Shown: positions 1 through 64,000 of the stretch, in pieces
How positions within the stretch are numbered: the first letter of the stretch is position 1
Layout: each line of letters opens with the position of its first letter
NCBI GenBank assembly: GCA_947179485.1
Contig: OX359246.1
Coordinates: 54,663,632-54,727,631 of the forward strand
Direction: 5' to 3'
DNA from: Allacma fusca
Lineage: Eukaryota; Arthropoda; Collembola; Symphypleona; Sminthuridae
Length of the DNA: 64,000 bases
The notes under the pieces: generated by a model
The model's database searches: none
Seen by the model: the letters and a program-made list of their open reading frames with translations, nothing else
What the model was told of the DNA's origin: nothing
Translations under genes and position numbers: made by a program

Positions 1-825
1 TTCGAAAACTTGTCATTATTTTTATTTTATATAGTCCGTATAGATAACAGATATGTATGTTTGAAATACTTGAAACAGCATTGATCTACTGATACGTACA
101 CAAGCGCTTTTTGTTGTATGACAATTGATATATTAGGTGCGTGTGTAAGTATACTTATATAATGTATACATTATATGGTTGGTCATCTTTATCAGACAAA
201 ATAAATATCTTCAGTGGGTATACATGAACAGATGTGTTTCCTTGTTCGATTTCCCTGTGCGCTGCATATCCATCCTATATATATTATTACGGGAACTCAA
301 CTTATGCATTTGCTACAACACTACACAATTCATTCATACATGAACTTTTTACAGGCAGCTATTTCCTGTACCATTTTTTATGGTTCTTTGATGCAATTTA
401 GACATTACTAAACATAAATACCAATACTAACATTTGACCCTCGAATAAGTGCTTAGATTTAGTCACTAGATTATATAGGGCAAAGTTGGCTCCTATCAAC
501 AATGCTCTGTGGGAGCAAACGTCAGTGCAAGTACGATTTGGGAGAAAAAAAATCTTTTACTATTAACGATCCTCAATTCCCAGCAACTACTTTGTTTTGA
601 TTGATGACGTTCCGTCAATTTCCTGTCAATAAAATTGAAAGTTCTACCTCTAAAAATAACTATTCAGTTAGTCAGCTCAATAGAATGCAAACAACGATAA
701 ACATCCATGTGATGCCTCGAGTGCGTAAATACAACTTTCGTTTCACACAATCCTCTAATGAAAACATGTGTCAAACCAACTACTAGTTTTCATTTACAAA
801 TAAGTTTTCATTTTATTATGCCAAA
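1..825. other. Upstream intergenic region, no gene recognised
   Basis: This is AT-rich sequence. It holds only short open frames without protein-like character and should contain the promoter of the beta-galactosidase gene that begins at 826. No clear TATA box or other site could be assigned. Confidence 0.5.
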
Positions 826-3800
826 ATGAAAGCAGCTTGCTGTGCTCTTTCTAGTACTACAATTTTGTTGATGTCAACAGTTTTTTTTACTCTAACTTTC
901 TCAGAATCAGTTTTAGCTAGAAATGACAGTAGAAATTTCTGGATAGATTATGAAAACAATACATTTGTGAAGGATGGGCAACCTTTTAGGTACATTTCAG
1001 GCTCCTTCCATTATTTTCGCACCGTTGAGCAGAAATGGGATGATATTTTACGCAAGTTTCGACTGTGCGGTCTAAATGCCGTTCAAACGTAAGAATTATT
1101 ATTTTTTGTAATGTAAAAACAAGCATTTTACCAGTTCCTAACAACAAGATTTGCTAACCTGTGCGCAGCTATGTAGAATGGGCATCTCATCAACCGACAT
1201 CCGCCCAAAATTACACATTTGATGGGAACTTAAATGTGTTCAAATTTTTAGATTTGGCTCAGAAAAATAATTTGAGCGTGATTTTGAGACCCGGACCTTA
1301 CATTGATGCTGAAAGAGACATGGTAACTTTGATGACAATCATAGCTACAATATTTCATGACTTCTGTTCTTTAACTCAGTTACTTTTTTCAAATAATTTT
1401 TCCCTGGGCTGTTGCCTGAGTCATAATTTTGGATTGTAATTAAGGGTGGCTTACCCCCATGGCTTCTGTGGCAATCCTCAACAATGAGAGTTCGAACAAC
1501 ACATCCGGGTATAAAATAATGCAATATGCTTTCGAAATTCGCTAGCTACAATAATACAGAGAAGATCTTTGCTGCGCTTCAAAATTGAATGCGCAAATTA
1601 ATTTTGTTTTCTATGTATTTTGTAAATAGATTTTGTTTACTACGTTTCAAACTGGTTCGGGGTGCTTCTAACAAAACTCAAGCCGTACCTGTACAAAAAT
1701 GGTGGTCCCATTATTATGGTTCAGGTAGTAATAAAGATAGATTTTTTCCAGTAGCTGTCTTTTTTTGCTTACAATTTTAACCGAAATTTCCAATAAAATA
1801 TTAAGGTCGAAAACGAGTACGGAAGTTTTGGGTGCGATCCTGATTACAAAACGTTTCTACGAGATTTGATGCAGTTTCATTTAGGTGATGATGTGGTACT
1901 TTTTACAACTGATAATGCGATTGAGTCAAAATTGAAATGTGGAAGCATTCCTAGTGTCTACCCGACAGTTGACTTTGGACCAGGTAGAAACTTACATTAA
2001 AATGTTATAATTAATTTCTAGTAAATACTGTTCTGTTATTCTTTTTATTGAAGAATTATTTGCAACTTTGGTACAATTAATTAAGACCACGTACATTTTA
2101 AAAATTTCAGAAGCTCTGGACTCACTCGTTGACCTTCATTTCGCCACACAGAGGACAGTAGCTCGCAAGGGGCCTCTAGTGAATTCAGAATTTTACATAG
2201 GATGGTTCGATGCTTGGAAATCAAAACACAGTCGAAAATCCACAGAGATGGTGGCATCTTCTCTCACAAGGATTCTCCAGCTAGGAGCCAATGTAAATTT
2301 TTACATGTTTTTTGGAGGAACGTCTTTCGGACTCACATCTGGCTCTTCGTACGTGATAAATTCCTTCCAGTCCTACACGACTTCCTATGACTATGACGCA
2401 CCTTTGGATGAGGCAGGAGATCCTGCTGAGAAATATTTTGCCATCAAAAGTGTCATTTCAAAGGTATCTAGTGCCAAATATATTTTAAATATATATGAGC
2501 AAATATTCCATGAGCAAGCTGTTTTAAAGACTTGGCCTACTGACACTATTTTTGGTCTTACATTATATTTTACATATTTCGACTATCAAAGTTTTCTTTG
2601 AAGTTCATACAGGTTCCAGTCGAAAATCCTGGGATAAGATCAAAAGGAAATTTTGGTGATGTAAAGTTAAAACCTATGGGTTCCCTTTTCAATGAAGCTA
2701 TTCTACAGCTCTTGGATTCTGATCCTTTGGTTAGGTAATTTGCAAGGATATAGGATGTAGTAGTGAAGAATAACTTTGCGTTGATAAATCGTAGTTACAA
2801 GAAAAACCAACATTGCCCTTATGGCTTTGATCATCCTACAGCAATTAGTTTTGTATAATTATATTTTATAGCCTTTTTCCACAACGGTTTGAGTCTCTAA
2901 GCGTTGGCAGTGGCTATGTCTTATATGAAAATGATGTCAAAATCATGGCAAGTGACCCAGTCTTACTACAAATTACAGACCTGAAGGACCGGGCGTACGT
3001 ATTTGTAGATGAGGTACAATTTTGAATGTTTGACCTTAACACTCTTTTAGAATTATGATGGACCTTGAATTTATTCTCAAATTAATGCTTTCTTATATTC
3101 TCACACTAGGAAATCCAAGGAATACTTGACAGATCTGAAAATATATATGCGCTGCCTATTAGAATAAAGCCGGGTCAGAAATTGCGGATCTTGGTAGAGA
3201 ATCAAGGGCGGCTGAGTTTCGGGTTACAAACTGATGAGAGCAAAGTCAGTTCAACTTGTCCGTATCAGTTAAACCTGATTGAAAAACTGTTTAAAATTAA
3301 AACAAACAAATTTTAACCCGCAGGGAATTGGAGCTGAGGTTCGTTTAGGAAAACATATTCTAGACACGTGGAAGCATTACAAGCTCGGTGGTCTCAACGG
3401 TGTCTCGCTTCTGAAACTATCTAACATTTTAAATTATGGCCCTATTTTGCTTCCCTCTGACAATGAGATCCACAGTTTTGAAGATGAATCATCCGACGAA
3501 ATTGATTTTCATACTGAGGCCATTGATTTTATAATACTTGACAATGAGTCCGTAAAAATCCGAAAGGCAGCCATGTTGTACTCTGGTACTTTCACTCTCA
3601 ATGCAACTGATAGCACACTGCCAGATACCTTCCTAAACCCAGAGGGCTGGTCAAAAGTAACGATTACATCATTGAATCGTCCACCGATTAAACAAGTTTC
3701 AGATGTATACAAACATGTTTTTATTTTTAGGGACATATTTGGATAAATGGATTTCATCTGGGCCGATACTGGCCTGCGGTTGGACCTCAAAATACTCTGT

Positions 3801-3976
3801 ACGTACCCGGCTACTTGCTTCATCCATTTCCGGCGGAGAACACGGTTATTGTATTGGAACTAGAGGAAGTTCCTTTTGATTGCGCTTATTATTCCATTTT
3901 AAGACAACGAAATCGAACAACTTGTCAGGTTACCTTTATCGATCGTAATATTCTTGACGGACCCACGCCACAGTGA
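826..3976 (+). CDS. GH35 beta-galactosidase, secreted or lysosomal (11 exons, 694 aa)
   Basis: Removes terminal beta-galactose from glycans, in the lysosome or outside the cell. Exons: 826-1088, 1169-1322, 1445-1508, 1630-1724, 1806-1983, 2111-2463, 2613-2734, 2872-3013, 3110-3244, 3324-3656, 3731-3976. All junctions are GT-AG and the phases close to 695 codons including the stop, close to animal GLB1 length. Residues 1-30 form a signal peptide. The GH35 core follows, with the acid/base Glu196 in VENEYGSF and the nucleophile Glu278 in VNSEFYIGW. The C-terminal beta domain has the family motif NGFHLGRYW near the end. In the sugar-pocket stretch [14 protein letters not shown], Asp134 and Arg137 stand where most animal enzymes have Cys and Trp, while Glu136 is kept. 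A polyadenylation signal AATAAA lies at 4268-4273. The family is secure. The sugar preference and the lysosomal versus digestive role are not shown. Confidence 0.93.
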
Positions 3977-6757
3977 ATATTTTAAAACTACGAAAGATTC
4001 CTGAGGCTTGTATTCCATTAAGTTTTGCAGCTACCAGGAAGAACGATCCTCAACACTAACTTTTCGCCTCCTACGCATATCTCAAATTAATTGCCCTTCG
4101 TGGGGCAGCACGCTTGCACAATGTATGTATTACTATTACAAGATGGATTTATTATAAACATTGAGACTACAAATATATGGCTTCACGTATAAACAAAAAT
4201 TCAAATTACCTAAATTAATATAAGCAGAAGGCGAGAAGTTAAGGATTTACATGTATTAGTTCGTACCAATAAACTATTGTTACACGTTAGACATATGTAC
4301 ATATATGTATTACATATTGAGAAGATCACTCTTTAAGTTCTTCCATTTGCTACTGATAAACAATGTAAAAAGCTTTCGCACGCAAATAAGTAATCCATGT
4401 GGATTTTGAACTACTGATGGATATAAATTGTACTACAGTACACGAAGAATGTTATTAATTAGATCAGTTTTTTCAATTTATGAAATCCCAAATATTCCAA
4501 ACAAGAGAGAAAAGACGTGGGCCACAAGCACGCACCAAAAGGTATTTTTAGGGGCGCAGTGAAACAAGGTTCTCTATTGTTACCGTTTTGATACCTGGCT
4601 GCTTGAGTGTTTGCCTGTGCGTCTTGACGATCACTGGCGAACAAATGTCACCATACAATTCAAACTTTCCACAAGTCCTATTGATTTTAGAGATCGGTTC
4701 ATTCGTCTGACCTCAGGAAATTAAAATAGGTCACACATAGATACATGTTAATTCATATGATTCCGAAATAGGCGCTGTCGGAGGTGCAAAGGTCCTCGCA
4801 CAAAAGGTTTATGGAAGTGTTATTACAGTATCGATCGGTCGGAGTCTCGCATGCATTGCTGACATTGAATTTTAGTGCTAGTCACAGATGATTTTTGAAT
4901 TTAGTTAGTTCAGTTCATTCGATAACGTCTTAAAGAATTCAGTTAACCTGAAATTGTTGGCCAGGTTTGTGAGATATGAAAGTTTTAATCTCAGTTTTCG
5001 AAGTTTTATACTTGAATTGTACATAGCGGTTATACAGAGATTCCAATTTATAAATTACATACATAAACCTGTGGCATCTAGTTTTAAATGTATTCAACCC
5101 ATTGTTCATCAATTTGAATTTAAGGAACATATTTGTGTATATAAAGAGATTGTTAAGTATTGTTTTACAGTAAGGAGAGCAACGCAACTGATAATCATTA
5201 GTTTAAACACGCGCCTGTTTCTTGTTTACAATACATAAGTTAAATAATTAGGCTTGACATTAGGCCATTAGGCTCTAAAATCTCTCTGAAATGGACGTAC
5301 ATACATTGTTACTTTATATTTACATTAACATGTTGCTTAAGGGGATTGAGTGTACGCGCATACTGATTACATTCAGTGTTATAAATGATAAAATATTTCT
5401 TACCCTGTTCCTCAGCCTCAGAATAAATGGATGAGCCTTTCCGCATGCACTCTAAGGGCTTTGGTTAATTTTTTTTACTCTAGACCCTAAAATGTTTTCC
5501 ACTGGCCGCAGGGTAGGGCACCCCGTAAATCCGCCCCTGGTTGCATTAAACATTATATGTTGGAATATTAACATTTCGTAGTTGTATTAATGAACATGGA
5601 GCGTAAGATGATTTTACATTCTGAGTAAATGTCTACAAATTATTCTTAGCATTATTCTCATTCTGTCAATTTCATTTGTTAGTGCACTTTTTGAAACCAT
5701 CTTCATGTTTGTTTTTTAAACCCGTTAACCTCAATACTTCGTAAAATATGCGGAACGTCAAATGCTAGCTTCTGTTTTTTTTTGTCCCAAAATTTGAATT
5801 TGAATAACATACTAACCTTTACCCGTTTGACGCTGGACATTTTTATTAGCCTGAACGATGGTCCTTACAATTAGACCTTCCATGCAAATTTTCCAAAGTT
5901 GAAAGTTGCTCGATGTCAACACAGCGTTATTTTTTGAAATGTATTTTAAGTTGTAGCCTTGCAAGGTTTTTGATAGCAACAGCACCAAACATTTGATGAT
6001 CCATATTTGGATATATCTGTGGGGTGTGGGCGGTTTAAAAAACCGACGTACCGTGTTTAGATCTCGCATCGACTTTAAGATTTTGATGACCACAATCCGT
6101 TCAGGGGTTCTAAAGTTCTCCATAAATAACTTTTTTGAATTGTCCGAAAATTGCATTTCGCTTCACGAACTTTTCACAAAATTTAAAAGTTGCTGATCGT
6201 TGTAAAACCATCTTCATAATCAGTAACAAGTCCTTCTTTTATGAACTATAAAAGCAATCTGATCTTTATTTCATTAACATAACCATTGAAACCGCCAAAG
6301 TTATTACCATACGTTTTTACCAATATTAAAAACTACTAATAAATTACTGTTTTTACTAACAAAAGTCCTTTAATTCACTATAGCAATTATATTAATTGAC
6401 AGTGTTAGGTCAGCCGTAATATATCTCGAGTCCCCTAAATTACCAGGAACTTAGAAATCATTTTAAGGACTATTTATAAGTGGGCGTCGACGGGCCACGA
6501 TATTCCTGTTTAAAACAGAAATGACGACATTTGAATAAATATTGTTACTTATTCCTGTTACAATGTATATTAACAACAGAGCGGATTAATAAATATCTTT
6601 ATTAATATATCTAGCAAACGTCAATACTGGAACTACAAGTCACAACACAAAGTGTTACATATTAGAAACATTCTAAAAAACTTCATTTGTATTCAATCAT
6701 ATTCATAGCTATACTAATTTAAGCATGCCTAAAGCTTCAAAATGTTTCAAGAGTTTA
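3977..6757. other. Intergenic region between convergent genes
   Basis: Separates the beta-galactosidase (+) from the ABCA transporter (-), both of which end towards it. It carries the probable polyadenylation signal of the former at 4268-4273 and a transposon-end-like repeat at 5483-5540. Open frames near 4954-5238 and 5812-6156 exist on both strands over the same bases and look like chance frames. Confidence 0.5.
5483..5540. repeat. Transposon-end-like repeat fragment
   Basis: On the minus strand the end reads CAGGGGCGGATTTACGGGGT. A close relative, CAGGGGTGGATTTGCGGGGT, lies at 44442-44461. Both are followed by a similar CCCTAAA-rich stretch. The opening CAGGGG is typical of hAT-superfamily termini. 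I did not find the partner end, so this is probably a solo or decayed end. Confidence 0.45.
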
Positions 6758-9700
6758 TTACGTTGAAGCGAAATTAAAAAATACTTGCTCCAAATCAACC
6801 TGTCCCACGTTATAGCCTTCTATAGCAAAGGTTCTATTGGCTTCCTCCATGACAGCAAATATTTCAGCCCAAGTTGCACTTTCTTTTGGAAGAAGATACT
6901 CGAGAAACCCACAACGAGAATCTTTTAATATACAACCTAAAGACAAATCATAGTTTATTTGAATATTCCCCAAATAAGTTTATGAATAAGTTGCTTCTGT
7001 GGGGGAAGTATGGGGGGAGGGGGGTAGAAGTTATGATTACCAGGAAATCTACGCTGCAGAAAATCTTGAAAACTTTGAACCAGTATCTCCCAATCGTCAG
7101 TATCATTACGCTGTGGAAAATAATATCACATGGAAGAGACATTCAACTATTACAACCCTTATTTTGTGGTCCAAAAATTTATCCAGAAACAAAGAACTTA
7201 CGTCAAGACAGCTACTAGATGCTTGAAATGGGAGTTGGAGAACAAGCTTGTAACCCGGACACAACTTTGATTTCAAATGTTGTGGAGATCCTAGACACTT
7301 AAACTGCCCCTTGACCATAATAGCTAATGTAGAGCATAAAGCTTCACATTCTTCCATGTTATGCGACGTCAGAAGAACAGATGTTCCATCATCTCGAACT
7401 CTTCCAATAGCATTCCAAACATGTCTTCTTGCCATAGGGTCCATTCCAGCAGTAGGCTCGTCCAATAGGATTATTGCTGGCTCACCAAGCATCGCCACAG
7501 CAGTGGATAGCTTCCTCTTATTTCCACCACTACATACATAACATAAACATCCTGCTTCATCAGATCCATGAAATCTTACTTACAGTTTGACAAATACTAT
7601 AGTCCTCAATACCTTAACGATCCAAACTGGGTATCCAAGAAATGCTGATACATTAGATTCTCCGACGTTCTTCTGACCAACTCATCAATTCTTTCTTCGG
7701 GGACGCCTTTCAGTCGAGCAAACAATATTAATGTTTCCCTTCCAGTTAATTCATCAATGCAAGCATCAAACTGAGGACAATAACCCAAGTAAGAGCGAGC
7801 CTTCCTTAAATTTAACTTCACAGAGCAGGAGTTGACATATGCATCACCCGACGTAATCGATGCATCCCCCACAAGCATTTTGAAAGTCGAACTTTTCCCA
7901 GCCCCGTTGATTCCGAGCAGCCCAAATACCTCACCTTTTTTAACTCCGAAACTCAAGCCGTTGACGGCTACAAACCTGCCTTTGTATTTTTTGGTCAAAT
8001 CTCTGTAAGCAAATTACGGATAAATTACACGCTGATGATGTATTTCTACACTGTACTTCCAAGGCAATCAATTCCAGAATTTGTGTCATGATATTCTTTT
8101 AAATAATATATTTCCATACTTTACTATTAAGTTGTCAGTGAGGTTCAAAGTCATCATTGAGGAAGTTTCGATTCTCCGGGTTTCAGATAAGACATCAACA
8201 TCTAGTAATTCATTGCATCCTTGTAAAAGTTTAGGAACGATTCAATAATACAAACCGTAATAAATGGCGTGTCAGTTATGAGTTGTGATTATTACTACGG
8301 TATATATAATACAGGCGAATCTCGATACAATCACGTTCCAGGTACCGGTGATTTTTCTCCTTTACAAATATTATCCGTTATGCTCATTGGGCATGGGATA
8401 GGGAGCAATAAGTCAGTCCGTTATAATCGAGATTGGCCTGATATCGTAGATAAAACAAAGTAAGGTGCTAATGTACTCACCAAAATCAGCTCTAAATTTC
8501 TTCCGATTTATAAACGAGATGATGAGACGCTTGCACATAGACAAAAGTCTCGTTTCCAGAGCAGCAAGAATTAGAAGGCAAGCCAAGCCTACGGCGATCA
8601 TACGAACGAGGTACTTTCCAATTCCAGGATCTTCCCAATCGTAGTAGTCCATATCTATTTAGGAATTCGAATACACAAATGTTTCAAAATCTTGCAGACA
8701 ATGATATTATTGGATGTGTAATTAAAAATTTTTGATAAGTACATCAAAAGTCTATTACTCACATGCAGAACAACAACCATCGTCGGGATTGTGTTCACAA
8801 CGTTCGGTAACATTCAGGGTCGTACAACTGATCTTGCTTTGACTGAGCTTCCCGACGGAGAAAACTGCCATCGCCAAACCATAAGAGGGCAAAAACGATA
8901 GGATGTCATCCAGCAAATCTACTGTATCTCGAATGCCCAGCTCAGGGGATCGGAGCAACCCCCGGGCACACATCACCGCACCTTCCAAAAACACACATTT
9001 CAATGTCAGACAATTTCTACCCAAATTTATCTGCCAAGAAATAATGTCAAATGTTACAACATTTTTACAATTTCTGGATGGTAAGACTTACTGCCAAAAA
9101 TATTTATAGCAAGGCAGCGAGAGTAAGCCATCGTGGGGTCTTTAACCAAAATGGAAATTACCATGCACATAGTAATGGTTGCCCACCCAAAGCATAGCAT
9201 GCAATTAAAAACCACAGTTCTCACTTCAGCCGAGGAAATTCCATTAATATCGTAAACTATTGTAGTGGCTATGATTCCAAAGAAAGCAGCTAGAATGGAG
9301 ACCATATTTACTAGAAAATCCGCCAACCAGTACAAAGGTAGCTTCACCCCAGCGATAACTTGCAAATACTTGAATTTAGTCGTACTCTCGGATAATGCCA
9401 GCATCGCAAATGCCCCTGAAAGAAATGCCATTGCTATGCAAACACTCCCAGCGAAGACCATGTACTTGCTAATGTAGTTGAAGGCGTACACATCATCCAT
9501 TTTAGTATACTCAAAGGGATAGTTAGTGGTAGTAATGGTTTTGTTCAATTTATAAAATGTTAGCAGTGAATTGAATAAGTAGTTGAGGGCCACTGGAGGT
9601 GAATGGTAGGCTTGATTATTAAAAAAAACGGTGAGTTGTGTCCGGTTGTCTATTTCGCTAACTTCTTCCTCAAATGCGAACATATATTTACCCTCGTCCC

Positions 9701-12700
9701 GACGATGGAATTCGCTTATCTGAAATTAAAAATTTCCAATTTTAATTAACAGTAAGCAATTAACAAACCTGACAATTACTTGTGGAGTTTAATAAATAAT
9801 AATAATAATTACAAATAAAATATTAGTAGTTGTAAAATGACACTACCAAATCAAGTAAAGCTGAAACGGTGGTTGTTTCTTCATTATTTTCAATTTTTTG
9901 ATAGCCCTGTAATGTGGACTTGAACGACTGGCAAATTTGTGAATCAGGCAGACATGTAAATAACACATGAGATTCTCCAACGTCTTGCCGCATTTGCTGC
10001 AAAGTAAGGATGAAATAATAGAAAATTATTTTTACTAGGTAAAAATAAGCATTGAATAATCTAGAACCCACCTTAACAGAGTTTATCAGACCAGTATGGG
10101 TATTGATACCAGGGAAGAAATTAAAGATCTTGCATAATAGCAATAGCCCCACAACAGGAATTACGAACTGTAAAAAGCAAATTCCTTAATAAAGTAAAGG
10201 TTCTAACAAGCGTAGCTTTTATTTTCTCCAGCCTGCAGTGTGCCATCAGTCATCAATTAAAATCATTGTGTTAATTTGAAATTGCCTATACCTGCAAAAG
10301 TATAACACTTTTCCGTCGGAGAGACATCAGGACCTTTTTGATTACCAACGCTCGGAACTGCTGCCATAACAATTTCACACCTGTGTTCATCCTTGTATCA
10401 TCCGCGTACAATTGCGTTACTGATTCTGAGATACCACTTTTTAAACGGACTGTTGGTGCTGACATCTGTGTTGACGATGTTGCGGGGATGGGACTCTTAC
10501 GACTACCAGTACCAGAACTTGTAACTCTAGACAAAATGGGATATTTGTGAAATCAATATTTGATATAATTCTTATTATTAAGGAGTAGATTGAAATAAAT
10601 TAAATACAATGCTTACTTGAAGTTATAAATTTACTGTTGCCTTAAAGTTAAGAACATTCTATAATAATTATTTATTATAATTATTGAATTTAATTATTAA
10701 ATTCGGGAATTACCGGACGAAGATTTCCTCCATTGTAGTACTTCCAACCCCATAAGTTCCTATTCCTAGCTCATCACTTTGCCTCTCTAATTCCTCGAAA
10801 ATGATGGGGAACGAATCTATTTCTGTAACGGGGAGTGCGCAACTTATTTCCGCCCCCACATCCAAATTAAATTTTACTAAAGGGATAATTTCGGAAATCC
10901 GGCTTTTGATTCGTTCTGAGCATGCGCCTTCTTTTTTAACAATCACAAGGTTATAAGCAGCCCCTACACAGATGGATAAGTAAAAATCACTGGTTTTACA
11001 CTAATTATTAGAAGGTACTAATTAATTCCCTAAGAGGCGAAGCGCCTTACGGCTGGTGTGCTGTAATAGCAAAGGCGAGTAACTAATTTAAACTTACCAA
11101 ATTTTGATTTGAGATATAACGAGCTTCCGTTGCACACAACTTGACCGTTCGCAATTATAATTATGCGGTCTCCTAACAAATCAGCCTCTTCCATGTAATG
11201 CGTCGACAAAATTACAGTCCGCCCTCGTTTTTCCAACTTAATCAAATCCCAGATAGAACGACGTGCTTCTGGGTCCATGCCAGCTGTTGGCTCATCCAGC
11301 AAAACTACCTTGAAAGTAATAAAAACTGAAAACATTTTCGGGTAAAAGATATACTTAATTACGTGTTTCCATTAGTCATACATTATTTAGAAATTACTTT
11401 GGATCCTGCTGATAGAGCCATTCCTACACAGAGCTTCCTTTTCATCCCACCACTCAAATGTTTCGCCTGAGTCTTGCGTTTGTCATCCAAACCCAAAATA
11501 TGTATGCCACGTTCTGTCTCATTAAGGGTCTCCACCTCATTAAGCCCTTTCAACTTCGTTTGAAAAAATCCCATAAACGGTTTTACTTACGAGGAGGTTT
11601 AAAATTGACATTGATTTGTGTTTCTGTGTGAAATAAAAATAATAGTGAACGCTTTGTTACCTGACAATAGAACTTAAAATGTTCTTCCACGGTGAGATTA
11701 TCAAATAGAATGTTGTATTGTGGGCATAGTCCTAAACTGGCTCTTACACCTGTCATTTCAGTTGTAATGTCATATGAATTAACCAAAGCTGTTCCCCCAG
11801 TCGGCCGAATCAAGCCTAGTAAAAATTTAGCATGCATTACTTTATGTTACACATTATTCATATAATAATTACTCGTACGTTTGTATACGTACGTTACATT
11901 GGTTATGAGTCAAACTTTTGTAGACGAGTAAAAACCTGTTAAGATGGACATTGTGGTGGTTTTGCCAGCACCGTTTGGGCCTAATAACGACGTTACTTGG
12001 TTTTCGTACATTCGCAAATTCAAATTATTTACAGCAACTTTTGAACCAAATGCTTTTGTCAAATTTTTTATGACAACTCCTGCTTGTAAATGCATTGGCT
12101 CAGGTTCATAAGCATCTGACTGATCCGTGCACTGGTTAGACTGCATAACTTTAACCTCTCGGTCTTGACTTTTTCCCGTCCAAAACCAAATCTTTAGTAA
12201 GTGTTAAGTGATTAGGATTTCCACAATTAATTTTGAGATTCAAAAACACCTTTTGTTCAAATTAAAAATGAACGTCGAGGAATATTAGATTGGGCAAACT
12301 TACCGTGAAAGGGAAGTACCATGGAAGTGCCACTCCGAATTCCCCTGGAAACGCCAGCTCAATATAAAGAGCGCCGAGTGTATAGGCTAAACTATTTGCT
12401 ACAAACATAACGATGCATATTCCGACTGAAAAATCATCAGTGAATGTTAAACCATGCCACAAATTATGCCACTGGAGACCTTCACCGAAATTCTCATAGT
12501 AATTTAAAAAGTTGGATAATAAAAACACAGGTGTATTTGGAGACAAAGAGCAGCTTAGAATTTTCCCCCACAAAGGCATTTTGAAATATTCAAAAATATA
12601 GGTGTAGCTATGATATTGAAACAATAGCCATGTGAACGCTGCTGTAGTTGAGCCAGCGTTCTCTGAAATGTAAACAAAAGTACCAATTTAGTTGAATTTA

Positions 12701-14959
12701 TATTGTTCACGAAAATTTACAAAATTTACAATTATACCCAAAATTGTGTCCAAATGTTTATCTAAAATTCAGCTCACCGTTTGAAAATAACGCTGAAAAG
12801 AAAAACGAGTATGATATTACGTTCAAAACGTATGTGGCCAGGGCCAAGAATACAACAAGAGGGTCTGAATGCTTAAGTACCGCTAAGCCATCCTTAAATT
12901 CCAGCTGTAAATTAAAATTAAAATTTATACATTAAAATCTTTACCTATAATGATCATTAATTGGGGCAAGAGTATGTAAGAAGAATTATATGTTGTAACT
13001 ATCTATTACAGGACAGATTATTATTTGATTATAATGGCTATTTAAAATTACAATAATTATATAATTAGTGACTAAATGGCACATAAAAATAAGTTGACGA
13101 TTATCGCTTACTAATCATAGAAAAATGTACCTTTAAAATAAATATCATGAGAACCACAATAAACAAAAGTAAGATGTAGGAGCGAATGAACCATGCTAGC
13201 CAATGCTGCCAACTTGGGAGACCCATTATCTTCATAAATTCCTGCATTTGAAAAAATGATTTCACATATCAAATACCTCGAATCTTCAATATTTCGAATT
13301 CATTTTGTATTCCAAAACCAGTACCTTCAGTCTGGAAGATTTCTCATGAATGATTTGCTTTGTGAGCTCCATGACGTTGTAGGTAAATGCTGCAGCCATG
13401 AAATATGCCAAAAACATTTGCATAATAAATGAGAATTTGTCTTCAGTGAAAGCCGGTGCGGGGAATCTTTGTAAACGTAAATCGTATTTCTGAAAATCCG
13501 AGGCTTGGGTTGAATTGAGTAGAATAAGCATTATGGCTTCATTCATAGCTTGTTGCAGGAATAAGTACCCTTCGTCAAAGTAGCCTGTTTTTGTTTTAAC
13601 CAATTTCCCAATTATTACTCAAGACCTTTGAATACGGGCATTGTAGCAGGGTAAGTTTTTAAAGTAATTACTATAATAGATATGAGACACGTATGGTACA
13701 CATTAGTCTAATAACTTTAAAGATCTTTTTTAAAAATTTGTAAAATGTAGATATCACATACAGATATACGTAACCGTAATGCTATGAGTCTATAAAATCA
13801 CAGATAATCACCTGGAAATCCTCCATATTCTTTACGTCTAGACCGGGGCCCTCCAAACACCTGAACAGGCCATATATAATTTATGAACCAATTCGGCCTT
13901 GAGTTTTCTTGATCTTCAAGTGTTTTGTAAGTATTTCGTTGGGATCCAGGAAATTTCAAAGTGTACTGCAAATTTTAGATACCATTGTATACCATTTGAC
14001 GTACATACATTGTATTGTACTGCAGCAAGTCACATTTCTTGTACATGCGTTGGGGTCATGTGAGCCCAGGGTTTACTTATATAGAACATTAAATAATTCA
14101 CTTGCATTCAAATTGAGAAATTTTCGATCGTAATCTTAAGCAGAATTTCAATTCACACCATTTTATACTATCTATGTGTAAATTAATTAAACTACAGTGT
14201 TGTTGACTACAGAGTACTCTCGTTGTAAATGTAAAAGCCTTTTCTCTGCTGTGGCAAGCAAAATCTTTGGACACATTACTGTTTGCCACATTTGGAATTT
14301 TTTTTCCTTACAAGAGCATATCATATAAAAATAAATGTTTATTCTTATAGGAAGAAAATACGGTATTAAGGATTCATTTCAGATTCCTTAACTTACCTTA
14401 ATATCCTTTGGTAGTCTTTTCATTCCAACATGGGAAAAAATGACTCCTGCCAAAATTCTCTCATTTTCGTGTTCGTCCGGTTTATTTGACCGTTCGTTGT
14501 ATGCATTGGTCAGTTGCTCTTCGCGATCGAATGCAGTGACTACAAGTAGAAATTTTACATGAAGAATGCATTAGATTCGATTTTTTGCAAGTGAAGCCAC
14601 TTACTTAAATATTAGCAAACAAATAAGTAACAGTTATAATGTTGGTTCTTACAGTTGTATTCCAGTCCTCGAGATTTGAAGGAATTATTCTGAACAAGCT
14701 GCATGATTTTGTCCGTCATTGAATTTGAAGGTGAGTAGTAAATAACATTGGCTGCATATTTGACTACGAAAGGATTCTTTTGAGGATTGAAGGCTTTGTA
14801 AATAGTTGGATTAGGAACCTCTTCTGTTTTTATGACAACACGAATTACAGAAAATGCTGAGATGCATACAAGCGGGAAAATAATAGATGCTGCCAATGAA
14901 CGTTTTTCCCGGAATAAAATCTTGAAATTTTTCCAAAGAAGTAACTTTAAGCCCTTCAT
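6758..14959 (-). CDS. ABC transporter subfamily A, full-length ABCA3-like (23 exons, 1685 aa)
   Basis: Lipid-type ABC exporter with two membrane halves and two nucleotide-binding domains. Exons in transcript order: 14653-14959, 14397-14539, 13812-13965, 13325-13584, 13131-13241, 12778-12904, 12304-12662, 11936-12191, 11661-11815, 11398-11553, 11098-11308, 10714-10963, 10292-10526, 10072-10167, 9847-9996, 9092-9719, 8763-8981, 8481-8654, 8120-8219, 7613-8002, 7202-7529, 7041-7110, 6758-6936. The sum is 1686 codons with the stop, close to human ABCA3. It starts [12 protein letters not shown], typical of ABCA proteins. NBD1: Walker [10 protein letters not shown] about 558, signature LSGGMKRKL about 657, Walker [14 protein letters not shown] about 677. 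NBD2: GINGAGKSS about 1394, [10 protein letters not shown] about 1493, [14 protein letters not shown] about 1512. All ATPase motifs are intact. The substrate is not shown; lipids are the family norm. The acceptor of exon 17 was set by reading frame. Confidence 0.93.
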
Positions 14960-16245
14960 TTTTGCTCTCCCGAAAGACGCACAGGCAGAAATGCAAGCAG
15001 CATCCCAATCTGAGTCAGTTATTATCGTCCAGTATTTATAGTCAGCTTATTTTTTATTATAAAAATTGACATAACAAAGAAAGTGCAGTAACTTATTTTC
15101 TATATAAAACCGGCCGGATGTTATTACTGATTGTAAAATTGAGTACTTTTTGAGATGACATCATTTTTTCCAGTAGATAGTTTTACAACTTTTCAATAAT
15201 TATTACACTTTCTGCTTTATCAATTGTTTCCATTTATGTTTACTACAATCATACATGGAGGGAATAAACTTATTATGTATGTATTAACTTTTAGTGAGTC
15301 ACGCATGCAATAAAATTGTTTCAAAAGAATGGTCCATACAAAATATTCATACAAATTGTTAGAATTGGATTGTTATGAAGGATGATGACGATGTCTTGAC
15401 TCATGTAGTCAATTATGTGGAAACAAGTTTAATGTTACTAATTTTATTACTCCTCCCTGGTGTCCACAATCCACCCAACTGCTATAAAAAATATCAAGGA
15501 AAAACGACAAGGTTCCGACCGTGAAATTATCAATTACCCATTAATATGTCAATCTATGTATGTATGTACAGGGTATCATATCCTTTTGTACCCGCTCCCC
15601 CTAACCCATACAAGAATTGCGACCAGTCGTCAAAAACGTGAAGCAAAGGTGAAATTTATTGAGAATATTATTATTTATAGAAAATTGTGTGACGCTTGTT
15701 TGTAAAAAATTCCTCGTTCAGATGCAATCAAGGAAGGAAATGTCTTCACAATTTACTGTTTTCAGGTAGGATTAGAGGTTGTTTGTACAATTTTGAGATC
15801 CAGTGCAACTCGTACTCACTCGCCAACTCATTCTTTGACTCACACTGAAGCCAGGGGTTTTTATTGTTTTTATTTAGTAACTTGAATACCACCCATATTC
15901 ATTTGTCTTGGTATAATTTTGACGTGACATCATTTACCAACCTGATGGCAATGCCCTTAGAATGTTTTAATTCAATTTCACTACCAAGCTAGTGAGTGCG
16001 GTCATCAGTATAATTATGTATATCCAGGTAAATGGTAATCAATAATTTTATGATTGATAATTTTAGCCTAATGTTACGACCGTCAGTAGAACGGATGACT
16101 TCCAGTGGTTTATATCTTTACAAATGATACGTGTCAACACCTCAGATTATTTAGACATTAGAGCATGGAAATTATAATTTATAATTGCATAATTTGACAC
16201 TAATACTGGCCGGATTTACATAATTATTACATAGATTCCAGATTT
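14960..16245. other. Intergenic region, no gene recognised
   Basis: Lies upstream of the ABCA gene and downstream of Amt-1. It should contain the ABCA promoter. Only short chance open frames were seen, and no repeat structure was noted. Confidence 0.45.
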
Positions 16246-17995
16246 TCAATCGTTTTTAATCGTTCCCTTTTCAGCTTCGTCGTTTGAAATTACTCCCTGT
16301 AACATAGTTTGGGCTGATTCCACGAAAATTGGTTTTAAGATATCTTTATCCTTATTTAGCAAACTCAAACTTTCAGGAATCCTGGAACCCTCACTCTCAA
16401 TATCTTCCAAATGATGATACATACTATCTCCTAATTCACTCTTGTCGATTCCTTGAAGTTCCACTTCCTCAGGAACTCGGACGTGCAAACCTGGGATTTT
16501 ATCAATGACGTACAGGATAATCAGACTCCATACAAAAGACCACAAAACACCGGCTACAGTGTCTATCAACTGAATTCCGACTTGTTTCCAGTTCTCGTCG
16601 AGCCAGCCTCCTTCAATTATTGTCCCGTCCACTGCCGCTACGGATTTCTGGGCAAAGACCCCCGTCAGAATGTTCCCAACGATTCCTCCCATGCCATGGA
16701 CGCAAAATACCTACGACAAATTATTAATGAAGTGTTACAATCACCAATACTAGAAATTGTAGCACTATGAAGGTATACTGTATACACCATATGTAAAGTT
16801 AAAAAAAGTTACATCAAAAGCATCATCCATCGGTAGGAATCTCTTTAGACCCAAACAAAAGTGGCAGGACAGAGCACCCAGAAACCCAAAGGCCAGAGAT
16901 GAGCTTGGTGTAACGTAACCAGACGCAGGGGTTATGGCAACCAAACCACAAATAGCGCCACAGCAGAACCCAAACGCTGATAACTTCTTGTCCTTCCGAT
17001 AGTCCAGAGCTGCCCAGGTAACCCCTCCAACGGATGCCGCCAGGTTTGTCGTTATAAATACAACCACAGCGCGTAGATTTGGCTTGAGTCCTGAGCCAGC
17101 ATTTGCAATTAACCAGCCGAGCCAAATAAAACTTGTTCCAAGAATCACATGAGCCATGCTGTGGGGGGGCTTGTCTTTAGGATTCTGTCGCTTCCCCATC
17201 ACTAAAGCGTAAGCAAGGGCCGCTGTACCTGTGGAGATGTGAACTGGAGTTCCACCACCGTAATCCAAGGCTGAGAAATAGAATGGAAACCGTTATTTTT
17301 AAAAGTTTAGCAGAACAAATGTGGAAAGTGTTGCTACACAAAATCTTACCTCCAAGAAGATACGTCCAACCATTTGGATTCCAGGTCCAATAGGTTAAGA
17401 AGTCAAAGACGACCGTGGACCAGATAAAAATGAAAATCACCGAAGGCAAAAGTCTTGCACGTTCAGCCACGGCGCCGATGATAATGGTTGGTGTTATAGA
17501 TGCGAAAAGGCAATACCAGATCCCGACTAGTAACGCAGGTATTTGTGGGTTTCCGATTGATGAGCCTGAGCCAATATTCCTTAAAAATATATGATCCACA
17601 TTTCCTATGAGGGGTCCTCCCGTATTGCTTAGGCACAGCGTGTACCCTATGATGTACCACTAGTCAAATAGATATACATTTTGAGGTGAAATAGAAGGAC
17701 AAAACTATTTTAGTATTTTTACATTTGAAACATGCTTTTTTCCTTACACACTTTTGTTTACCTGAATAGAAACTAGTGCTACACTCCAAAAACAAGTTAT
17801 GATCAAAATAAGGGAGCTTTTCCTCGGAGCCATGCCATTGTAGAAGAAACCCACGCCGGGAATCATTATCCATGTAATGGCAGTACATGCCAAAATCCAG
17901 GTGACTTCCCCACTGTCAAATTCTGAGATCTTCTGCGTTTCATGCTGATCTAGCTCCTCAGTCTGATTTGAGACAAATTTGGTAATGTCAATCAT
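16246..17995 (-). CDS. Ammonium transporter Amt-1 (4 exons, 488 aa)
   Basis: Amt/MEP-type channel that moves ammonium across the membrane. Exons: 17762-17995, 17350-17659, 16813-17270, 16246-16710; 489 codons with the stop. The family signature PGVGFFYNGMAPRKS follows a short extracellular N-terminus with an N-glycosylation sequon (NQT). The paired pore histidines are His192 in PVHISTG and His339 in VHGMGG. The conserved cytoplasmic tail resembles the regulatory C-terminus of the family (LQGIDKSELGDSMY). The first three exons have exactly the lengths (234, 310, 458) and phases of the matching parts of Amt-2 at 23.8-26.1 kb, so the two arose by duplication. The start at 17995 is supported by alignment to Amt-2. 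Confidence 0.93.
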
Positions 17996-19958
17996 TGAAT
18001 GACGGAGTTTGATTGCAAAATTTTTATTTTCAAGAGGACTACTACTATGCTAATTATGTTATAATATTTATCTAGACTGTGGGAAAAGTTAGTGGGAAAC
18101 GATTTTTCTAAGCAATGCTGTTTCCCATATTCTAGATTTTAAATATGATTAATTATAAGTACATTGAGTTCAAATAAAATTTTGAAAGCAGTCCCAGACA
18201 GGACTGACTGGAATTTATAAACAAAATACGTATACAAGTGCATAGGAATGTAAAAAGCTTTATATAATTATTTGACATAGTTGAGCCATGTTATGTAATT
18301 ACTTGAAGGTAAGTGGATGATAAATAAATGTTTTTTATTGACACAAATGTAACGAGATAGGAATCTGGACAATTCATTTATTTTGAGTTCAACCCCGTAA
18401 GTATAATAATGTAGAGTGCAGCAATTAAAGCACGAACATCTACAATCTACATAAAGAATGATAATTCTCTTGAAACTCACAAGCAAACGTTGTGACATGT
18501 ACACTCAAGATCGGGATATGATTTTGTGTTACAGTGTCTTAAAATTAAAATTGGAAATTATGATCTAAATTGGAAATTCAGCTGCTTGATTCAGCATTTA
18601 CTATTTTAAATCCATAAGAATTTTGAATTTTTAAAAGTCGGAGGGTTACCAAAACCTCATAATTAAACACAGTTATTCGCTCAAATTCAAACCTTATTAA
18701 GTTAAACTGGAGTTCAAACAAGTTTCGAGTAGTATTTGAGTTCAAACACAAGTTTCGAGGTCTAAAACTCTTGGACGAGATTGTTGTTACAAACGCGAGT
18801 TAGAACTCGGGTGTAACTTTAAGCTCGAATTTGAACCCAAGTATAACTTAAAACTAGAGCTTAAACTCACTCATGAGTGTTTCCCTTGTATTTAGCCAAA
18901 AATAATTTGAATTTGAAATATCCTTGAACTTGAAACTTGAATGATGGGCTTTTGGTAACTCTTTACAGTTCTGATGCATTTAACATGGGAAATGCTGAGT
19001 CGCAGGCAATTAAAGCTCCCACTTGATTAATATTTGAATAAACATTGAAAACGACTATTCCTGTTGGGATTTACCATAAGAATTCACATGAGCTAGAGTA
19101 TGAGGTTTAGGTATTTTATATTTTCGCCCGATTTCCCAAAAAGCGCTTCCTAACTTTTGCGCTCTTAGGGACTAGGTGAGTTATCTACACTCACAAAAAA
19201 CATCAATCCTATCTTGCGCGGACATGTCACGACATTTGCTTGTCAGTTAAAATCAAGAGCATTCAATCAGTTTTAGACAACAAAAGGCGATTCAAACAAT
19301 AGAAGGCATAAGTTTCTAGGAATTCCTAAAATCAGGGGTATCGTAATCACGAAAAATGAACTCACATGCATGAAGTACCTTATTTCAGGATCAATGTCCA
19401 GTAAATGCTGATGATATCAGTTGTAATGCAAACCTAGATTTGACCAAACCAGGTAAATACATATGTACTGTGGTCAGTATGTCATGGATTTTTACATCAA
19501 AACGGTTCCTATCATCAATCTATTTTCGTAAGGCATATGCATATATACGTACATGCACGTCTTGTACTATAAACAGTAAGTCACGGATTAATTCGGCAAA
19601 TGCAAATTCACATTATACGAAGGAAATATTTCAATTTATTGAAACTGCATTATCAAATGATAAAATAATAAATTACATACATACATACGAGCTTATTATG
19701 TAATAATTATACAATTACATTACAGTACCATGGTAATTGTCCTGCTTAATAATTTTTAGTTAATTATTGAATTTAAGCAATCCTAAGCAAGTTATTTTGT
19801 CAGTCTTCTGGAAGGGCCATGAATAGTTTCTGTACAACAATGGTACATATTTCTGTTGAAGGAAATAGATTTGACAATAGAATAAAATGAATTTATTAAA
19901 ATTTATGCAATGAGATAGGCAAATATGAGAAGATAATATAAACAACAACTTCATTTCG
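17996..19958. other. Intergenic region with a MITE-like element
   Basis: Contains the promoter side of Amt-1 and the 3' side of the SLC7 gene. The recognisable structure is the inverted-repeat element at 18641-18963. The remainder is AT-rich with short chance frames. Confidence 0.5.
18641..18963. mobile_element. MITE-like element with degenerate repeat arms
   Basis: The ends are imperfect inverted repeats. The left end begins GAGGGTTACCAAAACC and the right end, read on the minus strand, begins AAGAGTTACCAAAAGC, with about 19 of the first 24 positions matching. Between them the sequence is a degenerate array of AGTTCAAACTCG-like words in both orientations. No matching target-site duplication is visible, so the insertion is old or the ends are slightly misplaced. 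Confidence 0.5.
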
Positions 19959-22697
19959 CTATTTACCATTGCATTTGTAAAAAATCTGGGGAAGATTTTT
20001 TCGCCTGACTAATAGATAATATACAGGTATCCCAGTTAATACTATCAGACATCCGATCCCAGCTTCCCACGGTGCTACATAAATGGGAAGAACGAACAGG
20101 AAGAGAGATACTACAAGGTAAAAGACTGGGAGGGAAATGTTGATCTAAATAAAAATAAAAAAAGCATTAATGGCATACGCATAATTTTACATTCATAACA
20201 ATAAAACAGGATGTTGTATATGTATGTAATGCTACGTTCATATCGAAATTCTGCAAGCTAACATTTTTCGTCAGTAATATAACTTGCTGAACAATCACGT
20301 CGCTTTTCCGCTGCAAGCGCAAGCAATTCGCCTCTTGGCAACGTGAAACATACATATGTACGATTAGACACTTTTCATATGCGTCGTTAATTCAACGCTA
20401 TGCAAAATAGCGGCGACAAACATGTAATAACAGTGCGCGGCATAGGGGTTTGTTCAAAACTACTTGAAATTAAATAGGAATGCTAAAAAACTGCTTCAGT
20501 TTGCACATCAAAGTTCATAAAAGCGAGTTATACTTGATTTCTGCAAGTAAATCCGAACCCCTGCAAGTAAATTACCGGCACAGGATAGTAAATAAAGAAA
20601 AAGGTACGAATTTAAAATTTTGAGAAGAATACAAAATTCCTGGGATCATGGATGATATCCAATTATGTCGAAACGTATGTCTGTGTATACAGAGGGAAAT
20701 TTTGGGGAGATCCCTGAACCCAGACAGCTTTTACTCTTCTCAATTTAGTTCCTTCTTATTTATTTAGTTAGATACATATCTCACTAAGCGCATTTTTTGA
20801 TTTCTCTCAAATTACAGGCAGAGACAAATAATGTGAGCAGGACTTGTAAGGCTGCAAGTGACCTTTTAGCTTGCAGAAGTGTAATGTGAACGGCGCATTC
20901 AGAATTGACGCGTGTTTGTTTTGGTTTAGGTAACCTTAATAGGACGTAATCGCTGGGGTTCCTTCCAACGCATGTACAGCATTCCAGCAATAACAGCTGC
21001 CGTTGACAGTGCGTATAAAAAGCCGGCGTAATTAATTAATGTGTAAATCTCACTGATGAACAAGTACACCAAAGAGAGTAGTCCAATGAACACTAGGGAA
21101 GGTGCAGGGGTGAGGCGTGAGTATTGTATCATTGCCAGCATCTTCGGAAATTGACTGTTCCGAGCTCCAACGAATAAAATTCTGGAAATAACCAACCCTC
21201 ATAAATATTGAGCTATGACAAGCACAATAAAAAAGAGACAATGATTGTAAACAGTTACTAAATTATAAAAAAATTCTCATTTCCAATGTTGAATCTTAAC
21301 CTCGCCGAGATCATTAACCCGACAGATAGACCTCCGAATGTGGAAATAGCCACAAAAACTGGCACGGTCCACTGCCAGGATCCGAGCAGTTTCTCAGCAA
21401 AAGTCTACATATAATTCCAAGATTACTTCCAAAAATTATCGTTAATATATAATTCTCTTAGTGCGCCAGAGGTTAATAGATTTGTGTTAACTTGCAATAG
21501 CAGTAGCTTCAGAGAGTATCATTTCTTGCGGTGAAATTACAGAAAAATAAGCCACATTCACCAGAATGTAAATAACCGTAATGATAGCCAAGGAAATATA
21601 AATTGCCCAGGGAAGATTCCTATTAAATTCCATAAAGTCGTATTGATGTATTAATTTTGTTATTCTCATAGATTAAAAAAATCTGTTAACATAAAAGCTA
21701 CCGATTTGGATTCTTCATCTCTTCCGTCATATAATTCAAGGAGTTAGCGCCTCCATAAGCATAAATCCCAGAGTAAAAGGCTAAAGCAATGCTTCCCGGG
21801 TCAAAGTTAGAATCCTTCATGGAATCCTGAAACTGTTCAGTGTGCCCATTTGCTATGGCAACCATCCCTGTGACTGCAATCACTAGTAAAGCAGCAATTT
21901 TAGCAATTAAAAATACGTTTTGCAACTTTGCAGTGATCCGGACATCATAGCTATTCAGGAAGATCAAGAAAGAGACGAGAAGTGCTGCTATTATTCGAAT
22001 GGCTGATTCTGGAAGGATACAATCCGTTCCGAAGAATGGAATGATTATATACTGAGCGCAGACCAGCGCTAACACTGCATAGTTGACTGGGCTAAAATCC
22101 ACCAAAAAGGTTATTTTCAGACATGTTATTGCAAAAAACATTCCCTTGAATATGTTACGCCAAAAATGTGTTCCTCACATAAAAACCATGACCGTAGCCC
22201 AAAGATAAAGGAATGCTGGGAGGTCTCCAAAAGCAACATGTAAGTAATGGTAGTCAGCCCCGGAGGTTGGGAAAGTAGTGCCTAATTCAGCATAGCATAT
22301 TGCCCCAATAGTGGAAATTATCCCACTCCCTGCCCATACGATCAGACTGAGACCAACGGAGCCGGCGGATTCAGTTATGCCTTTTGGAGAGATAAAGAGG
22401 CCTGCACAAAAACCCAGAAGAAAATAATTTTTCATTAGACCAATAATGATATTAAAGCAGCAAAAGGGGTCGATTAATTTGAGGCTAAACTCTACTGTAC
22501 CCTATAACATATTCATATTAATGGAACACAGTAATTATTTCATGACTTATTTCACCTGACCCAATGATTGCACCAACAGTCACACCAATTCCCTCAAACA
22601 GTCCAATTTCTTTTTTTAACCTCACTCGATTAGGTTCTCTGTCTGTTCCATAGTTTCTTACGTCGGTAAGTAGTTCGGAGGAATTTGTGACACTCAT
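19959..22697 (-). CDS. SLC7 heteromeric amino-acid transporter light chain (7 exons, 471 aa)
   Basis: LAT-type amino-acid exchanger of the APC superfamily, about 12 membrane segments. Exons: 22556-22697, 22179-22401, 21702-22091, 21496-21619, 21301-21404, 20935-21181, 19959-20144; 472 codons with the stop. The diagnostic TM1 motif GAIIGSGLFISPKG spans exons 1-2, followed by GSVGLSLIVWAGSG and CYAELGTTFPTSG. Cys146 after TM3 (GTDCILPES) sits where family light chains form a disulfide with the SLC3 heavy chain, so this protein probably pairs with one. The intron after exon 4 uses a GC-AG donor (GCAAGT at 21495-21490); a GT donor one codon later gives the wrong phase. The start is the ATG giving MSVTNSSELL. 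Whether it prefers neutral or cationic amino acids cannot be read here. It lies between the two ammonium transporters. Confidence 0.9.
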
Positions 22698-23776
22698 TTC
22701 AATTTTATTTAACACTAGACTTTAGTAATGGAAACCGGTCTCTCTAATTTTTATTTTTATTTTTTGACTACTATATACATTGGAAGACACAAATACAAAT
22801 TACAGGCGTTACTTTAGAAAAAACAGAAATCCCTGTTGTTTGTATTTATTAACTTTGTCCTACGTATTTTCAATTGAAAGCTCTGACTGATATTTTCCAA
22901 AGGCAGGCATGAGCAAGTGCCTCCAGTGAAAGGAAATAATTTATTAAATTTTGGCCCGTAAAACTTTTCTAAATCAATCACAGAACAGATGATGCAGTTG
23001 CAGATTTGTACATCCGGCAATAAAAATAACTCCGAGAATAACAAAATTGATTTGTTCAACTGTATGTGGATTTGTTTGCATTATACTGTTTTAAATAATG
23101 CATGAAGCTCCATAAATTTTGCCAACCTTGTGGGATGACTTCATACCATGAATAAATTCTGTGTGAGTAGCTCACATCAATATCTTTCGACACTGACAAT
23201 CAGCTGTGGGCATTGATGAAGTGACAGCACTGGCAGTGAGATCACTCAAAGTTAAACTGAGAGTATTTCAGGTAAGTATACTCATCACTTGTCAAGCACG
23301 TGATTTTGTAGACAAGTCTACTGCCTGAAAGCATACATCTACATATTGTCAGAAGTTGCCCTGATAGGTTTGTTCTTGACAGATGGGACGTGAAATGATA
23401 CTGCAATATTTACTTTCAGTTAGATACATATCAGTGTATACACGTGAAGACAGCAGAGCAATTCAAAGCCTGATAATAAAAATGGATACGCTGTCTCATG
23501 AATATTGTACATGTCTATTATCCTATACTGTATTTGCAGAAAATATTATTGGAATTTAATAAAACTTTATTTTGCTACTACTAACACAAACGTTCTAAGG
23601 GTAATTTGTACATTAAAAGTAGATCGTAATTTTGCGGGTTTATTTACAAAATGCTTTGGTATTTTAAAACCAACTTTTCCTTGAAATCAAACCAGTAAAA
23701 TAAAAGGCACATTGTGAGTAAGAATATAACAGGATAGGGAAATTGTGGATGGTGGAATACAACCATTGCATTTTTT
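22698..23776. other. Intergenic region between SLC7 and Amt-2
   Basis: AT-rich. It should hold the SLC7 promoter and the 3' untranslated region of Amt-2. No repeat or RNA gene was recognised. Confidence 0.45.
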
Positions 23777-26079
23777 CTACATCTGAGAAACTTCTTCACC
23801 ATTCTTGATAACTTCCTGCACATTATTTCTTTCAGTCGATTCGACAAATACTGGGTTATGAACGCCATTCTTCTTCGGAATTTCATTTTCAGTGGATACA
23901 ATATCATCCAGATGCTGATACATGCTCTCGCCCAGCTCTGTCCTGTCGATCCCCTGACGTTCAACTTCAACTGGGACTCGAAGATTTAGCCCAGGGATTT
24001 TGTTGATCACAAACAATATCACAAGTGTCCAAATGAATGACCAGGCTCCGCCTACTAAAGTGTCCAGTAACTGAATTCCAACTTGCTTCCAGTTCCCATC
24101 GACCCAGCCTCCCTCAATATGAGTCCCGTCTACCGCCGGTACTGATTTTTGGGCGAATATGCCGGTTAGAACGTTTCCAACTATTCCTCCGATACCGTGG
24201 ACGCAAAATACCTGGATAAATTAAGCAGTGATTGTCATATCATGCACGTTAATTTATTAATGATCTTAAAGAAAATACGGAGAAGACTACTACTATTGGG
24301 TGTTTTTTTACTAACATCAAAAGCATCATCAATGGGCAGGAACCTCTTGAGACTCAAACAGATGTTACAACAAACAGCACCCAGGAATCCAAACACGAGG
24401 GAAGAGCTTGGTGACACGTAGCCTGACGCAGGGGTTATAGCAACAAGTCCACAAACAGCACCACAGCAGAAGCCAAAAGCCGAAAATTTCTTTTCCTTTC
24501 GGTAGTCCATAGCAGCCCAGGTAACACCACCAATTGAGGCTGCCATGTTAGTTGTGATAAAAACAACCACAGCCCTTAGATTGGGCTTGAGCCCTGACCC
24601 AGCATTAGCAACCAACCATCCGAACCAAATGAAACTTGTTCCAAGGATGACATGTGTCATGTTATGCGGTGGCTTATCTTTAGGATTGTCACGCTTTCCA
24701 AGCACTAATGCATACGCCAGGGCTGCAAATCCTGTGGAGATATGAACTGGCGTTCCACCTCCAAAATCCAGGGCTAAAAATTGAACAATTCAAGAGATGT
24801 CGTTCAAACTCTAATAATTAATTATATATTTGATTACAAAATGATCTGCTGTAATTTTTTTAATATGAAATTACCGCCTAAGAGATACGTCCAGCCATTT
24901 GGATTCCATGTCCAATACGTTAAAAAGTCAAAAACCACAGTTGACCAAATAAAGATAAAAATCACAGATGGTAAAAATCTCGCTCGTTCAGCTACGGCCC
25001 CGATAATAATGGTCGGCGTGATGGCAGCAAAAAGACAATACCAAATCCCGACCAGTAGAGCGGGTACTTCGGGGTTCGAGGCAGCTGGTGATGCACCAAT
25101 GTTCATTAGAAACAAGTGATCCACATTACCTATAAATGGGCCGCCGGTGTTGCTCAAGCAAAGTGTGTAGCCAATGATGTACCACTGCAATATTTCAAAA
25201 ATTGTCATGAAATACGTTTAGTCTTTCCGATGTAAATAATTACTCATTTAAGCAAACAATTCTGGGCTTACTGTACCTGAATAGAAACTAACGCCACGCT
25301 CCAGAGGCAAGTAACGATCAAGACCAGAGAGCTTTTCCTGGGTGCCATGCCATTATAAAAGAAACCTACTCCGGGAATCATGAGCCATGTGATAGCTGTG
25401 CAAGCCAATAACCATGCAACTTCCCCATTGTCAAAATGGGGAATTTCAAGGGGTCCGTTCTCTGCTAACAAGTCCGTCTGATTCGGAAATACTGTAGTTA
25501 TGTCAGTCATTGCATCAGTAACGTTGGGGGAGAATACTTGTTGGAATGATGAGTTTGTTTGGTTGCTCATAACCGGCCAAAACGCTTCAGGGAACAGATA
25601 TGATAGGATATTTCTTTTTGTACTAGTATTAATATCCCCAGAAGAATTAAATGCTTCTGGGAAAAGACTTTGGAGTCCAGCTTCAGGAACTTTATTAACA
25701 TGCGGTGGGATTATTTTCTCTACTGTCCTCGCTGTTGCACCAGTAGAAAAAGCTTCAGGAAATAATCCTTGTAAACCAGCTGTCCGTTCTGTAGTAAATG
25801 CTTCGGGAAAGAGATTCTTCAAACCAACAGTCCGTTCTGTAGTAAACGCTTCGGGAAAGAGATTCTTCAAACCAGCTGTCCTTTCTGTAGTAAATGCTTC
25901 CGGAAAGAGGCTTTGTAAACCAGGGGTACTTTTGGTAGTAAATGCTTCTGGAAATAAGTTCCTGATTCCAGCAGTTGACCTTTCGGTGGTAAAAGCCTCG
26001 GGAAATAGCTTACCGAGGTCCGAGCTCGGCTGTTCTGTCACTTCACTAAATGCTTCTGGGAAGAGTCTTTTAATATCTC
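23777..26079 (-). CDS. Ammonium transporter Amt-2 with LFPEAF-repeat N-terminal region (5' end incomplete)
   Basis: Paralogue of Amt-1. Exons: 25277-26079 (first seen), 24875-25184, 24316-24773, 23777-24211. The transporter core is complete: PGVGFFYNGMAPRKS, PVHISTG, VHGIGG and the regulatory tail. An internal ATG at 25508-25510 (MTDITTVFPNQT) aligns with the Amt-1 start (MIDITKFVSNQT). From it the exon is 234 bp, exactly as in Amt-1, and the protein would be 478 aa. Upstream of that ATG the frame stays open for a further 189 codons back to a splice acceptor at 26080-26081 and encodes nine LFPEAF copies. This acceptor needs an upstream exon that ends with one spare base; I could not find it. 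Amt N-termini are extracellular, so the repeats, if made, face outwards. Either start may be used. Confidence 0.88.
25580..26065 (-). repeat. Nine-copy LFPEAF protein repeat region
   Basis: Nine in-frame copies of LFPEAF. The central copies have a 16-residue (48-bp) unit such as LFPEAFTTERTAGLKN; the outer copies are spaced 17-33 residues apart. The hexapeptide is constant, yet its codons differ: Leu is written CTC, CTA, TTA, CTT or CTG, and Pro is CCA, CCC, CCG or CCT. That is the mark of selection on the protein, not of a recent DNA duplication. The open frame on the opposite strand is a shadow. Confidence 0.85.
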
Positions 26080-28721
26080 CTGTATATAAAAAAAATATGA
26101 TTCAGCTCCATTATTCAACTTAATTCATGTATGGCACAAATTTTAGAGAGAACAATAAAGAATTCAAATAAATTTATTCTTGCCCATTTTAGCACTTTCG
26201 AAACCCAAAATTCACTTTAAAATGCAATGCAGCTGTTATATACAGCTCAAATATGTTTCTATAAATATTTGCTTAGTGTCTGAATTTTTCCGTCTGATAA
26301 GGTACTACTATCTAAAGGATTAATAATCCCCTACTGTAGTCAAAACACCTTCCGTGTTTGGGTTATTTGATCACAGGGTATATCGTCGACACGATAACAA
26401 ATCAATCAAAACCGTTTTATGCCCCTCTTTATGGGAATATCTCGAGAATATGTCATCGCTCAGTATGGAAATTTATCGCAAGATTTTGCCTATTAAAATT
26501 AAACTTCACTCAAGAGATATACTATTAGGACCTTGAAGAAAGTCACATTGGGAAATGAATGAGTACAAATGAATAAAATTTTATGGTCCACTGGGTTCAA
26601 AATCCCATTTCTATCTACAGGACCCTTTGGTATTCGCCGGAGTTTAAATTCTTCGAATGGAAAGTGAGATGAGGAACTCAATATTTGCTACATTTTTAAG
26701 GTCATAACAGCACCAACGTGTACTCAAAACATGTTCCAGTCTTTTTCAATTTTTTCCGGCGTTCCCCAATTTGTCTGTGCCGTTACATATAAATACATTT
26801 TTAGAGGAGTAAGTTAATCTTAAAAAATCCGGAATAGTTTCTAATTTGAATACTTGACAGGAGAGATAAATTAAAAAAGTACACGTGCTTATGAATAGGA
26901 ATAATTAATGAAATAAAAATAAAAATATTTACGGAGTTTCACCTGAATTCACAACGAGGGCTACATTGGGGAACTCTCAAACTTGAGTTGTTTTGTTTTA
27001 CAACCTCGTTCATTGACTGAATTCCAAATGAAATATTGCACGTTACCATCCGCATCAACAATTGGAATTAAGAACTTTTACGTCCTCTACGCTAATGAAA
27101 AAATACTGTGGTTAGTAATGTACTTTCTACATTCACTTGTACTCTTGCAAGTTGGTTCTTCACCGTCAGGATGAAGGTTACTTGAATCAATCCATGACAC
27201 AATTTATCCCTGTATGTATGTATGTATGTATGTATATAGCTTCCCATAATATCCTATTGCCACGAGATGTATTGTAACTATTAGGTTCCTTGTCCATAAC
27301 TTTTTTTTGAGAGAGAGAAGAGTCACTAAAAGGAATTCAGTTACAAAATCATGGGAAAGTTTTAAAAATTGAAGCCCAGTTTAGAATTCCATTGAAGATG
27401 GAGTTTACACATGGGATGGAATCCTTAATGTGTGCTTTATAACGACCAAGTATTTATTACTACTGACGTTTATTTAACTATTCAAGTAATGTATTCAGTT
27501 TTTACCTAATTAAAGTAAATATTTTACGACTGAATTACAGTCGCTATTGTTATGCCTCGAACGTCTCCGTCCTGTATGTTAAATATTTTTGGCAGGGCTG
27601 GTGTAAAAATGCCTCTGTATGTATAATTATACTACCACATGTGCAAGACAGTAGTTAAAGATGACTACTCAGGTTATGGGATGTATCTACCGTGAACTTA
27701 TATCTATGAATAATTATTCCTCACCTGTCAGAATCTTCAGTGTCGAGACAATAACCCACCTGTTCAGGAATTTCCTTGGAAGAAACGAGCTGGTGCTCGT
27801 ACAGGAGGGAGATGTATTATGAATACGGGTTGCCTTTAATTACCCAGGCAATTAAGCAATACGGATAGGGTAAGGCAAAGTCTATGAACTGATTGTAGAG
27901 AAGCAGCAAATTCGTGGCACTTTATATAATGTAAGCATGTCAACAGGTTGAACTTCAAAAATTTGTGTTATTACTACATATACATACATATGATAATAGC
28001 ACAATGCATCTATCTACCTTACAAATGAATACACGTGAATATCCCATGCCAGGAGGTCATAAGGTGTTGTGTGCATGTACATATGAATGAGATTTACTAA
28101 ACACAAGGAAAATCCGTATGCAAGCATTAAATATCTAAACGAGTACGAAATTTTTTCCCGAGAATACAGACCTTGAGTAATGGGATTTTGTGGGAATACT
28201 AATACTTTTGTCTTTGCTATTGAAAAGTATCATTTGATTTCCAGAACCGTCGCGTGAGACTATGTTTTGCATCATGACACGCAATCGTGACACTCGCGAA
28301 AAAAAACTATACATTCGAACAATTACTGAGGTTTTACTTTAACGGAAATGTTACGTGGAAAATATAGTCTGGCCATACATAATTACATGCAAATGAAGAT
28401 TTGCGTTTGCATAAGTTAAATTACAATGTTAGGGAGAGAGTTCTTCATCTGTTTTTAAAGAATGTGCATAAACAACTAAAACTCGCATTTAAGGCTTGCG
28501 ACAGGATGGGAATTTTTCTCCCCTGTGCTAAAATCGAGGTAGTCATAATAGTAATAATTATCATTCCATAAGGAAAATAAAATTTGTCATATTTACAGCA
28601 AAGTTCTAATTCTCTTGTTAATTAAAATATCAGAACTTCATCACCGACACAATTAATTATGTGTATAATTATGCAACACAAGTGAATGAACTGACAGAAC
28701 GATTGCCGAGCCGAATAAATA
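26080..28721. other. Intergenic region, likely containing the missing Amt-2 first exon
   Basis: Upstream of Amt-2, where at least one 5' exon is expected but was not identified. A (TATG)n tract lies at about 27211-27238. Otherwise no gene, RNA or element was recognised. Confidence 0.45.
27211..27238. repeat. (TATG)n microsatellite
   Basis: Six to seven tandem ATGT units. Shorter tracts of the same word occur in many other intergenic places in the window, for example near 15556, 55679 and 56181. Confidence 0.85.
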
Positions 28722-29716
28722 CTACACATTAGTTTCCTTATGGTGCGTTTTCCTGTGCTCAGACAGTTCCTTCAGAGTAAAGAGTTGCAGTCCGCAGTCT
28801 CGGATTTCACAAAAGCAATTTTCATCCCTTGAATTTATACTTAGGCAACTCCTGCGGCTGACTCTGCTATTGACGGATATCTCTGAAAAAATACAAATAA
28901 CAGCTCATTATTTTTTCATACGGTTGGATTTACAAATCGCAATCGGTAACTAGTAATTATATAATTATGTTAATTAATCCTGGGTCTGAATTAAAATATG
29001 TTGCAATAATATTTCTGAATACACTCACCAGCATCATTGCCGTAATTAAATAGCGATTTGTCCATATCGACCCCATCTACACAAACTCGCAACTTGAGGT
29101 GTTGAAATTGATCTAGATCCGTATGACCCGTCGGCACCCTACCAATCTCTTCTATCCGAACTTTAGGGCGTATTAGTAATGTTCGGAGAACGCTATTTAA
29201 TTTGTGTAGCTCATTTTCAACACTATTGTCCTCTGTTACAATGAAAGCCTTTCCATAGTAAAGCAAAAACACTGCTACAAAAACAAGTCGGAATGGAGTT
29301 CCAGTGTCAATCACGTTGAAGTGGTTGGTTTTGTCGAAGCTGTTTTCTCGGTCTTTGATCGCCTGTCAAAAAGACAAGGACTTAATAAGAATTCCCACAA
29401 TTTAAATGCACCTTGAATCATAATATTATTTATGCTGTAGGGATGCATCTTTAGTACTTGAATATTTGTGGGGCAGTTCATCAATAGTATGCGGGGTAAT
29501 TAATCAAAACAGAAAAATGCTTACTGGTTTATATAATACCCTGTCAAATTTGGTTGGAACTGCAGTTATGACCTCAATATGCACCAGCACATCTTTGTTA
29601 CCAGCGCATTTGATTCTGACACTTGTGGAGGAAGCAAGGTTCGAATGTTCCTTGACCTTAGACAGTGAAACCGCAGGTTCGTTGGAGGATAACAACTGCA
29701 GAATAGTGCAGCTCAT
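28722..29716 (-). CDS. Orphan single-pass membrane protein (3 exons, 228 aa)
   Basis: Exons: 29525-29716, 29029-29362, 28722-28882; phases close to 229 codons with the stop. I do not recognise the family. An N-terminal region of about 88 residues is followed by one hydrophobic segment (PFRLVFVAVFLLYYGKAF, about residues 89-106) and a charged region ending in a Cys-rich tail (SCLSINSRDENCFCEIRDC). There is no signal peptide, so the topology is uncertain. The start is the first ATG of an exon that is open further upstream, so more 5' exons are possible. The third exon is supported only by its splice site and frame. Confidence 0.5.
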
Positions 29717-30435
29717 TTTGTATGATGTAAATCTAACGGTGATGATTTTAAGCGTAATTATGAATTAAAGATTGAAAACTTTGTATTTACTTTTAAGACG
29801 TGATTCAAGAATTTTTACTAAAGTATGCTTTGCTGGTCGTACGAAAGTCAGCTCTATATTATTACTGCCAGATTGATTCCTATTATTAACAATGTAACCT
29901 TGTATTGATAACTTATGCGAATATGTAGTTTGAATTCCTCATTTAAATATACAACCCACAGTAAACTCTAGGGATACGTGAATATAAAAACTTAACTCAG
30001 CAAGACTGGAAGCATGTTATTTTGTGAGAACATTTGGTTTGCATGTTGCAAACCATACGCAAATGTATGAAAATTTAGCCAGACATGCTCCAATAGCTGT
30101 TTGGCTACTGGCATCAACGGTAAAGTAATAAAACTCATAGCCCAACCTCTATATTTATTACATTGCTCTAGACAGACATTCACAATTCACAATAACTTTT
30201 AAATGTACAGTGCACTTTTGCATAAGAGACCGCCATATAAGAGCTTATTTACTGTATATCCACGTGAGTACAAATATTTGGACACATTCCTATTTGCAAT
30301 AATATTAATATTTCTCCCCATAAGATCATGGAATTGGAAGAGCACGATTTTGGAGCTTCTAGGGGTGCTCTTATAAGGAGTGTGTTGTGTAATTTCCGTT
30401 GTTGATACACATTCATTTGCAGATAGCATGAAACC
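29717..30435. other. Intergenic region, no gene recognised
   Basis: Between two minus-strand orphan genes. Only short chance frames are present. Confidence 0.45.
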
Positions 30436-31761
30436 TCAGCCCAGTTTCCAGCATTGTAGTTGGTGCTGAGTAAACGCACTTGGAAAAACATTGCTTGCAG
30501 CGTTTGAAGTAAGGACAAGGTCAAAATGAGCTCGGTTTTTCAAAACTAGTTGGTTGTGGTAGTCCACCAAAATATGCCAATGCTGATTGAAATATCCAGA
30601 CTGCAAGGGTCTGTGATGAATTTGACGGTACTCTGGACCGTCCCTTTTGAGTCCAAGCAAAGTGTCGTATTTCTTATTTTTCACGTAAAAGTAATGCCCT
30701 TTCGTCTCTGGTATAGGGATGAAGTTCCAAAGATTGGCGTCCCCTTCATCACTCTCAATTAGCCTTACATATCCTTGAATTTGATCTGAGGCTTGAAGAT
30801 ACCCGTGTAGCTGACCCTTGCTGGCGTCAGTCATTGTAATTGTAACGTACTCCTCCCAAATGACCGTTTGAACTGCATCTGAAAATAACTTGCGCAACTC
30901 CGAATTTTCAATTGTTGCTTCAAATTCTTTCACTTGAGCAGCCAGTCGGATGATTTCGGAATTGAATTTAAAGAGACTACCCGTATTTTCCATGGTTTGA
31001 ACGAAAGCCTCCAGCGCCATGGACTTGAAGCGGATGGAACCAGTCATGATGGGGGATTCCAAAATGAAGTCCATTGCTTTGTCAAAATTTGGTGGATCCG
31101 TTACGGTTCCAGGAATGTACAATTTTCTGATATGATTTTCAATTTGAAGGTATTCTTTGTCATAGAGTTGAGTTGAAAATGCATTTTTCATGAGGATTTC
31201 AATGGAATTCAGCTCCGTTGTTAAACTGCTCAGATGAGAAACTAATTTGGATTTAACGTCAGCGAATTCTCGGAAGTCTTCTATCATTCCTTCGATTTCA
31301 TCATCTACTTCTGAAGTGAAGTTGAAAAACTCATCTGATTGAACTTCGGAGGATTCACTCTCATCGCAAAATTCTTCAATTTTTTCTTTGACTTGATCCA
31401 TTTTCGGAAATAAGTTCTCCAGAAAACTTAAGTACGTTCGGAGTTTATACAATTGGAAAAATTTCTTTGTTTTTAGAACATTTTCCTGGACAATATCACT
31501 CCTCTTTTCACTTTCAAATTCAATTTCTGGGATGTATTTTACTTCTTTTTCCGACTGGAGAGATATTATTGAGATTGTGGAAATTTTTCGTCCTCCACCG
31601 GTAGGAGGCTTTAGGGTTGACTTGAAAACTGGGGCGTCCTCCGATTCATTGCTATTTTCCAGAAACACGATCTCATGTTTCGTGCTATCGTCGGAGTTAC
31701 CATGGAAAATAGAGTATTGAACGGGAGAATTTGAGGAACAGGTTGCGCCGTACATGCTCAT
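30436..31761 (-). CDS. Orphan acidic protein, single exon (441 aa)
   Basis: A long open frame with a natural ATG (MSMYGATCSSN), far longer than chance frames in this AT-rich DNA. I do not recognise the family. The first 100 residues are polar and look disordered. Residues of about 100-300 are acidic and rich in predicted helix (for example VKEKIEEFCDESESSEVQ). The last 120 residues have aromatic, strand-rich character with recurring W and N/Q pairs (NLWNFIPI, FNQHWHIL, QLQCWKLG), which faintly recalls ricin-type or other beta-trefoil repeats. No signal peptide or membrane segment is seen, so it is probably intracellular. Unspliced genes of this size are unusual among its neighbours. Confidence 0.7.
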   Translation of the reverse strand: MSMYGATCSSNSPVQYSIFHGNSDDSTKHEIVFLENSNESEDAPVFKSTLKPPTGGGRKISTISIISLQSEKEVKYIPEIEFESEKRSDIVQENVLKTKKFFQLYKLRTYLSFLENLFPKMDQVKEKIEEFCDESESSEVQSDEFFNFTSEVDDEIEGMIEDFREFADVKSKLVSHLSSLTTELNSIEILMKNAFSTQLYDKEYLQIENHIRKLYIPGTVTDPPNFDKAMDFILESPIMTGSIRFKSMALEAFVQTMENTGSLFKFNSEIIRLAAQVKEFEATIENSELRKLFSDAVQTVIWEEYVTITMTDASKGQLHGYLQASDQIQGYVRLIESDEGDANLWNFIPIPETKGHYFYVKNKKYDTLLGLKRDGPEYRQIHHRPLQSGYFNQHWHILVDYHNQLVLKNRAHFDLVLTSNAASNVFPSAFTQHQLQCWKLG

Positions 31762-33252
31762 CTGATGTGCTAATACGTGTATAAACTATAATTACCTATG
31801 ATTCAAATCAGTAATGCAGATTCCTTTGATTGGAAATACAATTTTCTTGATTTTTTTTCCAGCTTCAAAAACAACTTGGCACTTTGAACTATGGAAGCAA
31901 ATGTAAGATGTGGTTGGCATAGACTAGTATATTTCCTACTGAAGCCGTTAATTTAATAGCTTGATTTGTTGGGAGCTTGGAGTATCTGCGAAAACATCTG
32001 AATTTAATCCGGATCAGTCGTGCCTTAATAAGCTGCAGTTTATAAAATGGATGGCGACTGTTGGTTTGTTAACCCATCGTTTGACCTTCCATTTATTTAT
32101 AATCTGCAACAATATGTACTTTTTGTTTAAACTAATTTCTATTTTTAGAAGCACTTATGCATAACACCAACTGTGATCTGACAACTTTGCAATTTGCATA
32201 GCATTTCTACAAAGGTTACAGTTAAAACAGTGACTTTATTTTGTAGTAATGGATAATTATTTATATACAGTTGACAGTGTAGCTTCGTTGTATCAAGATC
32301 ATACCTGAAAGGAGCAAAATTGGACTTAAATATTAAATTACTACATTAGATATGTATATGCTCTGATAGATAGAAACCCTGCTTCAAAGGAGGTTCTCCT
32401 GTAGTACATATGTATGTATTTTCCATTGGCGAAGCCGATGGCTGTTTAGGCTAGTCAACTATATTAGGCCATTTCTGAAAGCTGTAATTTTTGGGGGTAA
32501 CACAACTGAAAAATTCGTTTAGTATTTTGAACTAGCAAAAAGTCAAATTGCTCCAGAGGGGAAGTTCCTGGGGGGGGGGGGTGTTGAGCTTACCTAAAGG
32601 TGTCCCTAACCTGTCAACTCTATCCAGAAAGATCTTTGCTTAAGTACTTTTACATAAAACACAATCGTAAAAGTAATTGGAAGTCACATGAAGTAGTCCG
32701 CATGTGAGATGCAAAGGACGGATCCATTGGTCCATCATATTATTGGTTTATAATTATTAATCCTTTGAACCATAATCATCAACCATAATCGAACCACAAG
32801 TCAAATATACAAATCCATCAATACTGCACGTCACCAGCATTTAGTTAATGCTCAAGAAGGCTTCTAACCTAATTCAAATTTAGTATATTATTAAAAATCT
32901 TTATTTATTCAGCATTACTTCAGTCCACCCATACTCTGAACGCCTTAACAATGTAGGCTAAAATAATCATAAGATAGATTTTCGTTTAACCTGCAGTGGT
33001 GAGAGAACCCGCTAACTGGTGGGTGATCTAGGCATTATAAGGCCTGCAATTAGGACAAAAATGCTGTCCTAGCCTATGTCAACGAAACTTTGAGAAAGAA
33101 AATGGGTTTGCTTAAAAAAAGGGAACAAATTTTTGCATCTTTGTTTCTTATATAGATAAGACGGAGATAAACATTGTGAGCCACGCAGTATAAATGATTA
33201 TGCTATTGAAAGTTGAAGGTAATATTTATTTATGTACATTTACTTGTTTTGC
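31762..33252. other. Intergenic region, no gene recognised
   Basis: AT-rich, with a run of ten or more G at about 32572-32581 and short chance frames. Nothing else was recognised. Confidence 0.45.
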
Positions 33253-33883
33253 CTAACTCGTGTTGTTGCTATGAACCCATTCACAGAAGTCAGATGATTC
33301 GTCCACAGCTCCCCAGCAATCAATTATTCCGTCACATACTTGAGTTAACAAGATACAATCTCCGAACTTGCAAGGAAATTGGTCATCACTAATTTAAATA
33401 CAAATATTTTTGTGTGTTAATATACTTAAATCGAAAAAATAATAATCCGGAATTCAAGTCATATGTAACGAACTGCACTTACGTGCACTTCATTTTCTTC
33501 CGGTAACATTTTCCCCGCACAGTAAAATTATTCCGTTCATCTTCACCACCTGGATAGCCAATTATAACAGATTGTCTTCGAATGATTTGTATTATATGCA
33601 AAAAATATCGGAATGCATTTATGTACCTGGACAGTCTTTATTCCCATCACAGGCTCTTTGAGCATGGAGACAAATTCCACCTTGATTGCATCGAAACTGT
33701 TGGCACAAGCAAGGGTTCTCAATTGCTTTCCATTCTGCAACTGTAGCACGACATTATTTAATATTAATGACAAACCCACAGTTTAAAATAAAAACTAACT
33801 AAAGGAAATTAATTAAACTAACCAGTATTAGTAACAATCACAACACAAACTATTCCAACAAGAACTGTTTTTAGAAAATACAT
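33253..33883 (-). CDS. Small secreted protein with two LDL-receptor class A domains (4 exons, 123 aa)
   Basis: Exons: 33823-33883, 33627-33734, 33483-33549, 33253-33388; phases close to 124 codons with the stop. Exon 1 encodes a signal peptide (MYFLKTVLVGIVCVVIVTNT). Two LDLa modules follow. The first has the pattern C.C..F.C..G.C......CDG..DC with GGEDE; the second has FPCKFGDCILL then VCDGIIDCW and AVDESSDFC. The acidic calcium-binding cluster (D..DC....DE) is present in both. There is no membrane anchor, so the product is a free secreted binding protein. Its ligand is unknown. The frame was recovered only by splicing; the longest single open frame here is a different, spurious one. Confidence 0.8.
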
Positions 33884-34684
33884 TTTATGTACGGATCCTT
33901 TCAACCCTTAATATAATTCTGCACATGTCTCCCGAAGACTTGCTTTCAAATGTTAGACAGTATGACTGCTCCTTTTGAAGAACGAAATTTCAACAAAGGC
34001 AGCTCTGTAGAGCTTGTAGAGGTAAACAGTGCAACACATACCTTTTCACTTTCATATACATGTAAGCTTTGCGAACTGTATGTAAAATGTACTTGAGGTT
34101 TCATTTCTGAGGGTTGATTGATAGTCATTACGCCAAGATCAAACAAAGAATAAAAGCATGAGGTAAAGGCCGAACAGTTGTTGTCGCTGGGAATTTTATG
34201 TGTCTGAATTTACAATCCTCTTTCACAGTTACATTTACATGAGCTGTACACACCTTTTAATTTGGCAGTCATCACTAAAAGGAGCAAAGTAATCGCACCT
34301 ACGTACATATATGACCCTAAGCAAGCGTGTAAAAAGAATTGTGTAAATTGGATGTAGAAAATCCATAAGTAACATAAGCATAATTAATGCAACTTAAGCT
34401 CTCTCTTTTCTAAAAATTACATACATTGGTGTGAGAAAAACTCACATGGGAACACATTCACTGCCTCACAGAAAGAGGCTTGTCACAGTGTGTAATCAAT
34501 GCAGGATAATGCTGTAGTCAGTCGACCAATGTCAATTTATTTTTGCACGTTTTTAAAAAAAAATGTACATGTGTCTACACCCCTATATTAACTTTTAAAA
34601 ATCAGTTATGTTTAGCTTTCAACAAAACATTAATAATTTATAAAAAATGAGCATTCTGGCATTGAATGTTGAGCAACGCCAAAT
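33884..34684. other. Intergenic region, no gene recognised
   Basis: Between the LDLa gene and the receptor kinase. AT-rich, no structure seen. Confidence 0.4.
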
Positions 34685-37600
34685 TCATATTTCGTAAAGA
34701 TCTTCTAATTCACTTGAGTAATCACTCACAGATTTCCAGAGATATTGAAAAGTTGGCCTGCCTTTTGGGTCGATATTCCAGCAGTCCAACATAAATTTGT
34801 ATCTGTTTTTGAAGGTTAAAATTATCATTACATTTCCGCGACTCACTGTATGTAATGTTACATTCAAAATCACCAAATATACTTCGAAAATTGGAAACAA
34901 AAGCGGTAAACGTACAATTTCTGTGATGCGTATGGAGGCATGTCATTTCTCTTCCCATTCTGAATTTCTTTCCAAGATCCGAATCCCCACTCCATGCCTG
35001 GATAAGGTGTCTCGCCAAGAGAGAAAATCTCCCACATTACTACCCCATAGCTCCAGACATCAGACTGAATTGAAAATTTCAGATCTTTCAGGGACTCATA
35101 TGCCATCCAACGAAGGGGCAAAGGAACCTATAAAAAAAATCAGTAAACTGAAGTACTGTTGTTAGAATTAAAATAATATTTATCTTTCTCACCCATATTT
35201 AGGAGCGCATTGAAACGAAGTGTTACAATTAAGTACTAGATATGTGTAATTAAATAGAACTGTAAGGTTTCTTACATTGACTTTCTGGACGTAGGTTGTG
35301 TATTCATACAACTGCTTGGATAGTCCAAAATCACTGACTTTAGCATGTAAGCATTTTGTTATTAGAATATTTCTCCCAGCTAAGTCCCCATGGATTACCT
35401 GTTGAAACAATTAGAGCTCTTGTTTCGACAGTATTTTCTTATTTCTACTAACAACTGCATTTCTAAGTTCCACTTACGTTTTTAGCACTTAGGAAATCCA
35501 TTCCCAGAGCTATCTCATAAGCCCAACGAATTAAATCGAATGTAGTTAATCTCTTCACTGGATGGTTTTGATACACAATGCTGCATCAAAGTCAAAACGA
35601 ATTAGCAGGGAACGTCCATAAAATCCAACCGGTAATCCAGTTATAGTAATGACTCTAATAATTATTAATACCTATTTTTCTCCATGTCAGCATATTCTAT
35701 TTCAAAGTAGTTCTGAAATATTCCTCGATTTTTCTGGAGAACCGACACCATATTTCCAAGCTCGCAATATTCCAGTATAATGAATATTTCCTCTGTTATT
35801 AAATTTCGGTAATGACTTTATGCTCAGAATGTAAAAACCATGACTTTTAAGATTTTAGTGGGATCGGTGAGTTCCTTACTTTTTCTAATATTTTGAGTAC
35901 TCGCTCCTAGAAGATTAACCACATTGGAGTGACGACCGACGAAAGACATAATTTTTAGTTCGGAAAGTAATGCCTTCAAGTACCCCACATCCGCAGTCTT
36001 TTTCAATGTTTTGATGGCTACCACACTTGTTCCGTAGAGACCTTTGACCACTTTCCCGTACGCACCAATTCCCAGGATCTCCTCGCCTGATTATCATAAT
36101 CATGACATTAATGCTTAAAAAAGGAATCACTAAGTGAGTTCTAGAGGCTACGGGGCAGTTCAAATAGATTAATTACTTGCGGTGAAGTTTTCCAGTGGCA
36201 CTTCCAATTCCATATTGTACGGCACTAGAAATGCATCCGTTGCGTCTGGGTTACCAAGTTGGAACTCTTGTATTTCATCTTCCGTCAAATTCATTGATTT
36301 CTTCTGCTTGCGAATTTTCCAACAAGCAGTTGCTACTACAGTAATTAAGAGAAATGCAGCTAAGGAGCAGACGATGATGACAATGTGAGTGTGCATTGTC
36401 TTCATAGTAGTTTCCGTATCTGAACCTTAAAGTCATAACAATAAAGAGTTGGGAATTCTGTTAGATCAAATAAATACATATGTAGGTATGGCAAGGCGAC
36501 AATTCGGTGAGTACCTTTTGAAAGTAAAAAATGAACCTCAAGGCTTCCTGCCCCATTTCTCAAAACGCAAACAATTTCATTGAAAGGATGTTCTGGACTT
36601 AGATAAACTTCACTTTTATTAACATCGTCAGTTTGGTTGTAATGGATCGAGGTTGATTTCCGTTTATCCCAATCTACCGATTTCTGAGTATAAAATAATA
36701 AATTATTATTACTAAGATTTTGTGTTTGTTTGGGGAAAGCTGGAGCAGTTTCAGACGTAATAGGTTGAGCAGCTAATCAAAACTGTTCATATCGCTATAC
36801 TTTTGACACCTAGAAGTTTAAACCTGCGCCCCTCTTGGTTAGATTAGATATTTCGAGACAAAATGTAGCATAAGCTTATTTATGGTTCTCAAAGAATAGT
36901 AATTATTATTAATCCTGAAATACATCAAATATGAAGTCTCTTGCTACCAAAAGTAATTATTTACAAGGATATAACATTATAATGTGTATTGTAACAAATA
37001 GTATAGTTTTAAAATAGCGTACCACTCCATCGAATCTCCACGAGATTTGTGCAGGTGGTTCACCAGTCCGATTGCAGGTCAGTTTTTCTTCCTTATTTGA
37101 TATATTTAATTTAACGATTTCCATGTCATTAGGGTTGGAGCAATTCTGTGTCGTTAGGCAGGGCTTTATTGATCCTGCAAAATAAATGTGGGCTGAATTA
37201 ATCTTTCCCCTTGATTACTTACTAATCCCGAATATTGTTTCTATTGGACACTATACATTTACCTATCATCATGTCTTCCAACTATTTCAGTGCTACTCAT
37301 AGTCATAGTAGTCAATGAGGATGGACACGTACCTGTGACATTCACGGGGTAATGAAATTCAGTCATTTGCACGGAGTTCCAATTGGGAGCAACGCAAACA
37401 ACTTCTTTGATGGATGGATCATTGAATCGAATTCTATTTATGGACGTATGCGTTTGAGTTATCTCATTGGTTGACTCCCTACCTGGTGCTGTAACGTTTG
37501 TTATAACAAAATCTTGGATTGTATTGACTTAAAATAAAATCACATTAAATTGATGTAGTGAAAGGTGACATTTATGAACCTAGGTTAATTTCAGATTTAT

Positions 37601-39100
37601 TTTCGTATATAAGTTTCCACTGGATTCCAAAGGAAAAAAAGGACTTGAGAGCGGAACAAGTAAACTCCCTGTGGTATCCGGTGTAGATAGCTGTTTTATT
37701 CTCAACGTACTTGCAACCACATGTTTCGTCCACGGAGGTATTCATTCGTACACTCAACAAACCCATTCCTGGCTCCATTTCTCGGTTGTATTCATCTGTA
37801 TACGTAGTACGAGAATGCAAAGACCATAATTTACTATAAAACTATAATATTATTTAATATAAAGACAAAGCACATACACATTCGGCTGGTCTCATTGCCA
37901 AGAGGTTTGAAGAAACCCCTTGCGACACTATTATTATTATTTTCCCCACATGCTAGTATGAATAGCTTAGAAGTGTCAAGGAGTTTTGCACACAGGTCGC
38001 TAGTGCAATTTTGATGGAACGTGATAGTTGTGTTGCATTCCATCTTTCTCTGTCAAATTAATTCATTAATTACATATAATTAATTACATTGTACCGTCCA
38101 ATGTTAATAATGTTAGCAAATAGCTAATGCAAGGGAATTTGTATTAATGTTCCTAATTACATTTTTAATGACCGTTGCACATTCATCCGGGTCACCGCAA
38201 GGAACGAAAATAGATGGCACTTGTTTTTCAGTATTGTTAGCTTCCGTGCATGCATATTTACCGTTTTCCAAATCCACGTGGAGGGCAAATCTACATTGGT
38301 CATTCCAACCGAGCCTGTGATCTACTCTGTTCGCCTTCTCTTGTTGTCGAATAGTTTTGTTAGCTATTGGAGAAAAAAAGTTGAGATTGTAAAAAAGTAA
38401 TAGAAATTTGATCTCTGAAGCTTACAGGAAGAAAAATGTGTCCTTACACTCTCCATACTCTAGAATAAAATAGGCTGGGTATTTTGGAGTAGTTTTGTAT
38501 TTTACGAAAGTATTTAGATTCCGGCAAGTTTTATTTTTTGGGCAAACATTTTCACAGGATAAGTCTACCAGTTGGTTTGGATTGGAATATTTCACCTTGA
38601 AAGTGGAAATAAAGCAGGGTAGTTCAGTAGAGGTGGTGTGATTGTGCCACTTGTTGATTTCAATTTTTTTCACGGATGGATCTCTCAGCTTTTAATAAAA
38701 ATTATTCACATGAGATAAAAATATCTTGAATAATTTCTCTTTTATAGTAAATCTTATATGTTTGTTATATTCATAAGATTTTGAATAAATATATATAGAA
38801 GTATAATAATGAATTACTTAATTCAAAATATCACAAATAAAATTTCTAATAATTTTGTAGAACCTGTTCAGCGAAGAAATTCCACTTCGTCGGTAAGGTA
38901 GAACGACATTCGAAAATCAACTCGTTAAAGACTCTTGGAAGGAATATAGAAGAACTATTGACCGTTATATTTTGATACTCAGCAAAAGTTTTGTATGATT
39001 TGAGAGTTAAGTTAGGTGCACTTTCATCAACGTTAGGATCCCGTGTTATCACACTTGGGATGAAATAAGTAACGGCAATCACTATGAAAAGATATACCAT
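34685..39100 (-). CDS. Receptor tyrosine kinase with Ig-like ectodomain (15 exons, 919 aa)
   Basis: Exons: 38864-39100, 38448-38688, 38161-38363, 37874-38049, 37580-37833, 37333-37527, 37023-37174, 36515-36683, 36177-36425, 35880-36086, 35672-35792, 35478-35580, 35276-35398, 34916-35127, 34685-34802; 920 codons with the stop. Signal peptide from [13 protein letters not shown]. The ectodomain is Cys-rich with many N-glycosylation sequons and at least one clear Ig fold ([24 protein letters not shown]). TM about 557-577. Kinase: P-loop GIGAYGKV, Lys651 in VAIKTLK, Glu668, DFG at 792. The layout, with a short kinase insert, is nearest the PDGFR/VEGFR/FGFR classes. The catalytic loop reads HGDLAGRN (Gly773 for the Arg of HRD) and the APE motif reads AYE (Tyr820). 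Asp774, Asn779 and DFG remain, so activity is possible but as a non-RD kinase. The exon 4/5 junction was chosen by phase (donor at 37873). Confidence 0.9.
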
Positions 39101-41144
39101 TGCAAAAAAATCAAAAGATCCAGTAATTTTGTATGCGAACAAGCCTCTTCAGTTCACTTAAGTCAATAAAAATTATTTCAACCCACAAGCCTTCATTGAA
39201 GAAGCTGTTTATAAAAATGGCCACAGGAACTTGCGGTTTGAGTGTTTACCACTAATAACGACTTTGGTTTGTACAAAATTAAATTTTCAGCGAAATACTA
39301 AATACGTAAATGCACATAAATACTTATACTTCAGCGTAGTTCCTTTATCTGCAATATTTCGTCCTACAATATATTATACAGTCAAACCTCGCTATAAGGG
39401 TTGGCTATATAACGGAAATATGCATATAACATACATTTTTGGTTGTCCCAAGTCCTGTCTACGTAATGCTAATATTTGTATATATGTATGTATACATATT
39501 TTCGTATACGTTATATCGAGATTTGACAGTATCTAAAATTTTTGGAACCTTCTTGCCTCATGTTGAACATACTGTAAGTATACCGAGGAAATAAAAATCA
39601 AAAAATAAGGAAAAGTGTGGAACTCATTTCAGTGCAGTAACGAAACTCGGATATGCAAACACCATACTCGGTTTTACTGTAAACCCAAAAAAAGCCAGTA
39701 GCATTTTATACTTCGACGTATGAATGAATGATAATGTTGTAATTGTATAATTATTCGCATTACAGCGTATCCATAAGCATTATATCTGTAGTTAACCTGG
39801 AGCAGCATTTTTACTCCGGCTTTGTTAGATTTGAATGTAATTAGATTAATATTAAAAACCACAAGAGTAGATCGGAAGCAATACAAAGTTTCGACAGGCT
39901 GACACAAAAGCGCTTTGCATGAAGATTGATATATGAAGGAGTCGTTGAGAGACTCTTCTACAACTACTCTACTTGAAGGTACAGTCCATGTGAGCTCTGT
40001 ATAAAAACACCTCTGGAAAATCATCAGCAAAATTCGACATTTGCATGCGCTGTTGTAAGCACAGAAATTAAAATTGTGGTAACCGGAATTATGTCCAAAT
40101 ACATTTATTCGTTTAATTTGCATACTCCTACATATATATAAGAGTATCTTAAGTGACAGGTTCCATTCTATTCAATTCTATTTACAGTTCAGTGTCTTCA
40201 TAAATAGCAGCCGTAATATGTGTGTACAAAACTGAGGAACAACCGGATATTATGTTTTTATCGTAACCACGTATTTCCTATTTGCAACATCTTCCTCTGT
40301 AATATCCTCTGTAGTTCCATAGCCTATACAATCAATACCCTTAATTTCGTTTTGTTACTCCTGTCACGGCTATGCAGGCTTAGATTCAGTGGAAAGACTG
40401 AGTGGATAAATAGTAGTAGGACTGACTGAAGACTGAGACTGCCTAGGACTGAGGAATAATTTGAGTTGAGACTGACTGAGATTGACATTCCCACGGGACG
40501 CCCCAGTCCACATTGAAATCATTTTCCAGTGAGATATTTTAAAGTTTCGTAATAATTGTGTCATGACCATCTACTGAAAATAATTCAGTATCAGGAACGA
40601 AATTGAACAATCATTTTCAATCATTACATTTTTGGCTCCTAAGACCTTAATGAGACATATGATATATAAAGAAGATGCTCATCATTTGCAAAATTCTTAT
40701 AGCTTACAATTAAAGTGTATTTTGAGAACTTTGTATGTGTGTTAAATTTCATTTAAAGATTTGAGACTACACTGGATTTTTACAAGTACTGACTGATTGT
40801 GAATACGTTGTACGTTCTCTAGCCTTTATATATATATTTTTTCCAAGATTTTATTTGTGTGGTCAGAAAACCTACCGCATAGCATGAGGGGAATCGTTTG
40901 TAAGCAAAACATTTCCAATGGCAAGGTAATTCTACGTATTTTATTTCAGTTTTCATTCTCATTGAAACCATAATTAATTAAAGCAAAATGACTACAATCG
41001 CATCAAAAAATTGGACACACATCTATAGAATTCAACAACTTTGGTGGGAATGTTACCTCAAGTAATTACTGTTTAATGCAGCTCGAGTTACAAGGATAGA
41101 TGATAAGAATCATTAAGTATGTCAGCAGTACCATGAATAAAAGT
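39101..41144. other. Intergenic region with a degenerate GACTGA array
   Basis: Contains a short degenerate array at 40395-40486. A 149-codon open frame on the minus strand at 39674-40123 begins with ATG but shows no recognisable domain or splice partner, and I leave it unannotated. Confidence 0.45.
40395..40486. repeat. Degenerate GACTGA short-repeat array
   Basis: Repeated GACTGA/GACTGAGACTG words over about 90 bp. No terminal inverted repeats were found around it, so it may be a simple-sequence tract or the remains of an element arm. Confidence 0.5.
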
Positions 41145-41602
41145 TTAGATTGAGTAATAATTGTAATTGGTGCTGGTGCTAGGAATGCTGCTTCTCTTGC
41201 GAAGAAAGCTGTGACAGCAAAATCGGAAACGGCGTGTGCCACACTTGAATTTGCAATGATTACCGCACAAGTCACAGAAGTTTGCGTTGCCAATGTAAAT
41301 GTCAAAGTCCTCATCTTGCCCAAGTTCCTCTTCGGCTGCCGTCCCACCAACTTCTTCACCGATCAAAAATACCACCTGGCATGCTATAACTAAACCTGGA
41401 AAGTAAAAAATTAGTGATTTTAAGCACTGTTCAAATTTGTGCGTAAAAGAAAGTATAAAAACTTTTCCCTTGCGCTTTTATAGTTTGAATAAATTGTAAA
41501 AGGATTTAAGAAAACTGTAATGGTATTTTATAAAAACCGTTGAAAATTGTGTACACAAATTGTAATAGAAAAAAACTCACCTATAAGAATCCGAATTTTC
41601 AT
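41145..41602 (-). CDS. Trissin neuropeptide precursor (2 exons, 90 aa)
   Basis: Exons: 41581-41602 and 41145-41395; 91 codons with the stop. The first exon holds only the start of the signal peptide (MKIRILI plus one base). A hydrophobic signal sequence runs to about residue 20, then an acidic spacer, then a cysteine knot from Cys48 to Cys68 with spacing C-x2-C-x3-C-x3-C-x7-CC, followed by HSFLRKR. This spacing, the CG after the fourth Cys region (KCGTRRFRFCC) and the LRKR end match the insect peptide trissin, which has three disulfides and acts on a dedicated G-protein-coupled receptor. RKR at 73-75 is the likely C-terminal cleavage site. No dibasic site precedes the knot, so the mature peptide may carry the acidic N-terminal extension. 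A TATA-like TTAAATA lies about 75 bp upstream on the minus strand. Confidence 0.88.
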
Positions 41603-42276
41603 GATGTTTTTGCTCTTGGATTCTTCTAATGATGAGCTACTGTACAATTTACTTGATCCTCTGTTTTGACTAGTATTTAAGAGACCGAATGTTGAGAGCC
41701 AAAGAATTAGTTTACAAGCATTTCAGGGCCAGGAAGTCTTACTGCTATGGCTTGAGATTAGCAACTGAATGAGATAGATAATTTGTGCAGATTTTATACC
41801 AGTCAAATGTAATTTAATGATCACCTCCAGCTAATTTACCATATTTGTTTATACAAGGCTTGTGTAATTTGTTTGCCAAGATTTCTCCCAAATGTTTGTT
41901 TAGCGGTTTTAAAGCTTGATATTAAATTCATAACTTAATTAAGCCATTTTCGCAAAACACTATAATATTTGTAGCTTATATACACAGACACATTTTATCG
42001 AGCCCACCTCCCACGTTGCCAGTGTAAACTGGGTTTTTACTTCCTGGAAAACTTCTTGATAGTGAAAATAGGTGATGTTACCACTCATCATTTGTAGGTT
42101 TTGATAATAAAATAATTATACATAAGATTCATGTTATGTTCATAATGAAACTTAGCTCAGCACATCTTAAGTTTCCGTTCCTGTAAAACATCCTTTCTAA
42201 ACTGATTTAAAATAACACAGTCCACGTGAGCATGTAGTTATGTATTTACTATGTATATTACAGTTGTAATTCCTAA

Positions 42277-43257
42277 TATAGCTCCTCACGGGTCGAGTAG
42301 TTATCCATACCGTACTCGTACTTGGAACCGTACTCGAATTGTCGGGTCAAATTCCCCCTTGACCCGGACTTGTGTCTTCAAGTACGAGTAAAAAATCCTG
42401 TACTCGGAGTACGGTATTATATTTCTTAACTTTTTACCGAACTTGGACCGTACTTACGAGTATAAAACGTTTATACCGACCGACCCGTACTTGAACTCGT
42501 ACTCGAACCGTACTCGAGTATCAAGTACACCGAAAAAAAATTTTTTAGACACTATTTTTTGTTAAAGAGAGATTGCCATAGAAAACAAATAGTCGATTTC
42601 ACTAACAAGAATTTTTAACTGCAACTTATGAACCGTGTTTGCAATGAAAAATTTCTCCACTGAGATTAAAATGCCGACGAACAATAGATCAAGATTTGAT
42701 TCTGCCAGTCATATCGACTGGATTCTCTTCAGTCAGGTCAATCTCATTCTAATCTCCATTAATTTCGCCCTATTCTCCTGTTCCATTATATTTTACGGCG
42801 ATAGGTAAATACTTACAATTAGTAACTACAGTAGTAATCAATTCGGAGCTGGAACAATAACTTACGCTGTAGGTGTAACGTTTCATGCTATTCGTAGTCA
42901 TTTTGAATTTAACCGCTTTTCCTTTTTTGCTTCGGAAAAACAACTTTTTTGTAATATAGGAAATATGGATGTGGACTTTGTGCTGGAGGAAATTACTCGA
43001 GTATCAAATGTAAATCCAAGTACGGGTTCAAGTACTTTTGAATTTATATCCCGAACTCGTACTCGTGCTTTGGTTCAAGTACTTTGAACGTACTCGTACT
43101 CGCTCTGATACTCGTTAGAAATATACTCAAGTTCGAGTACGAAAACGGATACTCGCCCGACGAGTACAAGTACCAATTTAAGTTGATACCGTACTCGACC
43201 CGTACTCGTACTCGAACTCGAAACTCGAGTATCTACTCGTACTCGTGAGGAGCTATA
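42277..43257. mobile_element. Non-autonomous DNA transposon, 981 bp, TACTCG-repeat arms
   Basis: Ends are inverted repeats TATAGCTCCTCACG (left) and its complement (right). They are flanked by a perfect 8-bp target-site duplication, ATTCCTAA, at 42269-42276 and 43258-43265. Eight-base duplications are typical of hAT and P superfamilies. Each arm, about 250 bp, is packed with degenerate GTACTCG/CGAGTAC words; the central 450 bp is not repetitive and has no long open frame. It must therefore be moved by a transposase made elsewhere. Confidence 0.85.
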
Positions 43258-44339
43258 ATTCCTAACATCTATTTGTCCTAGATATTTAGTAGATTAAAAG
43301 ATTGAGGGGTCAGGAATTGAAAGTCGTTGATTCCTTCGAACGAAAATGTCTGTTCGACTTAATGCTACATTTCTGTAAAGGACGAGTGGTGAAAACATTT
43401 TTCAAATTCATATTGATATGACTCAATTTATAAATATAATATTCAGTTGTTGAACATTTTAACTTGGACGTTATACTGTACATATTTTAGTATGTTCCTG
43501 TGGGTGGGTAAACTTTGACCTTCATAATGCTTAGCCATATTTTGTGGTCACAGTCACAATATTGAATTTCTTGCTACAGTGTAAAAGAAAACACGAGTAA
43601 ATAGTTACATGCAATACAATATTACATACATACATATATCATTATTATTATATGTAGATATTGTTTTGCAGGGTGTTATGGCTGTGGGTATACGTACAAT
43701 ATGAGACTGAGCTTTGGAAGTATATTTCAAAATGTGGGGAAAGTGAGACGACCTTTGCCAATTAAAAACACGGATTCATTTTAACCTTTTAAAAAAAGAG
43801 AGAAGCGTTCAGGTGAGTTTCTGGAAACAGAGTGAGTTGTTAGGTTCCTTTGAAGTAATTGTTTTGCATTATTTTAATGTTCATTTAGTCACAAAAACAT
43901 TAAACATAAAAAGGGAGAGAGTGGAACATTTTACATTAAATAAAGCTAAAAATAAACTTGACCGGACGAGGAATCAAGCCAATGGTCACACACTGCTTTA
44001 GTAGGTCCAGTTAAACTGTAAACTCTGACGTCCCTTGCATAATCTACGATATTGATAATACTAAACTGGTTAAATGTGTTGAAGGAGAGAAACGAGCTTT
44101 TGTTGTTTTTAGTTGTTTTGAAATTAAATTTCTTGAAAATGAGCTCTTGAATAACCACACGTAGCCTAAAGGTGGCCAACTCTCAGCTGATTTCTTCTCG
44201 GAAAAAAACGTGTATTTGAATACCCCTTCCAAATCTCGACTAGAATTTTGAAATTTCGGTTGATAGTGGTTAGCTTGCACAGTATGTAAGTACTTTAATA
44301 AATTAAATATTAAATATTATAATTAATAATAATTAAATA

Positions 44340-44461
44340 TTACCCTGGCCCTAACCCTCAAAATAGATTTGGGGGCCTTTACACCTGCAATCTGAGGACC
44401 TTGGTCACCATATTTTTTACCCTGGCCCTAAATTTTTGGCCACCCCGCAAATCCACCCCTG
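44340..44461. repeat. hAT-like terminal repeat fragment with local duplication
   Basis: The minus strand begins CAGGGGTGGATTTGCGGGGT, near-identical to the fragment at 5521-5540. The stretch TACCCTGGCCCTAA occurs twice, near 44341 and 44419, so part of the end is duplicated. No partner end was found. Confidence 0.45.
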
Positions 44462-45036
44462 CTTCTTGGCGAAAATAAGTGTTGAAATTTTTGTCCAAAT
44501 TTTGGAGAAATCTAATATCCCGATAAAATTTCTACAATGATCTCAAAATTTCAGCGAACATGACTCTAACTTGTAGAGCAATTAAATAACTTATCAATAA
44601 CCTAATTTTGACCAAAATGTGGAATGCGAAACCTAAGTTATTCCAGTTTTTTGAAAGTACCGTGACGCCTCAAAAACGGTTTTTTCGAAATTTTGAATCC
44701 CAGGTACCATGATTTATTTATTTGTTCAATTATTTAAAAACTCCGTCAGAAGACGATTAGTCCTGAGTGGGTGGGCCAAGTCTCAGGTGATTCCTTCTAG
44801 GAGAAGAAAATGTCACGTCAAAAAGCAGGTCAACATTTGAAACTTGAATAATGAATTATTATGAGGTATGAATAAATCTACGCATCTCAAAAACTCAAAT
44901 GTATTATGGAATTTAATATGGGATTTGTCGAGTCACGCAATCAACAGTTCACTGTTGCTCTTTTATATTTCGTTGAATTTTGAAAATGAAAATTTCGTAT
45001 AGGATTTAATATGGGAAACTGTAAGTGAAACAGTTT

Positions 45037-45456
45037 TTAGGGCGGCGTCAGCCCCCTTATAAAATAGTGCTGTCCGTGGGTCTGTTTGTCCCGCATGTTT
45101 CTTACCACTCGACCGATTTTGTTCGAAATTTTTATGAACATTCTTTGGACCACTTCGTCGGATGAATTCGGTTTTGGTTGAAATCGGTAACGTAAAGAAA
45201 TAAAAACGAATAAAATCTGCGTTCCCGAACTGCCCCACCGATTTCACTGAATTTTTTTACGAATACCAGTCATTACTATACTAACGCTATTTTTCCATAC
45301 ATTTTCAAAATTGTATTTTGTTTCAAAATTTTTTATATATTTTTTTAAAAATTATCAAAATTTCACTTTTTCAAAAGTTTTTATTTCTATTTTTGAAATG
45401 AGCTACACATAATACAATAAAGGGGAACAGGAGAGATGGCTGTAGCTGACGCAGCC
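45037..45456. repeat. Inverted-repeat fragment with TAGGGC ends
   Basis: The left side reads TAGGGCGGCGTCAGCC and the right side, on the minus strand, TAGGGCTGCGTCAGCT. No target-site duplication or open frame was found. It is probably a dispersed repeat, but the boundaries are tentative. Confidence 0.35.
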
Positions 45457-46621
45457 CTACGCGACAGCCTTAAATAATCGAGGAGCGATGATTTTTTCCA
45501 TAGTGGGAGAATATAAAATCCCCTGTCATCAGTCATACCTTGGCGCACTTGGGAGGCATGAGGTCGCGTGCCTCGCACTCACCTAGCACTCTATGCTTTC
45601 AAAATTTCTCTTGAGCGCACAAGCCAATGCAATCGTCACGCACTCAACTTAATGAGACCGAGGTTCTTTCAGTTAAGTTTATGTTGAAGAGGCAGAGGCT
45701 GAGTACAGGATATTGCACACATATACATACGTTAAGAACCAATATTATCTACCTAGCATTATCATAAGCAAGTGGGTTTTGTTCACTTCTTTCTGCAATT
45801 AGGGCTTCCATAATTTCCAAAAAGGAGTGAAAATGGAAGAAAACGAAAGCAGTTGCTTATTCTGAGGTCGCGAAGTCCAGAAATTAAGGTACTCAAACAA
45901 GCAGGTGTGGTAAAATATGTAAATCTGAAAAGAAAAGCTATGTAAAGTAAAAGCTATTTTAAGGTTTTTAAAAATTATCAGCGCTGATCAAGCAGATCCC
46001 ACATGGGTACAATCGCCAAAACGTTTAACCATAATTTAAAAAAAGTTTAACCATAGTGGTACACTAGAGCACTGACTTTCTTTAACTTGTGCCTTTACAG
46101 GAAGCAAGGGCGTGCATACCAATGTGCACAGCTTGTGGAAGGTTATCCCCTAATAATGAAGATGGTTTTGTTTTGATGCATTACTTTTAAATAAATTCTG
46201 GAACTACTTCTTTTTGGTTACTTTAGATGTGTCACCAGCATAACATCATATTGTTTTACATTTCTAAGGGAAGTTTATAAGTAACATATTCTTAAACATT
46301 GTTTTGCACATTTTTTAAATAAAACTAACAAATGTCACCTGTCTGCTGCGTACAGATGACTCTGGTTAGATCTAATGTTTTTGATATTTATTTAGCCTGT
46401 AAATATATGTACATACTTATTAGGATGCACTGTATACGCATATTGTTTATATGGGACGAAGTTAGAAAATATTGTTGAAAAATGCGAAACGAAATTTCTT
46501 TAGTCATTTTTGTCTAAACTGTACATTCTATCGACAGATTCTGGCATGTCTATCGCGTAAAGTGGTTATGCAGAATTGTGTTATATCCACGTAGTTGGAT
46601 ATAATTCAGTCTATATTTACT

Positions 46622-47947
46622 TCAAAATAAGACCAGTAAACCAATGACTTGCGATACAACATAACCAACAAAAACTGGAGTTGTGGATCGGTCTAAAATA
46701 TAGAAACTTCCAGCCCTAATTCCACATGCAGGGATTCGTCGCACAGTCCGTTGAATATAGTTTCTATCCTTTGTAGGGAGCTTACGAGTTTTTGCCAGAA
46801 TGCTTAGTTTTAATTGCTGGATCTTCTCCGGAACTTGGTACACGTGGCCCAAGAATAGTGTAAAAAGGACTGTCGCATTAATTCCAATGAACAACATTGC
46901 AAATGAAAAGCCCGGAGATATGTGCCAATATCGAATGCCAACAAATATTCCACCGATCGATACAAACAGCCAAACAAGTTTCATCACGTAGTTGGTTGGT
47001 GCGTATGTGTAGTTATAAATCCGTATTTCCAGTGATGCAAGAACCAAGTCTTTGCAGAGACTTACTAAACTAACTGGATTTGCAGCTTCCGTTCTGAAAT
47101 TAAAAATATTTGAAATGCCTGTATTCTCACAAAGCAATACTGTATTCTTTTATAATAAGTTAATTTTCGAAAATTGTTGATACTTGAGTCTTAAGCCGAC
47201 ACTGTACAACTTATCGCCGACCATGTAAGGGAGAGCATAGCCTAAAAATACGTAGCTGCACAAGAAATGAGATGCGCTTGTTTGGAACATCAAGATTATT
47301 TCAGTTGTTATGGACATCAAAATGACACCCCGGTTGGAGCTCCAGTCGCGAGGAAGAACGGTATGCAACATGTATGTAGCATCCGTTGTATTCGCAAAAA
47401 TGATCAAAGAGCATAATACACAAACAGTGTGTGCATAAGGGAGGATCACGAAATACATATCGTGGGAAGATAACCCCCAAAAATTATATGCGACAAGACT
47501 TTGTAAATCTAGAAACAAAGCAAGATACTCCTTGTAAAAACCAAAACTTCACAATATTCTATTCTAAACCCTAAGAAACTAACCTCTTTTGATGAAAGCC
47601 TGATTCATGCGTGTTATCAACATGGAATTTTCTCCCCCTTTTTCATAAATCAAGTACCAAAAGTTGTACAAGTTGTAAATCAAATATGCAATCAACATCA
47701 TGTTAAAAGAAGCATGTGCCTGAACGAAGTACTTCGGATCAACGAAGGACTGAATTAGTCGTATAATCTTGTAAATTGTATTTAGAACTTGTAAGAAAAG
47801 CTGAATTTTCCAAGTAAATAGTCTGCGTTGGCTCCTTTGGGGTCTCATTTCACCGTTTTTGGAATTAAAAGTGATGGGAAGCACGCTAAATTTAAATAAT
47901 AAATTGATGGCTCTAAAGTTGTGCTTCATAAGTTGCCCCGTTAGCAT
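46622..47947 (-). CDS. Gustatory receptor family protein (3 exons, 386 aa)
   Basis: Exons: 47584-47947, 47184-47508, 46622-47093; phases close to 387 codons with the stop, the usual length for insect-type gustatory receptors (inverted seven-pass ligand-gated channels). It starts at MLTGQLMKHNF, has several hydrophobic segments (MMLIAYLIYNLYNFWYLI, YFVILPYAHTVCVLCSLIIF, LVWLFVSIGGIFVG, FAMLFIGINATVLFTLFLG), and ends in a last segment GYVVSQVIGLLVLF that resembles the family's C-terminal TYxxxxxQF region. Sequence identity in this family is very low, so the call rests on length, topology and the C-terminal motif. The ligand is unknown. An earlier in-frame start exists but is not ATG. Confidence 0.72.
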
Positions 47948-48499
47948 TTTGACACACAATATTTTCTGATGTTCAGTTGAAACTAGGTAATTGCAACAAT
48001 CGGTGATAATATTTATACTATTTTGTATTTTTTTCAAGTAATGTACTCAAAAAACCTGAATTGTAAGCAGTAATAATTTAGTTGACTATATTTCGCAAGT
48101 GCAAATAATTTTCTGATTGTGAGTAACAACGGTAGAAGAAAAGCTTCATTGGAACGAGCTGATATTGTAAACTTACTTAGAATGTAATTAAGTCAGAATA
48201 CATAAACAGGAATAATGAAATGGGCAAATATTCGTTGTTAATTGAAACTAAATGTCAACTGTCACTTACCCGGCCATCATTCAACTTTAAACGTATTCCA
48301 TGTGACCGCTGTTGAAGTTTCGAGGAAAACGACAATCATTCGATTGAGATTATAAATAACATACATTTTTAATGTAATTTCTAAATTTTTTAACATATTG
48401 GCTCTATCCAGTAATTTCATCAATAAATTCACCAAAGGCATCCTTGCTCGGTTAGGGAAAAAGTTTTTGCGAATCCACAAACTTGGTTTGTGCCCGAAA

Positions 48500-48780
48500 T
48501 GACCCTAAGAATATAGCCACTTTAAACGCGGAAGCTGCACTTCAAGGCCCCTGGCCATATCTGTAAGTATAAGTGCCCAACTTTAAGGCGCATGCCCGAT
48601 TTCGAAAATTGTTGTTGCCGATTTGACCAAAGGTCTCTCTGTTCATGTATGAAGGTGCCAAACTTCGAGGTACATACGTGACCATTTTAATAAAATATCC
48701 ATTCCCCTTTGTAGGTGCTCACCTTTGAATCATATGCCCACTTACGCAATATTTTGGTTGATGTCCACTTTTGAAATTTG
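48500..48780. repeat. Degenerate tandem repeat
   Basis: Related phrases GTGCCCAACTTTAAGGCGCA, GTGCCAAACTTCGAGGTACA and GTGCTCACCTTTGAATCATA recur about every 75-95 bp, each followed by a CCGATTT/ACGTGACC/CCCACTT-like tail. Three or four diverged copies are visible. Confidence 0.5.
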
Positions 48781-49617
48781 TCCGCCTCCGGCATCCCTGA
48801 GGTAATCACAAATTACAACAAGCATTAAATTTGGGTAGACTGTTTAAGAGAAAAATGAGAGAAGGTTTTTTTATTGATAATTTTCTTCTTTAGGGCTAAT
48901 ATTTTGATTAGATTTATTTATAATGCCGCACATCAAAACTTGGCTGATTGTGAGATCAAATTCCTTTACGTGGTTTGCGCAATTACTTTCGGAGCGTGGA
49001 TCGATGTCATTACATTTCTGTCGTATATAATAACTGTTTGAGCCTACGTACATTTTATTTCAGGTTTTCGACGGGTTAACGTAACCGAATTTGGTTTACC
49101 CATTATTTGGGTAATATGTCTACACTATAGCCACTTTTACATATTTTTGTACCCAAAAGGGTACAAAAAGTACATGCTGGCAACTTATTTAAAATATATA
49201 ATAAATATAGTGAGCTATGCAAAAGTGTGTGCAAAATTACTAAATGTAGAGTTTACATGCTAATGCTTCAGAGTTGCTAGACTTCTGAAGTGACCTCACG
49301 CTGCGGTGTTCTTATAAATGTCCATAGATTGGAAACAGCTAACGGATTCCCTCACAGCTAGGTCGGGACCCGGCCGTGACATTGAGGTGCCTTTGTTGGG
49401 TTTATTCCCTTTCAGCTATGAATTTAAAGACAGTCAGGAGCAAACACAGTGGGTACATTACCCCAGTTTTCAACCTCATTGCTCAACAGCAGATATAACT
49501 AACCAAATGAAATTGCCTTCCTTCAAGCCTTCAAAGGCCAATTTTTAAAACAATGCCTTTCTACTATTCAGGGTTGGGACGGGCTTCAATACCGATACTG
49601 TTTTGATTCTTGAGATA

Positions 49618-50382
49618 AGCTGGGTTTATAGTTTCCTTTTCCCTTCATTTTCATTTACTTTTCACGAAATATTCCCTTTTCGTCCATTTAGACGTTCTTT
49701 TCCTTTCATGCGCGAAGCAAATTATACTTTCAGTTCGGGCGCGAAACTTGCCTTTTTTCTTCCTTTTCCTACAACCAGTTCAACTTTATGGCAAAGGACA
49801 AAATAAGGAACTAGTAAATACACAGTTATAAGAAATTACTTATAAAACAAATTAAATACTGTAGTTCAGCGCTAAATATACCTGTTTGCATCCTGTAGCT
49901 AAATACATATAAGATATAAATTGTTAGACATAATTGCAGTGTCTAATTATTATATACTGTGTTACTGTGTGTATATAAGTGTTACTTGTTAATTCTGAAA
50001 TATACTTTAATTATTTTTACATGTATTTTTACATCATACTGTGTACTTGCCTAAATATTTATAATGATACTCGGAATTCTCAAGACCTCAATCGTTTGTT
50101 AAAATCGATTCACCAATATTTTGTATACGAAATATTAGTAATTACATAACCCGTAATCCACTATTTTTTAATTTATAAAAGTAATATGCGAGAACCTTTT
50201 TAAAAAAAACTTGATCAAAATTTATGTTGACTAGAATACAACAGGTAATCAGTTTATACTTTCATTCATTTATTAACGCGGGAACGAAAAGGCAAACGAA
50301 ACGCAAAAATTATTTCTTGATCAGATGAAAGTATAAATACATCGAAGGAAAGGCACGCAAAAGTGAAACTATAAACCCGGCT
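49618..50382. mobile_element. MITE-like element, 765 bp, GAAAGG-rich arms
   Basis: Left end AGCTGGGTTTATAGTTTC; right end on the minus strand AGCCGGGTTTATAGTTTC (17 of 18 match). The arms carry many TTTCCTTTTC/GAAAGGAAA-like words in opposite orientation. The trinucleotide ATA flanks both sides, but it is too short to be convincing as a target-site duplication. No coding frame of note. Confidence 0.6.
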
Positions 50383-50686
50383 ATACGAAGGAAAAGTTTG
50401 ACACAGAGCTTATTATCCACGAGACAAACCTACAATTTTGGGGAGGATTTTTCGAATCCTAATTCTGTTTTGAAATCAAATGCTTTTTTAAAAACCCGAT
50501 TTCTAGGTGTTGTGCGTAATGGAATTCAATAAATTCTCTTTGGATTCAGATTCTGCTACCATTGATCTATTTATCTATGCTCAGAACCAATCATTAAAAA
50601 AGAACGATTTGAATACAGACAACGTTTAATGTTTCTGGGACACTATGTAATTTGAAATCCGATATTACTACTGAATGACTCTTTGA

Positions 50687-51626
50687 CAGAGCTATGCAAA
50701 ATACTTGGTCTAAGATTACAAAATACAAAATAAAATACCTGAAGTGAAATATAGCAAATACAAAATACAAAGTAAAATACCTCAGGGTAAATTACTAAAA
50801 TACAAATAAAAATACAATACATCGTCGGTAATTTAAAATACTCAAATACAAAATACTGTATTTTAAATACAATACCTTTCTTAAAATACCCATAAACATA
50901 ATGCTCACTATTTTCAGCTTCTGGGACTCAAACAGCTTTAAAAATCAACATTTTAAAAATTAATTAGATAACTAATCACTTCAATGACTGCATATAAGAC
51001 TGGTGTAGTAACAAATGATTCAACTTTTGTTGAAGTGGTCAGTCCGTTAATTATAATTACATTGACTAACTATAATCAGTTATTTTGATTGTTTATTAAG
51101 TAATGTAGATTATTATGATATTTTTAGTATCTGAGTTAGTATCTGAAAATTAAATTGAGTGCCTTCGACGGATCTTAAATATTGTTGTTGAAGAGGCTAA
51201 GTGGACTAAGTGATGTACAAAAGCGTAGACCATTTTGCCGTTTCATTGATGATTTGTAATACTGAATATGGAGAACCTGAACATGTTTGATGTATCCAGT
51301 AAAAAGGATTCATTCCGTCGCATGTTATTGCATTGCTAAAATGGAATTCTCACAATTATTGAACATCATGCAAACTACAAACAATGTCAAAGTTGTAATC
51401 ATGCTGGTGAAAAGTATTTTGAGCCAAATACTTTATTTGAAATACATTTTCCAGGCCCTTGAAAGTAATCAAATACAAAATAGTTTTGTACTTACAGGCC
51501 CTTAAAATACTAAGTACAAAATACTTGCCCACTGCTTGCTAACTTGAAAATACCAAATACAAAATACTTTGTGGTCTGAAAATACGTATTTTAAAATACT
51601 GTATTTGAAAATACTGCATAGCTCTG
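50687..51626. mobile_element. Non-autonomous hAT-like transposon, 940 bp, AAATAC-repeat arms
   Basis: Inverted ends start CAGAGCTATGCA on the left and CAGAGCTATGCA on the minus strand at the right. A perfect 8-bp target-site duplication, CTCTTTGA, lies at 50679-50686 and 51627-51634. The CAGAG start and 8-bp duplication fit the hAT superfamily. Both arms (about 200 bp) are arrays of AAATAC/GTATTT words; the core has no transposase frame. Confidence 0.88.
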
Positions 51627-51901
51627 CTCTTTGAACATTATTTGCCTTCCTCCCAGTCTTATTATAATTTTTAAAATATATTGACCCGCCCTTGATCACT
51701 CCTCCAAAAGGACCTCCTACATTTCGAACTTTATTTATTGCAAATTTTTATTAAATGTTATCTAATCTTGGCATGATTATTGTAAACGAAGTGTAAGTTT
51801 AGTTTATGGTTTTATTTAACTGTAATGTACTAACAATTGTCACATACTAAAGTTACGAAAGTTATTAGAACTATTTAATAACAATCACGTTTTAGCTCAT
51901 T

Positions 51902-52258
51902 TCATACATAAGGCATCCTACGCGTGGAAGTCTTTAATAATTTTAAACAATCCTTCCTTCGCTTTCCATTTTCAATAATTTTTTTGAAGCCTTCCCTTAA
52001 CCTTCTCAACAAATTTTTGCTTACCTTATACTTATTTTCTTCATTCGGCTGAAAAATCAGTTCATCACCTTGAATGAAGCCTCCTTTGAAGGCTAAAAAC
52101 CTTCGAGACACCACATAGACAGGACGATTGTTCAGAACTAATGATAACGTTAAAATTATTAATATTACAGCACCAAGGGACAGTGATGTAAAAAAATATG
52201 CTTGGGAGATGAAATAAATTTGATGCGATGGAGCCATCGTATGTATAGATATGCACAT
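51902..52258 (-). CDS. Possible small single-pass membrane protein (118 aa)
   Basis: ATG-initiated open frame of 119 codons. One hydrophobic segment lies near the N-terminus (FFTSLSLGAVILIILTLSLV), followed by a basic, lysine-rich tail (LLRRLREGFKKIIENGKRRK). I do not recognise it. It could be a small single-exon gene, the last exon of a longer gene, or chance. No splice partner was found. Confidence 0.35.
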   Translation of the reverse strand: MCISIHTMAPSHQIYFISQAYFFTSLSLGAVILIILTLSLVLNNRPVYVVSRRFLAFKGGFIQGDELIFQPNEENKYKVSKNLLRRLREGFKKIIENGKRRKDCLKLLKTSTRRMPYV

Positions 52259-52928
52259 CCAGAACCCAGAGACTTATATTCTAGGAAATTATCTTTTGCA
52301 ACAATAAACTCGATAGAAATAACATGTAACATCACGTGCTATAAAGACTCTCCGGGGGAATTTAGCAAAATTGGTTTAGTGCGTGAGAGGAGTCTGAGCA
52401 GATTTTCTTACCTGTACAGTCAAAACTTGTTGAGCAAAGCAAGTTTTCTTTTGCAAAACTGCTTTTGGTACACATTTTCAGCCACTAGATGGGGAGACTA
52501 ATTATTACTTAGGAATCTTGACTAGTAAAACTAATTCAAGAAACCTTGGAAACCCAGTGATAAATATTATGAACCTAATGCCACTCTAATATTTAATATT
52601 CATATGCTCATAAAATTAGTTTATTGCTTCAAATAAAAAAATTAACGGGTAATATTGGAACCTCTTTCTTCTGTTATTACTTAGAAAGACTGGTAAGTTG
52701 ACTTTTCGTCCTGAAGTAATCTCAGTAAGAAGGCATTCGTGACATCAATAATTATAATATGATTAAAACAATAATATGACAATTGTATAAATTAAAAATG
52801 TACAGTACAAATATGTCAATAAAATTCAACCAAAAGTATAACCAAAGTTGAATGCAGGAATAGTGCTTTAATCTGATTAGTTATCATCGAAAAATAAAGT
52901 GAAAAAGTATGAAATCTTCTTGTGCGCC

Positions 52929-53885
52929 CTATTGGTATCTATAAAAATTTGTTGAATACTGTTGGTTGTTACTGCTTGATCTGTGTCTGGACTGTGCAGG
53001 CGAAGGTAAAGGAACACGATAGCAATGCTTGTACAAATTGTAGTGCAAGTCCCCACTGAACGGGTAGTAGTACTCTTCAGGGAAGGCTGTGTGGAAATGT
53101 ACAGGCAAGCCCCCCTTTAGTCTAGCTGCAAAATACAGGTGTCCACAATCATAGACGTCCAAATAACGCCCGTTTCTGTGGAGGACGTAAGTTTTGAAAC
53201 TTCTGTTGCTCCAGTAAAAGCCGTTGTAGCCGTACTGTAAATAGGTATATTCAGGTTCAAGTAAGTACGATAAGTAGTAGTAAAATTACTTTTTTTGTGT
53301 AAGTTAATTTGGATTACATAAAAATTCATGCACATTAATCTTCAAAGGTTCCCTTTACATATGAAATTTTGCTGTGCTTTTAAACTTACAGGGATCAATC
53401 GACCGGTGAAAGCTCCTTCAATCGCTCTAGGACTTCCAATTATCACAGTGTTAAATCCCTTGCTGACCAAGGGTGTTCCATGGTAACAGTTCGCTGCATC
53501 ATGCAAGGGCTCCCGAAGACGAAGCCAGTAGTCCCAGTCATTTGGAGTCCAATATTCGTAATTAGAATTCCGGGGGTCGCCTTTTTTGTAAAACCAAAAA
53601 TTTTGTAAACGCGTACGCACATATACAAACTATCGACAAGATAAATTAATTTACTAGCATAAAAAAATATGCGAGACAGGCAAGCCAGATTTCCCGCACG
53701 TTTTAATTAAATGCAATTTATTTGAACATTATTTCCGTAATTACTTAAAAGCTACCTGGGTTAAGTGTATGTCCAAGCAAGAATGCATCCCAATTGGACC
53801 GCTTCGTTCTCCTCGAACTTTCCTCACATTGACACACGGTATTCAAAATAAGTAAAGAAAGCCAAAAACGTAAAAATTGTTTCAT
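52929..53885 (-). CDS. Secreted orphan protein, tandem paralogue A (3 exons, 208 aa)
   Basis: Exons: 53756-53885, 53390-53580, 52929-53234; phases close to 209 codons with the stop. Signal peptide MKQFLRFWLSLLILNTVCQC, then a basic RRTKR site. The domain continues with W-rich segments (YEYWTPNDWDYWLRL), a strand (FNTVIIGSPRAIEGAFTGRL), and a YGYNGFYWSNRSF ... VYDCGHLYFAARLKGGLPVH block. The tail is rich in S, N, Q and Y. It aligns along its length with the gene at 56804-58512, with the same intron positions and phases. I do not recognise the family. It is likely extracellular. Confidence 0.75.
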
Positions 53886-56803
53886 ATTGTACTGTTCTGG
53901 GTAAAAATTACAACCGTGGTTGAACGGATCAAAATAGGGAAAATTCGGTTTATTTCTACTGCCAGAAAGCAGATTATTGTGTGCTGTAAAATTTGATACT
54001 GGACGTTAATGCAAAATACAAATGCAAAACTCTCTCGACACACTCAACTCCAAAGTAAACCCGAGACTAACGCACATTGTCTAAATTCCAAGAATTTTCC
54101 AGTGGAACCTACATGATTTGGAAAAGCATCACAACAAAGACGACATTAGGGAAAAAATGGGATTTACACGGCAGGATTTTCGCACGCCATCGGATATCTT
54201 TGAGTCCTATTAGGTTTAAGTATGAAGCACGTAATACTGAGGGTTTGTAGAAAAAGAGAAGCACTGCAATTATCCTTCACCTTCAGACTTTTCTCAAAAG
54301 GAAGGCAAAGTGCTCTGGTTGTGTATGCATGAGTATTAATAAATAGGCACGCCATAGGTTATGTTTACAGGAACGAGGCTTCACCTAATGATTAGGTACC
54401 TCAGGTCTCATCCTCTCTCAAATGCTCCGTCACGCTCCGTGTCCTGGAAAACAATTGCTTACCTCTGAACCTCCTTTTAAGTCTCTGCTGTGCGACCTTT
54501 CCAAATGTTTGTGCTGTAATGTGGCTTCACATTAGCCTTTAATTTTTCCATTTCAAAAATTGTGTTTAATTTCTTCCAAGGTATACATTGCATATGTTCC
54601 CCATATGGAAAGTTCCAGTGTTAAAACATTTTTTATGTAAACGACAATACATGCAAGTAATTATGAGTGTTCGCCATAAAAGTTAATTATTTTTCCAGCA
54701 ATATTTTTGCTAATAGTAAGGAATTCAAAAATACAAGGAGATGGTAAGAGGTAACTATAAGGGTTGCGAAGGATCTCCAATTATATTCCGCTTCAGCAGT
54801 GCTATTAAGTGGTATCAATTCCACTATAATTATTTTTATCGAAGGACTTGTGTGAACTTTTTAATTTTCTGATTCCTTCGAAATGATATGGCCAAAACTT
54901 TTCCCCTTACTTTCAAATTGCTGGAAGACACGTCAAGCAAATCAAAAATTCCATCCAGGTTCATCAACTTTCCGGCTATTACGCCTGCACCAGTAAAAAA
55001 GAGAGAGACCTGTTGACTGAGAAAAACTTATCTGCTTTTTGTAGCTCTTGGAATTATTGCTATCAAAGAATAATGTCATGCGTCATGTATTTTGAAGGAA
55101 AAATAATTATTCTAATTTTATTGCTACCAGTGATAAATGGCTGAAAACATTTTTAGAACCAATAGCTCAACTTTTACGGTAAATTTTAAATAGAAGTTAA
55201 AGTGCCAACACGTATCGATTAAATTGCATTACCACAAAAGGACAGATCGACTCATGCGGCTTGCTGAAATCAATTCTGAAAAGCAACTCTCTTAATTTTT
55301 GTTTCGATCTCATCTATGCGGATGGTGTCCATTGATTTTAATTCTGGCTCACATATATTTACTATTATTTCTATATAATGTCATTACGACAAAGGAAATG
55401 TATAAGATGCAATATTTACTTCGCATTCCAGTAGCAAGTATTGCACGTGTCACATCAGGGTCGTTCCGACTGATGTGAGAGGCGACCAAGAACGTGTGAA
55501 CATACGTATAGCTAATGTATAATCAGAGAATAATATAGGGATGCTATTAATGCGTAAACGCACGCAATTTTAAACACGGAAATGATTAAGAGCATAGAAA
55601 TTATTATTTAACTCTAATGATGCTGGTCTTGCCTTCATTCCTGATTGTACTCCTGAACGCTCCTCAACCCTTTCATATGTATGTATGTATATATGATTTC
55701 TATGATAGCTATAGCTGGGATGAAATTTTAAACCCAGTCCTATAACACGTATCTACATATGTATATAAAAAGGATTTTCCAACTCATTTAGCCATTGTTA
55801 TTTGATTTCCCCTGATTGAAATTGAATCCAAGAAGTTATACAACCTTGGGAAAATTATATTTATCCCAGAATTCTTGCCATTTATAAATAGCTTAAGACA
55901 ACAAGAAAAATATTCAGGGCATGGGAAATACAGGGAAAATGCATTAGGATATTCGAATAAAAACGTACATAACAATTATAAAAATACGATTATAAAACCC
56001 CAATTCCGACTTTATTGCTCCACTTCACATTTGCAAAAACCATAGTTAATTTCACGCACACTGTCATCATGTTGTTAGCAACTTGTGAATGGTTGTCTAC
56101 CCATTTAACTTGTATTCAGGATTGCATGCATGTCACGTCTGAAGTAACAAAAGTTTGTGAATATGTGCAACACATGTACATATGTATGTATGTATGTAGC
56201 ATTTTTATGTAATTACCTACGAATTAATCTAATGCTCAGATACTTGTGCGTCCGGTTCTGGAATTGTGTCTTTTCAAGAAATTAAACAGAACAATGCAAA
56301 CAGCGACAATTAATGAAAATCCCTCAAAGTTTTTTCTCTGTAAATTTTTTTCGATCATATAAACAAGTTATTTTCACTCCAATCCATACACATACATATG
56401 TGTGCTACACTATGGTTTACACATTGGTCTAATCTAATTAAAAGTCTACAGAACAATCTACTAAATAGCAAACAAAATCATGTTAGGCGGGACTTATTGA
56501 TACAGCAATAATTATTACAAGAAAATAAGGTGAATCGTTTATTTCTCAAAATAAGTTTACACAAGAAAGGAGCTTGAACAAATGAGTAAGGTCATGACGG
56601 AAATCAAAGTAGGAAATACAAATTAGTAGTCATTAATAACATCCAAGTTAATACGTGTAGTTATGAAATTAAGATAGATTACTGGAGTATCTGTACGTGC
56701 ATGGGACGGCTGAAACATTAAGTATAGTGTAAATTCCTAATACCTACATATGTAAGTGTATTTAGATAGAGAAAGTCTGACTGTCAATTTTTAATCTGGA
56801 AAT
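53886..56803. other. Intergenic region between tandem paralogues
   Basis: AT-rich; includes (TATG)n tracts near 55679 and 56181. No gene was recognised. Confidence 0.45.
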
Positions 56804-58512
56804 TCATGTTGCTGGGATTCTGCTGCAATGACTTGAGACCGGATAGCGTAAGCTTCCTCCAAGTGGGTTGCGGATCTGGAGGGGATAAAAATCATGGAGG
56901 TAGGCTGGATACCCGTTGAGGAGTCTTCCAGCAATGAACATCTCCCCACACTCATATACCCTCAGTCTTCTACCCGCCCTTTGAAATATAAAGGTCGGGA
57001 AAGACCAATTGCTCCACACCATCGCTTGGTTTTTTGTCCCATACTGTGAAAATGAAAAACCCCGCAATTTGTTTTCAAACCTGATAGCTACTCCCAATTT
57101 ATTGGAACAAATTGGGGAAATATGTTGTCAATTATAAATTATTTGAAAATACTTTCAAGTACTTAACTTGATATATAATTATTAGTTTTGCAAATTTAGA
57201 CCCCGTAATTGTACTAGATTTATTCCATATTTTCCTATTTCTGAATCACTCGAGGTTTTCATCTAGCATTGAAATCACTGGTTTGAAATACTCCAATTAA
57301 TTACTATGTTTAACTTCAACTATACTTTTTTCACGCTCTGTATAACAATCTGCTAGTACACAATTTCTACAGTACATATCCTAAGGCTTGGAACTACTTT
57401 CACATTTCGAAACATACAGTAAATAACTTTATCTAATTTGTAAAACTCCCTATCAAAGCACACTTCGAAAGGAACAACATTTGACTATTAATGAAATATT
57501 GATACTACGGAACAGATAACCCTGTTAATCGGAAATGCACAAAATGGCTTTCGCTCCTGAGAATAAATGTCCTCTCTTGTGAAACTGCACATTTGTAATT
57601 TACAGTTAGCGCTTAGTAACTTCGTTGTCCCTAAAAGTTTTTAGCATTGCATTTAATAGATAAGATATTCTAGGAAGAAATTATATATATGTATGCATAT
57701 ACATACAAGGGATAAATAAATAAGGACCTACAGGAAGTTCATTGGTTTTTTCTTCTTTTCATTTACTATTACAACTGAACGGAATGTAAGCATTTCCGAG
57801 AACTTATAAACGAACATCCAGACTAAATTATTAACAAGTGAAAGCAAATAAGTCCATTTTTAATTCATAGTACATACATGTCATGGAAATTGCAGTATTC
57901 CTAAGGAATATTTCATACAAGAGCTTACCTGGACAAGATTTCCATTGAAAGAAGCCACGACATCCTCTGGCCTCGCCACGATCACAACCTCTGTGTGTCT
58001 TAACCGAAGTATCCCTGCTTTCCCTCGGGGTGGATGTCGAAGACTCTTTTGCAAGGCAGGGTTTCTTTTGAACATCCAACGTCGCCATTCCTTCCCTCTC
58101 CAGCGGCTGTAATCTAGGTCTTGCTCTGGAAATTATTATAAAATCCCCCCCCCGGAACTTGATTTCAAACTGGGAGCTTATCCTTTAATATTATTCTTTC
58201 ATTTAGCAAAACAAATCACTAGCAAAATTTTTTAAATGGGCTGCTTATAAACTGGTCTGAAATTTTTATAATAATATCGCCTTCATTTGATGGATTAATA
58301 TCTTAAATAAAATAATTTATTATCAAGATATATCAATCCCAAGTAGGTCTTTACATCAAAATTGACTAACCCGGATTGAGCACGTGTTCCGTCTGGAAAT
58401 TGAGCCACCCGTTATTTTGAAGGTAATTCCCATAAATGGCGGACTCGACGCATTCCAGAATTAAAATACAAGTTGCTACAAGAGCAGTGACGTAGAATTT
58501 GCTAAGCTTCAT
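56804..58512 (-). CDS. Secreted orphan protein, tandem paralogue B (3 exons, 192 aa)
   Basis: Exons: 58371-58512, 57929-58125, 56804-57043; 193 codons with the stop. Signal peptide from MKLSKFYVTALVATCILILE. Corresponding blocks to paralogue A: LNP at the first junction, TEVVIVARPEDVVASFNGNL ending exon 2, and YGTKNQAMVWSNWSF ... RVYECGEMFIAGRLLNGYPA in exon 3. Two cysteines in exon 3 are shared (VYxCG and the later HC). It lacks the S/N/Q/Y tail of A. Its middle exon is much more basic (WRRWMFKRNP). A TATA-like TATTTATA lies upstream on the minus strand at about 58633-58640, a plausible promoter. Function unknown. Confidence 0.75.
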
Positions 58513-60938
58513 GATGAAATCACAATGTTGTTGTTATTGTTGTTCCTGTTTCAGAATTGAGTTAAATAATTGTCGGAAGCACGAGGAAACCCACTTGAAG
58601 TTCAACTCACGTTGACAATTTGCACAAGACTGTCTCTATAAATAAGTGTATAGCGTGATTTGTAAAGATGGTCAACAAAAACAACAACAACAACTGATTT
58701 AATATAGCACACGCTCAATATGTTGGGCTGGCATGGAAGAATTTGGGAATGACAGCACAACGCGGCTCAGAATATAGTAAATGCTAATAAGTAGTCAGGG
58801 ATAGAGAGATATGTGAAAGAAGTGGAGGTAGTAATAACTCGCTGACAAAATCCCACTTTTTAAACAGTCCCATTTATTTACACACTTACTTATTGTCAGT
58901 CTCCGCTTTAGTATAATCAACGCCTCGAAGATAGAGTTGTAGAATTTCAATGTCAACTGGAGATGTTGAGTGTTGTCGTAAAATGATTTCAAAATTAGAT
59001 GAAATGGGCTCTCATTGACAAAACGTTAGTTTTCTGTTTTAAATACACATTCCCATGCTCGGACATACACAGGAGGAATCCCAATCTCACGATTACGACC
59101 TCGCCAAACTTTTTTTTGTCCTCCACCTGTTTTTTCCTTCCCAAGTATAAGTCCGCTCCTCTGACTTTGTAAAAATGCGTGCAGTTTTCACTTTTCGAAT
59201 AAATTACATTCCCCGAGTGGTTCTATGTATAATTATTATCCTCCAAAGCTGTTAGGTTTCCCTGACAGGTTTAATTGAATATTTTAATTTAATCTTGTGA
59301 TCTCCCTCAAACTTATTGTTTCTTACCATGTAGACACGACTTGCAGGGATATGTAAAACAAGCTGCTCCTTTTTTTTATGTGTACACACACCGCGTCCAA
59401 TAACTATACATGTGACAGCCCCGGGTCCGCAATAAGTTTGCAGTTTGTTTTTATTGCAATATAAATGAATTCCGCAAGCCTAATTTTTAACACATGATAG
59501 CCCTCTCCTCACTTGTGAGTAGCATCTCTCAACAGCTGCTCCTCCGATCAGTTGGTCAATAAGAAGGTCACGGTTAGGAGCTTCCCTAGCAGAGTTGCAT
59601 TACATTCCTGAAAATGAAATTCAAATTGATTTTTGCTCTCTTTCTCGTATACCAAAAGCATGAGATTAATTAACAAGGGTGGGCTGACAGAGTGTGTTGG
59701 GGTAAGCTGCCTCTAGCCTTTTCCACATTGCAGATTTCATGTATTCAAATTACGTATGTACATACACAATTATTCAATGATTGGCTATTTATTTTCTGCT
59801 ACGTAGCTCTCCGTTAATTGGTTATGGCTTGTGGCTTTTGTGTAACACTGGTTACCTTGTTAATGGGAAAATTATAGTAATTTTACTCAATATATAGCAG
59901 GGCCCTCGTTAGTGTTACTTATATACATATGTATATTGTTGCAAATTGTAATGTCAACATTACTTCAAAATTACTAATATTATGCTGGGAGAAGAAAACT
60001 GCCTGGAACGATTACAATAATAATTATTATTCTATCCGCCTTATTTAAGTACTGGCATATGAGAAGGGTAAAATACGACACTGACCTTATCGTGCATGAA
60101 TTAATCAACTGCCAAAGGACCGTGCAACTGACCCCAGTGATCAAATTTCCTCCAAACTGTTTTATCAATATAAAGTAACACACCTGCTCCTCCCGTCGTT
60201 TCCAAGGCTCGAACTTGCTATTCTCTCCGGAACTGCTGCTCTGTCCAAAAGCACTGTATCATGTAACATATGTACATACATACAAAAAGTATGTCGACAA
60301 ATCGTAAACAAAATAAATTGGAATTCTTGTGGAGAGATGCTTGTCTCAAAACTAGTCCGGCTCCAAGCAATGCGAAGCTAGCAAAACTGTGCCATTTTGG
60401 AATGACGATATTTTAATGGGGACAAAAAATAGTTTTTGAGTTATGTCAACTTGTAAAACTGTGTGCCAAAAGATGCCTCATCAAGTAAGTTGTAGGATTT
60501 ATAATAAATAGAAACAGATTTTCAGTACTACAGAATACTAGTGCAGTGGTATGCAAAACTGTGGCAATAATAATTATTATAGATATCATGCGGATTTTCT
60601 CAAAGTAAATAGTTCCCCGGAAAAGTAATGAGTTGGAAAGAATTTTTAAGAGTTGGAACAACTCTCAAAGTATTTATTAAAAGGGGGCTCAATTTGCACT
60701 TTCAGAGTTACTCCCTCAATCCTGGGAAGATGTGTGACGGGAATGCGAGGAGCCTCAAGAAAAAAGTTGGGAGAGTGCTGAGACAATGGAGAAAATAATG
60801 TTTATGGATACTTGTGTTCACAAACTGGAAAAGTGTTTTATATTGACTCTAGAGCTCTGCAACTATGCACTTGAAGTAGGTGAATTGGTCACTGTTTAAA
60901 GTCGTATGTTTGTTGGGACCTCAATTATTACTAAAAGA

Positions 60939-60989
<51 letters not shown>

Positions 60990-63900
60990 GACAAGTTGAC
61001 GTCACTTGGAAGGGAGATCAGGTCCAGGGCTATGGCATTTCATATAAGTTGTAATTTAGCATTAAAATGAACGGAGGCTCATCTGGCCATATGCACAAGA
61101 CTGTATGAAAGTATGATTTTGGGATTGTACTAGAGATGAGGATATAGGAAATACGTCTATTTTGTAGTAATAGTTGGGGCAATAAGGGCGAGCATGTACA
61201 TAATAGACACTTAATTTATTTTATCGGCGTATAATTTAGAGGGAAATGTGTATTTGAGACTGTTGCCCATGTAATGTGACTGAGGTTGGTGAGGATGATG
61301 AGAGCAGACTGCTGACTGCCACGGAGCAAATAATGAGCTTCAGCAGGTTCTCCTCTGGTTCTAATTCTAATGCTAATTTTTGATTTGGTTGAGCAGCCCG
61401 ACAAAATAATAATAAGATGGTCCATTCCCTGATACACTCATGTAAGTATAGGCCCTTGGAACCTCTTGGAAATGCATACCCTGGGAGTTATTCACTGTTA
61501 TGGGAAAAAATAAAACACGGTGTTATATTAGGATTCAGCCCCATTATTAAGTACATGGACTTTGGCACTTTTTGCCAAGCAACAGCTCACAAACATTAAA
61601 TCATTTTTCTGTCTTTCCCTCCATCCGAGCGACCCATCCTCCCTCAAGCACTGGGAATCTCGAGCTCAAACCCAATCTGTTGTTTAATACTTGATCTATA
61701 ACCCTGATATAGGGCATTAGCCATTGTAGTCTCTAAAAAGCCATCCAGAGCGTAATACACTACTTGAACAATGCTGATCATCAATTCCAGGCTGTTCTCA
61801 ATTTCAACTTTTCTTCAAACTGTGCATAAGTACGTGGCGTAGGCAATAATGTTGTACATATTTAGCTGCATAAATATGCACACATGTGTGGAACATACGC
61901 AGAGGAAAAGATTTACCTTATTTGAAGAAACATTATATATGCTGGCACTTAATTGACTTGTGACCACATGGGAAGGGCTGGAGGCATACACATTTTATTT
62001 ATTGCCATTCACAACTTGTTACTGTATAGTCTACCATTGTCCACCTCACCACACTACCATCCTCCTCCGCAGGTCAGGTCACATTACTTATTGTTAGTAG
62101 CTGCTGTTCTGTATGTACAAGGTGCTCCAGTGTCTTTGGCTCCTTCATCCAAGAGCTTAAAATAGACTATGGTCAAAGTACTGGTACCTCATTTTCTGAC
62201 AAATCGCTGAGTTTAAAATAATGTCATACACGGATACAAAACTGTGCACACAGACTTAGGGGACCTGCCAACAAATCACCACACAATTTCACAAAATAAA
62301 AAAATTAAAACAAATCAAGTAATTAGGGGGAAGGGATTTTGACAATGTTGGATCAAATTTTGACCTCATTAATTGATTCATATGATCTGACTGGCATGAA
62401 TGGCTTCAATCCCTTTCCTGTTATTTCTCTAAATGTACAAAAATGATAGTCAGTTCCGATATCCCGTAGAGCTGCATGGATTTAACCAAAAAATTTTTCC
62501 AAAAGGATTTTCTTGCTTGTTTCAAAAATTTAGATTGTGTTGACTAGCAGTGAGTCCAAAACTTAGCATTGCGTTTAGCTGGAACGTGCTCAAAAACTCA
62601 AAGTAAGAAAAACAAACCATTTTCTATCTTCTATTCCTATCTTTCATTCTACTTCTTTCTTTTTCATCATCTTAGACTCAACTTCATTACAGCAGAATTG
62701 TGCTATAATCGATCTTTACAAGAGTGTTGTCCGCAGTTCACAATGAGGCAAATATTTTTGAACACGTTCCCTTTAAATTCTATGTTAATTTAAATTTTTG
62801 TTAGTGGATTAATTATTTTGAACTTTTATTGACACTCCCGTTAAAACATTAGTTCAAAACATTCCGTCCTCTGTCTCGAGTATTCGATGCAGCAATCTCA
62901 GGGAATCTTTGTTTGATAGCCCGTTAAATTAGCTACGAAATAGTTTTTTGATTTTCAAATTTAATTAAAAAATTATCGAGTTTCAAAATTTCCCTTTTCC
63001 AAAAATATCCTGATGTTTTCTCCAGTGTCGGGACTAGCTAAAGTAAAAAAAATTATTGAGAAAAACCTGTAAGAACCTTCTTTGTAAAATGTAGCAATAC
63101 GTTGTTTTCACACACCATCATGTCTGTGTGCTACGGGGGGTAAAATTGATTTCCAACACCCTGTACCACGAAATACAAGGCTCCTGCTCCATCCAACTCA
63201 TATAGACTATCCCTTCACACCAAACTCATGTACTTCGTGAGTCCATGAACAAGTTATGTTCCACTTATAACTATGTTGTAACATTTGAGATCATCAAAAC
63301 ACATCAGGAGCCTACATAATGAAGGTATGCATGCCACTATTATTTTTACATAACCACTAGCAGTACTCCAAGACATCGACTGTACAAGTCAGGATGAGGA
63401 GCAGGTAAAATGCGTCCTTGCTTACAACAAAGTATCTTCTACACTAATGAAGACTTGAGGGTAACTGACTATATAAATTATGCTAATTTATGGTAGCACC
63501 CGGCAAACCCAGTTATTATTTATGTAACTCCATTTTCCCATTCACAATCCATAGCTTTCCACTTATGTACTTGTAGCGTACAAGGCCTCAGCAGAATTTA
63601 CTTCCTTTAAGGAATTACAAAATGACATATACACTGTATTTGGTCCAATGCAATAAGTCACTCTACAAGTAATCCCACAATAATGCTTCTTGTCCAAGTT
63701 TTAATCCATCAAATCCATTGTTTCTCTGTCTTTTACAGCCCCAGCATTTCAGTGATTTCCCTAAATCCAAATAGGAATTGACACCCGATTTTTTGGGAAA
63801 GAAACTGTAATTTGGCATGTAATTTTATAACGACAGATGTTTTTTTTTATACGATCCAATTTGGGAATGATTAAACCAAGTTTTTTGTTCCTCACACAAT

Positions 63901-64000
63901 TAATTAAACAACATCATTTTATTCCTTCAAATGTAATATATTATTTCCAGATCCATATCTCTGTGTGCACACATTATGAAAGGATACATGTAGATACATA
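58513..64000. other. Intergenic or intronic region, no gene recognised
   Basis: About 5.5 kb with no coding exon I can support. It includes a (GT)n microsatellite at 60942-60986. It could be the upstream regulatory DNA of paralogue B or intron of a gene beyond the window. Confidence 0.45.
60942..60986. repeat. (GT)n microsatellite
   Basis: An uninterrupted run of about 22 GT dinucleotides. Confidence 0.97.

What the first reader, a model, noticed from the sequence alone, without database searches (positions are those of the whole stretch)
25580..26079. An ammonium transporter with a nine-copy LFPEAF repeat fused ahead of its ancestral start
The paralogue Amt-1 starts at a methionine that aligns with an internal methionine of Amt-2 (25508-25510); measured from there the two first exons are both 234 bp. 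Amt-2 alone stays open for 189 more codons upstream and encodes LFPEAF nine times. The hexapeptide is fixed while its codons vary at nearly every synonymous site, which indicates selection on the peptide. Amt N-termini face outside the cell, so the repeats would form an extracellular display, or a multi-copy peptide region attached to a channel. I know of no Amt family member with such a region.
Basis: partly seen in the sequence, partly recalled or inferred. Interest (0 to 1): 0.78.

Follow-up and report, generated by a model that had tools for sequence, protein, structure and literature searches.

The report
Springtail ammonium transporter with repeat tail
A springtail carries an ammonium transporter whose outer end has grown a long tail holding the same six-amino-acid word nine times, and the DNA pattern says the word has been kept by selection although its task is unknown.

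Summary
The window lies on chromosome 2 of the springtail Allacma fusca. Amt-2 (minus strand) encodes LFPEAF nine times, in frame ahead of an intact Mep/Amt transporter. The missing start can be placed: ATGG at 26187-26184, a 104-bp GC-AG intron, then the repeat exon. This model equals, letter for letter, a 669-aa Allacma protein already deposited without a name. The nine hexapeptides differ only at synonymous sites, while linkers change freely, so the peptide appears to be under purifying selection. The tandem sister Amt-1 (77% identical) lacks the tail. The other 119 proteins among the 120 best core matches listed (of 2258) have 525 residues or fewer. No second array was found in the genome or in the capped protein searches. 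Six N-glycosylation sequons and a Mep2-like fold put the tail outside the cell; folding predicts it mostly disordered. Best reading: a tail gained around the Amt-1/Amt-2 duplication that shows nine identical modules as a multivalent outer binding or anchoring array. The function is inferred, and there is no transcript or protein evidence. The transporter itself groups inside fungi, next to Mortierellaceae, which hints at horizontal transfer.

The parts
26236..26242 (-). TATATAA box, its first base 55 bases upstream of the proposed start codon (putative core promoter)
   Evidence: position and sequence only, not tested for function
26184..26187 (-). proposed coding part of exon 1, ATGG, in the context AAAATGG
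   Evidence: the only one of the five ATGN|G[TC] sites within 3.9 kb upstream that gives the deposited N-terminus MG; full model equals P0001
26080..26183 (-). GC-AG intron of 104 bp (GCAAGA...TATACAG); other introns of the gene are 92, 101 and 104 bp
25277..26079 (-). repeat exon: N-tail with nine LFPEAF, then Met190, TM1 and part of TM2
25580..26065 (-). array of nine LFPEAF copies, spacing 19, 17, 16, 16, 16, 16, 33, 23 residues
25508..25510 (-). internal Met190 that aligns with the start of Amt-1
24875..25184 (-). Amt-2 transporter exon
24316..24773 (-). Amt-2 transporter exon
23777..24211 (-). Amt-2 last exon with stop codon
16246..17995 (-). paralogue Amt-1 (exons 17995-17762, 17659-17350, 17270-16813, 16710-16246), no repeats; equals deposited P0002

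Best explanation
Amt-2 is a Mep/Amt ammonium transporter of the springtail Allacma fusca with an intact transporter domain. After the tandem duplication that made Amt-1 and Amt-2, or close to it in time, its N-terminus was extended into upstream sequence. Its tail is now about 220 residues long, outside the cell, flexible and probably N-glycosylated, and carries nine copies of LFPEAF. SHOWN: one open frame, an exact match to a deposited protein model, a pattern of change that fits purifying selection on the hexapeptide but not on the linkers, and an intact transporter domain. INFERRED from family knowledge: the tail is outside, carried across the membrane by TM1 without a signal peptide. INFERRED, weaker: the copies act together as a multivalent array of short hydrophobic modules that binds an extracellular partner or anchors or clusters the trimer (27 copies per trimer) at the cell surface, for example to matrix or mucus of the gut or the excretory surface.
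Against: No transcript or protein evidence was available. The first intron is of the rare GC-AG kind and its first exon holds four coding bases. A 220-residue tail without a signal peptide is long for transfer across the membrane by TM1 (recalled). The amphipathic-helix idea failed: the helical hydrophobic moment reached the 5% level of shuffles in only 2 of 9 units. A Mep2 mutant lacking its N-terminal residues 2-27 grows like wild type (PMC4852598), so N-tails in this family may do little for transport. No species with a second example was found, so conservation between species is untested. No binding partner is known. About four silent sites per unit make the pS figures rough.
Confidence: 0.5

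Rival explanations
1. The tail is translated and outside, but is a passive spacer: a disordered tail lengthened by tandem duplication, with no partner.
For: Central 48-bp tandem copies; low folding confidence; paralogue and relatives live without it.
Against: Six residues fixed in nine copies while linkers changed freely at about equal silent divergence; a spacer would not fix one word, also outside the 16-residue periodic part (copies 1, 8, 9).
Confidence: 0.2
2. The repeat region is 5' untranslated sequence and translation starts at Met190 or at Met172.
For: Amt-1 starts at the Met that matches Met190; the internal ATG has a G at -3; no transcript data here.
Against: 189 open codons; all of the 11 or more changes in the hexapeptides are synonymous; a deposited model includes the tail; the upstream ATG has a better context (A at -3, G at +4).
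Confidence: 0.1
3. The tail is cytosolic and LFPEAF is a multi-copy sorting or adaptor-binding word (it contains F-x-E-x-F, near the FxDxF kind of endocytic motif, recalled).
For: Many short aromatic words in disordered sequence look like adaptor tails (recalled).
Against: Mep2 N-termini are outside (PMC4852598 passages); charge bias at TM1 and six sequons agree.
Confidence: 0.07
4. The tail is a multi-copy peptide precursor that releases LFPEAF peptides.
For: Repeated peptide with variable spacers, as in neuropeptide precursors (recalled).
Against: Dibasic sites only at residues 5 and 156 of the tail, none between copies 1 and 8; no hydrophobic signal-like stretch in the model's tail; tied to a polytopic channel.
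Confidence: 0.04
5. The true first exon lies further upstream and encodes a signal peptide, for example 34308-34254 (MYVGAITLLLLVMTAKLK, phase 1), so the tail is secreted by a signal peptide.
For: Frame and donor fit; would ease export of a long tail.
Against: Needs an 8.2-kb intron over about three other gene-like stretches (by eye); the deposited N-terminus MG fits the near exon.
Confidence: 0.06

Closest known systems
Fungal Mep2-type ammonium transporters (Candida and yeast Mep2, PDB 5aez, 5fuf, 5aex)
   Different: Mep2 N-termini are about 20-25 residues longer than bacterial ones; Amt-2 has 222 residues before the domain, with nine repeats
Allacma fusca Amt-1 (P0002) and the Folsomia, Orchesella and Bradysia Amts (P0006-P0010, P0012, P0021, P0077)
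   Same: Same group in the tree (99/98); Amt-1 is the tandem sister, 77% identical, with the same lengths of shared internal exons
   Different: No repeats and short N-tails; longest 55 residues before the domain
Sensor-fused Amt proteins (Sd-Amt1, PDB 8qj3, 8qj4; sensor Amt 6eu6)
   Same: Show that Amt cores can carry added domains
   Different: In the Sd-Amt1 chains (644 aa) the match to Amt ends near residue 418, so the extra part is C-terminal; bacterial

Membership tests
Mep/Amt ammonium transporter family (PF00909) | Full-length match to the domain profile above the curated cut-off | tested here: met
   349.7 bits against a cut-off of 23.2, profile positions 1-399 of 399
Mep/Amt ammonium transporter family (PF00909) | Mep/Amt fold (eleven TM helices) | tested here: met
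Mep/Amt ammonium transporter family (PF00909) | Twin-histidine pore residues | tested here: met
   H383 and H530: both invariant in 13 rows; H530 invariant and H383 at least 90% in 43 rows. That these are the twin His is by recall of the AmtB motif
Mep/Amt ammonium transporter family (PF00909) | Moves ammonium across the membrane | not testable with these tools
   needs a transport assay
Multi-copy peptide precursors | Cleavage sites between peptide copies | tested here: not met
   no dibasic site between copies 1 and 8; one between copies 8 and 9
Multi-copy peptide precursors | Signal peptide | tested here: inconclusive
   none in the deposited model (maximum 19-residue hydropathy 0.41 in the tail); a remote candidate exon exists

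The most novel reading that the evidence does not exclude
A fungal-type ammonium permease, taken up by springtails from a Mortierella-like fungus, was duplicated, and one copy grew, from sequence of unknown origin, a selected, nine-valent extracellular peptide array on a trimeric channel: a new type of outer domain for the Mep/Amt/Rh family, with a function other than transport such as anchoring, clustering or receptor-like binding.
Probability: 0.25. Interest if true: 0.75.

Novelty: new variant of a known kind. Interest (0 to 1): 0.52.

Why it matters
Mep/Amt/Rh proteins are well studied channels, and the N-termini of the relatives aligned here are short. A selected multivalent outer tail on one of two tandem sisters gives a clean natural comparison (Amt-1 without, Amt-2 with) for how a channel gains an extra role. 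The peptide looks selected with no known partner, which makes it a direct target for a pull-down. If the fungal origin holds, it is also a case of a foreign gene being elaborated in an animal.

Tried and rejected
Amphipathic-helix repeat: folding shows short kinked helices at most copies, but hydrophobic moments beat shuffles at the 5% level in only 2 of 9 units, so I do not claim it. Docking of copies 8 and 9 on the channel: not indicated, as their confidence is similar without the channel (the two jobs differ in alignment, 43 rows against 1).

Related array elsewhere: the C9 match L005 is a different repeat (NFSEAFSK, open on both strands). Remnants of the repeats in the rest of the window, including upstream of Amt-1, or at L003/L004: none; outside the array itself the best tblastn hits have E 2.6. 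The DNA of the two 5' regions matches well only over the shared exon (159 bp, 80%), so the origin of the repeat DNA is unknown.

Plus-strand ORF 25482-26123 over the same DNA: its repeated word NASG(K) shares third codon positions with LFPEAF, so silent change on one strand is mostly silent on the other. Its pN is 0.133, but that count holds a chance match among its 10 units, which leans the comparison against it. The fusion to the transporter and the deposited protein decide for the minus strand; I treat the plus-strand frame as a shadow.

Protein searches were limited: candidates of 0.55-1.75 times the length, and only the roughly 8000 sharing most words were scored, so a short stand-alone LFPEAF protein could be missed. 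The springtails with hits were Allacma, Folsomia candida, Orchesella cincta and O. dallaii; no second sminthurid was seen. Literature: full-text searches for LFPEAF (0 papers), ammonium transporter with N-terminal extension and repeat, with springtail and horizontal gene transfer, with Collembola, with arthropod and horizontal gene transfer (of which 10 listed), with extracellular N-terminal domain: by title and start of abstract, none of those listed is about this protein. Papers: PMC10427803, PMC4852598 and PMC13389597 seen as passages; PMC9630974 and PMC3663718 searched for terms that did not occur; all others only as listings.

Tree limits: one search used 33 of the 123 proteins held plus L003 and L004; one search used 28 of 123 plus L003, L004 and L028. 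Left out after one search were the long-branch rows P0077, P0093 and P0104, and four unnamed metagenome rows P0003, P0023, P0049 and P0073; P0084 and P0096 were added. L003, L004 and L028 are rough exon joins or pieces.

Full report
WHAT AND WHERE. The window is G000:C8:54663632-54727631 of an assembly of 392,743,791 bases in 91 contigs. Contig lengths of 81.89, 75.61, 66.08, 55.59 and 48.06 Mb agree within about 0.01 Mb with chromosomes 1, 2, 3, X1 and X2 of the published Allacma fusca assembly (81.9, 75.61, 66.08, 55.59, 48.07; 392.8 Mb in 95 scaffolds; PMC10427803, passages). So C8 is chromosome 2. Two deposited Allacma proteins equal the two Amt genes exactly.

THE GENE. Amt-2 runs on the minus strand from 26187 to 23777. 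The repeat exon 26079-25277 is entered in phase 1 through the acceptor AG at 26081-26080, and its frame has no Met ahead of the repeats (Met172 and Met190 follow them). Of five ATGN|G[TC] sites in the 3.9 kb upstream, one gives M-G: ATGG at 26187-26184 followed by GCAAGA, an intron of 104 bp. The full model gives 669 residues identical to P0001. A remote ATGG|GTGAGA at 35196 would also give MG but needs a 9.1-kb intron across other gene-like stretches. The start context is AAAATGG, with TATATAA at 26242-26236. How the deposited model was built (with or without RNA reads) I could not learn: the terms annotation, braker, RNA-seq, gene models, augustus and CAJVCH do not occur in PMC9630974.

THE REPEATS. 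Nine copies; spacing 19, 17, 16, 16, 16, 16, 33, 23 residues. The central unit reads about GLxxLFPEAFTTERTA. In the hexapeptide only silent sites vary. Over 36 pairs pS is 0.764 and pN 0.020 (the latter an effect of paths between CTN and TTR Leu codons); eight flanking residues give pS 0.735 and pN 0.488. This contrast at about equal silent divergence is the main evidence for selection. Silent divergence among copies resembles that between the cores of Amt-1 and Amt-2 (pS 0.68), so the array does not look young, though each unit has few silent sites. The genome search found no second array: 30 exact pattern hits, 9 here, 21 isolated, 11 for the reversed control; the only other weak match of the repeats was the unrelated L005. 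Among the 7997 candidates scored with residues 1-190, P0001 alone came back even at E 10.

RELATIVES. Amt-1 is the tandem sister (100/100 in two trees). It and 41 other relatives aligned have 55 or fewer residues before the domain, median 18.5 (P0010 among them is incomplete at its N-terminus). Of the 120 best core matches listed (2258 passed the threshold), the other 119 have 525 residues or fewer. The two further Amts of this kind in the genome show no repeats in the open frame ahead of the domain (L003, L004; their starts were not modelled). One gain on the Amt-2 side is the simplest history, but loss from Amt-1 is not excluded, given the divergence of the copies.

TOPOLOGY AND STRUCTURE. 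Sequons at 146, 152, 174, 177, 187 and 201 precede TM1 at about 222; Amt-1 keeps the one that matches 201. The charge bias favours an outside N-terminus. The Mep2 structure paper describes the N-terminus as part of the extracellular domain, replaced Asn4 to prevent glycosylation, and reports that a mutant lacking residues 2-27 grows like wild type (PMC4852598, passages), so N-tails of this family need not matter for transport. AlphaFold models give the core at high confidence and the tail mostly under pLDDT 50. Residues 132-167 form a modest local helical pair in both models.

MECHANISM. I take the tail as a flexible, glycosylated, multivalent display; three tails per trimer would hold 27 copies (trimer from family knowledge). 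What it binds is unknown. Anchoring or clustering at the surface is my first choice, a passive spacer second.

FUNGAL AFFINITY. The springtail and Bradysia Amts form one group (100/99) inside fungi, next to Mortierella, Dissophora and Haplosporangium (98/97). Holding the fungi together is rejected only narrowly (p-AU 0.043), and the group was chosen after one search had shown the pattern. A more animal-like Amt in the same genome (L028, 27-32% identical to its best matches among the proteins held) falls far outside on a very long branch. Apart from springtails and Bradysia, no animal Amt is in the tree. [quoted passage not shown] the word ammonium does not occur in its main text. This is a lead, not a result.

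VERDICT. A real oddity: a new architectural variant within a known transporter family, deposited but, in my searches, not discussed. Function unproven.

Noticed in passing
16246-17995 and 23777-26187; L003; L004: Four Allacma Amts of fungal type group with Folsomia, Orchesella and Bradysia Amts inside fungi next to Mortierellaceae (98/97, p-AU 0.043), suggesting horizontal transfer.
   Followed up: partly
L028 (G000:C8:47950407-47951321), L031-L033, L037: The genome also holds more distant, perhaps animal-type, PF00909 genes, 24-44% identical over the pieces aligned to the fungal-type set.
   Followed up: partly
25482-26123 (+): A 213-aa open frame on the other strand of the repeat exon, with a NASGK word; its silent sites coincide with those of LFPEAF, so it is probably a shadow.
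   Followed up: yes
34254-34308 (-): Signal-peptide-like mini-exon MYVGAITLLLLVMTAKLK with a good donor, in the correct phase for the Amt-2 repeat exon, owner unknown.
   Followed up: no
about 33250-33883 (-): Small secreted protein with a signal-peptide-like start and cysteine-rich modules that look like LDL-receptor class A repeats (by eye).
   Followed up: no
about 34690-39100 (-): Exons that look like a receptor tyrosine kinase with a cysteine-containing outer part (by eye).
   Followed up: no
L005 1528-1932: Tandem repeat reading NFSEAFSK on one strand and FLEKASEK on the other, on the contig that matches chromosome X2; unrelated to LFPEAF.
   Followed up: no
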